Positions 1-64,000 of a stretch of 64,000 nt of DNA are shown in pieces. This DNA comes from an uncultured Succinivibrionaceae bacterium (GTDB lineage: Bacteria; Pseudomonadota; Gammaproteobacteria; Enterobacterales; Succinivibrionaceae), in the NCBI GenBank assembly GCA_944390105.1, contig CALXOV010000035.1, positions 1 to 64,000 of the forward strand, given 5' to 3'. Within the stretch, counting starts at the first letter, position 1; each line of letters begins with the position of its first letter. The translations under genes were made by a program, and so were the position numbers. The notes beneath the pieces are model-generated. The model ran no database searches, was not told the DNA's origin, and saw nothing but the letters and a program-made list of their open reading frames with translations.

Positions 1-347
1 CGTAGGTGCGGCATTTTAGTGTTGATATAATCTGTTGATTTATAAAAATTTTAAGTTCCGATGAGGTACTTTCAAGCTCTGTGCGCGCTTATTAAAATTG
101 CTACTTTTACTCCTTTCATGAAAAAAAAAAAGTCAATATAATATTTATTAATAACAAACGCGATATTTTTATACGCTCAATCTCTTTAAATTTAACTATT
201 TTTTATACTGATATAATGTTTACTAAAAATTATTATTGATCTGCGCCTTTGTGCTCCTTTCAGCAAAAAAAATGCGATCTCGCTCGCACTTACTGCACAA
301 AAATTGCGCAGCACTAAAATTTACCATCCGCTCCACAAGCGTCCATC

Positions 348-397
348 TGCACCAACAAACAGCACAATATACAATCATTGATTGCTATTTTGGTGCA
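348..397. promoter_or_regulatory. Pair of NtrC-like enhancer sites upstream of glnA
   Basis: Two 17-bp sites resemble the NtrC consensus TGCACY-A-N3-TGGTGCA. Site 1 (348-364) has a perfect left half TGCACCA and ends in GCA. Site 2 (381-397) has a perfect right half TGGTGCA preceded by CTA. Their centres are 33 bp apart, about three helical turns, as in the enterobacterial glnA enhancer. A third isolated half-site TGCACCA lies at 511-517. No sigma-54 box with correct GG-N10-GC spacing was found between the sites and glnA, so function is inferred only. Confidence 0.4.
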
Positions 398-494
398 TGC
401 TTTAAAAATTAATTTTCCTATATTTATAAAATATTATAAATCGATATAAATTATTTATATAATATAAAAATTATTAAAATAATTTATTTAGTGA

Positions 495-523
495 TTGAAA
501 CGAATTTCAATGCACCATAATAC
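495..523 (+). promoter_or_regulatory. Candidate glnA promoter region
   Basis: A TTGAAA element at 495-500 is followed by CATAAT at 516-521 (15-bp spacing) or TAATAC at 518-523 (17 bp). TTGAAA is also the left arm of a perfect inverted repeat with TTTCAA at 505-510. The match to a sigma-70 promoter is only moderate. Downstream, ATGGGG (541-546) and CCCCAT (554-559) can form a hairpin in the leader. Confidence 0.3.
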
Positions 524-623
524 ACAATAACTGAACTGTAATGGGGAATTTTGCCCCATAGTGCAGAGCTGCGGTGACTTTTGCATAAGATGTGCGCATT
601 CCAACTTGAGGAGATTTTTTGTC

Positions 624-2033
624 ATGGATACTGCAGCCATTTTTGATCTGATTAAACAGCAGCAATTGGTATTTGCCGATCTGCGCTTTACCGATACTCG
701 TGGCAAGGAAATGCACATTTCCCTGCCAATTGAAGCAATCGATGAAGACTTTTTCAGTCAAGGCAAAATGTTCGACGGTTCGTCCATCGCCGGATGGAAG
801 GGCATTGATAAGTCTGACATGATCTTAATGCCAGATTTAAGCACCTGCTTTGTCGATCCGTTCTACGCCGATCCTACCTTAGTCATCCGCTGCGATATTT
901 TAGACCCGCAGACCTTAACCGGCTATGACCGCGATCCGCGTTCAATTGCCAAGCGCGCGGAAAATTACCTGCGTTCTACCGGTGTGGGCGATGATGCCTG
1001 CTTTGGTCCGGAGCCCGAGTTCTTCTTGTTTGATGACGTGCGCTTTAAGACTTCGATGCACGGCTCGTGCTGCTTTATTGATGATGTTGAAAGCGCGTGG
1101 AACTCCGATAAGGAATATCCTGACGGCAATAAGGGTCATCGGCCGCAGGTCAAAGGCGGATATTTCCCGGTACCGCCGGTCGATTCTTCACAAGATCTGC
1201 GCTCTTACATGTGCAAGACCATGAAGCAGCTCGGACTCGTGATTGAAGCTCATCACCACGAAGTTGCCACCTCAGGGCAAAATGAAATTGCTACGCGCTT
1301 TAATACTCTGACTAAGAAGGCCGATGAAGTTCTCATCTACAAATATGTAGTGCAGAACTGCGCTGCTAAGGTCGGCAAGACCGCAACCTTTATGCCCAAG
1401 CCGTTGGCCGGCGATAACGGCTCGGGCATGCACTGTCATCAGTCCATCTCCAAGGACGGACATAATATCTTTGCCGGCAACATGTACGGTGGTTTGTCAC
1501 AGGAAGCTTTATGGTACATCGGCGGCATCATTAAGCACGCTAAAGCTTTAAATGCCTTCACCAATCCGTCTACTAATTCCTACAAGCGCTTAGTGCCGGG
1601 CTTTGAGGCTCCGGTAATGCTGGCTTACTCTGCCGCTAACCGTTCTGCCTCAATTCGTATTCCGCATGCGCAGAACCCTAAGACTACCCATATTGAAGTA
1701 CGCTTCCCAGACTGCATGGCCAACCCTTATCTGGCTTTCGCTGCCATGCTGATGGCGGGTCTTGACGGCATTCTCAATAAGATTGAGCCGGGCGATCCGT
1801 TAGATAAAAACCTCTACGATCTGCCGCCAGAGGAAGCTGCCATGGTGCCGCAAGTGTGCGGTTCGCTGCACGAGGCCCTGCAGGCGCTCAAGGAAGATCA
1901 TGAATTCCTCACCAAGGGCGGTGTGTTCTCGGAGGACTTCATTGATGCCTTCATTACCTTAAAGCTTGAAGAGGCCGCCCATGTGCAGTTAACGCCGCAC
2001 CCGGCTGAATTTGAGCTCTATTACTCACTGTAA
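624..2033 (+). CDS. glnA: Glutamine synthetase, type I
   Basis: ATP-dependent condensation of glutamate and ammonia to glutamine; a cytoplasmic dodecamer. The product is 469 aa, the standard GSI-beta length. The N-terminal [13 protein letters not shown] segment (residues 49-61), the metal-ligand run [10 protein letters not shown] (E130, E132), the ATP/ammonia-region NRSASIRIP and the adenylylation-loop sequence NLYDLPPEE (Tyr near 397) are all present, so GlnE-type adenylylation is likely. The ATG at 624 is chosen because GAGGAG lies at 608-613 and the protein then starts like its homologues; an in-frame ATG at 561 would add 21 unconserved residues. First gene of a glnA-gltB-gltD ammonia-assimilation cluster. 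Confidence 0.97.
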
Positions 2034-2049
2034 TTACATGCAGTTAACG

Positions 2050-2071
2050 GCCGGAGCGGAGCAGCTCCGGC
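2050..2071 (+). other. Intercistronic hairpin between glnA and gltB
   Basis: A perfect 8-bp GC-rich stem (GCCGGAGC / GCTCCGGC) with a 6-nt loop lies in the 62-bp glnA-gltB gap. No T-run follows, so it is more likely a processing or partial-readthrough hairpin setting different glnA and gltBD levels than a full terminator. Confidence 0.45.
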
Positions 2072-2095
2072 TGTAGTAGTTAAGGACAGGTTTTT

Positions 2096-5000
2096 ATGCA
2101 AGCACAAGGTTTATATGATCCGCTTTCGGAGCATGATGCCTGCGGCGTTGGTTTTATTGCCGACATCAAAGGGCGCCGCAGCCACGCCATCATTAACTCG
2201 GGTCTTAAGATCTTAACGAATTTAACTCACCGCGGTGCGGTAGGAGCCGATCCGCTGCAAGGCGACGGAGCCGGCATCTTAATTCAAATTCCAGATGAGC
2301 TCTATCGCGACGATCTGCAGAGCACACAGCATCTGACCCTGCCCCCACCGGGAGAATACGGCGTTGGCATGGTGTTCCTGCCTCAAGAGCAGGCCTCACG
2401 GCATGCCTGCACTGAAGAAATTGAACGCGCAATTGCTGCCGAAGGACAAATTCTGCTGGGATGGCGCGATGTGCCGCTCGATGAAAGTATGCCGATGTCA
2501 CCTGCTGTACGCGCCAAAGAACCGGTGATCCGCCAAGTCTTTATCGGCCACAGCCCCGACATCTTGGTCACCGATGCTTTTGAGCGCAAGCTCTATCTCA
2601 TCCGCAAGCGCTGTTCCATTGCCATTCAAGAGCTCAAGCTGCAGCATTGCACTGAATTTTATATTCCATCCTGCTCGGCGCGCACCGTAGTGTATAAGGG
2701 ACAGCTGCTGGCAAGTCAGGTCGGCGTATACTACAAGGATTTAGCTGACAGCCGCTGCACTTCAGCCTTAGCCGTCGTACATCAGCGTTTTTCTACCAAC
2801 ACCTTCCCGCAGTGGTCGCTTGCTCATCCGTTCCGCATGATTGCGCACAATGGTGAAATCAATACCCTGCGTGGCAACTTCAACTGGATCCGCGCGCGGC
2901 AAAAGCACATTTCCTCGCCGCTGTTTGGCGATGATTTAGCTAAATTATGGCCGCTTATCTTCTTAGGCCAATCTGATTCTGCTTCGCTGGACAATGCCTT
3001 TGAGCTTTTAACCATGTCCGGCTACTCACTTGCGCAAGCGGCAATGCTGCTCATCCCTGAGGCTTGGGAGCGTAATTCCTTAATGGATCCTAAACTCAAG
3101 GCCTTCTACGAATATCATGCCGCCATGATGGAGCCGTGGGACGGTCCTGCTGCCGTAGTATTCACCGACGGTCGACAGCTTGGCGCGGCACTGGATAGAA
3201 ACGGTCTACGTCCGGCCCGTTACCTGCTTACCGATGACGATAAAATCATCCTCGCCTCTGAAAGCGGTACCCTGCCGGTATCTGAAGCCCATATTACGCG
3301 CAAGTGGCGCTTAGAACCCGGGCGCATGCTGCTCATTGACCTTGAGCAAGGACGCATTATTGATGATCATGAACTCAAGACCACTTTATCCACCCTGCGG
3401 CCATATCAGGAATGGGTGGATAAGCTGCGCTTCCGCCTTGAGGACATTCCTCCGGCGGCAAAAACAACCATTGAACAGCCATCCCTGAACTTAGATGCCA
3501 CCCTTAAAGTTTTCGGCTATACCCGCGAGGACATCAACCGCGTGATTAAGCCGATGGCACAGCAGGGTAGCGAAGACATCATGTCGATGGGCAACGATGC
3601 GCCGCTTGCCGTCCTATCGACCCGCCCGCGTCTGATTTACGATTATTTCCGGCAGTTGTTTGCCCAAGTAACCAATCCACCGATTGATCCAATTCGCGAA
3701 AAGCTGGTCACTTCGCTAGTCTCCTTTATCGGTCCGCGTCCGAACCTGCTTGACATCATGGCCAGCAATCCGCCGGTACGCTTAGAAGTTGAGCAGCCGA
3801 TCCTCACCTGCGCAGACATGGATAAAATTCGCGCTATTGATGCCGCGTCTGCGCACAAATTCAAGTCACGCGAACTTGACATCACCTATCCCTTAAGTTG
3901 GGGCCCAGACGGTATTGAAGCGCGTTTGGCCAGTCTCAAAGCCGCAGCCATTGATGCCATTAAATCCGGTGTTAACATCCTTATTATTACCGACCGTAAA
4001 GTCAGCCGCGAGCGTGTAGCAATTCCTGCACTTTTGGCCACTTCCGCCATTCATCAATGCTTGGTGGAAAACGGCCTGCGAACATCCTCAGGTCTCGTGG
4101 TCGAAACAGGCTCGGCGCGCAGCGTTCATCATTTTGCCCTGCTCTCCGGCTACGGCGCTGAGGGGATCTGCCCGTATGCTGCGCTACAAGCAGTCGCGGC
4201 ACTAGCTCCCGATGCCATAACGGCGGAAAAATATCAGCGCAACTATATTCAGGCTGTAGGCAAAGGCCTTAATAAGATCATGGCCAAGATGGGCATCTGT
4301 ACCTATATGTCCTACATCGGCGCCCAGATCTTTGAAGCTGTGGGCTTAAGTTCCGCCTTTATTGAGCGCTACTTCACCAATACGCCCAGCCCAATTGAAG
4401 GATTAGGACTGTTTGATATTGCCCGTGAAGCAGTAGCCATGCATCAGGCAGCGTTTGCCCCCAATACAGCGCCGCTCAGCACTCTGCCCTCAGGAGGAGA
4501 TTTAAATGAGCGCGAAGATGGCGAAGCCCATGCGTGGACGCCCGATGCGGTCATGCATCTACAGCGGGCGGTACGGCATCAGGATTTTGCTGAATTTGAA
4601 AAATACAGCAACATCATTAACGACCGGCAGAGCCGTTTGATGACGCTGCGCGGACTGTTCTCCTTTAAACCAGGAGTCGCAGTGCCGCTTGAAGAAGTGG
4701 AAAGCGAAGAGGAGATTGTAAAGCGCTTCTCCACAGCAGCCATGTCCTTAGGATCCATCTCCGCAGAAGCGCACTGCACCTTAGCTTTGGCGATGAATCG
4801 CTTGGGCGGCATGTCCAACAGCGGTGAGGGCGGTGAAGACCCGCGCCGTGCCGTCCCCATCACCAAGGACTGCACGTTAAAAGACATCCTTGGGGACAAT
4901 GCGGTAGTGCCGCTTAATATTAAGGCCGGCGATAGTCTGCGCTCGCGCATCAAGCAGGTGGCATCCGGACGCTTTGGCGTCAATGCTCCATATTTAGTCA

Positions 5001-6691
5001 GCGCAGATGTGATTCAGATTAAGATGGCACAGGGAGCCAAGCCCGGAGAAGGAGGACAGCTCCCGGGGCACAAGGTATCGCCCTACATCGGTTATCTGCG
5101 TCACTCACTGCCGGGCGTTGGATTGATTTCGCCACCGCCGCATCATGACATTTACTCAATTGAAGATTTAGCGCAGTTAATTTACGACCTAAAGCGCGTC
5201 AATCCGCAAGCTTTAGTGTCCGTTAAATTAGTCGCGCAGCATGGCATCGGCACCGTAGCAGCTGGCGTTGCCAAATGCAAAGCCGATCATATTGTGATCT
5301 CCGGCCATGACGGAGGCACCGGCGCCGCCCCCATCAACTCGGTCAAGCATACTGGCTCGGCTTGGGAAATTGGGCTGAGCGAAGTACAGCAAACTTTAAC
5401 CTTAAATCAGTTACGAAGCCGCGTGCGTCTGCAGGTTGATGGTCAACTCAAAACCGGCCGCGATGTGGTCATCGGTGCCATCTTAGGCGCCGACGAATTC
5501 GGCTTTGGCACGGCGCCTTTGGTCGCCCTAGGCTGCCTATTAATGCGCAAGTGCCAAAAGAATACCTGCCCCGCAGGCATCGCCACACAAGACCCACAGC
5601 TGCGTGCTCATTTTGCCGGCAAGCCTGAGCATGTCACCACTTTCTTCCATTTCATTGCCCGTGAAGTGCGCGCCATCATGGCCATGCTCGGCGTACGGCG
5701 CTTTAATGACTTAATCGGCCACACTGAATATTTAAATCAGGATACGCTTACCCCCTTTGTCAAAGCACAGCAATTATCCTTAACCCGCATTTTGTTCAAG
5801 GAGCCTTCCACCGAGTCCACCTATCAGACCAAGACGCAGGAACACGCGATTGCCGCAAGTTTTGACTACCGTTACGTCCAAGAGGTCGAAGCTGCACTGC
5901 AGGCAGGTAAGAGCTTGTCGCTTGATACTGAGGTACACAATACCGACCGTGCGATTGGCGCATATCTGTCAGGCCTCATTGCCAAATCTGGCAAGGAGCT
6001 TGCTGACGATACCATTACGCTTAAACTGCACGGCACCGCAGGCCAAAGTTGCGGCGCTTTTTTGATGCAGGGTATGACCTTAAGCTTACGGGGTGAGGCC
6101 AATGACTACGTAGGCAAAGGGCTGTCAGGCGGCATTATTGTCATTGCGCCGAGCGCTGACTTTAAGCCCCGCACTGAAGCTAACATCATTGCCGGGAATA
6201 CCTGTCTGTACGGCGCCATCAGCGGGCAAGCTTATATCAACGGCATATGCGGCGAGCGCTTTGCCGTACGCAATTCAGGCGCCAGCGCGGTTGCCGAAGG
6301 CGTAGGCGATCATGGCTGTGAATATATGACCGGCGGCACCGTGATAATTTTAGGCCCGGTTGGACGCAACTTTGCCGCAGGCATGTCAGGCGGTGTCGCT
6401 TACGTATACGATCCGGAAGATAAACTGAACGCGCATTTAGCCGACGGGCACTTTATCGTATCCAAGGTCACTCCCGCGGCTGCGGCTCAGCACAGTCAGC
6501 CGCTACATTTAGGCAAGAGCGATGAGGACTTGATCCGTCAGCTGCTGAGCGTGCATGCCGCCCGTACTGGCAGCAAGCTGGCTACTGATATCTTGGAGCA
6601 TTGGGAGAGCGCACTGCCGCGCTTTACCAAGGTCTTCCCGCAGGAATACTGTCAGGCCCTACAGCAGCAGTCTGCACACAAGGAGGCATAA
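2096..6691 (+). CDS. gltB: Glutamate synthase (NADPH), large subunit
   Basis: Transfers the glutamine amide to 2-oxoglutarate, giving two glutamates; works with GltD. 1531 aa, full length. The glutaminase nucleophile is Cys16 (context EHDACGVGF), implying a 15-residue propeptide that must be removed. Class II glutamine amidotransferase domain occupies roughly residues 16-420, the central domain to about 780, the FMN synthase barrel to about 1240 (motif GGQLPGHKVSPYIG) with the 3Fe-4S cysteines in CQKNTCPAGIATQ near residue 1155, then the C-terminal beta-helix GXGXG-type domain. A purine-rich AAGGACAGG precedes the ATG. Two bases separate its stop from gltD, so the two are translationally linked. 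Confidence 0.97.
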   Translation: MQAQGLYDPLSEHDACGVGFIADIKGRRSHAIINSGLKILTNLTHRGAVGADPLQGDGAGILIQIPDELYRDDLQSTQHLTLPPPGEYGVGMVFLPQEQASRHACTEEIERAIAAEGQILLGWRDVPLDESMPMSPAVRAKEPVIRQVFIGHSPDILVTDAFERKLYLIRKRCSIAIQELKLQHCTEFYIPSCSARTVVYKGQLLASQVGVYYKDLADSRCTSALAVVHQRFSTNTFPQWSLAHPFRMIAHNGEINTLRGNFNWIRARQKHISSPLFGDDLAKLWPLIFLGQSDSASLDNAFELLTMSGYSLAQAAMLLIPEAWERNSLMDPKLKAFYEYHAAMMEPWDGPAAVVFTDGRQLGAALDRNGLRPARYLLTDDDKIILASESGTLPVSEAHITRKWRLEPGRMLLIDLEQGRIIDDHELKTTLSTLRPYQEWVDKLRFRLEDIPPAAKTTIEQPSLNLDATLKVFGYTREDINRVIKPMAQQGSEDIMSMGNDAPLAVLSTRPRLIYDYFRQLFAQVTNPPIDPIREKLVTSLVSFIGPRPNLLDIMASNPPVRLEVEQPILTCADMDKIRAIDAASAHKFKSRELDITYPLSWGPDGIEARLASLKAAAIDAIKSGVNILIITDRKVSRERVAIPALLATSAIHQCLVENGLRTSSGLVVETGSARSVHHFALLSGYGAEGICPYAALQAVAALAPDAITAEKYQRNYIQAVGKGLNKIMAKMGICTYMSYIGAQIFEAVGLSSAFIERYFTNTPSPIEGLGLFDIAREAVAMHQAAFAPNTAPLSTLPSGGDLNEREDGEAHAWTPDAVMHLQRAVRHQDFAEFEKYSNIINDRQSRLMTLRGLFSFKPGVAVPLEEVESEEEIVKRFSTAAMSLGSISAEAHCTLALAMNRLGGMSNSGEGGEDPRRAVPITKDCTLKDILGDNAVVPLNIKAGDSLRSRIKQVASGRFGVNAPYLVSADVIQIKMAQGAKPGEGGQLPGHKVSPYIGYLRHSLPGVGLISPPPHHDIYSIEDLAQLIYDLKRVNPQALVSVKLVAQHGIGTVAAGVAKCKADHIVISGHDGGTGAAPINSVKHTGSAWEIGLSEVQQTLTLNQLRSRVRLQVDGQLKTGRDVVIGAILGADEFGFGTAPLVALGCLLMRKCQKNTCPAGIATQDPQLRAHFAGKPEHVTTFFHFIAREVRAIMAMLGVRRFNDLIGHTEYLNQDTLTPFVKAQQLSLTRILFKEPSTESTYQTKTQEHAIAASFDYRYVQEVEAALQAGKSLSLDTEVHNTDRAIGAYLSGLIAKSGKELADDTITLKLHGTAGQSCGAFLMQGMTLSLRGEANDYVGKGLSGGIIVIAPSADFKPRTEANIIAGNTCLYGAISGQAYINGICGERFAVRNSGASAVAEGVGDHGCEYMTGGTVIILGPVGRNFAAGMSGGVAYVYDPEDKLNAHLADGHFIVSKVTPAAAAQHSQPLHLGKSDEDLIRQLLSVHAARTGSKLATDILEHWESALPRFTKVFPQEYCQALQQQSAHKEA

Positions 6692-6693
6692 TC

Positions 6694-8142
6694 ATGGGCT
6701 TTGCACGTGGATTTTTAGAAATTGCGCGCCAAGATCCGGCGCATGAACCGGTTGCAGTGCGTATCCGCCACTTCAATGAGTTCATTTCCACCTTCAGCGA
6801 CGACACCGCTGTACAGCAGGCCGGACGTTGCATGGACTGCGGCATTCCATTCTGCTCCCATGCCTGTCCTCTGCACAATGTGATGCCGGAAATTAATCAA
6901 GCCGTCTGTGAAGGCGATTTTGCCCGCGGCTATGCGCTGCTGGCTGCAAGCAATAATTTCCCCGAGATCACCGGACGCATCTGTCCTGCTTTGTGCGAGG
7001 AAGGCTGTACTTTAAGTCTTACCGATAAAGCAGTCAGTATTAAGGCCATTGAGCGCAAACTTGCCGACTGGGCCTTTGACCACGGTCTCATTCAAGCCAA
7101 GACCGCCGCGGCCGCAAGCGGCAAGCGCGTCGCTATTGTCGGCTCAGGCCCTGCGGCTTTAGCCTGTGCACAGGAGCTGACCCGTCTTGGCCATCAGGTC
7201 ACTGTATTTGAGAAAAACGATAAGGCAGGCGGCCTGCTGCGCTACGGCATCCCTGACTTTAAGCTCTCCAAGACCTTAATTGACCGGCGTATCCGGCAGC
7301 TGGAGCGCGAGGGGGTAGAATTTCGCCTCAACACCTTAGTGGGAGGCCGTGAGCTGGAGCCGGGAGTGTGCTGCACAGGCAAGCTACAGGTCAATGCCGA
7401 TGAGCTGGTACAAAATTACGCTGCAGTCGTGCTATGCCCCGGCTCCGAGGTGCCGCGTGACTTAAAGCTGCCCGGACGGCAGCTGAGCGGCATTTACTTT
7501 GCCCTTGATTTTTTAATCGCGCAGAATCGGGAAAATGACGGTGCAGCGCCCAATCCGCTTGAGGTTAAAGGCAAGCAGGTGGTGGTCATCGGCGGCGGAG
7601 AAACCGCGTCGGACTGCATCGGCACCGCAATTCGCAAGGGCGCGGTGCAGGTGACGCAGCTTGACTATCACGAAAAACTCCCCGCTACAGTCGATGCAGT
7701 GGATTATTTTCCTTACTGGCAGCCCAAACTGCGCACCTCAACCTCACAGCAAGAAGGCTGCACCCGTCGCTTTGCCTGCAGCACCACACGTTTTACCGGC
7801 AAAGGGCAAGTAAACGGCGTTGATACGGTACAGGTCAAATGGGGACCCCAGCGCAAGATCACGCCGCTTGATGGCACTGCCGATCACATCGCCGCTGATA
7901 TTGTGCTGATTGCCATGGGCTATGCCCACCCCAGCGCAGCCTTGGTCAAGGCCTTTGGGCTTGACTGCGACGGGCGCGGCAATATCGCGGCCCCGCTGAC
8001 CGGTCCGCGGGCTTTTTATACCTCGCGCCAGAAAGTCTTTGCCGCCGGCGATGGGCGCAAGGGCCAGTCGTTAGTAGTCTATGCCTTAGCTGAAGGACGG
8101 CAGTGCGCGCTGCAGGTAGATGCCTATCTGCGCTCCCTTTAA
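6694..8142 (+). CDS. gltD: Glutamate synthase, small subunit
   Basis: Supplies electrons from NADPH through FAD and 4Fe-4S clusters to GltB. 482 aa. The N-terminal cysteine clusters (CMDCGIPFC and CPALCEEGC) are intact, followed by a FAD Rossmann motif VAIVGSGPAALACAQEL (about residues 146-162) and an NADP motif VVVIGGGETASDC (about 297-309). The ATG at 6694 has AGGAGG at 6681-6686 overlapping the end of gltB; an upstream in-frame ATG at 6601 lies within gltB and is rejected. Followed by a strong terminator. Confidence 0.96.
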   Translation: MGFARGFLEIARQDPAHEPVAVRIRHFNEFISTFSDDTAVQQAGRCMDCGIPFCSHACPLHNVMPEINQAVCEGDFARGYALLAASNNFPEITGRICPALCEEGCTLSLTDKAVSIKAIERKLADWAFDHGLIQAKTAAAASGKRVAIVGSGPAALACAQELTRLGHQVTVFEKNDKAGGLLRYGIPDFKLSKTLIDRRIRQLEREGVEFRLNTLVGGRELEPGVCCTGKLQVNADELVQNYAAVVLCPGSEVPRDLKLPGRQLSGIYFALDFLIAQNRENDGAAPNPLEVKGKQVVVIGGGETASDCIGTAIRKGAVQVTQLDYHEKLPATVDAVDYFPYWQPKLRTSTSQQEGCTRRFACSTTRFTGKGQVNGVDTVQVKWGPQRKITPLDGTADHIAADIVLIAMGYAHPSAALVKAFGLDCDGRGNIAAPLTGPRAFYTSRQKVFAAGDGRKGQSLVVYALAEGRQCALQVDAYLRSL

Positions 8143-8175
8143 GCTTGATGCACATTAATTAAAAACCTGTCGTAA

Positions 8176-8206
8176 GCTCGGTATTGCTCCAATACCGGGC
8201 TTTTTT
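8176..8206 (+). terminator. Rho-independent terminator of gltBD
   Basis: GCTCGGTATTG and CAATACCGGGC form an 11-bp stem (one G-T pair) around a short loop, directly followed by TTTTTT. Confidence 0.9.
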
Positions 8207-8264
8207 GTGCGTACAGAAACAGCTTAAGGCCCAAAATCCTTAACTTGGGCACAATGTTGATTAT

Positions 8265-8286
8265 CTCTTTGAGATAAAGAGTTTTT
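8265..8286 (+). terminator. Second, AT-rich terminator-like hairpin
   Basis: CTCTTT-GAGAT-AAAGAG followed by TTTTTAT. The same bases also give the alternative palindrome TTATCTC-TTT-GAGATAA (8261-8277), so this may instead be an operator for the tRNA promoter downstream. Weak stem, modest confidence. Confidence 0.4.
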
Positions 8287-8342
8287 ATGAGTTCACGCGA
8301 TGTTTTGCGCTAGCGTTGTTGCCTTTTTATCATTAAAAGCGC

Positions 8343-8371
8343 TTGCAAAGCGTGCGCCCTTTTCTTACAAT
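8343..8371 (+). promoter_or_regulatory. tRNA-Gly promoter
   Basis: TTGCAA (8343-8348) and TACAAT (8366-8371) with exactly 17 bp between them, followed by a GC-rich discriminator GAGCGCG, as is usual for stringently controlled stable-RNA promoters. The tRNA starts 19 bases after the -10 element. Confidence 0.75.
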
Positions 8372-8389
8372 GAGCGCGTTTTCTGTAGC

Positions 8390-8463
8390 GCGAGTGTAGT
8401 TCAATGGTAGAACTGCAGCTTCCCAAGCTGTTAACGCGGGTTCGATTCCCGTCACTCGCTCCA
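8390..8463 (+). tRNA. glyU: tRNA-Gly (anticodon CCC)
   Basis: 74 nt including an encoded CCA. Acceptor stem GCGAGTG pairs with CACTCGC (8453-8459), discriminator T. D-arm has GTTCAATGGTAGAAC, the anticodon stem GCAGC/GCTGT encloses loop TTCCCAA giving anticodon CCC, and the T-loop is TTCGATT. It closely resembles E. coli glyU. It reads rightwards as a single tRNA gene. Confidence 0.95.
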
Positions 8464-8570
8464 AGCTTTTGCCTGCACTGTACCCCCTCGGTTTTCTCAA
8501 CACAGCGCTTTACTCTTCTGCTTCTCTGCCGCATACTGCCTTAGCGGTAAAGTATCTCGGAGAGAAAACT

Positions 8571-9413
8571 ATGCCAAAACTTGCATGGACACAGCTGTCT
8601 ACGCGTGAGCTTAGTAATTATCTTTTATCCTATCTCTACGCCGAAGCGCACGGTGCCAAGTTGCCCTTGGCCGCTACGGAAGCCTTACTGTCAGGAGCAC
8701 CACTCCCCCCTGCCATTGCAGCTTTAGATGATACCGCCCGTGCCCAACAGATCCGGGCATGGGAAAATCTGCGCCCCGCCGGGCCTGTAAGCGCGGATTT
8801 TATTGCTGCTGAAGCCGCCTACGCTGCCCGCTGCCGCCCGGCGCTAATTGAACCCGCTGCGCTACCTGACTTTCAGGGCTTTAAACTCTATCGTGGCGAT
8901 ATTACCTGCATGCACTGCGATGCCATAGTCAATGCCGCCAATGCAGCGATGTTAGGCTGCTTTATCCCCGGTCACCACTGCATTGATAACTGTATTCACA
9001 GCGCCGCAGGGGTGCGACTGCGCCTTACCTGCGCGGCAAAGATGCAACGTTTGGGACGGCAGGCATATACCGCTGAAGTCATCGTGACCCCCGGCTTTAA
9101 CCTGCCCTGCCATTATGTTTTGCATGTAACCGGGCCGATCGTTGCCGGCACCGTCAGTGCTGACGATATAGAAAAGCTCAGTGCCTGCTATCGCAACTGT
9201 CTGATGCAAGCGCTTGCGCTTGAACTGCACACCCTTACTTTCTGCTGTATCTCTACCGGGGTATTTGCCTTCCCTCCAGCTAAAGCTGCGCACATTGCCG
9301 TAACCACCTGCCGCAAAATGCAGTCAACGCTCAGCGCCCATGCGTTAACGCCCATTTTCTGCGTTTTTGACGAAACGCAGCAAAAACTGTATCAACACGA
9401 ACTTAGTTTATAG
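8571..9413 (+). CDS. Zn-type macrodomain protein-ADP-ribose hydrolase
   Basis: 280 aa. An N-terminal helical region of about 95 residues precedes a macrodomain with the ADP-ribose-binding run DAIVNAANAAMLGCF (about residues 117-131) and, immediately after, the Cys/His-rich IPGHHCIDNCIH motif that marks the zinc-containing macrodomain subfamily; GVFAFPPAKAAHIA forms the second binding loop. Relatives remove ADP-ribose from serine/aspartate or from lipoyl-carrier proteins beside SirTM; no sirtuin or lipoyl-carrier gene is adjacent here, so the substrate is open. ATG 8571 is chosen because GGAGAG precedes it; the frame runs open upstream to 8469 but through the tRNA flank. Likely co-transcribed with the M20 gene 18 bp downstream. 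Confidence 0.85.
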   Translation: MPKLAWTQLSTRELSNYLLSYLYAEAHGAKLPLAATEALLSGAPLPPAIAALDDTARAQQIRAWENLRPAGPVSADFIAAEAAYAARCRPALIEPAALPDFQGFKLYRGDITCMHCDAIVNAANAAMLGCFIPGHHCIDNCIHSAAGVRLRLTCAAKMQRLGRQAYTAEVIVTPGFNLPCHYVLHVTGPIVAGTVSADDIEKLSACYRNCLMQALALELHTLTFCCISTGVFAFPPAKAAHIAVTTCRKMQSTLSAHALTPIFCVFDETQQKLYQHELSL

Positions 9414-9431
9414 ATTTTAAGAAGAAAGCTT

Positions 9432-10706
9432 ATGTCATCACTTCTGCACGACGCCGCCGATAAAGAGGCGCTACTTAAGCTTGCCCGTCCGCTACGGCGG
9501 CAGCTGCATCAATGTCCGGAACTGGGTTTTGCTGAATGGCAGACCCTGAAAATTTTGCTGGATGAACTCGCCCCCCTGCCGCTGCAGCTTCACTTTCTGC
9601 CCGCAAGTCTTGCCGCCCAATATCCCGCGCGGGTGGATAGTCAGCACGAGGAAGCCTTGTATGCGGGCACTAAGATCACCATCCCCGGCCTGATGGCGAC
9701 TTTGCCCTTAAAACCGTCAGGACGGCATGTGGCGCTGCGCTGCGATATGGATGGATTAGCGCTTACTGAAAGCACAGCCTGCGCTCATCTTCCGGCCGCT
9801 TGCGGTTTTAACAGTACCAACGGTTGCATGCATGCCTGCGGGCATGACGGACATATGGCCATTTGCTTGACCATCATTAAAGTGCTGTGCGCCCATCTTC
9901 CTGAGCTGCAACAGACCACCGGAGATGTGGCACGCCTCAGTTTTATTTTCCAAGGAGCCGAAGAAGGCTGCGCTGGAGCACAGGTATGGCTAGATAGCGG
10001 ACTTATTGACGATATTGACGAGCTGTACTGCTTTCATTTAGGCATGGGCCTACCTGCAGGCAGCTTTAGCCCGTGCGCGGTTAATTTCTTAGCAACGCGT
10101 AAATTTAACGTCAGCGCTCAGGGTAAGAAAGCCCATGCCGGACGCCCCCAGCAGGGAGCACATGCGCTGCGCGCTTTGTGTGAGCTGATTACTAAAGCCA
10201 TGGCGCTACAGGATGCGACGGCCCAGCGCCTAATTAATTTTGGGGTGCTGCACTGCCCAGGTGCCCGCAATATCATCCCCGATGCAGCAACTGCCCAAGG
10301 GGAGCTGCGCGCGCGCAGTCGTGAAGAACTTGAGAGCTTAACCTGCAGCTTAGAGGCGTGTACTGCAGCTGCGCAACAGGCGGTAGCAGGCACAGAGCTT
10401 AGGCTTGATTACTGCGGTTATGGGCTGCCCATTACAGGCGATCGCAGGCTTGAAGACGCTTTGCGCCGTGCCGCACAGGCAGTAGGACTTAGCATTAGCC
10501 CCGACTTTGCTTTTGAGGCTTCGGAAGATGCGTCGCTTCTCATTGATTACGTGCAACGGCGCGGCGGAAGCGGCATCTACTCAGTATGCGGCGCGGCGCT
10601 TGCAGCCGGACATCATCAGACAAACTTTGATTTTAATGAAGAAGTGCTGTCCGCCGCCGCCGCACTTTATCTTCATCTGCTCGCGGCGCGCTGCAAGATA
10701 AGCTAA
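9432..10706 (+). CDS. M20 family amidohydrolase, AbgA-like
   Basis: 424 aa metal-dependent amidase/peptidase of the M20D type. Visible are CPELGFAE, the ALRCDMDG strand, the metal-ligand motif HACGHDGHMA (about residues 135-144), GAEEG (about 176-180) and a C-terminal SEDASLL...GHHQTNFDFNEE block. It resembles AbgA (p-aminobenzoyl-glutamate utilization) more than ArgE or DapE, but no AbgB or AbgT partner lies beside it. No signal peptide, so cytoplasmic. AAGAAAG lies just before the ATG. Substrate cannot be told from sequence. Confidence 0.8.
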   Translation: MSSLLHDAADKEALLKLARPLRRQLHQCPELGFAEWQTLKILLDELAPLPLQLHFLPASLAAQYPARVDSQHEEALYAGTKITIPGLMATLPLKPSGRHVALRCDMDGLALTESTACAHLPAACGFNSTNGCMHACGHDGHMAICLTIIKVLCAHLPELQQTTGDVARLSFIFQGAEEGCAGAQVWLDSGLIDDIDELYCFHLGMGLPAGSFSPCAVNFLATRKFNVSAQGKKAHAGRPQQGAHALRALCELITKAMALQDATAQRLINFGVLHCPGARNIIPDAATAQGELRARSREELESLTCSLEACTAAAQQAVAGTELRLDYCGYGLPITGDRRLEDALRRAAQAVGLSISPDFAFEASEDASLLIDYVQRRGGSGIYSVCGAALAAGHHQTNFDFNEEVLSAAAALYLHLLAARCKIS

Positions 10707-10720
10707 ATTGCACCAAAACT

Positions 10721-10747
10721 CTTGAAAAGGCGGCCGCGCGGCCATAC
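10721..10747 (+). promoter_or_regulatory. Candidate heat-shock (sigma-32) promoter for lon
   Basis: CTTGAAAA (10721-10728) matches the sigma-32 -35 consensus CTTGAAA, and after 12 bp GGCCATAC (10740-10747) partly matches CCCCATNT. The spacer is a GC palindrome. It lies about 50 bp before the lon start. The -10 match is imperfect. Confidence 0.4.
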
Positions 10748-10793
10748 TTAGTAAAAATAATTTGAGCATTTTAGGGAAGAGTAAAGTTCTCGT

Positions 10794-13331
10794 ATGAGCG
10801 ATAACAGCAACGATTTAACCCGCCCGCTTGAAGAGGCTACCACCGTGCAGCCAGACAGCGTGGCGCCGGAAAGCACGGACAGCCCGGAAGCCCCCCGCAT
10901 GCAAGCGGACGGTCTGCCGCAGGAACTGTGCATTATTCCCATTTACGGTCGGCCCGTGATGCCCAGCCAGCTGACGCCGGTACAGGTCACTGCCGATTGG
11001 GAGCCCATTGTTTCCAAAATTGCCGGTTCATCCCACAAAATATTTGCCATCTTTTCTTTGGGCGATAAGAGCACCCATAAAGACAAAGTCAAACCGGAGG
11101 ATTTCCCGCTAACCGGCTGTGCAGTACGTCTACTGCATGCTAAAGTCATCGGTCATGATCTCCACTTTATCTGCGAAGGCTTATGCCGTGTGCAAATTGA
11201 CAAATGGGTCGATTTTAAGCATGAAAGTATGGCCCAAGTGCGCTATCCGCAGCCGACTCTGCCGCGCGCTGACAGTCAGGAAGCCACCGAAATTAAAGCC
11301 TACAGCATGGCACTATACGGCTCAATGCAGGAACTGCTGCCTTTAAGTCCAATGTACAGCGACGAGTTAAAGCAGTATCTGCTGCGCTTTAATCAAAACG
11401 ATCCGTCCATGATAGCTGACTGCGCCGCTGCTATTACCTCAAGCTCATCGCAAGAGGAGCAGCAGGTGCTCGATACCATCGATCTGCTGCCACGCCTTAA
11501 GATGGCAATGGAAATGATGCGCGAGGAACTCAAAGCCGCCAAGCTGCAGGATAAGATTAAAGGCTCGGTAGCCGAAAAACTGACCAAACGCCAGCGCGAG
11601 TACTATCTGCGCGAGCAGCTTTCTGAAATTCAAAAAGAGCTCGGGCTCAAAATGGATGATAAGAGCGCCGATGCCAAAGAATTTGCCAAACGCATGAAGC
11701 GTCTGCAGCCGCCTGCTAACATTAAAGAGCGCTTTGACAGTGAAATGCAGAAGCTAAATGTGCTTGAAACCGGTTCCCCTGAGTACGCTGTGACGCGCAA
11801 TTATCTAGATGTCGTCACCACCATTCCTTGGGGCAAGCTCGCGCGCGAGCATATTTCGCTGCCCAAGGCCCGCGAAATCTTAGATAAAGATCATGAAGGG
11901 CTGAAGGACGTTAAGGATCGAATTATTGAGTTCTTAGCGCTCGGCGCGCTCAAAGGCGAAACTAAAGGCTCAATTATGCTCTTCGTCGGTCCTCCGGGAG
12001 TCGGCAAGACCTCTATTGGCAAATCCATTGCCAAAGCGCTCAATCGCCCGTTCTTTCGCCTGTCTTTAGGCGGTGTGGATGACGAATCGGTAATCAAAGG
12101 CCATCGCAAGACCTATATTGGATCCATGCCCGGCAAGATGGTGCAGGCGTTGCGCGAGAGCAAGGTGATGAACCCGGTCATCATGCTCGATGAAATCGAT
12201 AAGCTGTCGCACTCCTATCAAGGCGATCCCTCAGCGGCGCTGCTTGAGGCCTTAGATCCCGAGCAGAATTCCAGCTTTTTGGATCATTACTTAGATGAAA
12301 AGCTTGATTTATCCAACTGTCTTTTCATTTGTACCGCCAATACGACGGACTCCATCCCGGCACCGTTGCTTGATCGTATGGATCCGATTCGCCTGTCAGG
12401 CTACATTGCCAAGGAAAAGCTACTCATTGCCAAAAAGCATTTGTGGCCGCGCGGACTTAAGGAAGCCGGACTAAAACGCTCACAAGTCCGCATCAGTGAC
12501 AGCGTACTGATGAAGGTGATCGAAGAATATGCGCGTGAAAGCGGCGTTCGCTCCTTAGAGCGTGCGCTAGCTAAGTTAATTCGCAAGGCCGCAGTCAAAA
12601 TCATTGAAGGCAGCCCCAACTTCACCGTGACCGCCGACAATTTAGAAGAACTCTTGGGCACCGCCCCATTTAAAAAGGAGAAATTCATTTCAGGCGTGGG
12701 CGTGATGACCGGCCTGGCGTGGACGGCGGTGGGAGGAGCTACGCTGCCGATTGAATCAAACGTGGTGCATCGCGAAAGCAAAGGCTTTTCTTTAACAGGC
12801 TCGCTTGGCGATGTAATGAAGGAATCGGCGCAAATTGCCTACAGCTACGTGCAAGCTAATTTAGCGCGTTTTGCCGGTAAAAAGAGCGGAGAGTTCTTTA
12901 AAAAGGCTACAGTGCATCTGCATGTGCCGGAAGGTGCTACCCCCAAGGACGGCCCGTCTGCCGGCGTCACCATGGCAACCTCCTTACTGTCGCTTGCGCT
13001 GCAGACTCCGCCGCAAGCCGGCTTTGCCATGACCGGCGAACTGTCGCTTACCGGGCAGGTGCTTGCCATCGGCGGTATTCGCGAAAAAGTGATTGCCGCA
13101 CGGCGTATGAACATCTTCAATATCATTGTGCCTAAGGCCAATGCCGGAGATGTCAAAGAGTTGCCGGAGGAAGTAAGCTCTGGCGTCACCTTCTATTACG
13201 CCGATAAATTTGATGATGTAGTCGCGGTACTGTTCCCAGATATCGCACAGCGTCAAGCCAAAAAGGAAAAGCTCAAGGAAGTGGAGTTAAACCCTGAGGG
13301 ACTACCGCTTAAAAACGGCGCTACCTCCTAA
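10794..13331 (+). CDS. lon: ATP-dependent protease La
   Basis: Cytoplasmic AAA+ serine protease that degrades misfolded and short-lived regulatory proteins. 845 aa. An acidic, Ser/Pro-rich 35-residue leader precedes the LAN substrate-binding domain; a coiled coil (about residues 235-300) follows; Walker A GPPGVGKT is near residue 399, Walker B IMLDEID near 464; the proteolytic Ser is in PKDGPSAGVT (about 723) with the partner Lys in REKVIAARR (about 766). LonA subfamily. Not next to clpPX, unlike in E. coli. The low-complexity N-terminal leader is longer than usual. AGGGA lies somewhat far (about 17 bp) before the ATG. Confidence 0.96.
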   Translation: MSDNSNDLTRPLEEATTVQPDSVAPESTDSPEAPRMQADGLPQELCIIPIYGRPVMPSQLTPVQVTADWEPIVSKIAGSSHKIFAIFSLGDKSTHKDKVKPEDFPLTGCAVRLLHAKVIGHDLHFICEGLCRVQIDKWVDFKHESMAQVRYPQPTLPRADSQEATEIKAYSMALYGSMQELLPLSPMYSDELKQYLLRFNQNDPSMIADCAAAITSSSSQEEQQVLDTIDLLPRLKMAMEMMREELKAAKLQDKIKGSVAEKLTKRQREYYLREQLSEIQKELGLKMDDKSADAKEFAKRMKRLQPPANIKERFDSEMQKLNVLETGSPEYAVTRNYLDVVTTIPWGKLAREHISLPKAREILDKDHEGLKDVKDRIIEFLALGALKGETKGSIMLFVGPPGVGKTSIGKSIAKALNRPFFRLSLGGVDDESVIKGHRKTYIGSMPGKMVQALRESKVMNPVIMLDEIDKLSHSYQGDPSAALLEALDPEQNSSFLDHYLDEKLDLSNCLFICTANTTDSIPAPLLDRMDPIRLSGYIAKEKLLIAKKHLWPRGLKEAGLKRSQVRISDSVLMKVIEEYARESGVRSLERALAKLIRKAAVKIIEGSPNFTVTADNLEELLGTAPFKKEKFISGVGVMTGLAWTAVGGATLPIESNVVHRESKGFSLTGSLGDVMKESAQIAYSYVQANLARFAGKKSGEFFKKATVHLHVPEGATPKDGPSAGVTMATSLLSLALQTPPQAGFAMTGELSLTGQVLAIGGIREKVIAARRMNIFNIIVPKANAGDVKELPEEVSSGVTFYYADKFDDVVAVLFPDIAQRQAKKEKLKEVELNPEGLPLKNGATS

Positions 13332-13344
13332 ATCTAAAAGCTGA

Positions 13345-13372
13345 CTGCCGTAAGCGAGCAAACTTACGGCAG
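13345..13372 (+). terminator. Hairpin after lon
   Basis: Perfect 10-bp stem CTGCCGTAAG / CTTACGGCAG with an 8-nt loop, 14 bases after the lon stop. No T-run follows on the plus strand; probably an mRNA 3'-end-stabilising or Rho-associated hairpin. Confidence 0.45.
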
Positions 13373-13434
13373 ACTCCTAAAATGAATTGGCAAACTCGGG
13401 AAGCAACGACGGACGTATTTCGTCTAAAGACGTC

Positions 13435-13479
13435 TTTTATTAGCCGCCCCTCGGCATAGTTACAGTAAGCCTATGCTAT
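13435..13479. repeat. 45-bp direct repeat, copy 1 (downstream of fic)
   Basis: Identical to 14707-14751 except for one C/T difference. It contains TTATTAGCCGCCCCTCGG, then an internal inverted repeat GCATAG...CTATGC. It ends 10 bp from the fic stop codon. It is preceded by CGTC-TAAA-GACG (13421-13432), resembling the subterminal hairpin of the IS605 remnant's left end. Confidence 0.85.
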
Positions 13480-13489
13480 ATCCTCTTAG

Positions 13490-14608
13490 CTACCGCTTTC
13501 TATGATTAGTCTTAGCCGCAGCATCTTTGCTGTCATTGCTACTGCTTATCCATTGAGCAACAGCCTCTGCTGATACGGACTTCTGATTTAAAAAAGACTC
13601 TAAGTTAGTATAAATACTGCAGGTAAAAGGATTTAAGCCGCTGTTTTTAAGTGAGGCAACATCAACAAAATACAGCACGTCTTTACTTAGTCTGCGCACC
13701 TGCCGCTTCTGCCCTATCTGCTCCAAAATTTTCTCATTGGCGGGATCTGAAGTCGTGATTACAGCGGTAAAGTCAACGTTATTAATCTTACCGTTGATTT
13801 CCTTTATAAGCTCAGCATTTTCAATTAAATTGCCCAACTCCAAATAAGAACTAAAGAAAAAATCGCGGATTTTAGCCGTACTGCCGGTAGCATAATAGTC
13901 AATCATTGCTCCCAGATAACTTTCTTCGGTTTTGCTGTTATAAATGATAAAGAAAGGCAGAATGCCATCATGCTTCATGGAGGCCAGCATCATGCAGCGG
14001 GACACTCTTTTATTGCAATCTGTAAAATACTGCAAATAAGCACAATTATTGTGAATATATAGAGCTCGATCAAACGGATCTGCTATCTGCTCATACTGCC
14101 TGAACATTTCATCTGTTTCGCTTTTCAGCTGCGGTCCCGGCCCTAATGGAGTGTAATCAATACCGCCTGTGACCTTGTTTATCTCATTTTTCATGCCGCC
14201 TAATTTTTTGGGATTGCTGATAAGCCCATTGGCCAGCAGTGCGTGTAGCTCGTGCATCGTGCGCAAATTAATTGGCAAATCATATTTTATGATGTAGTTA
14301 AAAGCATTGCTTAGATTTTTAGTCATGATCACATCAGAAATCGGCAGCCCCCCCACCGTTTTGCCTGTAGTGATAATAGTGGCAGTTTCCTGTCTCGTGA
14401 GGGTACTTCCTTCAATCTTTACTGAAGAAAAAACAAACTCCAGCCCAATAGTGCTCATAACAGCTTTATTCTGCAGTAAATCAGTTAAAGAACAGAGATT
14501 ATTTACCGCCTGTAGCTGTTTTTTCTGCGCTGGTGTAAAACCCTCATTCCGGCGGATAAATTCTTCATTATAGAGACATTGAATTACGCTGGTCATTGCT
14601 GAACTCAT
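13490..14608 (-). CDS. Fic-family protein with altered catalytic motif
   Basis: About 372 aa from the ATG at 14608 (a GTG at 14632 would add 8 residues; neither has a clear ribosome-binding site, and numbering below uses the GTG). A Fic domain is recognised from the class II-type inhibitory motif SVKIEG (S70-G75) and from QYFTDCNKRVSR (residues 201-212), which aligns with HxFx(D/E)(G/A)N(G/K)R. The catalytic His is Gln here (Q201), as I recall in some COG3177 proteins with QPFxDxNKR. Typical Fic enzymes transfer AMP to proteins via that His, so this protein may be a non-AMPylating Fic relative or use different chemistry. The C-terminal 120 residues are not recognised. Its own small island is bracketed by 45-bp direct repeats, suggesting acquisition. 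Confidence 0.75.
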   Translation of the reverse strand: MSSAMTSVIQCLYNEEFIRRNEGFTPAQKKQLQAVNNLCSLTDLLQNKAVMSTIGLEFVFSSVKIEGSTLTRQETATIITTGKTVGGLPISDVIMTKNLSNAFNYIIKYDLPINLRTMHELHALLANGLISNPKKLGGMKNEINKVTGGIDYTPLGPGPQLKSETDEMFRQYEQIADPFDRALYIHNNCAYLQYFTDCNKRVSRCMMLASMKHDGILPFFIIYNSKTEESYLGAMIDYYATGSTAKIRDFFFSSYLELGNLIENAELIKEINGKINNVDFTAVITTSDPANEKILEQIGQKRQVRRLSKDVLYFVDVASLKNSGLNPFTCSIYTNLESFLNQKSVSAEAVAQWISSSNDSKDAAAKTNHRKR

Positions 14609-14706
14609 TGCTATTATTTTTAAACATACCACCTATTTTGAGCTGGTAGAGCCAAGGTCTAAAAACAGCACGTGAAGCTGTAGCGGGCATATTCCCCTTG
14701 CGGGTA

Positions 14707-14751
14707 TTTTATTAGCCGCCCCTCGGTATAGTTACAGTAAGCCTATGCTAT
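14707..14751. repeat. 45-bp direct repeat, copy 2 (upstream of fic)
   Basis: Second copy of the 13435-13479 repeat in the same orientation, 1272 bp away, placed about 75-100 bp upstream of the fic start. Preceded by TATTCCCCTTGCGGGTATTTTA, which again looks like an IS605-type subterminal hairpin. The single C/T change keeps the internal hairpin pairable (G-T wobble). Confidence 0.85.
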
Positions 14752-14980
14752 GGGCTTATTGTAATCTTTGCTGCGAGCATAGTGTTGCATGATCTCCTGA
14801 AAAATGGATGCGTTTGCAGATCGCGCGCGAGGTTGCTCTCAACAATTTGGTGAACTCACCTACAAGCAAAACGTTTGTGGACTTTACGGTAGGCGCTTGG
14901 ACGCTACAGCCGATGCGATACCGACTTTGACACCACTTTCATCGGAACTGACACGCTGAACCTGTGCTCTGAGGTCTTAG
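14752..14980. other. Non-coding flank between repeat and IS remnant
   Basis: Only a 51-codon open frame (14804-14959, plus) is visible, without a ribosome-binding site or recognisable similarity; it is not called as a gene. The last bases adjoin the right end of the IS605-type remnant, so this is the pre-insertion target DNA and would supply the guide of any RNA made from that end. Confidence 0.4.
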
Positions 14981-15045
14981 TTGACGTCCTCCCCTGCCTA
15001 AAGGCCGAGGATTCCTCTGCTAAACAACAATACTGCTATTGTTGT
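14981..15045 (-). ncRNA. Candidate reRNA (omega RNA) scaffold of the tnpB remnant
   Basis: In IS605 elements the 3' end of tnpB plus the right end forms the guide RNA scaffold and the flanking DNA is the guide. Here the hairpins ACAACAATA/TATTGTTGT (15024-15045, inside the last tnpB codons) and the nested GC stem (14985-15018) are preserved up to the terminal GACGTCAA. The guide would begin CTAAGACCTCAGAGCACAGG on the minus strand (14980 downward). Whether it is transcribed is unknown. Confidence 0.4.
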
Positions 15046-15382
15046 AAGCTTCGGCGGGTTCCTGCTGCCGACCTCTTATGAGGTTCGCTTGACAGGCTAT
15101 CCGGGCAAGTCCTGCCCTTCTTAAGATGTTTTGTGCAGCATTGTCGTCGGCATGTGCCTCATATCCGCACTTTACGCACTTGAATAGCGCCTGCTCTTTG
15201 CGGTTGTCTTTGCTTATATGTCCGCATTTTATGCAGGCTTGACTAGTGTGTTTGGGGTTTACTTTAATCAGTATCCCACCCTTAAGTTTGAGCTTATATT
15301 CAAGGTATGTGAAAAATTTATGCCATGCTTCATTTAAGATTGAACAGTTCAATCCCGACTTGGCTTTAACATTTGTGCCGGG
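15020..15382 (-). pseudogene. tnpB: tnpB remnant (RNA-guided nuclease C-terminus)
   Basis: Only the C-terminal ~120 residues remain, starting at a PGTNVKAKSGLN segment. The zinc-finger pairs CIKCGH and CVKCGY and the last RuvC-type aspartate in AHADDNAAQNI are intact, but the RuvC-I and RuvC-II residues and the whole N-terminal half are gone. The frame stays open upstream to a TAA at 15455-15457 through DNA that is tnpA on the other strand. Not expected to be an active nuclease. Confidence 0.85.
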
Positions 15383-15547
15383 AAAGGTACTTCCTCCGTT
15401 ATCATTCGCAACAGAAATTATCCATCCGTCAAATCGCAGCTTTGGGGCAAGGCTTTATGGTCTCCCTCTTATTTCGCTTCCTCATGCGGCGATGCTCCCA
15501 TATCTATTATCCGACAATATATTGAGCAGCAGAAAACGCCGGATTAA
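15383..15547 (+). pseudogene. tnpA: tnpA remnant (Y1 transposase C-terminus)
   Basis: The last 54 residues of an IS200-type transposase: KGTSS, LWGKALWSPSYF, CGDAPISIIRQYIEQQ, stop at 15545-15547. It keeps the catalytic-helix Tyr and the Gln four residues on (YIEQQ) but lacks the HUH metal-binding motif, so it is inactive. The join to tnpB-derived sequence is at about 15382/15383. Confidence 0.85.
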
Positions 15548-15651
15548 AAAAGTGCCTACACCGCGCGGCTGTATTCCCGCCCTAAAAGACGGGGTTTTAG
15601 CCGCTGATCTTTTTTGATAAAGCCAGCTTACTACAAGCCTGTTTGCCCTTC

Positions 15652-15660
15652 TGCTATACT
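15652..15660 (+). promoter_or_regulatory. Extended -10 promoter placing the start at the ATG
   Basis: TGCTATACT is an extended -10 element, with a weak TACAAG at 15632-15637 as -35 (17 bp). Transcription would begin at about 15667, exactly the proposed start codon, suggesting a leaderless mRNA. Confidence 0.4.
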
Positions 15661-15666
15661 CGCACT

Positions 15667-16323
15667 ATGCGAGCCTTGCTTTTTGCTTTAATACTGCCGC
15701 TGACCGGACTGCTTTCTGCCCAAGTCGGCGCGCAGAATCAAAACTGCCGCTTAAGTTATCGCCCCGGCGTCAATGAAACAGCCTTTGTTCCGGTCGGCGC
15801 AGCGCTTAAAGTGGCCGATGAGCTGTGCCTGGAAACTACGCTGATCATTCCCTTTGCCCAAGATGCCGCAGCTGTACATCTGCCGGCTGGGGAATATGCC
15901 CAGCTAAGCTTTGATGCTAATGCCGCGTATTTTTCCCTAAAAAGTCATGACGGCAAAGAGATCAGCTCTTGCCTGCTATGCGATCCGCTGCAGGCGGCGC
16001 TGATTTTTACCGACCGCCCACAAGAATTGTGCGTTAAATCGACTTTAGGGATAGTGTCCTGCGCCCCGAGAGGAAGACTGAGCTTTGCCGCAGGGCAAAA
16101 TCAGCGCATTAAAGAGAATATCTGTACCCCGACTTTGATTTACCATGGGCGCAGCGGCAATGAGTTGCACTTTGCACTCAATGACTGCAGCGCCAAAAGC
16201 CAGCCCACGCTCACCTTTGATTTAAGCCTAGGCCACGTGATCCGCTTTTTGCATGACAGCTACGATATTTTACAGGCGGATAATCAGGGCATTACCTATC
16301 GCTATCTTGGAGCTCGTCCATGA
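15667..16323 (+). CDS. Secreted cysteine-rich protein of unknown function
   Basis: 218 aa, not recognised. A clear signal peptide (MRALLFALILPLTGLLSAQVGA, cleavage before QNQNC) predicts export to the periplasm or outer surface. The mature part has many Cys residues (including SSCLLCDP, QELCVK, VSCAP, NICTP, NDCSAK), suggesting several disulfides, and alternates short predicted beta strands without repeats. No lipobox. ATG 15667 is preferred over an upstream TTG/ATG at 15643 because it starts the signal peptide. It sits immediately beside the IS605 remnant and may be part of the same accessory patch. Confidence 0.6.
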   Translation: MRALLFALILPLTGLLSAQVGAQNQNCRLSYRPGVNETAFVPVGAALKVADELCLETTLIIPFAQDAAAVHLPAGEYAQLSFDANAAYFSLKSHDGKEISSCLLCDPLQAALIFTDRPQELCVKSTLGIVSCAPRGRLSFAAGQNQRIKENICTPTLIYHGRSGNELHFALNDCSAKSQPTLTFDLSLGHVIRFLHDSYDILQADNQGITYRYLGARP

Positions 16324-16361
16324 GTGACTAACGCACACCGCTGCAGGCTGAGGGTTGACTT

Positions 16362-16371
16362 TTGCTATAAT
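16362..16371 (+). promoter_or_regulatory. Extended -10 promoter of yciB
   Basis: TTGCTATAAT: a TGC extension plus a consensus TATAAT at 16366-16371, about 40 bp before the yciB start codon. No good -35 hexamer at 17 bp. Confidence 0.5.
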
Positions 16372-16411
16372 GCCTGGTGGGATTAAATTTTTACCGTCAT
16401 CTGAGATAAAC

Positions 16412-17005
16412 ATGCTGCCTAAGATTTTGGAATTTGCTCCAGCCATTGCCTTTTTTGCCGCCTATAAGCTGACGGCGGATTTAATTACTGCCACTGCCGT
16501 CATCGTCGGCAGCGCGCTCGCTGCTTTCCTTTTACAATATTTGCTCTATCGCAAAGTGTCGCGCATGCAGGTATTCGTGACGGTCGCGGTGGTGCTGTTT
16601 GGTCTGCCCACCGTTTTGCTCAATGAGCCTGAAATCATTAAATGGAAAATCACTGCGGTAAATTTGATTCTAGCCGCCGCCATTTTCTTATGCCAAGTCA
16701 TCCTCAAGAAAAATCCGTTTGCCTACCTGTTTGGTCAGGAAATTGCGCTGCCTGAAAGTGCTTGGCTGACCTTAGGCCGCATGTGGATGCTGTTTTTTAC
16801 CCTAGCTGCCGGTTTGAATGTGGTGATTGCCTTCTGCCTGCCGCAGATCTTCGGCATCAGCCCGCAGGAGGCGGAAGCATGGTGGGTTGACTATAAAACT
16901 TTCGGCAATGCCATTTTGAATTTCATTTTTGCCTTAGGCTGCGGCTTTTATCTGCTGCGGCGTAATCCGGAAATTTTTGCGGTCAAAGCTGAAGATAAAC
17001 GCTAG
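16412..17005 (+). CDS. yciB: Septation protein A / inner-membrane protein YciB
   Basis: 197 aa, five to six membrane helices, typical of the YciB/IspZ family: MLPKILEFAPAIAFFAAYK at the N-terminus, then the FGKKNPF-like KKNPFAYLFGQEIALPESAW loop (about residues 103-122) and WWVDYKTFGNAI. Linked to cell-envelope integrity and normal division; biochemical role unclear. ATG 16412 has GAGATAA just upstream; a TTG at 16355 lies inside the promoter. An extended -10 (TTGCTATAAT, 16362-16371) precedes it. Confidence 0.93.
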   Translation: MLPKILEFAPAIAFFAAYKLTADLITATAVIVGSALAAFLLQYLLYRKVSRMQVFVTVAVVLFGLPTVLLNEPEIIKWKITAVNLILAAAIFLCQVILKKNPFAYLFGQEIALPESAWLTLGRMWMLFFTLAAGLNVVIAFCLPQIFGISPQEAEAWWVDYKTFGNAILNFIFALGCGFYLLRRNPEIFAVKAEDKR

Positions 17006-17059
17006 ACGCGCCTGCGCGCATCTTTGCACTTTATCTAAAATAAATAAGGAAGCGAAGTT

Positions 17060-17992
17060 ATGCCTGATATGAACTACGGCAACATCAAATATGCCATCAT
17101 TCCTGTAGCGGGATTAGGAACCCGTCTGCTGCCTGCGACTAAGGCCATTCCCAAAGAAATGCTGCCCTTAGTAGATAAGCCGTTAATTCAGTACGTAGTG
17201 CAAGAAGCGGTAGCCGCGGGCATTAAGAATATTGTGCTCGTCACTCATTCCTCGAAAAACGCCATTGAAAACCACTTTGATACCTCCTTTGAATTAGAGG
17301 CCACCTTAGAAAAACGCGTCAAGCGTCAGCTGCTCTCTGAGGTACAGAACATTATTCCTAAGGATGTCACCATCATGCATGTGCGCCAAGGCGAAGCCAA
17401 AGGTCTCGCGCATGCCATCATGTGCGCCAATCCGATTGTCGGAAAAAACCCCTTTGCCATTTTGCTGCCAGACGTGATCATTGATGATGCTAAAGCCGAT
17501 CCGTCACGCGATAATTTAGCGGCTATGGTCAAGCGCTTTGAGGAAACCGGTACTGCCCAGATCATGGTGGAGCAAGTGCCGCAGTCGGAAGTTAGCGCCT
17601 ACGGCATTGTCGATCTGCAGGGCAAGAATCCTAAACCTGGTGAAGATGTGATGATAAAGAGTATCATCGAAAAGCCGTCAATTACCGAAGCCCCGTCCAA
17701 TTATGCGGTAGTCGGCCGCTACGTGCTACCGGCGGAAATTTGGCCGCTGTTCAAGCGCACACCGCTCGGCGCCGGCGGCGAATTCCAGCTTACCGATACC
17801 ATCGATATCTTAATGAATATTGAAAACGTTAATGCGTATGCGATCGTCGGACAGAGCCATGACTGCGGCAATAAGCCAGGCTACGTGAAGACCTTTATCG
17901 AATATGCCATGCGACATCCCGCTATCGGTAAGGACATCTGTGATTTCATCCAACATTTAGCTAATCCACAGCAAAAACATGAATCCGCATAA
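17060..17992 (+). CDS. galU: UTP-glucose-1-phosphate uridylyltransferase
   Basis: Makes UDP-glucose for envelope polysaccharides and galactose metabolism; cytoplasmic. 310 aa. The nucleotide-binding signature [20 protein letters not shown] lies at about residues 16-35, with LPDVIIDDA (about 136-144), the glucose-binding IEKP and [10 protein letters not shown] segments further on. AAGGAAG precedes the ATG. Its end overlaps yhdT by 14 bp, coupling it to yhdT-panF. Confidence 0.96.
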
Positions 17993-18254
17993 GGAAGATA
18001 AGACCTGCCCGCCTGCCGGGCAGGCTGAAAAATTTACTCAAATCGATAAAGAAGCGCGCGCAAATTTAATTGCCGCCATCTTTATTACCGTCTATTTCTG
18101 GCTTACTATCTATTTGTTCAAAGACAGCAGCGCCACTTTGCTGTCGTTGCCCATGTGGTTTATGCTAAGCTGCATAGGCGGTTATCTGCTCTCTATCGGC
18201 GTAGTGTGGTTTTTAGTGCGCAAAGTAATGCGCAATTTCCGTTTAGATGACTAA
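17979..18254 (+). CDS. yhdT: YhdT-family small membrane protein
   Basis: 91 aa with two membrane helices (about residues 29-47 and 58-80): [13 protein letters not shown] and [28 protein letters not shown]. This DUF997 family is regularly encoded directly before panF, as here, and may be an accessory to the symporter. It overlaps the end of galU; its ATG is in the last codons of galU. Confidence 0.85.
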
Positions 18255-18296
18255 CAGCCAGCCCCCCTTTCGTCTGGTGTGCAGAGGATCATATTC

Positions 18297-19784
18297 ATGC
18301 AAACGCTGACCGTATTGCTGCCGGTACTCATATTTTTAGTGCTACTACTTTTTATCGGCTATCGGGCTAATCATCAGTTAAAGTTAAGCCGCGATTTTCA
18401 ATCCGAATATTTCTTAGGCAGCCGCAGTCTATCGGGCGTAGTGTTGGCTATGACCTTAGTTGCCACCTACGGCTCGGTTTCAACCTACGTGTCAGGTCCG
18501 GGCTTGGCTTGGGGTTATGGCCTAGGCTGGGTGGTATTTGCAGCTCCGCAGATCATTACCGGCTTTTTAATCTTAGGCATCCTCGGCAAAAAGATGGCCT
18601 TGCTGTCGCGTTCCACCGGAGCACTGACCGTAATAGACCTGCTCTATGCGCGCTTCATGAGCCGCAGTCTATGTGTGCTACTGTCCTTAGTGCTGCTTAT
18701 CTTCTTTGCTGCCACCACGGTAGGGCAATTTGTCGGCGGCGCCCAGATCTTTGCAGCCATTACCGGGCTTAACTATAAGGCAGGTCTCCTGCTCTTTGCT
18801 GCCGTGACCGTAATTTATACCGCAGGCGGCTTTCGTGCGGTGGTGCTGACTGATGCAGTATGTGCCATCTTGATGCTCGCCGGTATGCTGCTCTTAGGCG
18901 CTGTCATCTTAGCTGACGGCGGCGGACTTAGCGCCATTATGGCCAAACTAGCTGCCACCTCGCTTGACGCAAGCGGGCACAGCACGCTCCTGACTTACAA
19001 TGCCGGTGGCGCGCTACCGCTGTCGCTCTTGTTTTCAGCTTGGCTCTTAGTGGGCTTTTGCACAGTAGGACTGCCGCAGTCGATGGTTCGCTGCATGAGC
19101 TACCGTTCGACAGAAGATCTGCACCGCGCCATGCTGGTGGCTACCATTATCTGCGGCGCGCTGATGATTGGACTCACCCTTTTGGGGGTCTTTGCGCGAG
19201 CACTGATTGATAAACTGCCAGCAGGCGGCAGCGATGCCCTAATTCCGACTTTAATTGTCAATCATATGCATCCGCTGTTGGCCGGCATTACCATCATCGG
19301 GCCTTTGGCTGCCACCATGAGTACTGTAAGCTCGCTGCTGATTGCTGCCTGCTCGGCTGTCGTGCGCGATCTTTATTTACAGTTGCAGGGACATCCCTGC
19401 CCGGATGCATCCGCCAAAAAAGTTTCTAAATTGCTGACGCTGGCTATCGGTACAGTATGCATTGTGCTGGCACTCTATCCATTGGACATCGTAGCGTGGA
19501 TTAATTTGTTTGCCTTCGGGGGGCTGGAAAGCGCCTTTTTATGGCCGATGGTACTAGGGCTTTTCTGGATGAAAATGAACCGGCGCGGTGCACTGTTAAG
19601 CGTTATCTTAGGCCTTGGCCTCTACACCCTCTTTGCTATCTTTAAAATTAATCTGTGGGGCTTTCACAATATCGTATGGGGCTGCGCTGCAGGTTTTATC
19701 GGGGCGTTGCTGGGCAGTTTTACAGGCCCTGCTGATAGGCAAGAAATTTTGCTGCGCTTCTTCCCGCATAAAGTACGCCTTTAG
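18297..19784 (+). CDS. panF: Sodium/pantothenate symporter
   Basis: Sodium-coupled uptake of pantothenate (precursor of CoA) across the inner membrane. 495 aa with about 13 hydrophobic helices; SSS-family features include the N-terminal DFQSEYFLGSRSLSG, GPGLAWGYGLGWV and GLPQSMVRCMSYRS. ATG 18297 has AGAGGAT upstream; the TTG/ATG at 18279 would overlap that site. Forms a gene pair with yhdT, matching the enterobacterial arrangement. Followed by a hairpin at 19788-19811. Confidence 0.9.
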   Translation: MQTLTVLLPVLIFLVLLLFIGYRANHQLKLSRDFQSEYFLGSRSLSGVVLAMTLVATYGSVSTYVSGPGLAWGYGLGWVVFAAPQIITGFLILGILGKKMALLSRSTGALTVIDLLYARFMSRSLCVLLSLVLLIFFAATTVGQFVGGAQIFAAITGLNYKAGLLLFAAVTVIYTAGGFRAVVLTDAVCAILMLAGMLLLGAVILADGGGLSAIMAKLAATSLDASGHSTLLTYNAGGALPLSLLFSAWLLVGFCTVGLPQSMVRCMSYRSTEDLHRAMLVATIICGALMIGLTLLGVFARALIDKLPAGGSDALIPTLIVNHMHPLLAGITIIGPLAATMSTVSSLLIAACSAVVRDLYLQLQGHPCPDASAKKVSKLLTLAIGTVCIVLALYPLDIVAWINLFAFGGLESAFLWPMVLGLFWMKMNRRGALLSVILGLGLYTLFAIFKINLWGFHNIVWGCAAGFIGALLGSFTGPADRQEILLRFFPHKVRL

Positions 19785-19787
19785 TCT

Positions 19788-19811
19788 AAGCTGCCGCCCC
19801 GTGGGCAGCTT
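19788..19811 (+). terminator. Hairpin after panF
   Basis: AAGCTGCC / GGCAGCTT, 8-bp perfect stem with an 8-nt loop, followed after six bases by AATTTTA. Plausible but weak terminator. Confidence 0.5.
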
Positions 19812-19921
19812 AAGCCAATTTTACCTACATTTGATTAGATATTGTATTTTATCTTTAAAAATCATAATGTTGGCTTATGGTTGTTTTTTGCCGCACGCGC
19901 TTAAAACTACACATTTTAGCT

Positions 19922-19927
19922 TATAAT
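19922..19927 (+). promoter_or_regulatory. Candidate -10 element for the MFS gene
   Basis: Consensus TATAAT 48 bp before the start codon; the best -35 match, CTTAAA, is weak. AGGAAAG-type purine runs lie between it and the ATG. Confidence 0.35.
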
Positions 19928-19974
19928 GATCTGACGACTTAAACACATTTATAGGAAAGCAAAAGGCAAAGCAG

Positions 19975-21345
19975 ATGAACTGGAAAGTAGTACTGGCTAT
20001 TCTGACCTGCAACGTAGTGTTGATGAGTTCAAGCTATACTATGCTGATCCCGTTCCTGCCCCTATATCTGGCCAATGAGCTCAAGGCTGATCCTGATACT
20101 GTCAACATGTGGACCGGCGCAATTTTTGCCGTGTGCTTTGCCGTAACCGCCGTGATGGCGCCGGTATGGGGCAAAATGTCCGACAGCCGCGGACGTAAGC
20201 TGATGGTGTTGCGCTCCTCCTCCTTAATTGCTTTGGCCTATCTATTAGGCGGCCTCGTGACGAGTCCGCTGCAGCTCTTTTGCGTGCGGGTGCTGCAGGG
20301 CTTTGCCGCCGGCCTATGGCCGGCTTCATTATCTTTAATGTCCGCCTACGTCCCGAAAGCTAAGGTCGGCATCAGCATGGGGGTAATGCAGTCAGCTAAT
20401 ATCTGCGGCGGCATTATCGGCCCATTGTTTGGCGGCGTCTTAGCGGAAACTTTCGGCATGCGCGTGTCCTTTTTCATTGCCGCCGGCGCACTGGCCGTAA
20501 TTACTTTAGTAACGCTGTTCTTTATTAAAGAGCCGCCCAAACAGGTTCAAGCCGCGACTCCCGCTGCCGGACGCGTTGCCTCGCCCTATCGTGCGCTGCT
20601 CAATAATGCCACTATTCGCATGCTGCTGCTGTGCACCGGCTTGACCAATATGGTGATTTTACTGCTGCAGCCCATTATGACCCTCTATATTGGGCAGCTG
20701 CGCGGCACGCAGGAAAACTTGCTGATGGTCTCAGGATTCGTCTTCTCCTTCTCCGGCATTGCCGGCGCGCTGGCAGCTCCGATTTGGGGGCGGCAAGGCC
20801 AAGCTCACGGTTTCTTTAAAACCGAAGTGATCTCTCTTTTTGCAGCCGGGCTGCTCATCTGCTCACAGTTTATCCCCAGCACCCTGATCCCTTTTGCCAT
20901 CTTAAACTTTATTGTTGGCCTAGGCTTTTCCGGTATTTTCCCGTCAGCCAATGCGATGGTCATCGTGCATACTGCCCCTACGCAGCGCGGCACCGCCTTC
21001 GGCCTATTGTTCTCCGCGCAACAAATTGGTGGGACCATTGGCCCGCTTGCCGGCGGCCTGCTCGCTACCTTTATTGATTTGGCCTATATCTTCCCGATTT
21101 CCGGATCAATTTTAGTCCTGATGAGCATAGTACTGTTCTTTAAGGCTCCCCCTGCCATGCGCGAAAAGACCTCCGGGCAGACGCAGACTGCAGCTAAACG
21201 TCAGGAAGTCATTGATCGCATTAAGCAGGAAGTGCTGGAAAACATGCAGGCCGAGCAGGCAGCTAAAGCCCAAGCGCCAAAGCCATCAGCGCAAGGCCCC
21301 TTCCGCGAAGCGCCGCATATGGACGGCAAAGTGCATTTAGATTAG
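19975..21345 (+). CDS. MFS drug/metabolite exporter, MdtG-like
   Basis: 456 aa, 12 predicted helices. The motif-A loop between helices 2 and 3 is GKMSDSRGRKLMVLR (about residues 64-78), and the helix-5 antiporter-type motif GIIGPLFGGVLAE is present (about 143-155). Best matches the MdtG (YceE) branch of drug:H+ antiporters. The C-terminal 60 residues form a charged cytoplasmic tail rich in Lys, Glu, Ala and Pro, longer than in E. coli MdtG. Substrate unknown. Confidence 0.82.
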   Translation: MNWKVVLAILTCNVVLMSSSYTMLIPFLPLYLANELKADPDTVNMWTGAIFAVCFAVTAVMAPVWGKMSDSRGRKLMVLRSSSLIALAYLLGGLVTSPLQLFCVRVLQGFAAGLWPASLSLMSAYVPKAKVGISMGVMQSANICGGIIGPLFGGVLAETFGMRVSFFIAAGALAVITLVTLFFIKEPPKQVQAATPAAGRVASPYRALLNNATIRMLLLCTGLTNMVILLLQPIMTLYIGQLRGTQENLLMVSGFVFSFSGIAGALAAPIWGRQGQAHGFFKTEVISLFAAGLLICSQFIPSTLIPFAILNFIVGLGFSGIFPSANAMVIVHTAPTQRGTAFGLLFSAQQIGGTIGPLAGGLLATFIDLAYIFPISGSILVLMSIVLFFKAPPAMREKTSGQTQTAAKRQEVIDRIKQEVLENMQAEQAAKAQAPKPSAQGPFREAPHMDGKVHLD

Positions 21346-21411
21346 CCCGCATGTGTTAGAGACTTGAGCTCAATTTGCGCTTAAAGCGCTCAACACTGGG
21401 AATGCTATCAA

Positions 21412-21435
21412 CCGGCAGTCCATGCAGACTGCCGG
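21412..21435. terminator. Hairpin between convergent MFS and aroA genes
   Basis: CCGGCAGTC / GACTGCCGG, perfect 9-bp stem, 6-nt loop, between converging stop codons. No T-run on either strand, so possibly a shared Rho-type or mRNA-end hairpin. Confidence 0.4.
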
Positions 21436-21448
21436 ATCCAGATTGTGC

Positions 21449-22729
21449 CTAAGCCTGCGTGCAGCGGCTCAAGAAATCCTTAAAGAAATTAGGATAGGTC
21501 TTATGCGTGCACTGCGGCTCTGCAATCACTATCGGGCGATCGAAGGCGCACAAAGACAGCGCCATCGCCATGCGGTGGTCATTGTAGGTGGCAAAGGTCG
21601 GAATATCCTGATTGCGCGTACGCGCGTCTACCGCAATAAAATCCGCCCCGCATTCTACCTTAACGCCTAATTTGCGCATCTCAGTGCTCAACGCCGCAAT
21701 GCGATCCGTTTCCTTGACGCGCCAGCTGGCGATATTGCGCACCACCACCGGACCTTGAGTAAAAAGCGCCAACGGCACTAAAGTCATCGCCGCATCGGGC
21801 ATGTCATTCATATCAATATCAATGCCTTTAAGCCCGTGAGGCGCCTTACGCACCGTCACCTGATGCGCATCGACCGTGACTTCAGCTCCCATCTGTGCAA
21901 GCACCTGGGCAAATGCCGCATCGCCCTGCACACTGTGCGCCCCCAGCCCCTCTAGTGTAATTTCACCACCAATTGCCGCAGCTGCTAGGAAATAAGTTGC
22001 CGCTGAGGCATCGCCTTCTACTAAAAATGTAGCAGGAGCAACATATCCGCTTGCCCCAACGGTGAAGCGGTGCCAGCCTTCGCGTTTTACCTCCACGCCA
22101 AAACGCGCCATTAAGCGCAGCGTCATATCAACGTAGGGTTTAGAGATAAGCTCGCCTGAAACCTTAATCGTCAGCCCGCCGGCTAGCGGTGCGGCCAACA
22201 AAAGCGCAGTAATAAACTGCGAGGAAGTATCTCCCGGAATGGCCAGCTCATGGCAATCTACCTGCCCACCGACAATCTCAAGCGGCGGATAGCCATCATT
22301 ATTCAGATAGTTAATCTGCAGTCCGAGGCTTTTGAGACCTTCGACTAAAGGCCCGATGGGGCGCTGGCACATGCGCTCCTCACCCGTTAAGACAAACTTG
22401 CCACACGAGAGCGCCAGCGCGGCGGTTAACGGGCGCATCACCGTACCGGCATTGCCCAAAAACAGGGTCAAAGCCTCCCCTTGATGGTCAAAAGCACCGT
22501 CTAAACCGGTCACCTGTACATTAGTGCCATCAAGCTCAAGCTTCACCCCTAAGGCCCGTAAAGCCTCTAACATGCGCTCGGTATCATCCGAGCGCAGCAC
22601 ATTGTGCAGGGTAGTGGTGCCGCGCGCTAAAGCAGATAGCAATAAGGCGCGGTTGGTAAGACTCTTAGACCCCGGCAGCGCTAAGCTGCCGTGGATTGAA
22701 CCTAGCTTAGGTATGCTTAAAGTATCCAT
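21449..22729 (-). CDS. aroA: 3-phosphoshikimate 1-carboxyvinyltransferase (EPSP synthase)
   Basis: Sixth step of the shikimate pathway: shikimate-3-phosphate plus PEP to EPSP. 426 aa. Signature 1 in LPGSKSLTNRALLLSALA (about residues 18-35), the PEP-loop LFLGNAGTVMRPLTAALA (about 89-106) and signature 2 RVKETDRIAALSTEMRKLG (about 340-358). The GNAGT-type loop and following residues look like a class I, glyphosate-sensitive enzyme. Three bases downstream of hisC; the hisC-aroA order matches the aminotransferase-aroA pairing in many gammaproteobacteria. Confidence 0.96.
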   Translation of the reverse strand: MDTLSIPKLGSIHGSLALPGSKSLTNRALLLSALARGTTTLHNVLRSDDTERMLEALRALGVKLELDGTNVQVTGLDGAFDHQGEALTLFLGNAGTVMRPLTAALALSCGKFVLTGEERMCQRPIGPLVEGLKSLGLQINYLNNDGYPPLEIVGGQVDCHELAIPGDTSSQFITALLLAAPLAGGLTIKVSGELISKPYVDMTLRLMARFGVEVKREGWHRFTVGASGYVAPATFLVEGDASAATYFLAAAAIGGEITLEGLGAHSVQGDAAFAQVLAQMGAEVTVDAHQVTVRKAPHGLKGIDIDMNDMPDAAMTLVPLALFTQGPVVVRNIASWRVKETDRIAALSTEMRKLGVKVECGADFIAVDARTRNQDIPTFATYNDHRMAMALSLCAFDRPIVIAEPQCTHKTYPNFFKDFLSRCTQA

Positions 22730-22732
22730 AAT

Positions 22733-23836
22733 TTACCGCGGATTTTCCTGCAGATACTGCCCAAGCAGCGCAAAGAGCTTATCATTCTGCTCCGGCGTAC
22801 CGATAGAAATGCGCAGAATAGTATCAAGGCCATAGCCCTTAACCGGACGCACAATCACTCCGCGCTCTAGCAGATATTGATAAATCGGCAGGCTGTCGCG
22901 TTTGAAGTCCACTGCCACAAAGTTCGCGGCACTGGGGATCATGAACAGCTGATGGGCCTTACAGAACTCCGCATAGCGCTTGCGCTCAGCATTATTGACC
23001 TTAACTACATGAGCCAAATGTTCCGTATCCTGTAGCGCAGCAATCGCCGCCGCCTGCGCGGCAGCATTGACGTTAAACGGCGCCCGCAGCGTATTAACGA
23101 GCGCAGCAATCTGTAAATTGGAGACCATATAGCCAATGCGCAGACCGGCAAGGCCATAGGCCTTAGAGAAGGTGCGGCACACTAAAAGATTGGGACACTC
23201 CGCAATCCATTTAGCGGTATCGACAAAGGCACTTTCCTGATATTCATTATAGGCCTCATCAATCACCACTAAAGTCTGCTCCGGCACCTGCTTGACGAAA
23301 GCTTTAAGTGTAGCGTAATCAATGGCAGTTCCGGCAGGATTAGACGGATTGGCCAGCACCACTAAACGCGTATTTTCATCAATAGCCTGCAGGAGCGCGT
23401 CCGTATCGACGCAGTAATCTTTAAGCGGAACCGTGCGTAAGGTTGCAGCAGCCACCGTCGCTTCCATCGGATAGACGATAAAGGACAGCTCTGGCATCAC
23501 AACATTGACCTGGGGGTTGGCAAAGCACTGGAAAATTAAATTAATCAGTTCATTGGAGCCGTCACCTAAGGTCAGGCTAGCCGGATCATAGCCAAAGCGC
23601 TCGTGCAACGCCTGCTTTAAATAATAACCGTTGGCATCCGGATAATAATGACAATTGACAATAGCGGCTTGGGCTGCGGCAATAGCCTTAGGACTCATGC
23701 CGAACGGGTTTTCATTGGAGGCAAGTTTAATCACCTCGCTAAGGCCGAGTTCACGCTGTACTTCTTCAATCGGTTTTCCGGCTTGATAGGGCTTAAGCTG
23801 CGCTAAGCCGCCGTTTACGAGCTTACTGTAATCCAT
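22733..23836 (-). CDS. hisC: Histidinol-phosphate aminotransferase
   Basis: PLP enzyme of histidine synthesis; by position next to aroA it may also serve aromatic amino-acid transamination. 367 aa. N-terminal LKPYQAGKPIEEVQRELG, substrate-loop LASNENPFG, VIDEAYNEY and the PLP-lysine segment RTFSKAYGLAGLRIGY. ATG 23836 is preferred: AAGGAG lies 9 bp upstream; the frame's earlier ATG at 23845 touches the ribosome-binding site itself. No other his genes are near. Confidence 0.93.
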   Translation of the reverse strand: MDYSKLVNGGLAQLKPYQAGKPIEEVQRELGLSEVIKLASNENPFGMSPKAIAAAQAAIVNCHYYPDANGYYLKQALHERFGYDPASLTLGDGSNELINLIFQCFANPQVNVVMPELSFIVYPMEATVAAATLRTVPLKDYCVDTDALLQAIDENTRLVVLANPSNPAGTAIDYATLKAFVKQVPEQTLVVIDEAYNEYQESAFVDTAKWIAECPNLLVCRTFSKAYGLAGLRIGYMVSNLQIAALVNTLRAPFNVNAAAQAAAIAALQDTEHLAHVVKVNNAERKRYAEFCKAHQLFMIPSAANFVAVDFKRDSLPIYQYLLERGVIVRPVKGYGLDTILRISIGTPEQNDKLFALLGQYLQENPR

Positions 23837-23883
23837 AGTTAACATCTCCTTGCTGCCCCTATTCTAATGCACGCTCTGCGCTT

Positions 23884-23940
23884 TAAAAAACTAAACCGCC
23901 GCCTAGCGCACTAATTAAGTGCACAAAAAAGGCGGCGGTT
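23884..23940 (-). terminator. Terminator of nifU-nifS
   Basis: On the minus strand AACCGCCGCC and GGCGGCGGTT form a 10-bp stem whose loop holds a smaller GTGCAC-type hairpin, followed by TAGTTTTTTAAA. Separates nifS from hisC. Confidence 0.75.
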
Positions 23941-23963
23941 ATCTTTATAGCGTAAATTGCAGC

Positions 23964-25214
23964 CTAGGCGCGCACTTCCTGACTGTCAGGATCGAACACA
24001 TGATCCGCCTGAGCGATCGCAGGCTTATTTTGATTCCAGTACGGTGATAGCTCGCGCAATCTTGCAATAATCCCCGGCAGCACCTCAAGGGTCTTGTCGA
24101 TTTCATCCTCCGTGGTATAGCGCGACAGCGAGAAGCGAATCGTACCGTGCGCTGCGGAGAACGGGATCTCCATGGCCTGCATCACATGCGACGGTTCAAG
24201 CGACTCCGAGCTGCAGGCAGAGCCGGAAGAGGCCGCGATGCCATACTCATTGAGCATCAGCAAGATAGCTTCGCCTTCGACAAACTTAAAGGCAATATTC
24301 AAGGTATTAGGGGTACGGTGTCCCTCATCCCCCATCACCATGCACTCAGGAACGCGCGCTAAAATACCCTGCTCAAGCTTATCGCGCAACGCGCGCACGC
24401 GCGTATTGAGCTCGTCCAAATGCGCTTTAGCCAACTCGCAGGCCACACCGAGACCCACAATGTACGGCACATTTTCCGTGCCGGCGCGGCGTCCGCGCTC
24501 CTGATGTCCGCCGTGCAGATACGGAATAAAACGCGTACCGCGGCGCACGTACAATACGCCAATGCCCTTAGGCGCATGCAGCTTATGCCCAGAAAATGAG
24601 AGCATATTAATCGGGCTGTCCTTAACGCTGACGGGAATTTTGCCCACCGCCTGCACCGCATCAGTGTGAAACAGGACCTGATGGGCCGCAGCAATTTCAG
24701 CAAGCTTAGGCACCGGATAGATATTGCCGGTTTCATTATTAGCCCACATGATGGAAGCCAGCGCAGTGCGCTCATTGAGCAGCGCCTCAAACTTTGCGGG
24801 ATCAATATCTCCCTCACGGCTGACATCCAGATAATGCATGGTGACGCCGTGATTAGATAAAAACGTGCTCGTATCGATGATAGCCGGATGCTCGACCTTA
24901 GTGGTAACAATCTCATTCTTATTTTTCTGCGTCCACAAGGCCGTCCACAGTGCGGTATTGTCAGACTCCGAGGCACAGGAGGTAAAAATAATTTCATCCG
25001 GATAAGCCGCGCCGATAAGATCGGCCACCTGCTCGCGTGCTTTCGTGATGGCCTTTTCTACCGGCAAACCAAAGCCGTGCTGCGAGGAGGCATTGCCGTA
25101 ATAAGTCGTAAAGTACGGCATCATTTCCTCCACGACCTCAGGAGCAATGCGGGTAGTGGCATTGTTATCTAAATAAATGCCGCCCAAACCCTCGCCTAAA
25201 TTTCTGCTGTCCAT
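23964..25214 (-). CDS. nifS: Cysteine desulfurase, NifS type
   Basis: PLP enzyme removing sulfur from cysteine for Fe-S cluster assembly. 416 aa. IYLDNNATTRIAPEV at the N-terminus, PLP Lys in SFSGHKLHAPKGIG (about residue 215), and the catalytic persulfide Cys in SSGSACSSESLEPSHV (about 338). Short SGSACSS loop groups it with NifS/IscS (group I). The C-terminal extension after GIIARLRELSPYWN is about 25 residues of poorly conserved sequence. Pairs with nifU upstream, an arrangement used for general Fe-S assembly in several anaerobes without nitrogenase. Confidence 0.94.
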   Translation of the reverse strand: MDSRNLGEGLGGIYLDNNATTRIAPEVVEEMMPYFTTYYGNASSQHGFGLPVEKAITKAREQVADLIGAAYPDEIIFTSCASESDNTALWTALWTQKNKNEIVTTKVEHPAIIDTSTFLSNHGVTMHYLDVSREGDIDPAKFEALLNERTALASIMWANNETGNIYPVPKLAEIAAAHQVLFHTDAVQAVGKIPVSVKDSPINMLSFSGHKLHAPKGIGVLYVRRGTRFIPYLHGGHQERGRRAGTENVPYIVGLGVACELAKAHLDELNTRVRALRDKLEQGILARVPECMVMGDEGHRTPNTLNIAFKFVEGEAILLMLNEYGIAASSGSACSSESLEPSHVMQAMEIPFSAAHGTIRFSLSRYTTEDEIDKTLEVLPGIIARLRELSPYWNQNKPAIAQADHVFDPDSQEVRA

Positions 25215-25247
25215 AACATAATTCTTTATCTGCTAACAATTAACCTA

Positions 25248-25278
25248 CAGACGGCTAAAACTGTTGCTAGGCCGTCTG
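25248..25278 (-). other. Hairpin between nifU and nifS
   Basis: CAGACGGC / GCCGTCTG, 8-bp stem with a 15-nt loop in the 74-bp gap. No T-run; likely a processing or attenuation point. Confidence 0.4.
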
Positions 25279-25288
25279 CACCTGCCGC

Positions 25289-26200
25289 TTAGACGCGCTT
25301 GACGCTCAGCGTTCCATCTGCTTCCTTGAGCTTCTTATCAAGGAAGGTTAAGGTCATTTCAGCCATCATGCCCTCACCGGCTGGGCCTGACAATTTGACC
25401 TGCACAACCGTGCCATCGATGCCAGATAAAGTCACCTCCGAGCCGTCAGCCGGCAGCCCGTCATTAAAGGCCTGCAGCACTGCCTTAACCTTAGCTTCAT
25501 ACGGTGAGGCACTGCTCTGTCCGGCTACCGCAGCGGCCGTCGATGCCGGAGCCGGGGCCGTAGAGGTGGCAATCTTGATGCCCTCAAGCGGGGTCGGCAC
25601 AAAGCCCGGACGCGGTACGCCGCATTTTTCTAAGTCCACCCACACCTCATCAATAATTTCTTCAATGCGCATATGGCAGGACTGACAGCCGCCACCGGCT
25701 TTAGTGTAATTGGTAACTTCTTCCACGGTGGTTAAATGATTTTCCCACACCGCTTTCTTGATCTTATTGATGCCAACCCCAAAGCAGTGGCAGACGATTT
25801 CGCCATCATCATGCGCCTGCTCATAGCTCTTGCCGTGATAATTGGCCACCGCCGCATCTAAAGCCTCACGCCCCATCACCGAGCAATGCATTTTCTCCGG
25901 CGGCAGACCGTCTAAATAATCAGCAATATCCTGATTAGTGATCTTCTGCGCCTCTTCCACGGTTTTGCCCTTGATCATCTCGGTTAAAGCCGAGGATGAA
26001 GCGATGGCGGAGCCACAACCGTAAGTCTGGAAGGAAGCATCTTCAATCACATTGGTAACTGGATTAATCTTCAGCATCAGCCGCAGCGCGTCGCCACAGA
26101 TAATCGAGCCGACGTCGCCTACTGCATTAGCATCCGGCATGACACGGGCATTGCGCGGATGCAGGAAGTGATCTTTGACCTTGTCAGAATAATCCCACAT
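25289..26200 (-). CDS. nifU: Fe-S scaffold NifU with degenerate C-terminal domain
   Basis: 303 aa, three domains. The IscU-like domain (about 1-125) keeps its three cluster Cys in SIICGDA, YGCGSA and KMHCSVM. The central [2Fe-2S] domain (about 133-185) has VCHCFGVG and GGGCQSCHMR. The C-terminal NFU domain (about 235-303) keeps the fold pattern (DGTVVQVKLSG...EMTLTFLDKKL) but the usual CxxC is gone: where homologues read TGACAGCPSA this protein has SGPAGEGMMA. It therefore can hold a transient cluster only on the N-terminal domain. A 35-residue Ala/Pro/Thr linker separates domains 2 and 3. Confidence 0.93.
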   Translation of the reverse strand: MWDYSDKVKDHFLHPRNARVMPDANAVGDVGSIICGDALRLMLKINPVTNVIEDASFQTYGCGSAIASSSALTEMIKGKTVEEAQKITNQDIADYLDGLPPEKMHCSVMGREALDAAVANYHGKSYEQAHDDGEIVCHCFGVGINKIKKAVWENHLTTVEEVTNYTKAGGGCQSCHMRIEEIIDEVWVDLEKCGVPRPGFVPTPLEGIKIATSTAPAPASTAAAVAGQSSASPYEAKVKAVLQAFNDGLPADGSEVTLSGIDGTVVQVKLSGPAGEGMMAEMTLTFLDKKLKEADGTLSVKRV

Positions 26201-26342
26201 TTATAAAACCTCGATAGTATGATGCTGTTTTAACCGCTGGTTATTATAGGCTATTGCGTAGCAGCTACAGCGCTGGTGAAAGCTTTTCTCAGGGAAAAGC
26301 TAAGCTGGCAGTAACTAAAAAACTCCAAACTTACCAACTGAC

Positions 26343-26371
26343 GCTTTACGGGCAGGCACTGCCCGTAAAGC
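26343..26371. terminator. Hairpin after copA
   Basis: GCTTTACGGGCA / TGCCCGTAAAGC, a perfect 12-bp stem with a 5-nt loop, 21 bp downstream of the copA stop (minus strand). No T-run. Confidence 0.45.
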
Positions 26372-26391
26372 AAGGTGCGCATTTACAGAGA

Positions 26392-26607
26392 TTATTTATC
26401 CTCAATTGAGGTCACGCTGAAGCCTAAAGCGCCAATCACCCCGGCAATCATCTCATTGGACAGGGTGCTGTCAAAATTACCCTGCGCGCACTTGTCCTCA
26501 AGGGATACCGCAACCTCGCAAGCTCCTGGCAGTGCACTTAGAGCTTGAAGAACCGACGCAGTGCAATGGGCACAGTGCATACCCTCAATATGAATTACTT
26601 TATGCAT
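26392..26607 (-). CDS. CopZ-like copper chaperone embedded in copA
   Basis: An in-frame ATG inside copA (26607-26605) would give a free 71-aa HMA protein, MHKVIHIEGMHCAHCTAS..., the size and look of a stand-alone CopZ chaperone. The minus strand has AGGAG at 26621-26617, 9 nt before this ATG, a textbook ribosome-binding site within the ATPase reading frame. So copA mRNA may yield both the fused ATPase and a separate chaperone, a different route to the E. coli CopA(Z) frameshift product. Independent translation is an inference from the signal. Confidence 0.5.
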   Translation of the reverse strand: MHKVIHIEGMHCAHCTASVLQALSALPGACEVAVSLEDKCAQGNFDSTLSNEMIAGVIGALGFSVTSIEDK

Positions 26608-28887
26608 AAGTTGTTGCTCCTGAACGGCAGTCGCCTCCTGCGCCACGGCGTCAGAGTCACTGCCTAAGTTGACAAAATTAAGCCGCAGCGCGTTACTGAC
26701 CACGCACAGCGAACTTAAGGACATTAAAAACGCAGCAATCATCGGATTTAACTGCCAGCCTAGGGCTGGATACAACAGCCCCGCAGCCAGCGGAATGGTC
26801 AGCACATTGTAGATGAAAGCCCAAAACAGATTTTGCTTTATATTGCGATAAGTAAGCGCTGATAAAGACAAGGTACGCTCTAAAGTCAACAGCTTTGCGT
26901 TCATGAACACAATATCACAGGCAGCAACTGCAATGTCGCTTGCGCCATGCACGCCGATACCGACATCCGCCTGCGTCAGACACAACGCATCATTCACTCC
27001 ATCGCCGAGCATAATGACCCGCTGTCCGTGCGCCTGCAGCTCTTTTATTTCCTGCAGCTTGTCGGCAGCTAGAAGCTCTGCCTTAAAGCCATCGAGCTTA
27101 AGTTTCCTGCTGATATGCGCGGCAGCAGCCTGCCGATCGCCAGTTAACATCCGGCATTTAAGCCCACGCTGTTGCAGCCTTGCAATTAAGGCCGCTGCAT
27201 CCGGTTTGAGCTCATCCCCCAACACGTAGCTCATTAACAGCGCATCTTTAGTAAAGACGTGTAGCACCACCAGCCCCTGCGCTTCACGCGTGGCGCTAAG
27301 TTCAGCTGCCGCCTGCAAAGCAGGCAACGTCGGCGCAAGCAGCTCCTGCGCCCATTTAATATTGCCGCAGTAATAGATGCTGCCGCAAACCTCGCCTTGA
27401 ATGCCTCGCCCTTCAACTGTAGCAAAATCCTTGACCGGCAGCGCTGTCTTTACTCTAGATCCCAAATCACGCACTAAGGCCCCTGCCAAGGGATGGGCCG
27501 AACAGCTCTCTAAAGACAGTGCCAGCATATCGCCAAATGGCTTAATTCCTGCCTGACCCTCTACACTATCGAGCAACTTCAATTGCCCTTGAGTTAAAGT
27601 ACCGGTTTTATCAAAAATCACGGTGTCGGCACGGTTTATCACTTCAAGCGCCTCAAGGCGGCGAAACAGGATGCCCAGCCTGGCCGCCCGCCCCATGCCG
27701 ACCATCACCGCCGTCGGAGTGGCCAGCCCGAGCGCACAGGGACAGGAGACCACCAGCACGCACAGTGCAAAATTCAAGGCCTGGGCAAAAGGGGCATACC
27801 ACAGCCAAATGCCTAAGGTTAAAAGTGACAACGCTATTACTGTAGGCACAAAATAAAAGGCAATCGTATCGGCAAGGCGCGCCAACGGAACTTTCTGGCT
27901 TACCGTATCATCCATCAGTTTTAAGATCTGCGCAAAGGTAGTATCTTCACCCACAGCCTTAGCTTCAATCTCTAAAAAGCCTTGCGTCAGCACCGTACCG
28001 GACAGTACCTTAGCGCCGCAGCGTTTGCGCTGCGGCAAACTCTCACCGGTAAGCGAGCTTTCATCCATAAAGCCGTCGCCTGACAATACCACCCCGTCTA
28101 CACCCAGACTTTCCCCCACTTTAAGCAGCACCGTATCGCCCGCTACTACTTCATCGGGGGTAAGCAGCTGCTCACTTTCCTGCCGCCGTACGCGAATTAG
28201 CTTTGGGCTTAAATCAATTAAATGAGAGATAGCCTGCGTACTTTTAACTTTAGCTTTATGCTCAAAATACTTGCCAATGCCCACTAAACACAAAATTGAG
28301 GCTGCCGATTCAAAATATAAAGGATAGGCCTGATGCAGGGCTGCGACCTCAAGGCCGGGCGCTAAACGCAGACTTTGATAGAGAGAATAAATAAAAGAAG
28401 CTGCTGAACCTAAGGCGACCAAACTGTCCATATTAGGAGCAAGATGGAAAAGCGCCTTAAAGCCGCGGATAAAATACTGCCGCTGCAGTAGCATAACGCC
28501 AAGGGCAAGCCCTCCCTGCACGGCAGCCGAGGTCGGCGCATCGGCAATTAAAGTCAGCCCCGCCATCGGTCCCATCGCCAGTAACATTAAGATCAAAGTC
28601 AGGGCAAAGGATGCATACAGACCATAGCGCTGACGCTTTAGCGCTTGATCTGCATCCTCCTGCACCGCAGCAGGCTGCGCCAAACTAGCGCCGTAGCCGG
28701 CGCTTTTGACTGCCGCACAAATTAAAGCTACATTGAGCTTGGACTCATCATAGGTAATAAGCATGCTCTGCTGCAATAAATTGACGCGGCATGAAGTAAC
28801 GCCGCATAGCGATCCTGCCGCACGTTCCACGCGTGATGCACAAGCCGCACAGCTCATGCCCTGAATCGCATATTTTTCTTCGCGCAT
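26392..28887 (-). CDS. copA: Copper-exporting P1B-type ATPase with extra C-terminal HMA domain
   Basis: Pumps Cu(I) out of the cytoplasm. 831 aa. N-terminal HMA domain with GMSCAACAS (C13, C16), eight membrane helices, the actuator-domain motif SLTGES, the transmembrane metal site SCPCALGLATP (about residue 381), phosphorylation motif DKTGTLTQG (about 426) and hinge GDGVNDA. Unusually, after the last helices and a polar linker, residues 761-831 form a second HMA domain (GMHCAHC) that begins at its own Met with an internal ribosome-binding site (see the embedded copZ-like entry). AAGGGA precedes the ATG. Confidence 0.95.
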   Translation of the reverse strand: MREEKYAIQGMSCAACASRVERAAGSLCGVTSCRVNLLQQSMLITYDESKLNVALICAAVKSAGYGASLAQPAAVQEDADQALKRQRYGLYASFALTLILMLLAMGPMAGLTLIADAPTSAAVQGGLALGVMLLQRQYFIRGFKALFHLAPNMDSLVALGSAASFIYSLYQSLRLAPGLEVAALHQAYPLYFESAASILCLVGIGKYFEHKAKVKSTQAISHLIDLSPKLIRVRRQESEQLLTPDEVVAGDTVLLKVGESLGVDGVVLSGDGFMDESSLTGESLPQRKRCGAKVLSGTVLTQGFLEIEAKAVGEDTTFAQILKLMDDTVSQKVPLARLADTIAFYFVPTVIALSLLTLGIWLWYAPFAQALNFALCVLVVSCPCALGLATPTAVMVGMGRAARLGILFRRLEALEVINRADTVIFDKTGTLTQGQLKLLDSVEGQAGIKPFGDMLALSLESCSAHPLAGALVRDLGSRVKTALPVKDFATVEGRGIQGEVCGSIYYCGNIKWAQELLAPTLPALQAAAELSATREAQGLVVLHVFTKDALLMSYVLGDELKPDAAALIARLQQRGLKCRMLTGDRQAAAAHISRKLKLDGFKAELLAADKLQEIKELQAHGQRVIMLGDGVNDALCLTQADVGIGVHGASDIAVAACDIVFMNAKLLTLERTLSLSALTYRNIKQNLFWAFIYNVLTIPLAAGLLYPALGWQLNPMIAAFLMSLSSLCVVSNALRLNFVNLGSDSDAVAQEATAVQEQQLMHKVIHIEGMHCAHCTASVLQALSALPGACEVAVSLEDKCAQGNFDSTLSNEMIAGVIGALGFSVTSIEDK

Positions 28888-28902
28888 GTTTCCCTTCGAT
28901 GG

Positions 28903-28921
28903 AACTTAACTTTATTAAGTT
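28903..28921. promoter_or_regulatory. Inverted repeat 16 bp upstream of copA
   Basis: AACTTAA-CTTTA-TTAAGTT, perfect 7-bp arms. It lies between any upstream promoter and the copA ribosome-binding site, a position suited to a repressor or a translational control hairpin. It is not a CueR-type or CopY-type (TACANNTGTA) sequence. Confidence 0.4.
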
Positions 28922-28976
28922 AGGCCCGCCATCGCCTCCATAAATACCTGCTGACAAAGCTCTCCCCAAAGCGCCC

Positions 28977-29005
28977 GCTGCCTGCACCGCCGCGTTGCAG
29001 GCAGC
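28977..29005 (-). other. Strong hairpin in the copA leader region
   Basis: GCTGCCTGCA / TGCAGGCAGC, perfect 10-bp stem with a 9-nt loop, about 90 bp upstream of copA. No adjacent T-run. Could structure the copA leader. Confidence 0.4.
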
Positions 29006-29034
29006 GTGCATTCTGCGAAAGCTTATGCTATTTT

Positions 29035-29052
29035 AGTTAGCCACAACTAACT
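29035..29052. promoter_or_regulatory. Palindromic operator AGTTAG-N6-CTAACT (copA locus)
   Basis: Perfect 6-bp arms with a 6-bp spacer (CCACAA), 148 bp upstream of copA. The identical format occurs twice at 42.0 kb, so this is very likely the binding site of one dimeric regulator. The regulator is not identified in this window. Confidence 0.55.
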
Positions 29053-29213
29053 ATAGCTAAGCGCAGGAGCTTTATCCAGCACTTTCGCTAAATCATAGTA
29101 TCATTTGAGCAAATATGCAAACGTATTTTAACCAAGGATAAAGGGCAAGTGCAGCAGGCCTGCGCATTTGCCGCTATAATAGCGAAAACCTAAAGCACCA
29201 TAAACTTAACTTA

Positions 29214-29837
29214 ATGAATAATATAGAATTTACCAAATTACAAGACCCGATGCTGTCGCATCAGGCGCGCTCGCTCTACCTATTTTTCATCCGTCCGCGC
29301 GCTGAACAGGGCCTGTATTCCGCTCCGCTAGGTGAAATGATCCATGCGTTGCACAACAGCTCTCCGGTGTGTCCGTTTACCGCCACTCCGCAGTTGTGTA
29401 CTCAGCTTATGCAAGAATTGCAAGCCGCTGGCTTTATCGCTCCGCCCACGCCCGCTGCACGCCTACAAGGACGACAGTACAGTCTACCCTTGGTCGAGGC
29501 AGAAATGGCGCAGCTCCCTGCTTTGCCCTTTGCATTGCACAGCGCGTGGCGCCCCAGCCCGGATTTTGCTCAGACCGCCCGCATGGCAGGTCTTGACAAT
29601 GCAGAATTTACGGAAAAAGAGCTGCGTGCCTTTATCAGCTATTGGCAAGGTCGCCCCGAACAGCGCAATCAGCATGCCTGGGAGCGCGCCTTTGCCCAGC
29701 GGCTGGTCAAATATCGCTCAGCGCGCGTGCGTCCTGAACGTCGCGCCGCCGCCAGTCCTACGCCACAAGCAGCCCATAGCTCCGGCATTGCCGAAGGCTA
29801 CGTACCGCGCGAACTGCCGCTTCCGCCCCAACCTTAA
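29214..29837 (+). CDS. DnaT-like primosomal/ssDNA-binding domain protein
   Basis: 207 aa. The C-terminal half reads AWRPSPDFAQTARMAGLDNAEFTEKELRAFISYWQGR...QHAWERAFAQRL (about residues 103-160), the pattern of the DnaT C-terminal ssDNA-binding domain. The N-terminal half (SHQARSLYLFFIRPRAEQGL...LMQELQAAGFI) looks like a small winged-helix fold, as in the DnaT/PriB-associated proteins. The last 40 residues are disordered, Ala/Pro-rich. A role in replication restart is inferred from the family. No good ribosome-binding site before the ATG. folP follows 31 bp later. Confidence 0.7.
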   Translation: MNNIEFTKLQDPMLSHQARSLYLFFIRPRAEQGLYSAPLGEMIHALHNSSPVCPFTATPQLCTQLMQELQAAGFIAPPTPAARLQGRQYSLPLVEAEMAQLPALPFALHSAWRPSPDFAQTARMAGLDNAEFTEKELRAFISYWQGRPEQRNQHAWERAFAQRLVKYRSARVRPERRAAASPTPQAAHSSGIAEGYVPRELPLPPQP

Positions 29838-29868
29838 TCCTCTGCACCATGTGTTCTAAGGAAAAAAT

Positions 29869-30708
29869 ATGCAGCTACAATTAAAGCATCAGACTTTAGA
29901 TTTAAGCCGCCCGCAGATCATGGGTATTTTAAATGTCACCCCAGACTCGTTCTCTGACGGCGGCACTTATACCACGATTTCCGCCGCCGTCGATCACTGC
30001 GCGCGTATGCTCAAAGAAGGCGCGGATATCATTGATATCGGTGGCGAATCAACGCGTCCGTATGCCCCGAAAGTCAGCCCCGAGGAAGAATTAGCGCGCG
30101 TGATTCCGGTAGTTGAAGCGCTGCGGCAACGTTTTGCAGTTCCTCTGTCGCTTGACACTTCCACTGTGCAGGTGATGACCGCTGGCATTGCAGCAGGTGC
30201 GGATATGATCAATGATATTCGCGCCTTAAGCCGCCCGGGTGCGCTTGAAGCTGCCGCTGCGCTGCAGGTTCCCGTCTGCCTGATGCATATGCAGGGCACG
30301 CCGCAGAGCATGCAGGTTAAGCCGCACTATGACAATGTGGTGGCGGAAGTATTGGCCTTTCTCAAAGCTCGGGCTCATGCGTGTGAGCGCGCGGGTATTA
30401 AACGGGAAAACATCATTCTTGATCCTGGCTTTGGCTTTGGCAAAAGCGTACGCGACAATTACGCCCTATTAAACGCCCTGCCCCAATTTGCTACGCTGCC
30501 CTATGCGCTGCTGATTGGGCTGTCGCGCAAAAGCATGATCGGCGCGGTCATTCATGAAAATGACCCCAAAGCTCGCGTTAATGCCTCCGCTGCCGCAGCT
30601 ATGCTGTGCGCCGAGCGCGGCGCTCACATTCTGCGCGTGCATGATGTGAAAGTCACCGCGCAGATGCTTGCGGTACTGCAGGCAGTTAAGGAGGCGGCAT
30701 GCTACTGA
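29869..30708 (+). CDS. folP: Dihydropteroate synthase
   Basis: Condenses p-aminobenzoate with dihydropterin pyrophosphate in folate synthesis; sulfonamide target. 279 aa TIM barrel. Signatures IMGILNVTPDSFSDGG (about residues 17-32) and DIIDIGGESTRP (about 56-67), then LMHMQGTPQ and ILDPGFGFGK. AAGGAA precedes the ATG. Overlaps the next gene by 10 bp. Confidence 0.96.
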   Translation: MQLQLKHQTLDLSRPQIMGILNVTPDSFSDGGTYTTISAAVDHCARMLKEGADIIDIGGESTRPYAPKVSPEEELARVIPVVEALRQRFAVPLSLDTSTVQVMTAGIAAGADMINDIRALSRPGALEAAAALQVPVCLMHMQGTPQSMQVKPHYDNVVAEVLAFLKARAHACERAGIKRENIILDPGFGFGKSVRDNYALLNALPQFATLPYALLIGLSRKSMIGAVIHENDPKARVNASAAAAMLCAERGAHILRVHDVKVTAQMLAVLQAVKEAACY

Positions 30709-31418
30709 TCGCTGCAGCAGCTGCCGTATCATCACTTTGCGCGATGGCCGCGCTGCTACTCATCGGCCTGCAGCGCATTGAGCGCATGGCCAAGTCCTTA
30801 GCGCTACTTGCCGCCGGCATGCTGCTGACTATCTCTTGCGCGCATCTACTGCCCGAAGCGCTGCACTCGGCAGCTGACAGTCATAGTTTAGGCCTGACTG
30901 CACTTATAACGCTTTTGAGCTTAATTATCCTTGAGATGGTGCTCGCCAATGGCCGCAACGGCCATCAGCACAGCTTAGGCAGCGGTGCTGCCGGTTTATT
31001 AGGCGGAACCTTGGTGCATACCGCCTGTGACGGCATTATGCTAGCCGCGGCTTTTGCGGCAGATATAAACGTGGGTTTGGCGCTGACTGCTGCCATTTTT
31101 GCCCATGAACTGCCGCAGGAAATGGGGGACTATGCGTTACTGCTTGAATGCGGCTTTAACCGTAAACAGGCCTTTGCGGTAAACCTCACTGCGCTCGTGG
31201 GCATGGTCGGCGGAGCGCTTAGTTCTAGCCTGATTCTAAGTACCATCAGTTCCCTGCTGCCCTATGCCCTGACCATAGCAGCCGCCAGCTTCATGTATGT
31301 TGCCCTATCTGATCTGCTGCCCAAGCTGCGCCACACCGCATCCCGCGGCCAACTGCTACACCGCCTTGGCAGTCTGCTTAGCGGCGTCATCTTGGCACTA
31401 CTTTTAGTACATCACTAA
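30699..31418 (+). CDS. ZIP-family divalent metal transporter
   Basis: 239 aa with about eight membrane helices. The metal-site helices are HTACDGIMLAAAF (helix 4, about residues 107-119) and HELPQEMGDYALLL (helix 5, about 143-156), the ZIP signature with Thr in place of the usual Asn in HNxxDG. A short His-rich loop NGRNGHQHSLG lies between helices 3 and 4. Likely zinc or similar cation uptake, inner membrane. Starts inside the end of folP (10-bp overlap) and so is translated from the same mRNA. Confidence 0.9.
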   Translation: MLLIAAAAAVSSLCAMAALLLIGLQRIERMAKSLALLAAGMLLTISCAHLLPEALHSAADSHSLGLTALITLLSLIILEMVLANGRNGHQHSLGSGAAGLLGGTLVHTACDGIMLAAAFAADINVGLALTAAIFAHELPQEMGDYALLLECGFNRKQAFAVNLTALVGMVGGALSSSLILSTISSLLPYALTIAAASFMYVALSDLLPKLRHTASRGQLLHRLGSLLSGVILALLLVHH

Positions 31419-31474
31419 AGTACCAAGCCAAGACCGTAAGCATTATACCGGCAATGATAAGCTTACTTAGCGGC

Positions 31475-31504
31475 AAAAGAAAAAGCCTGGGGTTGTTCCC
31501 AGGC
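31475..31504 (-). terminator. Terminator of metY
   Basis: On the minus strand GCCTGGG-AACAAC-CCCAGGC followed by TTTTTCTTTT. The gene on the other strand also ends nearby, but the T-run serves the leftward gene. Confidence 0.9.
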
Positions 31505-31537
31505 CCATTTAAATACGGCAAACTGCCGCAGCGCATC

Positions 31538-32806
31538 TTACAGTGCAGCTAAAGCTTGGCGAATATCGTCAATAATATCCTCGACATTTTCCAAACCTAC
31601 CGAGAAGCGAATCAGGCCCGGGGTAATACCGCACTCGCGCAGCTGCTCATCAGTCAACTGACGGTGGGTTGAGCTCGCCGGATGAAGCACACAGGAGCGA
31701 ATATCCGCGACATGCACCTGCAGCGAGGTCAGCTTCAGGCTATCAATGAATTTGGCTCCAGCTTCACGGCCGCCTTTAATCTCAAAGGAAATAACGCCTG
31801 ACGCACCGTTCTTTAAGTATTTCTGCGCCAGATCATAATTGGGCGACCCCTCAAGCCCTGGATAACGCACTTCGCTGATCTGATCCTGCGAGGCTAAGAA
31901 GCGGGCTACCTTTAAGGCATTCGCGCAATAACGCGGCATGCGCAGCGCCAGCGTCTCCAGACCTAAATTAATATAGAACGCGCCCTGCGCAGTCTGGCAG
32001 CAGCCCAAATCGCGCATCAGCTGCGCACGAGCTTTTACAATATAAGCAGCCTTACCGAAGGTCTTGGTGTAGACAATGCCGTGATACGACGGATCTGGCG
32101 TCACAAACTCCGCAAAGCGCGGACTTACCGTCCAGTCGAAATTGCCGGAATCCACAATCACACCGCCGACCTGTAGCGCGTGGCCGTCTAAGTATTTAGT
32201 AGTCGAATGCACCACAATGTCAGCCCCGAACTCAATCGGGCGGCATAAAATCGGAGTAGCAAAAGTATTATCGACGATAAGCGGCAAACCAGCTTCATGC
32301 GCAATTTTGGCAAAGCGTTCAATATCCAGCACATCCATTGACGGATTGGCAATGGTCTCGCCGAAAATCGCCTTAGTGTTAGGACGGATCTGCGCTTTAA
32401 TTTCCTCATCGCTGGCGTTTTCATCAATAAAGCTAACTTCAATGCCAAAGCGCTTTAAGGTCACCGCAAATAAATTGAAAGTGCCGCCGTAAATGCTGCT
32501 GGCGGACAACACATGATCGCCCGCTTTTGCTAGCGTCATGAGGGAAATGAGACTTGCCGCCTGACCTGATGAAGTGCACATGGCACCAACGCCGCCTTCT
32601 AAAGCCGCAATTTTCTGCTCCACCGCATCCACCGTTGGATTGCTCAAACGGGAATAGAAAAAGCCCGGGAGCTCTAAATCAAACAGCTGCGCTACCTGCT
32701 TGGTCGAGCTGTAGGTAAAAGTAGTGCTCTGTACAATAGGCAGCACGCGCGGCTCGCCGTTCTTCGGCTGATAGCCCGCATGCAGGCATAAAGTCTCTAA
32801 TTCCAT
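31538..32806 (-). CDS. metY: O-acetylhomoserine aminocarboxypropyltransferase (sulfhydrylase)
   Basis: PLP enzyme making homocysteine from O-acetylhomoserine and sulfide, i.e. direct sulfhydrylation for methionine synthesis. 422 aa. N-terminal ETLCLHAGYQPKNGEPRVLPIVQSTTF, YSRLSNPTVDAVEQKIAALEGG, PLP Lys in VVHSTTKYLDGH (about 207-218) and the C-terminal RFSVGLENVEDIIDDI. Length and motifs fit MetY rather than MetB/MetC. ATG 32806 has AAGGA 6 bp upstream; a TTG at 32812 is less likely. Confidence 0.93.
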   Translation of the reverse strand: MELETLCLHAGYQPKNGEPRVLPIVQSTTFTYSSTKQVAQLFDLELPGFFYSRLSNPTVDAVEQKIAALEGGVGAMCTSSGQAASLISLMTLAKAGDHVLSASSIYGGTFNLFAVTLKRFGIEVSFIDENASDEEIKAQIRPNTKAIFGETIANPSMDVLDIERFAKIAHEAGLPLIVDNTFATPILCRPIEFGADIVVHSTTKYLDGHALQVGGVIVDSGNFDWTVSPRFAEFVTPDPSYHGIVYTKTFGKAAYIVKARAQLMRDLGCCQTAQGAFYINLGLETLALRMPRYCANALKVARFLASQDQISEVRYPGLEGSPNYDLAQKYLKNGASGVISFEIKGGREAGAKFIDSLKLTSLQVHVADIRSCVLHPASSTHRQLTDEQLRECGITPGLIRFSVGLENVEDIIDDIRQALAAL

Positions 32807-32812
32807 AATCAA

Positions 32813-33161
32813 TCCTTTTTAAACTAAGAGAAAAAATCCCCGACTAAGTGTTAAAAGCAAATTCTGAGCGCTTCATGTTAATCCAAGCCTTACGTTCTGT
32901 ACCAGCGCTGTGCCGTTATCGCACTATTTTGACGCACAATCCCACAGCTTATGGCGCTTGTGCTGTATAGTGCCGCAGAATACCGCACCACACAGCGCTG
33001 CCACGGCGCCTGAGCCGTGGTTTTATGCACTAAAATCAGGCATTCAGAGCCTTTTACCGAAGCAGCCCTCACTGTAGACTTGCACCGCTCAATCCCCGCT
33101 TTACAATAAGCTCACAGTTTTAGAGCATAATTGCTTATTTACCCTATACGAGGAGATTTCT
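32813..33161. other. Intergenic region with an orphan terminator-like hairpin
   Basis: No protein gene. CCACGGC-GCCTGA-GCCGTGG-TTTTA (33001-33024, plus strand) resembles a weak terminator although no rightward gene precedes it; a TATAGT at 32966-32971 could start a very short transcript. The right part holds the promoter of the binding-protein gene, with ACGAGGAG as its ribosome-binding site. Confidence 0.35.
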
Positions 33162-33938
33162 ATGTTATCCGTCAAGACGCTGCAGGCTGCCTTCGGCTTT
33201 GCTGTATTGAGTGCCTGTGCCTGTTTGTCTTCTGCCAGCGCGGCAAGCGCGCAGGTGATCCGCGTCGGTGCCGAGCCGGCCTATGCCCCCTTTGAGTTCA
33301 TGGATGAGAACACCAAACAATTGACCGGCTTTGATATTGAGCTCATCGACGCTATTGCCAAAGCCGAAGGCTGCACCATTGAAGTCACCACCATGCCCTT
33401 TGACGCCTTAATCCCGGCACTGTTTACCAATACGATTGACGTTGCCCTGTCGGCGATGACGATTACCGAAGAGCGTCAGAAGCGCGTCGCTTTTTCTGAA
33501 CCATATTATCAGTCCGGTCTGACCATCCTGATCCGTAATGAAGATAAAGATGCACTCAAAAGCGTCAAAGACTTAGAGCATGAAACCATCTGTGTACAGA
33601 TCGGTACAACCGGCGCTTATTATGCTGAAGAAATTCCCGGAGCTACCGTCAAGCAGTTCAATTCCGCACCAGAATCTTACTTAGAGCTTAAAGCCGGCGG
33701 CTGCCGCGCAGCAATTAATGATCGCCCGGTCAATGACTATTATTTAGCCACCACTCAGTCCTCAGGCATCATGTCGCTGCCTGGCACTTTATCGGCCGAA
33801 AATTACGGTATTGCTATCAATAAAAACAATACCCAGATGCTACAGCTAGTCAACTCCGGCTTTGCCAAAATCAAGGCAGACGGAACTTACGATCGACTGT
33901 ATGCCAAATGGTTCGGTGCCGCCGACGCAGCTGAATAA
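33162..33938 (+). CDS. Amino-acid ABC transporter substrate-binding protein
   Basis: 258 aa, SBP family 3. The exported N-terminus (residues 1-30) contains LSAC, which could act as a lipobox, although cleavage by signal peptidase I after ASA is equally possible. Mature protein starts VIRVGAEPAYAPFEFMDE and has GFDIELIDAIAKAEG, the DVALSAMTITEERQKRVAFSEPYY family signature region and the C-terminal DGTYDRLYAKWFG. Resembles ArtJ/HisJ-like polar amino-acid receptors. No permease or ATPase gene is adjacent, so it uses components encoded elsewhere. A terminator follows. Confidence 0.88.
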   Translation: MLSVKTLQAAFGFAVLSACACLSSASAASAQVIRVGAEPAYAPFEFMDENTKQLTGFDIELIDAIAKAEGCTIEVTTMPFDALIPALFTNTIDVALSAMTITEERQKRVAFSEPYYQSGLTILIRNEDKDALKSVKDLEHETICVQIGTTGAYYAEEIPGATVKQFNSAPESYLELKAGGCRAAINDRPVNDYYLATTQSSGIMSLPGTLSAENYGIAINKNNTQMLQLVNSGFAKIKADGTYDRLYAKWFGAADAAE

Positions 33939-33973
33939 AGTCTAAAGCTACCCCTCCCCGGCGCGCAAAATGG

Positions 33974-34002
33974 AGTCTGCCCCCTAAGGCAGGCTCTTTT
34001 TT
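33974..34002 (+). terminator. Terminator after the binding-protein gene
   Basis: AGTCTGCC / GGCAGGCT, 8-bp stem with one G-T pair, followed by CTTTTTT. Confidence 0.85.
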
Positions 34003-34175
34003 ATGCCAGTTTTATGGCATAAGGTGAACTGCCATCTTGTGAAGATGCGGGCAGCTTATGCTTAAGGTTATAATGAGTGGCAGTGCGCTTCCGTCTGCCC
34101 CCTAGGTCTAAAGCGGTAACGGCGCTGTATAAATCGATGGCTTCGGCCTTATTTCTACCCTGAAGTGATGTTGCC

Positions 34176-35375
34176 ATGCTTGCTTTCCCGCTGACTTTAA
34201 GCATTGCGCTGCGCTACGCCTTTGCGCGCCAAGCGCATAAATTTGCTTTCTTTGTGGCCATCCTAGCCGCCCTCGGTATTGCCATCGGAGTGGGGGCACT
34301 GATTACCGTTTCCGCGGTTATGCAGGGGCTACAGGATCGATTAAAAAGCGCAGTGTTGTCTACCACCCCGCATGTTGTAGTTACACTTAAAGATGACGCC
34401 ACCCTACCCTGGCTGCTACAGCAGCCTGAAGTTATCGCTGCACTGCCGTTTATGCAAGGTTCGGTGCTACTGCAGACAGCTCACGGGCTGCAGCTGGCCC
34501 AGTTGCAGGGCTATGCCTTAGAGGGGCTGCGCTTAAATCAAGCAGCAGATTCTGCTGCCGCCGCAGCCATCGCTGCACTGCCCACGCCTCCTGAAGCGAG
34601 ATCTTACGGATTGATTGCACCGCAGAATTTTCTTATAAGCAATAATTTAACGCAAGGATCCAAGGTACGGCTGATTGCCACGCAGAATGCGCGCTATACT
34701 CCCTTGGGATTAACCCCATCCCAGCGCTGGTTTACGGTAGAGCAGGCCGCGCCGCTACCGCTGCCGGCAGGGTCAGAGATAACTTTAATTGCCGCACTGC
34801 AAGATGTGCAGCGCTTGCTGCGCAGTAGCGAGCCGCAGGTGCGTCTTTTTCTGCAGGATCCGTTTTTAATCAGCCCCCTTAGCGCCAAATTAGAGCAGGC
34901 CGGTCTCACTTTTTCCGACTGGCGCGCCTCGCAGGGTGATTTTTTTAAGGCAGTAGCCTTAGAAAAACTCAGCATGTCGCTGATGTTGTGCCTTATCATC
35001 TTAACTGCCGCCTTTAACATTTTATCGGCGCTAACCATGCTAGTAAGTGCGCGGCTGCGTGAAATTGCCGTGCTTAAAACCCTAGGCTTAAACCGCCTGC
35101 AGATCCTTGCCATTTTTATGCTGCAAGGCATTATCTGTGCTGGATTTGGCGTGCTGCTGGGCATTATCTGTGGCGTGCCGCTGGCACTAAACGCGCAGAG
35201 CGTCTTGGCACTATTTAATATCACCATCACGCAAGGCACATTGCCAATTGTGGTGAATGCAGGCAGCATTGTCGGGATTGCGCTAAGCTGCTTAATTCTT
35301 GCTGCACTGTGCACGCTGTACCCGGCGCTGAAGGCTGCCTCGTGTGATCCGGCACGCCATTTGGCAAGTTTATAG
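34176..35375 (+). CDS. lolC: Lipoprotein-releasing system permease LolC
   Basis: 399 aa. One helix near the N-terminus (FFVAILAALGIAIGVGALITVSAVM), a large periplasmic domain (about 45-265), then three helices ending LAALCTLYPALKAASCDPARHL. With LolD and LolE it detaches lipoproteins from the inner membrane and hands them to LolA. Compared with the second permease (lolE) it has the more divergent N-terminus; assignment as LolC follows gene order. AAGTGATGTTGCC precedes the ATG without a strong ribosome-binding site. Confidence 0.88.
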   Translation: MLAFPLTLSIALRYAFARQAHKFAFFVAILAALGIAIGVGALITVSAVMQGLQDRLKSAVLSTTPHVVVTLKDDATLPWLLQQPEVIAALPFMQGSVLLQTAHGLQLAQLQGYALEGLRLNQAADSAAAAAIAALPTPPEARSYGLIAPQNFLISNNLTQGSKVRLIATQNARYTPLGLTPSQRWFTVEQAAPLPLPAGSEITLIAALQDVQRLLRSSEPQVRLFLQDPFLISPLSAKLEQAGLTFSDWRASQGDFFKAVALEKLSMSLMLCLIILTAAFNILSALTMLVSARLREIAVLKTLGLNRLQILAIFMLQGIICAGFGVLLGIICGVPLALNAQSVLALFNITITQGTLPIVVNAGSIVGIALSCLILAALCTLYPALKAASCDPARHLASL

Positions 35376-35384
35376 GAGACAAAG

Positions 35385-36068
35385 ATGACGCCGATTCTTG
35401 AGGCCATTGACTTGACCCGCACCTTTCAGGAAGGCTCCATCACCACAGCCGTGCTCAAAGGACTGTCGCTTATCGTCCCTGACCATCAGCTCACCGCGAT
35501 TATCGGCAAATCAGGTTCCGGTAAAAGTACTTTACTGCATATTTTAGGTACCTTAGATACTCCGACCTCAGGGCAACTCCTGTTTAAAGGCAAGGACATG
35601 CTCAAGCTCTCCGATAAAGCCAAAGCGCAGTTGCGCGCACAGCATTTAGGCTTTATCTATCAATTCCATCATCTGCTGATGGACTTTACCGCCCTTGAAA
35701 ACGTAGCGCTGCCTCTGCGCATTGCCAAGCTGCCTGTAAATACAGCTCAGCGGCGCGCGGCAGAGTATTTGGAGAAAGTCGGGCTAAAAGATAAGATGAA
35801 TTTTCGTCCTGCAGAATTATCCGGAGGTCAGCGCCAGCGCGTAGCCATTGCGCGCGCCTTATGTCCACAGCCAGATCTCATCCTAGCGGACGAACCTACC
35901 GGCAATTTAGATGAAGAAAATGCCGCCACTATCTTCGCTTTATTTGCTGACTTAGTGCGCAGCGAACAGCGCGCGGTAGTCATGGTCACTCATGACTTAG
36001 CACTAGCGCAGCGTTGCGATCACATCTTCAGCTTAGAAAACGGCAGCGGCCATTTTTTAACTCGGTGA
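35385..36068 (+). CDS. lolD: Lipoprotein-releasing system ATPase
   Basis: 227 aa ABC ATPase. Walker A IIGKSGSGKSTLLH (about residues 39-52), the LolD-type Q-loop segment FIYQFHHLLMDFTALENVALPL, signature LSGGQRQRVAIARAL and Walker B LILADEPTGNLD. AGGAGA precedes the ATG. Middle gene of lolCDE; 9 bp after lolC and 8 bp before lolE. Confidence 0.96.
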   Translation: MTPILEAIDLTRTFQEGSITTAVLKGLSLIVPDHQLTAIIGKSGSGKSTLLHILGTLDTPTSGQLLFKGKDMLKLSDKAKAQLRAQHLGFIYQFHHLLMDFTALENVALPLRIAKLPVNTAQRRAAEYLEKVGLKDKMNFRPAELSGGQRQRVAIARALCPQPDLILADEPTGNLDEENAATIFALFADLVRSEQRAVVMVTHDLALAQRCDHIFSLENGSGHFLTR

Positions 36069-36076
36069 GGCCCCGC

Positions 36077-37366
36077 ATGCACTTTCCGTTAAGTCTGCAA
36101 CTGGCACTGCGCTTTTACCGATCCAAGCGTAAAGCAGCACTGGCCAGCTTCATGTCCTTTGCCGCCACCGCCGGTATTGCAGTAGGCGTGCTGGCCTTAA
36201 TTGTCGGCCTGTCCGCAATGAACGGCTTTGAGCGCGAATTAAATGCGCGTGTGCTGGCAGTGATCCCTTCCGCGCAGATTAAAGCGCAGGCACCATATTT
36301 TCAGGACGCAGCTGGCTTTGCCGCACGTCTTAGTGCCCAACCTGGCATTGTAAGCGCGCTACCGGCCCTCGAACTTGAAGCCATTTTCAGCAATGGGCGC
36401 GATTTTGTCCCGGGACTGCTTTACGGGATTGAACCTGATAAGCAGCTTAGCGTCACCGCGCTACGCCCGTTTCTCTCCGCACCTTTAACTGCACTGCATT
36501 CTCAAGCAACAGCCAATCCCAGCTCCGCGCTTAACGTCATTTTAGGCAGCACAATTGCCAAACGCCTGCAGGTGCAGGCAGGCGACAGCTGCTATCTGTA
36601 TGTCAGTACCGCCGGCGCAGCAGAGAGCGCCGATGCGCAGAACTTTAAAGCGGATCTATTTAAAAGCCCGCAAATGTTACACCTGAATATCGTCGGCACT
36701 TTATCCATCGGCGGACAGCTGGATAATGCGCTAGGATTTACCGATCTTAAAGCCGTGCTGCAAGCGTTGCAGCTGCCTGGAGCCAATCAGATCCAGCTTA
36801 AAATTGATGATTTGCTAGCTGCCCCACAGATTGCCTATCGTGCAGCCGCCGCCGCTTTGCCGGAAGCCTGCTACGTCGACTCTTGGCTGTCAACCCAGGG
36901 CAAACTGTACCATGATATTCAAATGATTCGCGGCCTAATGTATTTGGCAATGCTTTTAGTAATGGCGGTAGCTTCATTTAATATCGTATCTACCTTAGTG
37001 ATGGCAGTCAGCGAGAAAAAACGCGAAATTGCGATTTTGCTGACCATGGGCGCGCCGCGCGCCTTAATTGTGCAGACCTTCTGTTTGCTTGGGCTATGCT
37101 TAGGGCTTAAAGGTACGCTGGTTGGCGCTGTACTCGGGACTGCAGCCGCTTTAGGTCTTACTCCACTGACGCGCTGTTTAGAACAGAGCTTTAATTTTAA
37201 ATTTCTCAATGCCGATATTTATTTTATTGATTTCATTCCCTCAAGCTTAGAGCCTGTTGACGTACTCCTCGTCACCTGCTGTGCCTTATGCTTAAGCCTG
37301 CTGGCCGCACTGTATCCGGCGTTGCGGGCAGCAAGACTACAACCTGCAGCCGAGCTTAACTCCTAA
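36077..37366 (+). CDS. lolE: Lipoprotein-releasing system permease LolE
   Basis: 429 aa. Four helices with a large periplasmic loop between the first and second. N-terminal LSLQLALRFYRSKRK and FMSFAATAGIAVGVLALIVGLSAMNGFERELNARVL are the LolC/E family signature; C-terminal TLYPALRAARLQPAAELNS equivalents are present. ATG 36077 is chosen over an upstream in-frame ATG at 36014 because the family begins here and 36014 lies inside lolD. GAGG lies 5 bp upstream of it. Confidence 0.93.
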   Translation: MHFPLSLQLALRFYRSKRKAALASFMSFAATAGIAVGVLALIVGLSAMNGFERELNARVLAVIPSAQIKAQAPYFQDAAGFAARLSAQPGIVSALPALELEAIFSNGRDFVPGLLYGIEPDKQLSVTALRPFLSAPLTALHSQATANPSSALNVILGSTIAKRLQVQAGDSCYLYVSTAGAAESADAQNFKADLFKSPQMLHLNIVGTLSIGGQLDNALGFTDLKAVLQALQLPGANQIQLKIDDLLAAPQIAYRAAAAALPEACYVDSWLSTQGKLYHDIQMIRGLMYLAMLLVMAVASFNIVSTLVMAVSEKKREIAILLTMGAPRALIVQTFCLLGLCLGLKGTLVGAVLGTAAALGLTPLTRCLEQSFNFKFLNADIYFIDFIPSSLEPVDVLLVTCCALCLSLLAALYPALRAARLQPAAELNS

Positions 37367-37595
37367 GCAAACCCGCAGATGCTGCGGCTCGGGCGCATCC
37401 GGCCGCAGAATAATAGTGTCACTCCACCTGCGCTCTACAGTAAAGATGCAATAACCGAGCACAGCTTAAGCACAGAAAAAGAGAGTTATAAGAAAAATTC
37501 CCAGTAGCTTAACTTGCAGGCTCCTGCGCACCTCCGCATAATAACTGCAGGCTACCGGCTATTCCCCGGGAACCCATTGATGGAGGATACAACTC

Positions 37596-38153
37596 ATGAC
37601 TACTGCTTTAGTCTGCTATGCCGATGGATCTGAAGATTTAGAAGTTACCGCAGCGGCTGATATCTTAGCCCGCGGCGGGATACAAGTTACCAAAGCTGCC
37701 GTTTGCCCACAAGGCCTACAGGTAAGCTTAGCTCACGGCACCAAGGTGATCTGCGATAAGAACATCGCCGACTGCAAAGACCGCTACGATGTTATCGTAA
37801 TCCCCGGCGGCTTAAAGGGGGCTGAAAACTGCCGCGACTGTCCTATTCTGCTGCAGCTGCTCCAAGCTCAGCAGCAGGATGGGCGCTACATTGCCGCCAT
37901 CTGTGCTGCGCCGGGCTTTGTGCTGGCTCATCACGGCTTTATTAACGATAAAGTTAAAGCCACCGGCTATCCTGGCTGTGCCGACAATATTAAGAACTAT
38001 TGCGCCGCTGGAGCAGTGGTGGATGAAGCTGCCAAAATCATCACCGGCAAAGGACCAGCTTTTGCGATGGAATTTGCCTTTAAGATTTTAGAGTGCCTGC
38101 AAGGAGCGGAGGTTACCGCACAAGTTAAGGCCGGCATGCTCTATAGCGCCTAA
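37596..38153 (+). CDS. yajL: DJ-1/PfpI family protein, YajL-like
   Basis: 185 aa. The nucleophile elbow is AAICAAPG with Cys103, and the partner Glu is in GSEDLE (Glu16), the DJ-1 pair. Family members protect against oxidative and glycation damage (chaperone/deglycase activity is debated). ATGGAGG lies before the ATG. A terminator follows, and 229 bp without genes precede it. Confidence 0.92.
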   Translation: MTTALVCYADGSEDLEVTAAADILARGGIQVTKAAVCPQGLQVSLAHGTKVICDKNIADCKDRYDVIVIPGGLKGAENCRDCPILLQLLQAQQQDGRYIAAICAAPGFVLAHHGFINDKVKATGYPGCADNIKNYCAAGAVVDEAAKIITGKGPAFAMEFAFKILECLQGAEVTAQVKAGMLYSA

Positions 38154-38190
38154 GGTAGCAGTTTAAGTCCAAAGACCCCCTTGGGGCTAC

Positions 38191-38227
38191 AGCAGACGGT
38201 GGCATAACGACCCCGCCTGCTTTTTTT
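38191..38227 (+). terminator. Terminator of yajL
   Basis: AGCAGACGG and CCGCCTGCT pair with one mismatch, followed by seven T. Confidence 0.85.
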
Positions 38228-38275
38228 AACTGCAAGCCGCGAACTTTCCCTTGCATGAGCAGGGGGCAGTTCATA

Positions 38276-40054
38276 CTAGACCCCTGTCAACGGTGCCAAA
38301 TGCCATGCGGTATTTTTTGCACAGTTTAGGCTGAATTGATGGAAGGCCGTCAAGGTACGGCGATGCCCGACGCTGACGATAATGCTGTGTGGCAGCGTAC
38401 TGCGCAGCAATTCGTAACAACGCTGTTCCGTAGGTTCATCTAAAGCAGACGAAGCTTCATCTAAAAACAGCAGCTGCGGCTTAATGATGAGCGCCCGCAC
38501 AAAGGCGACGCGTTGTTGTTCACCCAGCGACAGCATATGATCCCACAGATCCACTTCATCAAGCCGCGGAATTAAATGCGCAAGCCCTAAGGCTGCAAAA
38601 TAATGCTCGGTAAGTCCGCCCTGCTCTGCCCCCTGCGGATAGGCAGCCGCCTGACGCAGCGTGCCCTGCGGCAGATACGGACGCTGACTTAAAAACAGCA
38701 CTGTGCCGTCAGCAGGCAGCGTCACTGTACCTTGCGCATACGGCCAAATGCCGGCAATCGCACGCATTAAAGTCGATTTGCCGCAGCCGGACGGGCCGCG
38801 AATGAGCAGTGACTGCCCGGGCTCAAGCTTAAAGCTGATGTCGCGCGCCAGCACCTCATCATGCGCGGTACGCACCTGCAGCTTATCGGCAGTAAAGCCG
38901 CTGCCCTGATGGAGAGGCTGCAGGCAATTTAACTTTTCCGTCTGTTCCATGCCGTCATTGAACAAGGCCAAACGATCCACCACTGCTTTTAACGCCGCCC
39001 ATGCATTGAAATTATTAACCAAGGTGGACAGCGCGCTTTGCACATTGCCAAAAGCTGAATTGATCTGCATGATAGAGCCCATAGTAATGATCTTGGCAAA
39101 ATACAGCGGAGCGGCAATTAAAATCGGGAACAGCACTGCCGTCTGCGCATAGCCTAAGATTAAAAAGCCCAAGCGCTTTTGGCAGTTAATCAGCAGAATA
39201 TAGTTTTTTACCACAGCAGAAAAACGTTCACGCAAAGTTAAGTTTTCCTCATGCTGTCCTTGATAGAGCGCAATCGACTCAGCATTTTCACGCACACGGA
39301 TTAAGGAAAAGCGGAAATCGGCTTCATAGCGCTGCTGGCGAAAATTAAGCTTAACTAAAGGCTTACCCAAAAGAAAGGTTACTATCGTTCCCATCACGGC
39401 ATAGATTAAAGCGAGGTAGAACAGATAGCCATCTGGCAGATGCAACACGTAACCATTCCACAGCGTAAAATCTACTGCCGCCGACAAATCCCACAGTACA
39501 ATAGAGAAAGTCACCACCATCGCCAGATCCGTGGCAGTGCCTAAAAATAGGCTGATGGTCGAAGTGACGTACAGATTTAAGTCATCGGCAATACGCTGAT
39601 CGGGGTTATCCGTATGGCGATCCGTCAGCTGTAGCTTGTAGTAAGTGCTGTGTTCAAGCCATTCATTCATTACTTTACCGGTAAGCCAGCGCCGCCACTC
39701 AATTGCCAGCTTCGAGCACAAAAAGCTCTTATACACTGAAACCAAGACATGCAGCGAAGCAAGCCCCACGAAGATTAAAATCTGATGGCCAAAAGCGTCG
39801 ACATCGTACTGCTGAATGGTATCCCAAAATTCCTTGTACCAGGTGTTGATCGAGGTCGCAATGAAAATCGATCCGGCGGTCAGTGCAATAATAATCGCCA
39901 ACATCACCCACGCGCGCACGCTGTCACGGCTGGACCAAAAAGGGGTCAAAATGCGCCAGAAAGCGTGCATCGACATGCTAAGCGGCAGACTGTCTACCCG
40001 TCTGGCACTTAACTTAGCGCGTTCAGCGCGCTTAAACAGACTGAATTTAAACAT
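38276..40054 (-). CDS. YddA-type ABC transporter (fused permease-ATPase)
   Basis: 592 aa. N-terminal membrane domain of the SbmA/BacA-like family (WRRWLTGKVMNEWLEHSTYYKLQL and NPDQRIADDLN are hallmark segments, about residues 123-160), then an ATPase domain: Walker A IRGPSGCGKSTLMRA (about 422-436), signature LSLGEQQRVAFVRAL and Walker B LLFLDEASSALDE. Related to the YddA and peroxisomal ABCD type half-transporters; works as a homodimer. Substrate unknown, perhaps peptide or a long-chain compound. 10 bp downstream of the HAD gene, probably the same operon. Confidence 0.85.
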   Translation of the reverse strand: MFKFSLFKRAERAKLSARRVDSLPLSMSMHAFWRILTPFWSSRDSVRAWVMLAIIIALTAGSIFIATSINTWYKEFWDTIQQYDVDAFGHQILIFVGLASLHVLVSVYKSFLCSKLAIEWRRWLTGKVMNEWLEHSTYYKLQLTDRHTDNPDQRIADDLNLYVTSTISLFLGTATDLAMVVTFSIVLWDLSAAVDFTLWNGYVLHLPDGYLFYLALIYAVMGTIVTFLLGKPLVKLNFRQQRYEADFRFSLIRVRENAESIALYQGQHEENLTLRERFSAVVKNYILLINCQKRLGFLILGYAQTAVLFPILIAAPLYFAKIITMGSIMQINSAFGNVQSALSTLVNNFNAWAALKAVVDRLALFNDGMEQTEKLNCLQPLHQGSGFTADKLQVRTAHDEVLARDISFKLEPGQSLLIRGPSGCGKSTLMRAIAGIWPYAQGTVTLPADGTVLFLSQRPYLPQGTLRQAAAYPQGAEQGGLTEHYFAALGLAHLIPRLDEVDLWDHMLSLGEQQRVAFVRALIIKPQLLFLDEASSALDEPTEQRCYELLRSTLPHSIIVSVGHRRTLTAFHQFSLNCAKNTAWHLAPLTGV

Positions 40055-40064
40055 GACTTTAACC

Positions 40065-40904
40065 TTACAGCAGGCGCTCTAACATTAAGGCCACGCCGTC
40101 TTCATCACAAGATGCCGTCACTACATCAGCTAAGGCCTTAAGCTCAGGCGTGGCATTACCCATGGCAACGCCGAGCCCTGCAAGCTTAATCATTTCCTCA
40201 TCGTTTTCCGCATCGCCGATGGCAATAGCTTGCTGCGGCGCCAGCTTTAAGATGGAGCACAGCTGCGCAAGGCCGCTGCCCTTAGTGGACTTACCGGCCA
40301 CGAACTCAAGGAAATAGCTGTCCGTACGCATCACTGCAAAGTGCTCATAAATATACGGCGGCAAGCTTGCGCGCAGTTTATCCAGCTTTGCCGCCTCGCC
40401 AACGGCTATTGCCTTATAAATCGGTTCATCCTGTGGGAGGGTATTAAAATCCACTTCCACAAAGGGCGAGAGTGAATGATCGATTTCTTTTTGCGAATAC
40501 GGATTATGGTCTTCGACGAGCAGAGCCCGATCCTGACTGTAGGCATGCAGTTTAGCGCCGCAGGCATGCGCCAGCGCTGCAATTTCGCGCACCTCCCGTC
40601 CCGGGACGGTGACGGCGGACAATTCACGCCCCTGTCCTAAGATGCATACTGAGGCACCGTTGTAGCACACCGCATAGGTATGGTTAAGATCAATGCCGAT
40701 GCTGTCGGCATAGCGCATCACGCCGCTAGGGCAGCGTCCGGTTTCAATTACAATCGCCACGCCGCGGTGCTGCAGCTGCTGTAGCACCGCCTTAGTGCGC
40801 TGCGAAATAGTTTTATCGCGGCGCAGCAACGTGCCGTCCATATCGAGGGCAATCAGTTTATACGCATCAGGCTGCAGCACAAATTCATCGTAACGGTATG
40901 CCAT
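40065..40904 (-). CDS. Cof-type HAD phosphatase
   Basis: 279 aa, HAD-IIB superfamily. Nucleophile motif ALDMDGTLL (Asp21, Asp23), motif II VIETGR, motif III Lys in AGKSTKGSGL and motif IV IAIGDAENDEEM. YidA/Cof-like enzymes hydrolyse sugar phosphates and other small phosphates; substrate not predictable. First gene of a short leftward pair with the ABC transporter. A near-perfect CRP-type palindrome lies 61 bp upstream. Confidence 0.9.
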   Translation of the reverse strand: MAYRYDEFVLQPDAYKLIALDMDGTLLRRDKTISQRTKAVLQQLQHRGVAIVIETGRCPSGVMRYADSIGIDLNHTYAVCYNGASVCILGQGRELSAVTVPGREVREIAALAHACGAKLHAYSQDRALLVEDHNPYSQKEIDHSLSPFVEVDFNTLPQDEPIYKAIAVGEAAKLDKLRASLPPYIYEHFAVMRTDSYFLEFVAGKSTKGSGLAQLCSILKLAPQQAIAIGDAENDEEMIKLAGLGVAMGNATPELKALADVVTASCDEDGVALMLERLL

Positions 40905-40964
40905 ATTAATCTCAGTCTCAAATCAGGTTACAACCGCGCCCCGCAACGCCGGGGCAGTGCAGAC

Positions 40965-40986
40965 AAACGTGATTTATATCACGTTT
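40965..40986. promoter_or_regulatory. CRP-type palindromic site
   Basis: AAACGTGAT-TTAT-ATCACGTTT, a perfect 22-bp palindrome very close to the CRP consensus AAATGTGATCTAGATCACATTT; it also contains TGAT-N4-ATCA of FNR-like sites. It lies between the divergent HAD gene (61 bp) and cutC (141 bp) and could serve either. Confidence 0.6.
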
Positions 40987-41126
40987 TCACCAAGCACGCC
41001 ATAGCCTAGCGGCATTCCACGACTGGGCGGACGCTAAGTCTTAGGCTAAACTTTCCTTAAGACGCGCTAAATGCCCATAAGTTCACTTAGCGCCGGCTTT
41101 TTTCGGCTTAAGTAAAGGAGCGCTGA

Positions 41127-41894
41127 ATGTCCACTTATCTACTTGAAATCTGCGCCGGCAACCTGCAAAGTGCGGTTAATGCCGCTCAGGCCGGAGCCGC
41201 GCGCATTGAGCTGTGTGCAGCCTTGTCCGAAGGCGGACTTACCCCTTCATATGGATTGCTAAAAGTCTGCCGCGCTGCCGTGGGAAAGACTAAGCTTAAT
41301 GTCCTGATCCGCCCGCGCGGTGGCGACTTTGTCTACAGCCGCGCTGAGCTTGATATCATGCTACAGGATATTGCTGTGGCTAAGTGTTTAGGGGCCGATG
41401 GGCTAGTGCTGGGCTGCCTTAACGCTGATGGCACGCTTGATATTCCCGCGCTACAGGAATTGTTAGCCGCCGCTGCGCCGCTGCCGGTCACTTTTCATCG
41501 CGCCTTTGATCACTGCCGCGATCCGCAGGACGCACTGATGCAGTTAATTAAGCTGCCGGTGGCGCGCGTGCTAACCTCAGGGCAAGCGTCTAGCGCACTG
41601 CAAGGGACTGCCCTTATCGCTAAATTGCAGGCAGTGGCGCAGGGGCGCATCTGCATTATGCCCGGCGCCGGCATTAGTGCCGACAATCTTGCCGCCGTCG
41701 CCGCCGCTACCGGCTGCCGTGAATTTCATATGTCAGCTAAAACACGGGTAGGTTCTGCCATGCGCTTGCGGCACAATAGCCCCATTGTAGGCGGCAGCTG
41801 CCAGATTGATGATTACGATATAGACATCTCAGACCCCTCTGCCATTCAGGCAGCCCTTGCCGTGTTGCAGACGCTACCTGACGCTGCGCCATAA
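41127..41894 (+). CDS. cutC: CutC family protein
   Basis: 255 aa TIM-barrel protein historically linked to copper homeostasis; the real activity is unclear, and in E. coli the copper effect may be indirect. N-terminal LEICAGNLQSAVNAAQAGAARIELCAALSEGGLTPS, then VLIRPRGGDFVYS, VTFHRAFDHCRDP, RVLTSGQA and IMPGAGISADN are all CutC signatures. AAAGGAG precedes the ATG by 7 bp. It ends directly at the inverted repeat that also terminates the leftward small-RNA candidate. Confidence 0.93.
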   Translation: MSTYLLEICAGNLQSAVNAAQAGAARIELCAALSEGGLTPSYGLLKVCRAAVGKTKLNVLIRPRGGDFVYSRAELDIMLQDIAVAKCLGADGLVLGCLNADGTLDIPALQELLAAAAPLPVTFHRAFDHCRDPQDALMQLIKLPVARVLTSGQASSALQGTALIAKLQAVAQGRICIMPGAGISADNLAAVAAATGCREFHMSAKTRVGSAMRLRHNSPIVGGSCQIDDYDIDISDPSAIQAALAVLQTLPDAAP

Positions 41895-41930
41895 AAAAAA
41901 GGACTTCTAAGGGAACAACCTAGAAGTCCT
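41892..41930 (-). terminator. Terminator of a leftward transcript
   Basis: AGGACTTCTA / TAGAAGTCCT, perfect 10-bp stem (41900-41909 and 41921-41930), followed on the minus strand by eight T. On the plus strand only AAAG follows, so it chiefly stops leftward transcripts, although no leftward protein gene ends here. Confidence 0.85.
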
Positions 41931-42025
41931 AAAGCAACCACCTGATGTGTGAAATTGCGACATGCAAGGAGCAGCTTAAAAGAACACGTGGAAATCTTTT
42001 GTCTGCTAGTTAGCTTTAACTAACT
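41895..42025 (-). ncRNA. Candidate small RNA under operator control
   Basis: A roughly 130-nt leftward transcript is predicted from the promoter TTGCTA-17-TACACT (-35 at 42060-42055, -10 at 42037-42032) to the strong terminator at 41892-41930. One operator covers the -35 element and the other overlaps the expected start. The only internal open frame (MSQFHTSGGC..., 18 aa) lacks a ribosome-binding site. No gene lies downstream, so this is not an attenuator. Confidence 0.5.
42008..42025. promoter_or_regulatory. Operator AGTTAG-N6-CTAACT, site 1 at 42 kb
   Basis: Perfect arms with spacer CTTTAA. Overlaps the predicted transcription start of the leftward small RNA. A further AGTTAG half-site at 42028-42033 forms ACTAAC-TGTA-GTTAGT with its right arm, suggesting cooperative binding. 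Confidence 0.6.
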
Positions 42026-42031
42026 GTAGTT

Positions 42032-42060
42032 AGTGTACGCTATTTAAATTGAGTTAGCAA
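42032..42060 (-). promoter_or_regulatory. Promoter of the leftward small RNA
   Basis: Minus strand TTGCTA (42060-42055), 17 bp, TACACT (42037-42032). Flanked by operators on both sides, 44 bp centre to centre. Confidence 0.5.
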
Positions 42061-42069
42061 TAGCTAACT
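42052..42069. promoter_or_regulatory. Operator AGTTAG-N6-CTAACT, site 2 at 42 kb
   Basis: Perfect arms with spacer CAATAG (arms extend to AGTTAGC-AATA-GCTAACT). Overlaps the -35 element of the leftward promoter and is 30 bp from the -35 of the rightward small RNA. Confidence 0.6.
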
Positions 42070-42099
42070 AATAATTTTAAATGCAATTATTTCAATGTG

Positions 42100-42129
42100 T
42101 TAACAAAAATTGACTTTTTTCTTTACAAT
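42100..42129 (+). promoter_or_regulatory. Promoter of rightward small RNA 1
   Basis: TTAACA (42100-42105), 18 bp, TACAAT (42124-42129) in a very AT-rich stretch; start expected near 42136. Confidence 0.45.
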
Positions 42130-42135
42130 TTTTTT

Positions 42136-42263
42136 AAAAATTTTGGAACTTTTTGCTATCCCAGGGCTCTAAGTATCAGTTCCGCAAGGAACACGGAATT
42201 CATGTTTGCTTCTTCTGAATACCAAAATCCCATTACGCCAGGCCGCAGCGCCTGGCTTTTTCT
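42136..42263 (+). ncRNA. Tandem small RNA candidate 1
   Basis: About 125 nt ending in GCCAGGC-CGCAGC-GCCTGGC plus TTTTTCTT. Shares with candidate 2 (42382-42499) the blocks GGAACTTTT, CTCTAAG, CAGTTCC, TTCATGTTTGCTTCTTCTG, AAAATCCC and the terminator. A short frame MFASSEYQNPITPG... runs through it, but differences from copy 2 are mostly amino-acid changing, so conservation looks RNA-level. Class not recognised. Confidence 0.55.
42237..42263 (+). terminator. Terminator of small RNA 1
   Basis: GCCAGGC / GCCTGGC, 7-bp perfect stem, 6-nt loop, then TTTTTCTT. Confidence 0.88.
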
Positions 42264-42381
42264 TGCCCGTAAGGTGCACCCATCTCACACACCATCCGCC
42301 AATGGCATATAATATTTTATGAATAAAATCAAACAATAATTTTAAAATCGCCAATATTGAAAAAATTTTTTATCAAACGCA

Positions 42382-42499
42382 GGAACTTTTGACGGCAAGC
42401 GAACTCTAAGCTACAGTTCCGATGAGAACATCGATTTCATGTTTGCTTCTTCTGGATATCAAAATCCCGTTATGCCAGGCCACAGCGCCTGGCTTTTTC
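42382..42499 (+). ncRNA. Tandem small RNA candidate 2
   Basis: Paralogue of candidate 1, 237 bp further right. The 5' stem differs: CGAT-GAGAAC-ATCG replaces GTTCC-GCAA-GGAAC, while the TTCATGTTTGCTTCTTCTG single-stranded block and terminator are kept. Its promoter is unclear; TTGAAA (42357-42362) and TATCAA (42371-42376) are too close together. Confidence 0.5.
42474..42499 (+). terminator. Terminator of small RNA 2
   Basis: GCCAGGC-CACAGC-GCCTGGC followed by TTTTTCTTG; it also faces the end of tilS. Confidence 0.88.
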
Positions 42500-42513
42500 T
42501 TGTTTGCGTAAGC

Positions 42514-43935
42514 TCAAACTCCCGCCTCACGCTTAGCGCGCGCAAAATGCAAACTTCTGCCTAAGGGGCCGCAATCTACCGTCAGCGTATATTTATCCCC
42601 ACTACCCTTCGCTCGTGCACAATTAAAGGCTGCGGCTAAACCCACTACCTCGGCATCATCACACAAAAGCGGCAGCGCCGGGCGCAGCCAACTGGGGATA
42701 GCATATTCCGTATAAAGTTTTTTAAGTTCACGCTGATGCGCGCGCCCCTGCGGCTTAAGGCGCAGCTGCCCCGGCGGAGCAAAGCGCAGCTGCAGCTGCG
42801 GTGCACTTAAATAAAAGCCATCTGTGGACGCATCCTCCGCCTTAAGCAGACGATAGCTAAAATCGCCTAAAGTTAGGGTTTGCCCCAGCGTCAGCTCTAT
42901 ACCGTCGGCGCGCTGTTCCGCGTTTAATACCGGCAACTTGAGCGACGGGACTAAATAGAGCGCTTGCATAAAACGGCGCAACGTCCAGCCAGCTGCCAGT
43001 GCAATACAGCCAACCGCGCCATGCGTCCCTTGCATCAACTGCAGCGCAGCGCGCAGGCGCGACAGCTCGGGGGGCTGGACGAGAACACACTGACAAAAAC
43101 GGCGCATTAGTAGCAGGCACAAATGCTCATCGTTAAAATCAAGCGCGCTACAGTCTAGACAAAGCCGCGCCGGATCATAGCGCTTATGAAATTGCGGCTC
43201 AATAAAGCGCATTGCCAAATCGTGCTCTAAAGCGCACAACTCCTGTGAGCGCGCGACCGCCGCCTTAATCTTGGGGAAACGCGTCTGCATTAAAGGCAAC
43301 AGCTGCAGACGCACAAAGTTGCGCTCAAATTTAAGATAAGTATTGGAGATATCAAATACCGTCGGCAGCTTAAGCGCCAGCGTTAAAGCCTCGACCTGCG
43401 CCCGGCTTAAAGTAAGTAGCGGACGGGCAATGATGCCGCGGGCATCGCGCGTGATAAGCGCCATTCCCGCAAGTCCCTGCGGCCCCGAGCCGCGCTTTAA
43501 CGCAAGGAAAAAATTTTCGCAATTGTCATCGGCTTGATGGCCAAGACACAGACAGCCCCCGGCAACTTCCGCAAGCAGCGCGCGGTAGCGTTCCTGGCGC
43601 GAGCTATCCTCGGGAGATTCGCGATTTTTATACACAATATTAAGCCGCTTTACCGTAAGCGGCACCGCTAAGTCAGAGCACAGTCTGCGGCAATGCGCCA
43701 GCCACAACGGATCATCGGCATCTAAACCGTGAATGCAGTGCACCGCTTTGAGGGTAAACCGCGCATGCCGGTGGCACAGTTCACGGCACAGATATAAAAG
43801 TAAAGTGGAATCAGGCCCGCCAGAGAGACCTACGGTAAGGCAGGTGGGCGCCAGCTTAGCTGCCAGCGCATCACCCAAGTGCCACACCAGCTGCTGTGCC
43901 GCAGCGGGCGTGTACTGCTCATCAGCAGTAGCCAT
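42514..43935 (-). CDS. tilS: tRNA(Ile)-lysidine synthase
   Basis: Modifies C34 of tRNA-Ile(CAU) to lysidine so that it reads AUA; essential. 473 aa. PP-loop ATP motif [10 protein letters not shown] (about residues 38-47), [34 protein letters not shown], then a C-terminal TilS domain ([36 protein letters not shown] region). Starts with an ATG inside the last codons of accA (14-bp overlap), so translation is coupled. Confidence 0.94.
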
Positions 43936-44878
43936 AACTCATGAGACGTGAGAAACGTTGCTCAATTAAACGATCCGTCGGCATGCCGCGCAGGATCTGC
44001 AGCTGCTCGGTAAGCGTCTGTGCTAAAGCCTTCGCGGCAGCATCATAATCGCGATGCGCGCCGCCTAAAGGTTCCTTAATCACTTCGTCAATCAGCCCCA
44101 AAGCCTTAATCTTATCGGCCGTAATATTCATCGCCTCGGCAGCAAGCGGCGCCTTATCGGCACTCTTCCATAAAATAGAAGCACAGCCTTCTGGGGAAAT
44201 CACTGAATAAGTGGAATACTGCAGCATATTGACGCGATCGCCCACCCCGATGGCCAAAGCGCCGCCGGAGCCGCCCTCGCCAATCACCGTACAGATAATC
44301 GGGGTTTTCAGCTGCGCCATGCACTTGAGGCTTTCGGCAATAGCTCCGGCCTGTGAGCGTTCTTCCGCACCCACCCCGGGGTAAGCGCCTGCAGTATCAA
44401 CAAAGGTAATTATCGGCAGTCCAAAACGCTCGGCCATGCGCATTAAGCGCATGGCTTTGCGATAACCTTCCGGGCGCGGCATGCCGAAATTGCGTAGCGT
44501 ACGCTCGCGCACATCACGGCCCTTCTGATGGCCGATCACCATGACCGGCACTCCGTTAAAGCGGGCTAAACCGCCAACAATAGCCTTATCATCAGCAAAC
44601 GCGCGATCGCCGGCTAATTCTTGGAAATCGGTAAAGATGCGCTGCACATAATCTAAAGTATACGGACGCATCGGATGACGCGACAGCTGCGAAATTTGCC
44701 ACGAGCTTAAAGAAGAATAAATCTTCTTGGTAAGTTCTAAATTCTTCTTCTCCAGCTGCGCCAATTCCTTTGACATATCAACGTCGCTGCCGACCGTAGT
44801 GCTGATGCGCTTGAGCTCCTCGATATGCGCCAGCAGCTCAGCAATCGGCTGCTCAAAATCTAAGTAATTGATATTCAT
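43922..44878 (-). CDS. accA: Acetyl-CoA carboxylase carboxyltransferase subunit alpha
   Basis: Forms with AccD the carboxyltransferase that makes malonyl-CoA, first step of fatty-acid synthesis. 318 aa. N-terminal [19 protein letters not shown], then [59 protein letters not shown] and [15 protein letters not shown] are standard. Last-but-one gene of the envelope cluster; dnaE, which separates rnhB and accA in E. coli, is absent here. Confidence 0.97.
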
Positions 44879-44943
44879 GAAATCTCCTCAAAAGATGCGC
44901 TCTTAACCGTCACTTTAGCGCAAGTGACTGCATATTTCCAGCC

Positions 44944-45588
44944 CTAGCCTATCTGTCCGCGTGCCGCAAGCAGACGCTTAATCGGCCCGTAGCTCTTACG
45001 ATAGCACTCAAGCAGCGGCAGGGACGCCAGCTTAGCTAAATGCGCTGCGGTCGGATAGCCTTTATGCTGCGCAAAACCGTACTCAGGATACTGCTTATCC
45101 AGCGCTATCAGCTGCCGATCGCGCGTTACTTTAGCCACAATCGACGCTGCGGCAATTTCCGCCACCAGCGCATCACCCTTGACGACCGCCTGAGCAGCTA
45201 GCGGCAGATCAGACGGGAGCTTATTGCCATCCACCAGCATTAAACTGCAGGGCAAGTCCATCGCGAGGTACGCGCGGCGCATGGCCAAGAGGGAAGCCTG
45301 CAGGATATTGAGCGTATCAATCTCCTGCGGCGTGCACTGTCCAATGCCATAGGCTAAAGCATCGCGCGTAATCAGCTCAAACAGCTCTTCACGCTTTTTT
45401 TCGCTTAATTTTTTAGAATCATTAAGCCCCGGAATGGGCTTTAATGGATCCAAGACCACACAAGCGGCCACCACATTGCCCATTAAGGGACCGCGTCCGG
45501 CTTCATCAACCCCGCAGATTAAGTTACAGGCTGGATCCAGCGGATAAACAAAAGGTGGCAGCTCAGGCTTGCGGTATGGCACGATCAT
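44944..45588 (-). CDS. rnhB: Ribonuclease HII
   Basis: Removes RNA from RNA-DNA hybrids and misincorporated ribonucleotides. About 214 aa. Catalytic motifs [13 protein letters not shown] (Asp-Glu), [17 protein letters not shown] and [11 protein letters not shown] are present. Start: the frame is open to 45672, but that part lies inside lpxB. ATG 45588 directly abuts AGGAG; a GTG at 45582 has the better 6-bp spacing and may be the true start. Overlaps the Ala/Pro-rich 3' end of lpxB by about 20-26 bp. Confidence 0.93.
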
Positions 45589-46918
45589 CTCCTGCTGCAG
45601 GCGCAGTTTTAGGCTGCAGAGTACGCGGTTCGTTCCACGCTGCCTGATGTTGGGCCTCATCCGCTGGCGCATCCGGAGACGCCACCGGCGCAGTTTCTGC
45701 CGCCGCTGCAGGCGGCGACATTGCAGCGGGTGAATCCGGAGGCGCCTTTAGGGCGCGGGCTAACACCGCTTTAGCTGCGATTTCATCGCTGTCCATGCAA
45801 ATTTGCTGATGCAGCGATAAAAATTCCTTTTTCATCAGCAAATTGTCAGATTTGAGCAGCTTTATCATTTCGGCGCTCAAACGCTCAGGCTCGCAGTCTT
45901 CCTGAATAAATTCCGCGACAATACGCCGCTTGGCCAAGAGATTGGGCAGCGAGTACATGTCAATCTTCAGCAGACGACGGGCAATCGCGGCTGACAGCGC
46001 ATTGACTTTGTATGCCACCGCCATCGGACGCTTGAGCAGCATCGCCTCAAAGGCTACCGTACCGCAAGTCAGCAGTACCGCATCCGTAGAAGCAATCACT
46101 TCATTGCTCTTGCGCACGTAGATGGTAAGCGACAGATCAGGAGCATTCTCCAGCCACAAATCTTTCATCAACAGCGCACGTTCTTCATTGACCGCCACCG
46201 AGATGAAGACTACATCCTTAAGCTTATACTTTATAAGGCGCGCCGCCTTGGCAAAGATAGGGATCATGCGCATAAGCTCACCCTTGCGCGAACCTGGCAA
46301 AATTCCCATCACCTTAGTTAAATGTGGATCAATCGTCTCGACGCTGTTGCGATAGAGATCAATGCGCGCCCTAGCATCCTCACGATCCACCTCAAATGGA
46401 ATCGCATTGGCCAAAGTATGGCCGACATAGGTACAAGGCATGCCGGCTCTATCGTAGAACTCTTTTTCAAAAGGCAGGAGCGCCAGCACTTCATCGCACG
46501 AGCGGGCAATCGTCTTCATGCGCCCTTCACGCCACGCCCATACCGAAGGGCTGACATAATGCAGCGTTGGAATGCCGGCTTGCTTTAATTTGCGCTCAAC
46601 GTTTAAGTTAAAATCGGGCGCATCAATCCCTACCATCACGCAGGGACGAGCCTCAAGCAGAGTTTTAATCAGCAACCGACGGATTTTTAAAATCGGAATT
46701 AAATGGGATACGACTTCCATCAGGCCCATTACCGATAATTCATCCATCGGAAAAGCTGAAGTAAAGCCATCTGCTATCATCTTCGGGCCGCCGATGCCGA
46801 TGAACTGCGCCTGCGGATCATGGCGGCGAATGGCGCGCATTAAGCCTGCGCCTAAGGTATCCCCTGACGCTTCACCAACAACAATGGCATACAAATGCGG
46901 ATTAGTAGGCAAACTCAT
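45563..46918 (-). CDS. lpxB: Lipid-A-disaccharide synthase with C-terminal extension
   Basis: Joins UDP-2,3-diacylglucosamine and lipid X. 451 aa, about 65 more than usual. N-terminal [30 protein letters not shown], the [15 protein letters not shown] block and [14 protein letters not shown] are typical. After about residue 385 comes an Ala/Pro/Glu-rich tail ([23 protein letters not shown]...) with no counterpart in E. coli LpxB, whose DNA also carries the rnhB start signal. Starts at the lpxA stop codon (1-bp overlap). Confidence 0.95.
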
Positions 46919-47706
46919 CAGCGCACAATTCCGCGTCCGGATGCTTCAAGGAAGTCAACTAAAGGCTGCACGGCCGGTTCCTGCACGGCCATTTCGCGTA
47001 ATTTAACTAAAGCCTGCTCAATGGTGTTGTGCTGATGGTAAATCACCATATAAGCGCGGCGCAGCGTATTGACCTGTGCTTCGCTAAAGCCGCGCCGCAG
47101 CAGACCGACGCGGTTAATGCCATGAGCTTTAGCATAATGCCCAGCTGCCATCACATAAGGGGGAACATCCATGTTCAGCGCCGCCATGCCGGCAATAAAG
47201 GCATGATCACCAACCCTGCCGAACTGATGAATGGCCGACAGACCACCGAAAATCACGTAATTGCCGATCACCACGTGACCTGCCAAAGTCGCATTATTGG
47301 CAAATATGCAGTTATCGCCAATGATGCAGTCATGCGCCACATGCACATTGACCATGAAAAGATTATGGCTGCCCACGGTAGTGACGCTATTGCCCTGTAC
47401 CGTGCCGCGATGCATGGTGCAATGTTCACGGATCACATTGTCATCGCCTATCACTAAGCGCGTCGGCTCATTGTTATACTTTAAATCCTGACAGCCCTCG
47501 CCAATGGAACAGAACTGATAGATGTGATTGCGCTTACCGATTTCAGTCGGGCCTCGCAGCACGCAAAAAGGTTCTACCACCGTACCGGCGCCAATATGGA
47601 CCTCACCTTCAATAATGACATGTGCCTTAATGACAACATCAGGATCAATCACTACCTCCGGGCCAATCTGCGCCGTGGGATCAATCTTTGCCTTGGGGTC
47701 AATCAT
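46918..47706 (-). CDS. lpxA: UDP-N-acetylglucosamine acyltransferase
   Basis: First acyl transfer of lipid A synthesis. 262 aa; left-handed beta-helix hexapeptide repeats through residues 1-190 (for example [21 protein letters not shown]), catalytic His in [12 protein letters not shown], then a helical C-terminus. ATG start. lpxB begins on its stop codon. Confidence 0.96.
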
Positions 47707-47717
47707 GCTCCACCCCC

Positions 47718-48185
47718 TTATGACTTTACCTTAGCGCACATTAAATCGGCCGAGCAGACGACATTGCCGTCTACCGTCGCTACCCCCTTGAAGGAAGCAA
47801 TGCCGCGCTTTTCCTTTAAGAACTCAACGTCCAGTACCAGCTGATCGCCCGGCACCACCGGATGGCGGAAGCGGGCATGGTCAATTGAAGCAAAATAATA
47901 CAGCTCGCCTGGCTCCGGCTTGCCGACCATGGTGAAGGCCAACACACCGGTAGCCTGTGCCATCGCTTCTAAAATCAGCACTCCCGGCAGCACCGGCTTA
48001 CCCGGGAAATGACCCTGAAAGTACGGCTCGTTAAAGGAGACGTTCTTAATGGCCTTTAAGGTTTTGTGCTCCTCAGTAATGGAGTAGTCAATCACCCTAT
48101 CCACCATTAAAAACGGATAACGGTGCGGGAGCAGACTCATGATTTCTTCAACGTTTAAAGTTTTCTTCTCAGCTGCATCAGTCAC
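47718..48185 (-). CDS. fabZ: 3-hydroxyacyl-ACP dehydratase
   Basis: Dehydration step of fatty-acid elongation; competes with LpxA for hydroxyacyl-ACP. 155 aa hot-dog fold. [20 protein letters not shown] with catalytic His and [21 protein letters not shown] with catalytic Glu. Starts with GTG; AGGAG lies 7 bp upstream. Confidence 0.96.
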
Positions 48186-48238
48186 TTTGCTTCTCCTGTA
48201 ATAAAAATCTTGCCGGACGCAAGCTTTTTGTTGCCGGC

Positions 48239-49276
48239 TTAATCCTTAGCGGCACTCGCCTGCAGCGCGTGTACCTGTTTTTCTAAATCTGCCAGACGGT
48301 GATACATCTCGTTAATATGCAAAACCCGTGAGGCAGTTAAACGCCATTCCTTATTGCTCTGCGCCGGGATACCTGACGAGTAAATACCCGGCTTATCAAT
48401 CGAACGCATTACCATGCACATGCCGCTGATGGTCACTTGATCGCAGATCTCAATATGGCCATTAAAGACCGAGGTTCCACCGATAATGCAATAACGGCCG
48501 ATTTTGACACTGCCTGCAAACGTCGTGCCGCCAGCCACTGCGGTACCGGTGCCAATAAAGACATTGTGCGCAATCTGACACAGATTATCGATAATCACAT
48601 TGTCTTCAATAATAGTGTCATCCAGCGCGCCGCGATCAATGCAGGTACAGGCGCCGATTTCCACGAAATTGCCGATTTTAACATGCCCCGTCTGCGGGAT
48701 CTTAATCCAGCGTCCGCGCTCATTAGCATAGCCAAAACCATCCCCACCGATTACGGTGCCAGATTGAATCAAGCAGTGTTCGCCGATGGTGACATCATGA
48801 TAGACACTAACATTGGCATACAGCTTAGTGTAAGCGCCGATTTTTGCGCCCTGCCCTACGCTCACGCCTGGGCCTAACTGTACATGATTGCCGATGACCG
48901 CATGCGGGCCTACGTACACATGCGCGCCTAAAGCCACATCCTCGCCCAAAACAGCACTGGGGTCCACCACCGCCGTGGGATGAATCCCGACCGCAATCGG
49001 CGGCGTTGTATCTAAAAGCTGCGCAATTTTAGCAAAAGCCACGTATGGATCTGGCGTCACTAAAGCTGCCTTCGTACCGATATGCGGAACATCAGCTGCG
49101 CGTACAATCACTGCTGAAGCCTCACTTTGCGTCAACACGTCACGATAGCGCGGATCGGATAAAAAAGAGATTTCCCCGGCGCGGGCGGTTTTTAAATTGG
49201 CAATACGCGAGATCTCAAGACTGCCATCGCCTATCAGCTCGGCACCTATCTGCGCTGCCATGGAGCTCAGCTGCAC
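48239..49276 (-). CDS. lpxD: UDP-3-O-acylglucosamine N-acyltransferase
   Basis: Third step of lipid A synthesis. 345 aa; N-terminal uridine-binding domain (about 1-100) with [26 protein letters not shown], hexapeptide-repeat helix (about 100-300) with catalytic His in [12 protein letters not shown], and a C-terminal helix. Starts with GTG; AGGAG lies 9 bp upstream. A terminator-like hairpin lies just before it. Confidence 0.95.
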
Positions 49277-49297
49277 TTTACTTATCTCCTCAAAACC

Positions 49298-49325
49298 AAA
49301 AAAGCCCCTGCCTGTCAGGAGCTTT
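49298..49325 (-). terminator. Terminator-like hairpin between skp and lpxD
   Basis: On the minus strand GCTCCTG / CAGGGGC (one G-T pair) followed by TTTTTT, ending 20 bp before the lpxD start. Suggests transcription from bamA-skp is partly stopped before the lpx genes. Confidence 0.65.
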
Positions 49326-49364
49326 TACAGTGTAACAGATTTAGCGATTATGCAGTAAGCTTCA

Positions 49365-49895
49365 CTACTTCTTGGACTGCCGCGCGGCCACGCGCTGAAT
49401 CACATCCTGCGAAATATCAAGCGCGGAGACGGTATACACCACTCCTGTTTCCCGCAGCACCAGCTGCAGGCCTCGCTCCTTGGCAATCGCGTCTACCGCC
49501 TGCTGTACTAAACCGCCCAGGCGCAGCTGCTCTTCATGTGAGCGCTTATTGACATCTTCCTGCAAGGCCCGGCCTTTTAAGTTGAAATCAGACTGCAGTT
49601 GCGCTAAATGGCGCTGTGCCTCTGTAGCTTTGGCGCCGGTAAGTTTGCCTGACTGCAGCTCCTGCGCCAGTTTCTGCCCTTCTTGCTCTAAGGCACGCAG
49701 CTCCTGCTGACGCGGGCCGAACTCCTTGGCCATAGCTTCCTGCGAAGCCTTGGCCTGCGGGATTTCATGCATGATGAGCGGTACGTTGATTACCGCAATA
49801 TTGGTAATATTATTTTTATCCTGTTCAGCCGCCTGCACGGCAGTGCAGCTTAATACCGCAGCCACAGCCGCGGCAGCTAAAGTCTTGTACAGCAT
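49365..49895 (-). CDS. skp: Periplasmic chaperone Skp (OmpH)
   Basis: Holds unfolded outer-membrane proteins on the way to BamA. 176 aa with signal peptide (MLYKTLAAAAVAAVLSCTAVQA, cleaved before AEQ). The mature protein starts with NIAVINVPLIMHEIPQ and has a long coiled-coil tentacle region (about 55-125). In its usual place downstream of bamA. Confidence 0.92.
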   Translation of the reverse strand: MLYKTLAAAAVAAVLSCTAVQAAEQDKNNITNIAVINVPLIMHEIPQAKASQEAMAKEFGPRQQELRALEQEGQKLAQELQSGKLTGAKATEAQRHLAQLQSDFNLKGRALQEDVNKRSHEEQLRLGGLVQQAVDAIAKERGLQLVLRETGVVYTVSALDISQDVIQRVAARQSKK

Positions 49896-49973
49896 GTTAT
49901 ATCCTACTTACGACTTATCCAAAATTAAGGCCTTAAGCCCAGGGTGGTGAACTTAAGGCCCGCGGAAGCCTTG

Positions 49974-52370
49974 CTAGAAGCGGCCGCCAATATTAAAGTT
50001 AAAGCTCTGCGTTTCGTCGCCCGAGTAATCCTTGACCGCACGGGCCAGCGAGAACACTAAAGGACCTATCGGCGACATCCATGCCAAGGACACACCCACT
50101 GAGGCGCGGTACTTGGACGGATCTGCCGAATCACCGGCACCGGCATAATCACCGTCATGGGTATCCCACAGCGCACCGGCATCGAAGAACACCGAAGTTC
50201 TGACCTGACGCTTATAGGTTTCCGCCACAATCGGCGTCGGCACGATGAACTCAGCGGATATGGTCCATAACGCGTTACCGCCCACCGGCGTATCCGAGGT
50301 GTAATTGCCGTAAATGGCGCGCGGGCCAATCGAGTTATGGTCAAAACCGCGCATCCATTCTGAGCCGCCTAAGTAAAAGTTGGCAAAGAACGGCAGACGT
50401 TCCTGATCGGCATAGCCGTCACCGTAAGCCGCGCGGCCGCGCAGGGCAAACACGTAATCGTGCTCACTATCAAGCGGTAGGTAATGATAAGATTCTGCCG
50501 ACAGCTTGTAGTATTCAAGATCCGACACTGAAGGCAGCGTCATAAAAGCCGACAACACTTGACGCGAGCCTGAAGTCGGGAACACGGTGCGATCTAAATT
50601 ATTGCGGGTAAAGCGTACCGAGGCATTAAAGTTATTGAAAGTATCCGACCAATCACCCCATTTGCCCTGATCTTGCCAAAACACCAGAGCCTGCGCAAAC
50701 AAGTCATCTGCAGAGTCAATGCGGTTCTGCTCAAAACCGACGCTATAGCCCATGTTCATGTTCTCAGCAATCGGATAGCCGCTGGTCAATTCAATACCGG
50801 TGGTCTCATTTTCATAACGCACCACATCGGCATCATCACCTTGGAACTTATCGTAATAGATACGCCCGCCTAAGCTGACGTTATCTACCGTATAGTACGG
50901 ATTGGTATAGCTGACTTCAGCATGATCGCGATAGTCATTGCTATAGGCCGAAATAGATGCACGCGAGCCCCAACCAAAGACGTTGCTCTGCGACACGCCG
51001 CCTTGAATCAACAGTCCAGAGTCAGTACCGTAGCCGATACCGCCGGAAATCGATCCGGTCGGCTGCTCTTTAACATTGACCTCTAAGTTCACCGTATCCG
51101 GGGTATTGCCGGCGCGCTTGGGCTCTATGGATACCGTTTCATAGAAACCGGTACGATTTAAGCGATTTTCTGAAGCATCTAAGGCTTCATTGGACAACCA
51201 TGTACCATCCATCTGCCGAATTTCGCGGCGCACCACCGTATCATCGGTACTGTTATTGCCGGTAATCAGCACTTGACTGACATAGACGCGCGATCCGGGC
51301 TCCACATTGAACTCTAAGTTCACCACCTTGTTTTCTTCATCGTAGGTGGGGAAAGCGCGTACCTGCGAATAGGCATAGCCGTACTTACCTAAATAATCGC
51401 GCAACGCCTCTTCAATTGAGGTTACCTTGGCTGCAGAATATGTTTCGCCCTCTTCAAAGGTCAAAAGCTGCTGCATCTGCTCCCCATACTTTAAGGTATT
51501 GCCGCGCAAGGTAGCGCTCCCGACGGTATAGCAGGCCCCCTCATCAATGCCGATAGTAAGGTACAGCCCCTTTCTGTCCGGCGTCATTTCGACAGAAGTA
51601 TCAGTGACTTTAAACTTCACGTAGCCGCGATCCATATAATAAGAGCGCAGCGTCTCTAAGTCACCGCCGAATTTCTGCGTGTCATAGCGCTGATTGGCCA
51701 GAAAATTCCACCACGGCACATCATCGCGCAGCTGCAGCTGCGCTAGCAGCACATCCTCGGGGAAAGCATGATTGCCGACGATATTAATCTGCTCAATCTC
51801 CGCCCCTTCACCTTCGGTAAACTCCAGTTTCACATCTACGCGATTGCGCGGCAGATATGACAACACGGTGCGGACGCGCGCTTGATACATGCCGGCGCTG
51901 TGATAAAAATCCTCGAGCGATTGCTGAATAGTATTTAAGGTTTGGACATTCAGCGGCTCGCCGGCGCGCAGCCCCTGCTGCTCAATCACATTGCGCAACG
52001 CATCTTCAGCAATCTGCTCATTGCCAGCAAATTCTACATTGCCGATGGTGGGGCGTTCTTTGACCGTCACAATGAGCTTATTGCCATCGCGCGACAGGGC
52101 CACATCATCAAAGTTGCCGGTTGCATACAAGCGCTTTAATGCCAAAGCGCTCTGCGCTGCAGAAAGCTCTTCACCCTGCGCAACTGGCAGGGCCAGGAGC
52201 ACTGCACCTAAGGACACGCGGTTTAAGCCACGCACCTCAATATCCTGTACGATAAAGCTTGACTGGTTACGGTCTGCAGCTGATACCGCCGGCGGCAACA
52301 ACGCCGCACTTAAGGCCAAGCTCAGGCCTAAGGCCAAAGCAGTCTTTCGTCTCACACCTTTCATTCTCAA
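49974..52370 (-). CDS. bamA: Outer-membrane protein assembly factor BamA
   Basis: Central pore of the BAM complex. 798 aa. Signal peptide ends at VSAADRN (about residue 32); five POTRA domains follow ([18 protein letters not shown] is the first), then a 16-strand barrel with the family VRGF-equivalent [17 protein letters not shown] and an aromatic C-terminal end [10 protein letters not shown] typical of outer-membrane proteins. Confidence 0.97.
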
Positions 52371-52406
52371 AACCTTATAACTGCAAAAAACCTGCTGTCT
52401 TATACC

Positions 52407-53783
52407 TCAAAGTGCGCGCAAATCGTTAAACACTGCAAACAACGACAGCGTAATGATGCAGCACAGGCCCAAGACAGTGAGCGCGTACTGCACGCGCGGA
52501 CTGGGTGCTCTGCCGGTCAACGCCTCGTAGGCGATAAACAGCAGCTGACCGCCGTCTAAAACCGGGATCGGCAGTAAATTCAGGATACCTAAGTTTACAC
52601 TAATGGCGGCTAAAAAGCTTAGAAAGAATACAAAGCCGAAGGATGCGCTCTGTCCGGCACCTTTAGCAATAGCAATAGGACCGGATATATTATCTGCAGA
52701 GATTTCTCCGGCAATAAGCTTATACGTTGATGTAACGATAAACAGCGACATGCGCGCGGTGGCAGCCGCCCCCTGCGCCAGCGCCTCAAGCGGGCCATAA
52801 CTTTTGGTGGTCATTAATCCGGCAATCGGCTCAATTGCCACGCCGACCCCGATAAAGGGCCGGCACTGCGTCCCGTCATCACGGCAACGCGTTTGCGGAT
52901 AAATCTCTGCTTGATATAAATCACCGTTGCGCTCTACTTCTACTTTAAGCGGGCCCTTACTTACGGCAACAGCATCCTGCACTCGATACCAATTGGGCGT
53001 CACCACACCGTTAACCCTTACAATCTTGTCGCCTACCGAAAGGCCTGCGGCATAGGCCGGCCCCTGCGGCTGGACCGTAGTTAAAGTGTCAGTAACCTTG
53101 CCGGCACACGGGCGCAGCCCTAGGCTTGATAGCGGATCAACGCCTGGCGTTAAGCTAATCCCCTCAAGCGATAAATTTACCTGCCGCGTGGCGCCGTGCC
53201 CCAAATCAGCGGCCACCTGCAGGCTGAGCGGGGAATTTGAATTGACCTTGCTTACAAGGAGCATAGCCGCTTCAGACCAATCATGTACCGCGCTGCCGTC
53301 AATGGCCTTAATCTCATCGTAAAGCGTCAACCCCGCCGCCGCTGCACGACTGCCTGGCATCACATCGCCGATAATCGGCCGCAGCACGCTGACGCCCATG
53401 AGGTTGACTACAACGTACAAGATAAAAGCCAGCACGATATTAAAAGCAGGCCCTGCACCAATAATCAGTGCGCGCTGCTTTAAGGATTTACTTAAAAACG
53501 CATCCGGACTTAATGTAGCTGACGTATCCTGGCTCGCACCAGTCGTGTCAGTATTGCCCTCTCCTTGCATTTTAACGTAGCCGCCCAACGGAATAGCCGA
53601 GAGCGCAAATTGACAGCCATCTTTAAGCGTACGCGCAAACAATACCGGTCCAAAGCCAATTGAAAAGCGCAATACTTTCACCCCGCACCAGCGGGCTGCT
53701 AAAAAGTGACCTAATTCATGAATCGAAATTAAGATGCCTAAAGCAACAGCAAAGAAGAGTAAATTCCACAAACCCGACAGCAT
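52407..53783 (-). CDS. rseP: Site-2 zinc protease RseP
   Basis: Intramembrane protease cutting the anti-sigma factor RseA and remnant signal peptides. 458 aa. Active-site HELGH (H22, E23, H26) in the first helix, two PDZ domains (about 125-300), and the second motif NLLPIPVLDGGQLLF near the C-terminus. Overlaps the dxr stop codon by 1 bp. Confidence 0.96.
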   Translation of the reverse strand: MLSGLWNLLFFAVALGILISIHELGHFLAARWCGVKVLRFSIGFGPVLFARTLKDGCQFALSAIPLGGYVKMQGEGNTDTTGASQDTSATLSPDAFLSKSLKQRALIIGAGPAFNIVLAFILYVVVNLMGVSVLRPIIGDVMPGSRAAAAGLTLYDEIKAIDGSAVHDWSEAAMLLVSKVNSNSPLSLQVAADLGHGATRQVNLSLEGISLTPGVDPLSSLGLRPCAGKVTDTLTTVQPQGPAYAAGLSVGDKIVRVNGVVTPNWYRVQDAVAVSKGPLKVEVERNGDLYQAEIYPQTRCRDDGTQCRPFIGVGVAIEPIAGLMTTKSYGPLEALAQGAAATARMSLFIVTSTYKLIAGEISADNISGPIAIAKGAGQSASFGFVFFLSFLAAISVNLGILNLLPIPVLDGGQLLFIAYEALTGRAPSPRVQYALTVLGLCCIITLSLFAVFNDLRAL

Positions 53784-54982
53784 CAGGCTAACTCCTGCAG
53801 ATATGCCCGAGCCTGCCTCCGCGCAGCAGCATCAAGCGCTAAGATATCCTCAAGGTGTTGTGCTCTAAAGCCTGCCGGGACGCCGCGCGACAATTCATGC
53901 GCACACACTTGCGCAATCTGCAGATAGCCGATGCGCCCCGTCAAAAACGCCTGCACCGCGCACTCATTGACCGCATTTAAGATGACGCACTCGCCCTGCC
54001 CGGCTTTGCTGGCCTCAATGGCAAGCTTGAGACAAGGATAACGCGCAAAATCGGGATTAAAGAAGTTAAGCTCAGCCAGCTTAGTAAAATCCAGCGGCTC
54101 CACCCCGGACGTAATGCGCTCTGGGTAGGCTAAAGCCCGCGCAATCGGCGTCTTCATGTCCGGCAGCCCCAGCTGGGCTAAAACAGCACCGTCACGATAG
54201 GACACCATGGAATGCACTACCGACTGCGGATGAATCACAATTTGAATATCATCCGGCGCGGCATTAAATAAAAAGCGCGCTTCAATAAACTCAAGGCCTT
54301 TATTCATCATCGTGGCGCTATCAATGGTGATTTTAGGTCCCATTGACCATGTGGGATGTTGCAGCGCCTCTTGCGCCTTGACGTTTGCCAGCTCCTCAAG
54401 GGGGCGCGTGCGGAAAGGCCCGCCGGAGCCGGTTAACAGAATTTTGTGGACGCCCGCAGCCTTAAGCGCACAATGCCCTAAAGTGCGCTGACAGTCCTCG
54501 GTTAAGCATTGAAAAATGGCGCTGTGCTCGGAGTCAATCGGCAGTACCGTGGCGTTACAGGCCTTGGCGGTAGCAAAAAAGAGCTCACCGCTCATCACCA
54601 GCGCTTCTTTATTGGCAAGCCCGACTCTAGCTCCCGATTGCAGCGCCGCTAACGCCGGCTTTAACCCGGCCGCGCCCACAATCGCCGCAATGGTAAAATC
54701 GTGCGTCGCACCGGCTAAAGCGCATACGCCCGCCTCGCCGCAGAGCACCTCACATTTAAGCCCTGCCGCCGTGACTAAAGCGCGCAATTGCGCTGCCGCT
54801 GCCTCATCGTAAAGCGCCGCTGCCTCTAAGTTGAATTCATCAATAATGGCAAAAAGTTTACGATAATTGTGCAGCGCACAGGCTGACACTAAGCGATAAC
54901 GCTCCTTATTGTGCCGCAACACCTCAAGGGATGAGGTGCCAATGGAGCCGGTAGCTCCTAATAGACAAACGCGCTCCACCAT
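53783..54982 (-). CDS. dxr: 1-deoxy-D-xylulose 5-phosphate reductoisomerase
   Basis: Second step of the MEP isoprenoid pathway. 399 aa. NADPH motif LLGATGSIGTSSLEV at the N-terminus, then NKEALVMSGEL, IDSEHSAIFQCL, GSGGPFR and SATMMNKGLEFIEA. ATG 54982 has AGAGGAG 9 bp upstream; the frame's ATG at 55012 has none. Confidence 0.96.
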   Translation of the reverse strand: MVERVCLLGATGSIGTSSLEVLRHNKERYRLVSACALHNYRKLFAIIDEFNLEAAALYDEAAAAQLRALVTAAGLKCEVLCGEAGVCALAGATHDFTIAAIVGAAGLKPALAALQSGARVGLANKEALVMSGELFFATAKACNATVLPIDSEHSAIFQCLTEDCQRTLGHCALKAAGVHKILLTGSGGPFRTRPLEELANVKAQEALQHPTWSMGPKITIDSATMMNKGLEFIEARFLFNAAPDDIQIVIHPQSVVHSMVSYRDGAVLAQLGLPDMKTPIARALAYPERITSGVEPLDFTKLAELNFFNPDFARYPCLKLAIEASKAGQGECVILNAVNECAVQAFLTGRIGYLQIAQVCAHELSRGVPAGFRAQHLEDILALDAAARRQARAYLQELA

Positions 54983-55018
54983 GACGTAGCACTCCTCTTG
55001 CTCGACAGGCACTGCCCG

Positions 55019-55876
55019 CTAGAGCAGCGTAGTTAACAAATAGTGTAGACCAAGGAAGCAAGGCAGCGCAGCTAGCTGCGAATCAATGCGATCGAGCATA
55101 CCGCCATGGCCAGGGAAGATGCGGCCTGAGTCTTTAATCCCGGCGTGACGTTTTAACATGCTTTCCACTAAATCGCCTTCGACCGAAAATAAAATTGCCC
55201 CAATGCCGGCTACGGTCAGCGCCAGCTTATCGGTACTGTAATCACCGTACAGTCCAGCGTAATCAAGCACGCTTAAAGCTAAAAGCGCCAGCACCAAGCC
55301 TCCATACAGGCCTTCTCGCGTCTTATTGGGACTGACTGCCGGAATGAGCTTAGTCTTACCGACGGCTCGTCCGGTAAAGTAAGCGCCACTATCCGCCGCC
55401 CACACTAAAATCATCACCGCAAGCAGTAGCCACGCGCCGACCTTGGCATCTTGGGCAAATTGATGAGCCCGCAGCACTAAGAGCGCCATTAAAAACGGCA
55501 ATAACAGTAACAGACCAAAAACAATATTGAAATAAGGTCGCGTCCAGAATCCTGAGTGCGCAGGGAAGGCGCGTACCAAAGGCAATAACACTACCCACAT
55601 GCCTAATGCAAGCACCATCATCCATGACACCCATTGGGGGATCACATTGATGACAAATAAGCCCGGTGGCGCTAAGAAAAAGCAGACGCTTGCTCCCGCC
55701 GCGGCTGCAGCTAAAAAAGGCCAGCGCTGCTTGAAGCCCAAAAGCGGAGCCATTTCATTGGCAGCTAGCGCATAAATAATCAACGCTCCTACGGTAAAAT
55801 AGGGATAATCGGCGACAAACAGCCACAGCAGAACGATGGCAATTAAAACGATGGCTGTAGCAATGCGCGTGCCCAT
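55019..55876 (-). CDS. cdsA: Phosphatidate cytidylyltransferase
   Basis: Makes CDP-diacylglycerol for phospholipids. 285 aa, about eight membrane helices. SPNKTREGLYGGL and the family signature GDLVESMLKRHAGIKDSGRIFPGHGGMLDRIDS are complete. Confidence 0.96.
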   Translation of the reverse strand: MGTRIATAIVLIAIVLLWLFVADYPYFTVGALIIYALAANEMAPLLGFKQRWPFLAAAAAGASVCFFLAPPGLFVINVIPQWVSWMMVLALGMWVVLLPLVRAFPAHSGFWTRPYFNIVFGLLLLLPFLMALLVLRAHQFAQDAKVGAWLLLAVMILVWAADSGAYFTGRAVGKTKLIPAVSPNKTREGLYGGLVLALLALSVLDYAGLYGDYSTDKLALTVAGIGAILFSVEGDLVESMLKRHAGIKDSGRIFPGHGGMLDRIDSQLAALPCFLGLHYLLTTLL

Positions 55877-55900
55877 ATAAAACTTCCTAACAATGCAAAC

Positions 55901-56680
55901 TTAAGGCTGTGTCAAGTCTACCGCGCCCGACGCGGCCTGTGCAAGTTGTGCCGAGGTCATGCCGAAGCGCCGCTCACGCCCGGCAAAAAAATGCAGGGCT
56001 TTATCTAGCTCTATCTCATCAAAATCTGGCCACAGCACCCTACTTACATAAATTTCTGCATATGCACATTGCCACAGCAGAAAATTGGATAAGCGAAACT
56101 CACCGCCGGTACGGATTAAAAGGTCAACATCCTGCGGCACATACAGTGCCGCGCTGATGTCTGCTTCACTCAAGGCAGAAAGATCCAGCCTACCGTCCTG
56201 TACCTGCTGTATGAGCTTACGCAAGGCTGCAGTAATCTCCGGGCGTGCGCCATAATTAATTGCAATATTAAGCGTCATGCCGTGATTTTGCGAAGTAAGC
56301 TCCTCCACCCTAGCAATCGTGCGCTGCAGGGGCGTACTTAGGGCGCTAACGTCGCCGACAATGCGGATTTTAACCTGATGCTGATGCAGCTCAGCGGCAT
56401 GTTCTTTAAGCGCGCGTGCAAGGAGTGTCATCAGTCCGTTAACTTCAGCTGCAGGGCGTTTCCAATTTTCAGAACTGAACGCATACAGCGTAAGAATGGG
56501 GATGCCGCGCATCAGCGCAGCTTTAATAACAGTACGGACGGCCTGCGCGCCAGCTTGATGTCCCTTGAGGCGCATTTGTCCACGTGCTTGGGCCCAGCGC
56601 CCATTACCGTCCATGATAACTGCCAGATGGCGCGGTAGCTTAGCCGCACCATCCGGCAAGGCGGAGTTAACAGCCGTCAC
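55901..56680 (-). CDS. uppS: Undecaprenyl diphosphate synthase
   Basis: cis-Prenyltransferase making the C55 lipid carrier for peptidoglycan and LPS. 259 aa. AVIMDGNGRWAQARG near the N-terminus, TLYAFSSENWKRP, and RTGGEFRLSNFLLWQCAYAEIY near the C-terminus. One base after frr stop region; start AAGGTG-context ATG. Confidence 0.96.
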   Translation of the reverse strand: MTAVNSALPDGAAKLPRHLAVIMDGNGRWAQARGQMRLKGHQAGAQAVRTVIKAALMRGIPILTLYAFSSENWKRPAAEVNGLMTLLARALKEHAAELHQHQVKIRIVGDVSALSTPLQRTIARVEELTSQNHGMTLNIAINYGARPEITAALRKLIQQVQDGRLDLSALSEADISAALYVPQDVDLLIRTGGEFRLSNFLLWQCAYAEIYVSRVLWPDFDEIELDKALHFFAGRERRFGMTSAQLAQAASGAVDLTQP

Positions 56681-56681
56681 C

Positions 56682-57239
56682 TTAAACCTGCATTAACTCT
56701 TTTTCCTTGCCCGCTAAGATTTCATCGCACTTCTTGACAAAAGAGTCAGTCAGCTTCTGCACCTGCTCTTCGCCCGTGCGCTGTTCATCTTCAGAGATGC
56801 TCTTATCTTTCTGCATCTTCTTGAGCTTATCGTTGGCATCGCGGCGGATATTGCGAATTTCTACGCGGCTCTGTTCAGCCTCGCCACGCACCACCTTAAC
56901 TAATTCCTTGCGACGCTCCTCGGTAAGTGGCGGCAGCGGAACACGGATGTCCGTGCCGGCGGTGACAGGATTTAAGCCTAAATCTGACTTCTGAATCGCA
57001 CGCTCAACATCTTTGATTGCATTGCGGTCAAAAACGGTGAGTTTTAAGGTGCGGGCATCTTCCACGTTGACCTGTGCGACCTGGCGCAAAGGAGTGGCAG
57101 TGCCGTAATAATCGACCATGATGCCGTCCAGCAAACCAGGCTGAGCACGACCGGTACGGATCTTGGACAGACGGCTGACCAGCGAATCCAACGCTTTCTG
57201 CATGCGATCGCCAGCTTCCTGTTTAACCTCGTTAACCAT
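56682..57239 (-). CDS. frr: Ribosome recycling factor
   Basis: Releases ribosomes from mRNA after termination, with EF-G. 185 aa, the usual length. [21 protein letters not shown] and [30 protein letters not shown] are characteristic. Confidence 0.97.
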
Positions 57240-57254
57240 GTTTTCTCCTCAGGT

Positions 57255-57971
57255 TTAGTCCGAGACTAAGGTACCCTCGTTACTGCCGAGGGCTGCATTG
57301 CGCAGGGCACCTTCCTTGTTTAGGTTGAACACTCTAATTGGCATATGATGATCCCGCGCCAGAGCAAAGGCTGTCAAGTCCATAACCTGCAATTCTTTGA
57401 CCAACGCCTCTTTATACGTCAAATGCGTATAGAGTTTAGCCTCAGGATGGGTGACAGGATCGGCATCGTAGATCCCATCCACCTTAGTGCCCTTGAAGAC
57501 TTCATGGCAGTTAAGCTCAATCGCGCGCAATACTGCAGTGGTGTCAGTGGTAAAGAACGGGCTGCCAGTGCCGCCCGCGGCAATCAGCACATTGCCCTGC
57601 GCCAGTAGTTCACGCCCCATAATGGCCTGATACTGCACCGTAATTGATGGAATGCCGTAAGTGCTCATCAGCACGCAGGGCACCCCCTGACGACGAATCG
57701 CATCCTGCATCGCCAAACCATTCATAATGGTTGCGAGCATACCCATCTCATCGCCAACCACACGATCGAGCCCTGCTTTCTGCAGAGCCGCACCGCGAAA
57801 TAGATTGCCGCCACCAATCACCAAGGCGCACTGTACGCCCTCGCGCGTCAGCGCAGCAATTTCCGCAGCCTTTTTATCAAGCAGTGCAGGTTCAATGCCA
57901 AAGCCCGCACTGCCGCCTAAAGCTTCGCCGGAGAGCTTAATTAAAACGCGGCGCGTCTGCCCTGAAGTCAT
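57255..57971 (-). CDS. pyrH: Uridylate kinase
   Basis: UMP to UDP, hexameric amino-acid-kinase fold. 238 aa. RVLIKLSGEALGG at the start, IGGGNLFRG, DEMGMLATIMNGLAM and GTGSPFFTTDT. ATG 57971 has TAGGAG 10 bp upstream; the frame extends upstream to 58076 only through tsf in another frame. Confidence 0.96.
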   Translation of the reverse strand: MTSGQTRRVLIKLSGEALGGSAGFGIEPALLDKKAAEIAALTREGVQCALVIGGGNLFRGAALQKAGLDRVVGDEMGMLATIMNGLAMQDAIRRQGVPCVLMSTYGIPSITVQYQAIMGRELLAQGNVLIAAGGTGSPFFTTDTTAVLRAIELNCHEVFKGTKVDGIYDADPVTHPEAKLYTHLTYKEALVKELQVMDLTAFALARDHHMPIRVFNLNKEGALRNAALGSNEGTLVSD

Positions 57972-57984
57972 CCTGTATCGACTC

Positions 57985-58866
57985 CTACTTACCAGCGGCA
58001 GCGATCTGGGCCTGCACTTCCTCAGCGAAGTTGTCAGCCTTCTTTTCAATACCCTCGCCGACCTCAAGACGGACAAAAGAGATCACATCCGCGTTGCCGT
58101 GCTCCTTGAGCATCTGGCCGACGGTAATGTTAGGATCACGAATGAAAGGCTGACCGGTTAAAGCTACTTCTCCGGTGAACTTCTTCATACGACCAGCTAC
58201 CATCTTCTCAGCTATTTCCTTGGGCTTGCCGGAGTTCATTGCGATCTCAATCTGGATCTGACGCTCACGCTCGACCACTTCAGCAGACACATCCTCAGGA
58301 TGGACGAAATCAGGCTTAGCGGCACACACGTGCATCGCCACGTCCTTGGCCACCTCTTCAGTGCCGCCCTGCAGCGAGGCAATCACGCCAATACGACGGT
58401 TGGAGTGCAGGTATACTCCTAAATTGTCGCCTTCAGCATAGGCCACGCGGCGCAGCTCTAAATGCTCGCCGATCTTAGCGGTTAAGGCAGTTAAAGCGTC
58501 AGCTAAGGTCTGACCGTCAACGCTCTGCGCTTTTAAGCTTGCGGCATCCTTGCAGCCATTGGCTAAGGCGATGTCAGCTGCCTGCTGGGCAAAGGCGGTG
58601 AACTCAGCATTCTTTGCGGCAAAGTCAGTCTCGGAATTAACCTCAACTAACACCGCCTTATTGCCCTCACGGGCCATAGCGATGACGCCTTCTGCGGCGG
58701 TACGGCCTGCCTTCTTGGCAGCCTTAACGGCACCGCTCTTACGCATCTCTTCAATGGCGGCTTCCATATTGCCGTCAGCGGCCACTAAGGCCTTCTTGCA
58801 ATCCATCATGCCGGCGCCGGTGCGGTCGCGCAGCTCTTTAACCATGGCAGCAGTTACGTTTGCCAT
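57985..58866 (-). CDS. tsf: Elongation factor Ts
   Basis: Nucleotide exchange factor for EF-Tu. 293 aa. [30 protein letters not shown] start, [13 protein letters not shown] and [23 protein letters not shown] 58866 has GAGGA 7 bp upstream; the longer in-frame start at 58896 is not conserved. Confidence 0.97.
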
Positions 58867-59000
58867 TTTTACATCCTCTTTAATAAGCTTTAGCATGATG
58901 CGCCACAGGAGCTTAATTGACCTCCTAAGGCGCTATAAATAGGGCCGACTTCCCGCTAAAAACCTCAAGCGGGAAGTCATGGCAAGGGGGGCGAAAAAGC

Positions 59001-59783
59001 TTAAGCTTCTTCCGCCGGAGCAGCGGCAGCTTCTTCCTCTACCTCTGCCTCTGCCGGAGCCTCAGCTGCGGCAGCGGCTGCCTCAACCTCAGCACGGGTC
59101 ATCTCAGCACGGGCAGCATTGATGGTCTCGACCACGCCCTTTAAGTACAGTTCAACTGCACGGATAGCGTCGTCATTGCCCGGGATGACATAATTCACGC
59201 CGTCCGGATCAGAATTAGTATCGACCACTGCCACAACCGGAATACCTAAGTTATTGGCTTCCTTAATGGCGATATGCTCAACTTCTGCGTCAATGACGAA
59301 CAGGGCATCCGGCAGGCCGCCCATGTCCTTAATACCGCCTAAGGAGCGATTTAACTTCTCAAGCTCACGGGTGCGCAGCAGCGCTTCTTTCTTGGTCAGC
59401 TTGTCAAAAGTGCCATCAGTGGACTGCACTTCAAGCTCCTTTAAGCGCTTAATGGACTGACGCACGGTCTTCCAGTTGGTGAGCATACCGCCCAGCCAGC
59501 GGTGGTCAACGTAAAACTGACCGCAAGCGGCTGCAGCCGGACCGACCTTATCGCAGGCGGCGCGCTTAGTGCCGACAAACAGGACCTTGCCCTTGTGAGC
59601 TACGGTCGAGCTTAAGAAGTTCAGGGCATCTTCGTAGCACTGCACAGTCTTCTCTAAGTTGATGATGTGCACACCATTACGGGCACCATAGATGAAAGGC
59701 TTCATCTTAGGATTCCAGTAACGGGTCTGATGGCCGAAGTGAACGCCTGCCTGCAGCATGTCGCGCATAGAAATAGATGACAT
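59001..59783 (-). CDS. rpsB: Ribosomal protein S2
   Basis: 30S subunit protein. 260 aa. [41 protein letters not shown] and [22 protein letters not shown] are typical. A C-terminal tail of about 30 Ala/Glu residues ([20 protein letters not shown]) extends beyond the E. coli protein. TGAGG precedes the ATG. First gene of the long minus-strand cluster. Confidence 0.97.
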
Positions 59784-60161
59784 AAATTACCTCAAGATTT
59801 TGGGTTAAGCCTCCACTGCTCCGCATCCCCAAACTGACGCCGCTGCTGCGACATCGGCACCCTGGACATGCGTTGGCAAACAGTGTGTGTTTTCCAAAAT
59901 AAACAATATGTTAAAACAAAGAATTAGCCTTTTAATGACCGAACGCGCCCGCGTTGTTGATAAAAAGGCGGCCTATTTTACCATAAGCCTGCATGAAAAA
60001 CGTAAGAATATATGACTTATGTCGCAGCTTTCATCGCGAGCAAGACTTAGCCAAAGGCTTTTTTGCCATCTGGTAAATTTCGCCGCTCGCTCTTAATTCT
60101 CCGCAACAGCAAAAAAGCGGAGAAAAACTTAAGTCAAACGGCGTACGGATGGAATTTAGCT
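59784..60161 (-). promoter_or_regulatory. rpsB leader and promoter region
   Basis: No gene is seen. The best promoter element is TGGTAAAAT on the minus strand (59983-59975) followed by GCCGCC-type discriminator, giving a leader of about 180 nt before rpsB. S2 autoregulates through such leaders in gammaproteobacteria, but I could not derive the conserved fold by eye. A CTCCGC/GCGGAG hairpin lies further upstream near 60100. Confidence 0.4.
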
Positions 60162-60189
60162 AAAAAGCAGGCGGCAACACGTCGCCTGC
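60162..60189 (-). terminator. Terminator of the chemoreceptor gene
   Basis: Minus strand GCAGGCG...CGCCTGC followed by TTTTTA, 14 bp after the stop codon. Confidence 0.85.
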
Positions 60190-60202
60190 AAAAGAACAAG
60201 GC

Positions 60203-61819
60203 TTAATGCGCCCGCAGCTTGAAGCGTGCTAAGTTCTGCTGCAGCGCACGGATGGCGGCAACGGCCTCGCTGACCATCTGCTGCGCTCCTTCAGCATCCT
60301 GCGATACTTGCTGTGCAGCCTGCGAGATGTTCTGCATATTCGACGATATTTCCGAAGTCGCGGTAGTCTGCTCCTCCGCGGCGGTGGCAATCTGAGTGAT
60401 TTGTCCGTTCACCTCATTGACATGCGACAACACATTATTCAGCGTATCTTCCAGCGCTCCGGCATGTTCAGCCACTTGATTCATATTCTCTACGCTGTCA
60501 GCCATCGACTGCGTCGCCACATTAGCATCATTCTGAATCTGCGTAACCATCTGCGAGATTTCCTGCGTGGACTTCGAGGTACGCGAAGCTAAGGCCCGTA
60601 CTTCATCGGCGACCACTGCAAAGCCGCGTCCGGCCTCACCGGCGCGTGCCGCCTCAATTGCGGCATTGAGTGCCAGCAGGTTAGTCTGCGCTGCAATATC
60701 ATCAATGGTGCTGACAATCGAGCCTATCTGCACAGTCTGTTCAGCCAACTTCTGAATCTTATCGGCATCATCGCGCGTGCGCTGACTTTGTGCGCGAATG
60801 TCATCGACGGTAGAGCGGACTACATTCATGCCGTCATTGGTAATATTGCGCGACTGTTCTGAAGAGGCGGCGGCACTACCGCAATTTTTGGCAATATCCT
60901 GCGTGGTCGAAACCATTTCATCCGAGGCTGCCGCCACGGTAATGGCCTGATTTTCGACCTGTTTGGCATTGGTACCGATAGCCTCAGAGGAGTTGGCTAC
61001 CGCATTTAAATGCTGCTCTAAGTTATCAGCAGTAGTCCGTACCAGCTCAATTGAAGCTGACAGATCATTGCGCATCTTGCGCATCTCATGCGCAAGATGA
61101 CCGATTTCATCCTGATTGTGGTTGACAATTTCCACGCTGAAATCATTATTGGCAATTGCCGCGGCCACGGCCCCTTGCTCCTGCAGCTGCCGAGCAATCG
61201 TATTTGACAGCAGATAGCCGATTGCAAGCCCCAGCACAATCGCCGCAAGGGTCATCACAATCACAATAATAAAGGAGGTATTGTCGCGCAGGTTACTTAC
61301 GTCAGAGGAAATCATCTGCATCAGCTCGCCGGTAACATCACTGTGCAAATTAGAGATCTGAGTGGCGATCGGCAGCATTTGCGCAAAGTAATAGGACAAC
61401 GCATCAAAGGGCTTGGATGACTCAATTAAAGGTACAATATTCTGCTGATACGACGCAGCGAACTCCTGCTCAAGCTTTTTAATCTGCGCAATGCTCTGGG
61501 CAGCCACATCGGTGGTCAGCGCTTGGCTGTCATTTAAGGCCTTTTGCATAATGGCCTCTAAATTCTGGCGATTTTCCTCAGATTGATTACCAGGGCTAAG
61601 ATACAGTGCCATGGCATTAGAAACCTGATTAAAATCTGCTGACGAAGTTACCAGATGCGCATAGCGATCAGTAATATTCTGCCCAACTGAATCCGCCGCC
61701 TCACCGCTCAAACGCAGCGCATTAAGCGCAATCAGTGAAATGATAAGCATTAACACCAGAATTAGGCTAAAGCCCATCATCAGCTTAGTCTTAAGATTTA
61801 CATCGGAAAATTTTTTCAT
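60203..61819 (-). CDS. Methyl-accepting chemotaxis protein
   Basis: 538 aa. Helix 1 (about 13-34), a periplasmic four-helix-bundle sensor (about 35-185), helix 2 [21 protein letters not shown] (about 183-203), HAMP (about 204-258), and the signalling bundle with hairpin tip [40 protein letters not shown] (about 362-401). No C-terminal NWETF-type receptor-methyltransferase tether. AATTATAAAAATG context; weak ribosome-binding site. No other chemotaxis genes are near; the adjacent upstream gene encodes a periplasmic binding protein, a possible ligand donor. Confidence 0.94.
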
Positions 61820-61841
61820 TTTTATAATTCCTGCACACTAT

Positions 61842-61874
61842 GCTACTGTTTTGCTATCCTAGCGCAACAGTAGC
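61842..61874 (-). other. Hairpin between binding-protein and chemoreceptor genes
   Basis: GCTACTGTT / AACAGTAGC, 9-bp stem with a 15-nt loop in the 72-bp gap. No T-run; may lower chemoreceptor expression relative to the binding protein. Confidence 0.4.
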
Positions 61875-61891
61875 AGCCTTGCCACAGTTAT

Positions 61892-62698
61892 TTACATTGC
61901 CTCAGCCTGACTCAACCCCCACTTAGCTTTGAGCTTATCTAGCGTCCCGTCAATTCTCATTTCATCAAAAGCCCGCCTGAAGTAGCGGGTATACGGACTG
62001 TGGGGCTGAAAACCAAACGCATACTGCGAATCCTCACGCCCTAAAATTTCATTAGTAACCGCGAGCTTAAGCGTCGGCATGGTCTGGGCGAAATATTCTA
62101 ATATGGGTCTATCGTAAATCACCGCATCGGCATGTCCATAGGCCACTTCAAAATAACCCAGCGTAATATTGTTGATAACGGTAATTTCACTGTCAGCAAG
62201 TTCGCGCTTGGCAAAAGCCTCAGCGGTACTTGAGGCTAATACTAACACTTTCTTGCCGGCTAAATCTTGATGCGTCTTGATCTGCGGATTATGTTCGCGT
62301 GAGTACATTACCGCCATGCCGGTATCAAAATAGACCGGCGAGAACTCCATAAACGCAGCGCGCGCCTCCGTTGCCGACATACCACCGCCGGCAAGGTCAA
62401 CTTCGCCGCGCTGGAACAGCGCCATCTGCTGCGTACGCAATAGCGGGAATATGCGATCATCTTGCAACGCAAAACCCAAACGCCGTTGCAGCTCATAAAT
62501 AATGTCTATATCAAGCCCTTCGGGCTTAGTTAAATCACTCCGGATAAAGGCAAAAGGCGCATTGGTGGGATCGACGTATACTCGTAGCGACAATCCGCTA
62601 AGCTCCCCGTCAGCGCGCGCTACGCAGAGCACGGCAGCACAGCAAAGCAACAGGGCACCTAGCACCACCTGTTGCAACTTCGCTAAGCTTTTAAACAT
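61892..62698 (-). CDS. Periplasmic solute-binding protein, family 3-like
   Basis: 268 aa. Signal peptide MFKSLAKLQQVVLGALLLCCAAVLCVARA, then LSLRVYVDPTNAPFAFI, EGLDIDIIYELQRRLGF, FQRGEVDLAGGGMSATEARAAFMEFSPVYFDTG and GTLDKLKAKWGL, the SBP_bac_3 pattern. No ABC permease or ATPase is linked. Lying 72 bp upstream of the chemoreceptor in the same direction, it may present its ligand to that receptor. Ligand unknown. Confidence 0.85.
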   Translation of the reverse strand: MFKSLAKLQQVVLGALLLCCAAVLCVARADGELSGLSLRVYVDPTNAPFAFIRSDLTKPEGLDIDIIYELQRRLGFALQDDRIFPLLRTQQMALFQRGEVDLAGGGMSATEARAAFMEFSPVYFDTGMAVMYSREHNPQIKTHQDLAGKKVLVLASSTAEAFAKRELADSEITVINNITLGYFEVAYGHADAVIYDRPILEYFAQTMPTLKLAVTNEILGREDSQYAFGFQPHSPYTRYFRRAFDEMRIDGTLDKLKAKWGLSQAEAM

Positions 62699-63046
62699 AA
62701 CCTACCCCATTATCAGATTACTGATGACATGCTTTCCGCTGCCTAGAAGCAGGGACGGACGCATGAGCTCATCATAGCAAAGGCCCTACGCCCCACCGTA
62801 GAGCAGAGTCCGATTTTGTGAGTAAGCTATCTTTTTGTTGCCCCGCTGTAGCACAGCATGATGTCTCGGACTTGCGCGCAGCTTTTAAGCACGAGGCACA
62901 CAACACGGTATAATGCACTGCATTAAGCTTGCGCTCCACGGTGTAGCTTGCTTCTAAGCTAGGCAAGCCGACACCGCCCTAAGGTACAGCAAGGTTGCAA
63001 TAAAGTTTTTACAGCAAACCAAGAAGCAAAGAATAAGGCAAATTCC
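62699..63046. other. Divergent intergenic region upstream of map
   Basis: No gene. A consensus TATAAT at 62909-62914 is the likely -10 of map. Its leader (about 125 nt) holds the hairpin CGGTGT...ACACCG with inner CTTGC/GCAAG (62939-62976). The leftward promoter for the binding-protein gene was not located with confidence. Confidence 0.45.
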
Positions 63047-63856
63047 ATGGCACGCTCCAATCTTGAGATCATTTTAAAGTCACCTAGCGAAATTGAAAAA
63101 ATGCGCACCGCCGGACGACTGGCTGCCCAAGTGCTGGAAATGATTGCTCCTCATGTCAAGCCGGGCGTTTCCACCTTAGAGCTTGATCAAATCATGCAGG
63201 ATTATATTGAAAAAGAAGAGCAGGCGATTTCTGCTTGCCTTGGCTATCACGGATATCCGCGCTGTACCTGCATCAGCGTCAATGAAGAGGTCTGCCACGG
63301 CATTCCCTCGCCGTCGCATCATCTGCGTGAAGGCGATATCGCCAATATTGACGTCACCGTAATTAAAGACGGCTTTCACGGCGATACTTCTATGATGTTC
63401 ATCGTTGGAGCTAAAACCGTGCCGCTGCGCCAACGGCTGTGTCAATGCGCACAAGAGGCCCTGTATGCGGCGATCCGCGCAATGGGACCTGGACGTAATT
63501 TAATGGACGTCGGTAATACCATCGCCCCAATTGCCCACAAATACGGATTTTCCATTGTGCGTGACTACTGCGGCCACGGCATCGGTCAGGGCTTCCATGA
63601 AGATCCGCAGGTGCTGCATTATCCCAATGATCTATCGGTACGCCTTGAGCCGGGGATGACCTTTACAATTGAGCCTATGATCAATGCCGGCACCTGGAAA
63701 TGCCGCGTCAACCCGAAAAACGGATGGACGGTCACCACGCGCGATAAGATGCCTTCGGCGCAGTACGAACACACCATTCTCATCACCGAGGATGGCGTTG
63801 AAGTGCTGACGCTGCGTGAACATGAAGATTTCCCGCGCTATCTTAAAACTATCTAA
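63047..63856 (+). CDS. map: Methionine aminopeptidase, type I
   Basis: Removes N-terminal Met from new proteins. 269 aa. Metal ligands: two Asp in NIDVTVIKDGFHGDTS, His in YCGHGIGQGFHEDP, Glu in FTIEPMI and Glu in QYEHTILIT. No N-terminal extension, so type Ia. As in other gammaproteobacteria it faces away from rpsB, but a chemoreceptor/binding-protein pair has been inserted between them. Confidence 0.97.
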   Translation: MARSNLEIILKSPSEIEKMRTAGRLAAQVLEMIAPHVKPGVSTLELDQIMQDYIEKEEQAISACLGYHGYPRCTCISVNEEVCHGIPSPSHHLREGDIANIDVTVIKDGFHGDTSMMFIVGAKTVPLRQRLCQCAQEALYAAIRAMGPGRNLMDVGNTIAPIAHKYGFSIVRDYCGHGIGQGFHEDPQVLHYPNDLSVRLEPGMTFTIEPMINAGTWKCRVNPKNGWTVTTRDKMPSAQYEHTILITEDGVEVLTLREHEDFPRYLKTI

Positions 63857-63925
63857 AAGATAAAGTTACGCCCGGACGCATGACCGCCCCGCAGTCTGCG
63901 CCGGGCTCTGACGGTGGCCGGTGTA

Positions 63926-64000
63926 ATGTACGAAAAACTGTCGATTCCCAAAGATTTTTCCAAAGATGCTCCAGGCTTGGTGTGTCCTTTCAAGCAGCAG
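63926..64000 (+). CDS. Possible 5' end of glnD (cut by window end)
   Basis: An open frame MYEKLSIPKDFSKDAPGLVC... begins at ATG 63926 (or GTG 63914) and runs off the window. glnD (PII uridylyltransferase) follows map in many gammaproteobacteria, and glnA is at the other end of this window, but 25 residues are too few to confirm the identity. A competing ATG frame starts at 63880. Confidence 0.3.
   Translation, partial: MYEKLSIPKDFSKDAPGLVCPFKQQ

Follow-up and report, generated by a model that had tools for sequence, protein, structure and literature searches.

What recognizes the palindrome AGTTAG-N6-CTAACT, and what does it control? A preliminary description of the window (the whole stretch of 64,000 nucleotides that was analysed) had reported three copies with perfect arms and differing spacers, two at a small-RNA locus and one 148 bp upstream of the copper ATPase gene copA. 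It took them for sites of one dimeric regulator, with a copper or metal-stress regulon as one idea. The window sequence carries the perfect-arm copies at 29035-29052 (spacer CCACAA), 42008-42025 (CTTTAA) and 42052-42069 (CAATAG), exactly as described. The start-to-start distance of the two 42-kb sites is indeed 44 bp, and the copA site lies 147 bp from the ATG at 28887. A degenerate copy lies between the 42-kb sites, 20 bp from operator D. The sites are as follows.

29035..29052, no strand assigned: copA operator AGTTAGCCACAACTAACT, adjoining a possible minus-strand -10 box TATAGT
42008..42025, no strand assigned: operator D AGTTAGCTTTAACTAACT, spanning roughly positions +1 to +18 of the minus-strand RNA
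42028..42045, no strand assigned: degenerate third copy with 2 mismatches, between D and U, overlapping the -10 box
42052..42069, no strand assigned: operator U AGTTAGCAATAGCTAACT, including the -35 box of the minus-strand promoter

The genome-wide scan that the preliminary description had proposed found no further perfect copy in the genome of the window (G000; 2.53 Mb, 66 contigs); thus the perfect motif stands at 3 places, with 0.13 copies expected from base composition. The chance of at least three perfect copies in this genome is P about 3e-4, and that of two within ~50 bp is about 3e-7. When one mismatch was allowed, 10 places were found versus 5 for the reversed pattern; apart from the one at feoA (C43:47066), these additional sites looked like chance matches, and one was intragenic.

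The 42-kb palindromes straddle a minus-strand promoter of the sigma-70 type, TTGCTA-N17-TACACT. On the minus strand the order is operator U with the -35 box, the -10 box, operator D, the RNA body, and a hairpin followed by T8. Since the T-run is present on the minus-strand side only, the direction of the RNA is fixed. The elements of this predicted gene are listed below.

42055..42060, minus strand: -35 box TTGCTA, with 17-bp-spaced equivalents in G001-G004
42032..42037, minus strand: -10 box TACACT, spacer 17 bp
41893..42025, minus strand: predicted small RNA of ~133 nt with an estimated start, divergent from a sigma-E-type pair
41936..41967, minus strand: RNA core TTGCATGT-N17-GGTGGTT, candidate pairing region for the start of the desulfoferrodoxin mRNA
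41893..41930, minus strand: intrinsic terminator with a 12-bp stem and T8; the stem is kept and its sequence changed in congeners

The same order of promoter and RNA was found in the congeners G001, G002, G003 and G004, and a shorter RNA in G015, which belongs to another genus. The blocks TTYCACGTGT, TGCTCCTTGCA and GGTGGTT are nearly invariant in the five congeners G000-G004. Two perfect operators, 44-45 bp apart, are present at the RNA in G000 and G004, a single one in G002, G003 and G015, and only a degenerate one in G001. Operators that span the -35 box and the start site suggest a layout for repression. RNAalifold gave no strong consensus structure for the RNA body, a search of Rfam, the RyhB model included, gave nothing above chance for the locus, and inspection of the congener sequences showed no conserved small reading frame. 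No tRNA was found near the locus. Hfq is encoded in G000 by two paralogues (C21:5820-6005 and C60:46659-46841); all five genomes of the genus have two, and G015 has one.

Could the palindromes be conserved for a role in RNA, as hairpins or terminators, and not as protein sites? Operator D, when transcribed, could fold into a 5' hairpin of the transcript, and 42052-42069 scores as a weak terminator. However, operator U lies outside the transcript, the copA copy is not followed by the T-run of a true terminator, and identical arms with the 6-base spacing recur upstream of iron genes in many genomes, so that this explanation is very improbable.

The small-RNA locus also contains two plus-strand repeats (42167-42265 and 42404-42502), which belong to the following units.

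42145-42265, plus strand: sigma-E-type small-RNA unit with a GGAACTT-N16-TCTAA promoter and an intrinsic terminator
42382-42502, plus strand: a second unit of the same build

We take GGAACTT-N16-TCTAA to be the sigma-E consensus; all 12 of its exact matches in 718 kb of DNA precede such units. Tandem units were also found in G002, G003, G004, G015 and G016, and one unit in G001. G004 has two more (L050:8604-8760 and 9871-10020), several kb from its main pair. The plus-strand repeats were considered as the RNA under control of the palindromes and rejected, because they have sigma-E-type promoters and the operators lie in the divergent promoter. Thus, the operator does stand at a small-RNA locus as first reported, but the RNA that is apparently controlled is the minus-strand one.

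The palindrome is conserved in the family to which G000 belongs (f1). The perfect motif matched 23 times versus 3 for reversed controls in 25 genomes of the family, and once versus 10 in 16 genomes of other families. A relaxed form, GTTAGC-N4-RCTAAC, matched 39 times versus 0 for the control in 16 f1 genomes. When the consensus was drawn from 66 distinct sites, all preselected for their GTTAG/CTAAC arms, it read WGTTAGC-N4-GCTAACW. In front of 25 feoA or feoB-leading starts, sites that matched 8 or more of the 10 arm bases numbered 51, versus 2.9 in shuffles. When 9 or more of the 10 had to match, the 6-base spacing accounted for 34 sites and any other spacing from 0 to 13 for at most 7; enrichment in front of feoA is thus confined to a spacing of 6 bases. 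The distance between neighbouring sites is most commonly 20 bp, or about two turns of the helix.

The genes behind the sites are largely iron genes, where loci were selected by presence of the motif, except for the feo loci, which were selected by gene, and where genes were named by eye from translations unless Pfam was used. Sites precede feoAB (e.g., in G006, G008, G009, G012, G020 and G024), a siderophore-type ABC permease (G012) and a TonB-dependent receptor (G009). Siderophore-synthetase-like genes and ExbB-ExbD-TonB follow sites in G008 and G014, ZIP transporters in G012 and G014, and an operon of Fur-like and DtxR-like genes in G002, G005 and G006. In G000 itself, feoA on contig C43 is preceded by AGTTAGTCTTAGCTAATT and AGTCAGGATACGCTTACT, 20 bp apart. 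G013 has TAATGTTAGGCTAACATTA upstream of feoB, which is close to a full DtxR box, and G023 carries a similar sequence. Further sites lie near porins, ahpC/ahpF and pyruvate:ferredoxin oxidoreductase, for which the link is less clear, and some are far from starts or near genes with no clear iron link.

The copper pump gene is the remaining candidate member in the window.

26392..28887, minus strand: copA, Cu+ P-type ATPase; five genomes, from three genera, have the operator in front of it

One or two sites lie ~40 to 150 bp upstream of copA in G000, G003, G005, G012 and G022, and the neighbours of copA differ among these three genera, which supports the earlier claim of an operator common to the small RNA and copA. 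A DnaT-like gene, folP and a ZIP transporter (29214-31418, plus strand) point away from the copA operator in the window, and dnaT and folP stand beside copA in G003 as well. The idea of a metal regulon held, with iron as the family-wide theme, but its copper part did not. A copper/cutC regulon was rejected because, among the loci whose flanks were read, the RNA adjoins cutC only in G000 and G004; cutC is not beside the RNA in G003 and G015. On the sequence evidence, AGTTAG-N6-CTAACT is a real operator, and not one of a copper or cutC kind. One idea for the membership of copA is that iron-starved cells, which import metals via less selective systems, need copper export.

Which protein would bind the operator? 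The preliminary description could name no operator of this format, yet TTAG-N6-CTAA is the format of a single-dimer DtxR/IdeR site; its proposal of one dimeric regulator finds support. IdeR binds as two dimers to TTAGGTTAGSCTAACCTAA and as one dimer to the half-site TTAGG-N4-CCTAA (PMC8464063). The 19-bp DtxR/IdeR box consists of two TTAG-N6-CTAA dyads offset by 5 bp, and TTAGC-N4-GCTAA differs from the IdeR half-site in having C in place of G. A single DtxR-family protein, of 148 aa, is encoded in G000 (L082:4622-5068, minus strand; about C16:11121-11567), with the domains Fe_dep_repress and Fe_dep_repr_C; the candidate is thus not of the TetR/MarR/ArsR type that had been suggested. By sequence, its nearest solved relative is E. 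coli MntR, followed by DtxR and IdeR, and its AlphaFold model (mean pLDDT 83) matches the same three proteins. All 14 family members compared share H101, C124, E127 and H128; we equate these residues with H79, C102, E105 and H106 of DtxR, an iron-type set. The ligand set is not identical to that of DtxR, because the Met10 position is Asn or Thr. A search for an autoregulatory copy of the site had also been proposed. Sites do stand at the regulator's own operon in G002, G005 and G006, whereas in G000, and likewise in G004, this operon is preceded by a pair of degenerate sites at a distance of 20 bp. In six relatives (L093, L095, L096, L097, L098 and L099), two DtxR units lie in a single reading frame, with two PF01325 matches in 274-322 aa, and the product is possibly a single-chain dimer. 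None of the papers searched links Succinivibrionaceae with DtxR.

We conclude that AGTTAG-N6-CTAACT is quite likely the single-dimer operator of a DtxR/IdeR-family repressor over the small RNA, feoAB, its own operon and copA, and that the repressor is probably activated by Fe(II). What the sequences show is the operator and its setting among iron genes of the family, the regulator gene with its ligands, and a conserved promoter, RNA body and terminator; binding, the identity of the metal as iron, the sign of control, transcription of the RNA and its targets are inferred. Points that speak against this reading are the degenerate sites at the regulator operon of G000, the sites with no clear iron link or far from starts, the degenerate operator at the RNA of G001, the lack of an Rfam match, and a Fur-like half protein from the regulator's operon that could itself be the binder or a partner.

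MntR has Glu at the position of C102 in DtxR, and its operator is a dyad with a TAGC-N4-GCTA core. A regulator that senses manganese, with an MntR-type regulon and the RNA as counterpart of rybA/mntS, might be considered, as E. coli MntR is both the nearest solved structure and the NCBIfam model, and is known to repress the small RNA gene rybA/mntS (PMC4361602). Against this, the target genes are iron genes, Cys is invariant at the C102 position, the RNA showed no conserved small reading frame on inspection, and the protein scores 82.6 bits with the NCBIfam E. coli MntR model, well under its cut-off of 153. Manganese sensing is thus rather improbable.

Fur itself was rejected as the regulator: no canonical Fur turned up, and the format of the site is a different one. 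Full-length Fur scores 147-164 bits in other families of the order, and none was found in the 16 f1 genomes tested. The only Fur match in G000 is a partial one, to a 148-aa protein that matches Fur over its first half (40.6 bits) but not over its second. Other Fur-superfamily proteins (61-91 bits) are present in some f1 genomes, so the claim that a Fur-class iron sensor is absent carries more weight in G000 than across the family. The half-Fur protein of G000 is encoded next to the DtxR-like gene.

L082:5152-5598, minus strand: half-Fur gene, operon partner of the DtxR-like gene, with a highly conserved DNA-binding half

Its structure model is of moderate confidence (pTM 0.45), and Foldseek matches it weakly to Fur/PerR proteins. 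It is unlikely, though slightly less so than manganese sensing, that half-Fur binds the operator, alone or jointly with the DtxR-like protein. The shared operon in most genomes, the very conserved DNA-binding half and the Fur-superfamily match would fit such a role, as would the few or no close matches to the relaxed motif in G007 and G013, which lack a Fur match. However, these two genomes keep sites of the N6 or DtxR-box-like kind in front of their feo genes, and the operator has the architecture of a DtxR half-site. Moreover, in G011 and G021, where the DtxR-like gene lies behind feoAB and has no Fur-like neighbour, sites of the form TTAGC-N4-GCTAA are present upstream.

With the DtxR-like protein as repressor, the circuit would work as follows. 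When iron is plentiful, the iron-loaded protein would occupy both 42-kb sites, so that the minus-strand RNA is not transcribed, and its binding to the other operators would silence feoAB and copA; shortage would release them. It would also control its own operon. When iron is scarce, the RNA would be made and would repress mRNAs of iron-using proteins, probably with Hfq, in a RyhB-like manner.

A candidate target came from a family-wide search of 57 genomes with the pattern TTGCATGT-N4..30-GGTGGTT. It matched the small-RNA gene in G000, G001, G002, G004 and G015. An unexpected further match, present in G000 and G004, was to the antisense of the desulfoferrodoxin start; unrelated matches were found in five other genomes. 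Desulfoferrodoxin is superoxide reductase (PF01880). Its mRNA starts with AACCACC-N-GAGG-N-ACATGCAA, an order in which both RNA blocks could pair across the ribosome-binding site and the start codon. The gene is present in four of five congeners, with AACCACC in the leader of three; the first block is absent in G001. In a scan with AACCACC-N-AGG-N-ATG, no real gene start other than that of desulfoferrodoxin recurred in the loci read. By duplex energy, however, it ranked 43rd of 134, not above other genes, and a target scan with the CUCCUUGCAUGU block returned small-RNA genes and chance matches only. Taken together, this makes the desulfoferrodoxin mRNA a tentative target of the minus-strand RNA, with the odds slightly against it.

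The closest known system for the operator is the actinobacterial DtxR/IdeR iron box, which shares the TTAG-N6-CTAA dyad, iron-uptake targets and Cys/Glu/His ligands. Here, in contrast, the dyads are single and often repeated at intervals of ~20 bp, and their inner bases are C/G where the iron box has G/C; the regulator has two domains and no SH3-like domain; the host is Gram-negative; and a small RNA and copA appear to be controlled. E. coli MntR, the closest solved relative, shares the dyad core TAGC-N4-GCTA and represses a small-RNA gene, as is predicted here, but the gene set here is that of iron rather than manganese, Cys replaces the Glu ligand, and no MntS-like frame was seen. Iron control in gammaproteobacteria is the textbook Fur-RyhB circuit. 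Like Fur-RyhB (and PrrF, NrrF and HrrF), the present locus would place an iron repressor before a small RNA with promoter and terminator, Hfq is encoded, and the candidate target, an iron enzyme, acts against superoxide. It differs in its DtxR-type operator, in that canonical Fur was not found, in an RNA with no Rfam match and in targets that are predicted. The minus-strand RNA would thus be an analogue of RyhB, not a homologue. MrsI of mycobacteria is an iron-sparing small RNA linked to a DtxR/IdeR-family regulator; the host group is unrelated and the likeness is one of regulation.

It is conceivable, though on balance somewhat doubtful, that a whole gammaproteobacterial family has swapped Fur for a DtxR/IdeR-like regulator, with a relic of Fur as partner and its own iron-sparing RNA acting on superoxide reductase. 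If so, superoxide reductase would be repressed in place of the iron superoxide dismutase repressed by RyhB. The predicted minus-strand small RNA is previously undescribed, and the motif yields a directly testable regulon, in which three genera have a copper pump under what is predicted to be an iron switch. Both halves of the circuit appear to be rebuilt in this family (probably Succinivibrionaceae, which are gut and rumen bacteria), with a DtxR-type repressor and an unrelated RNA.
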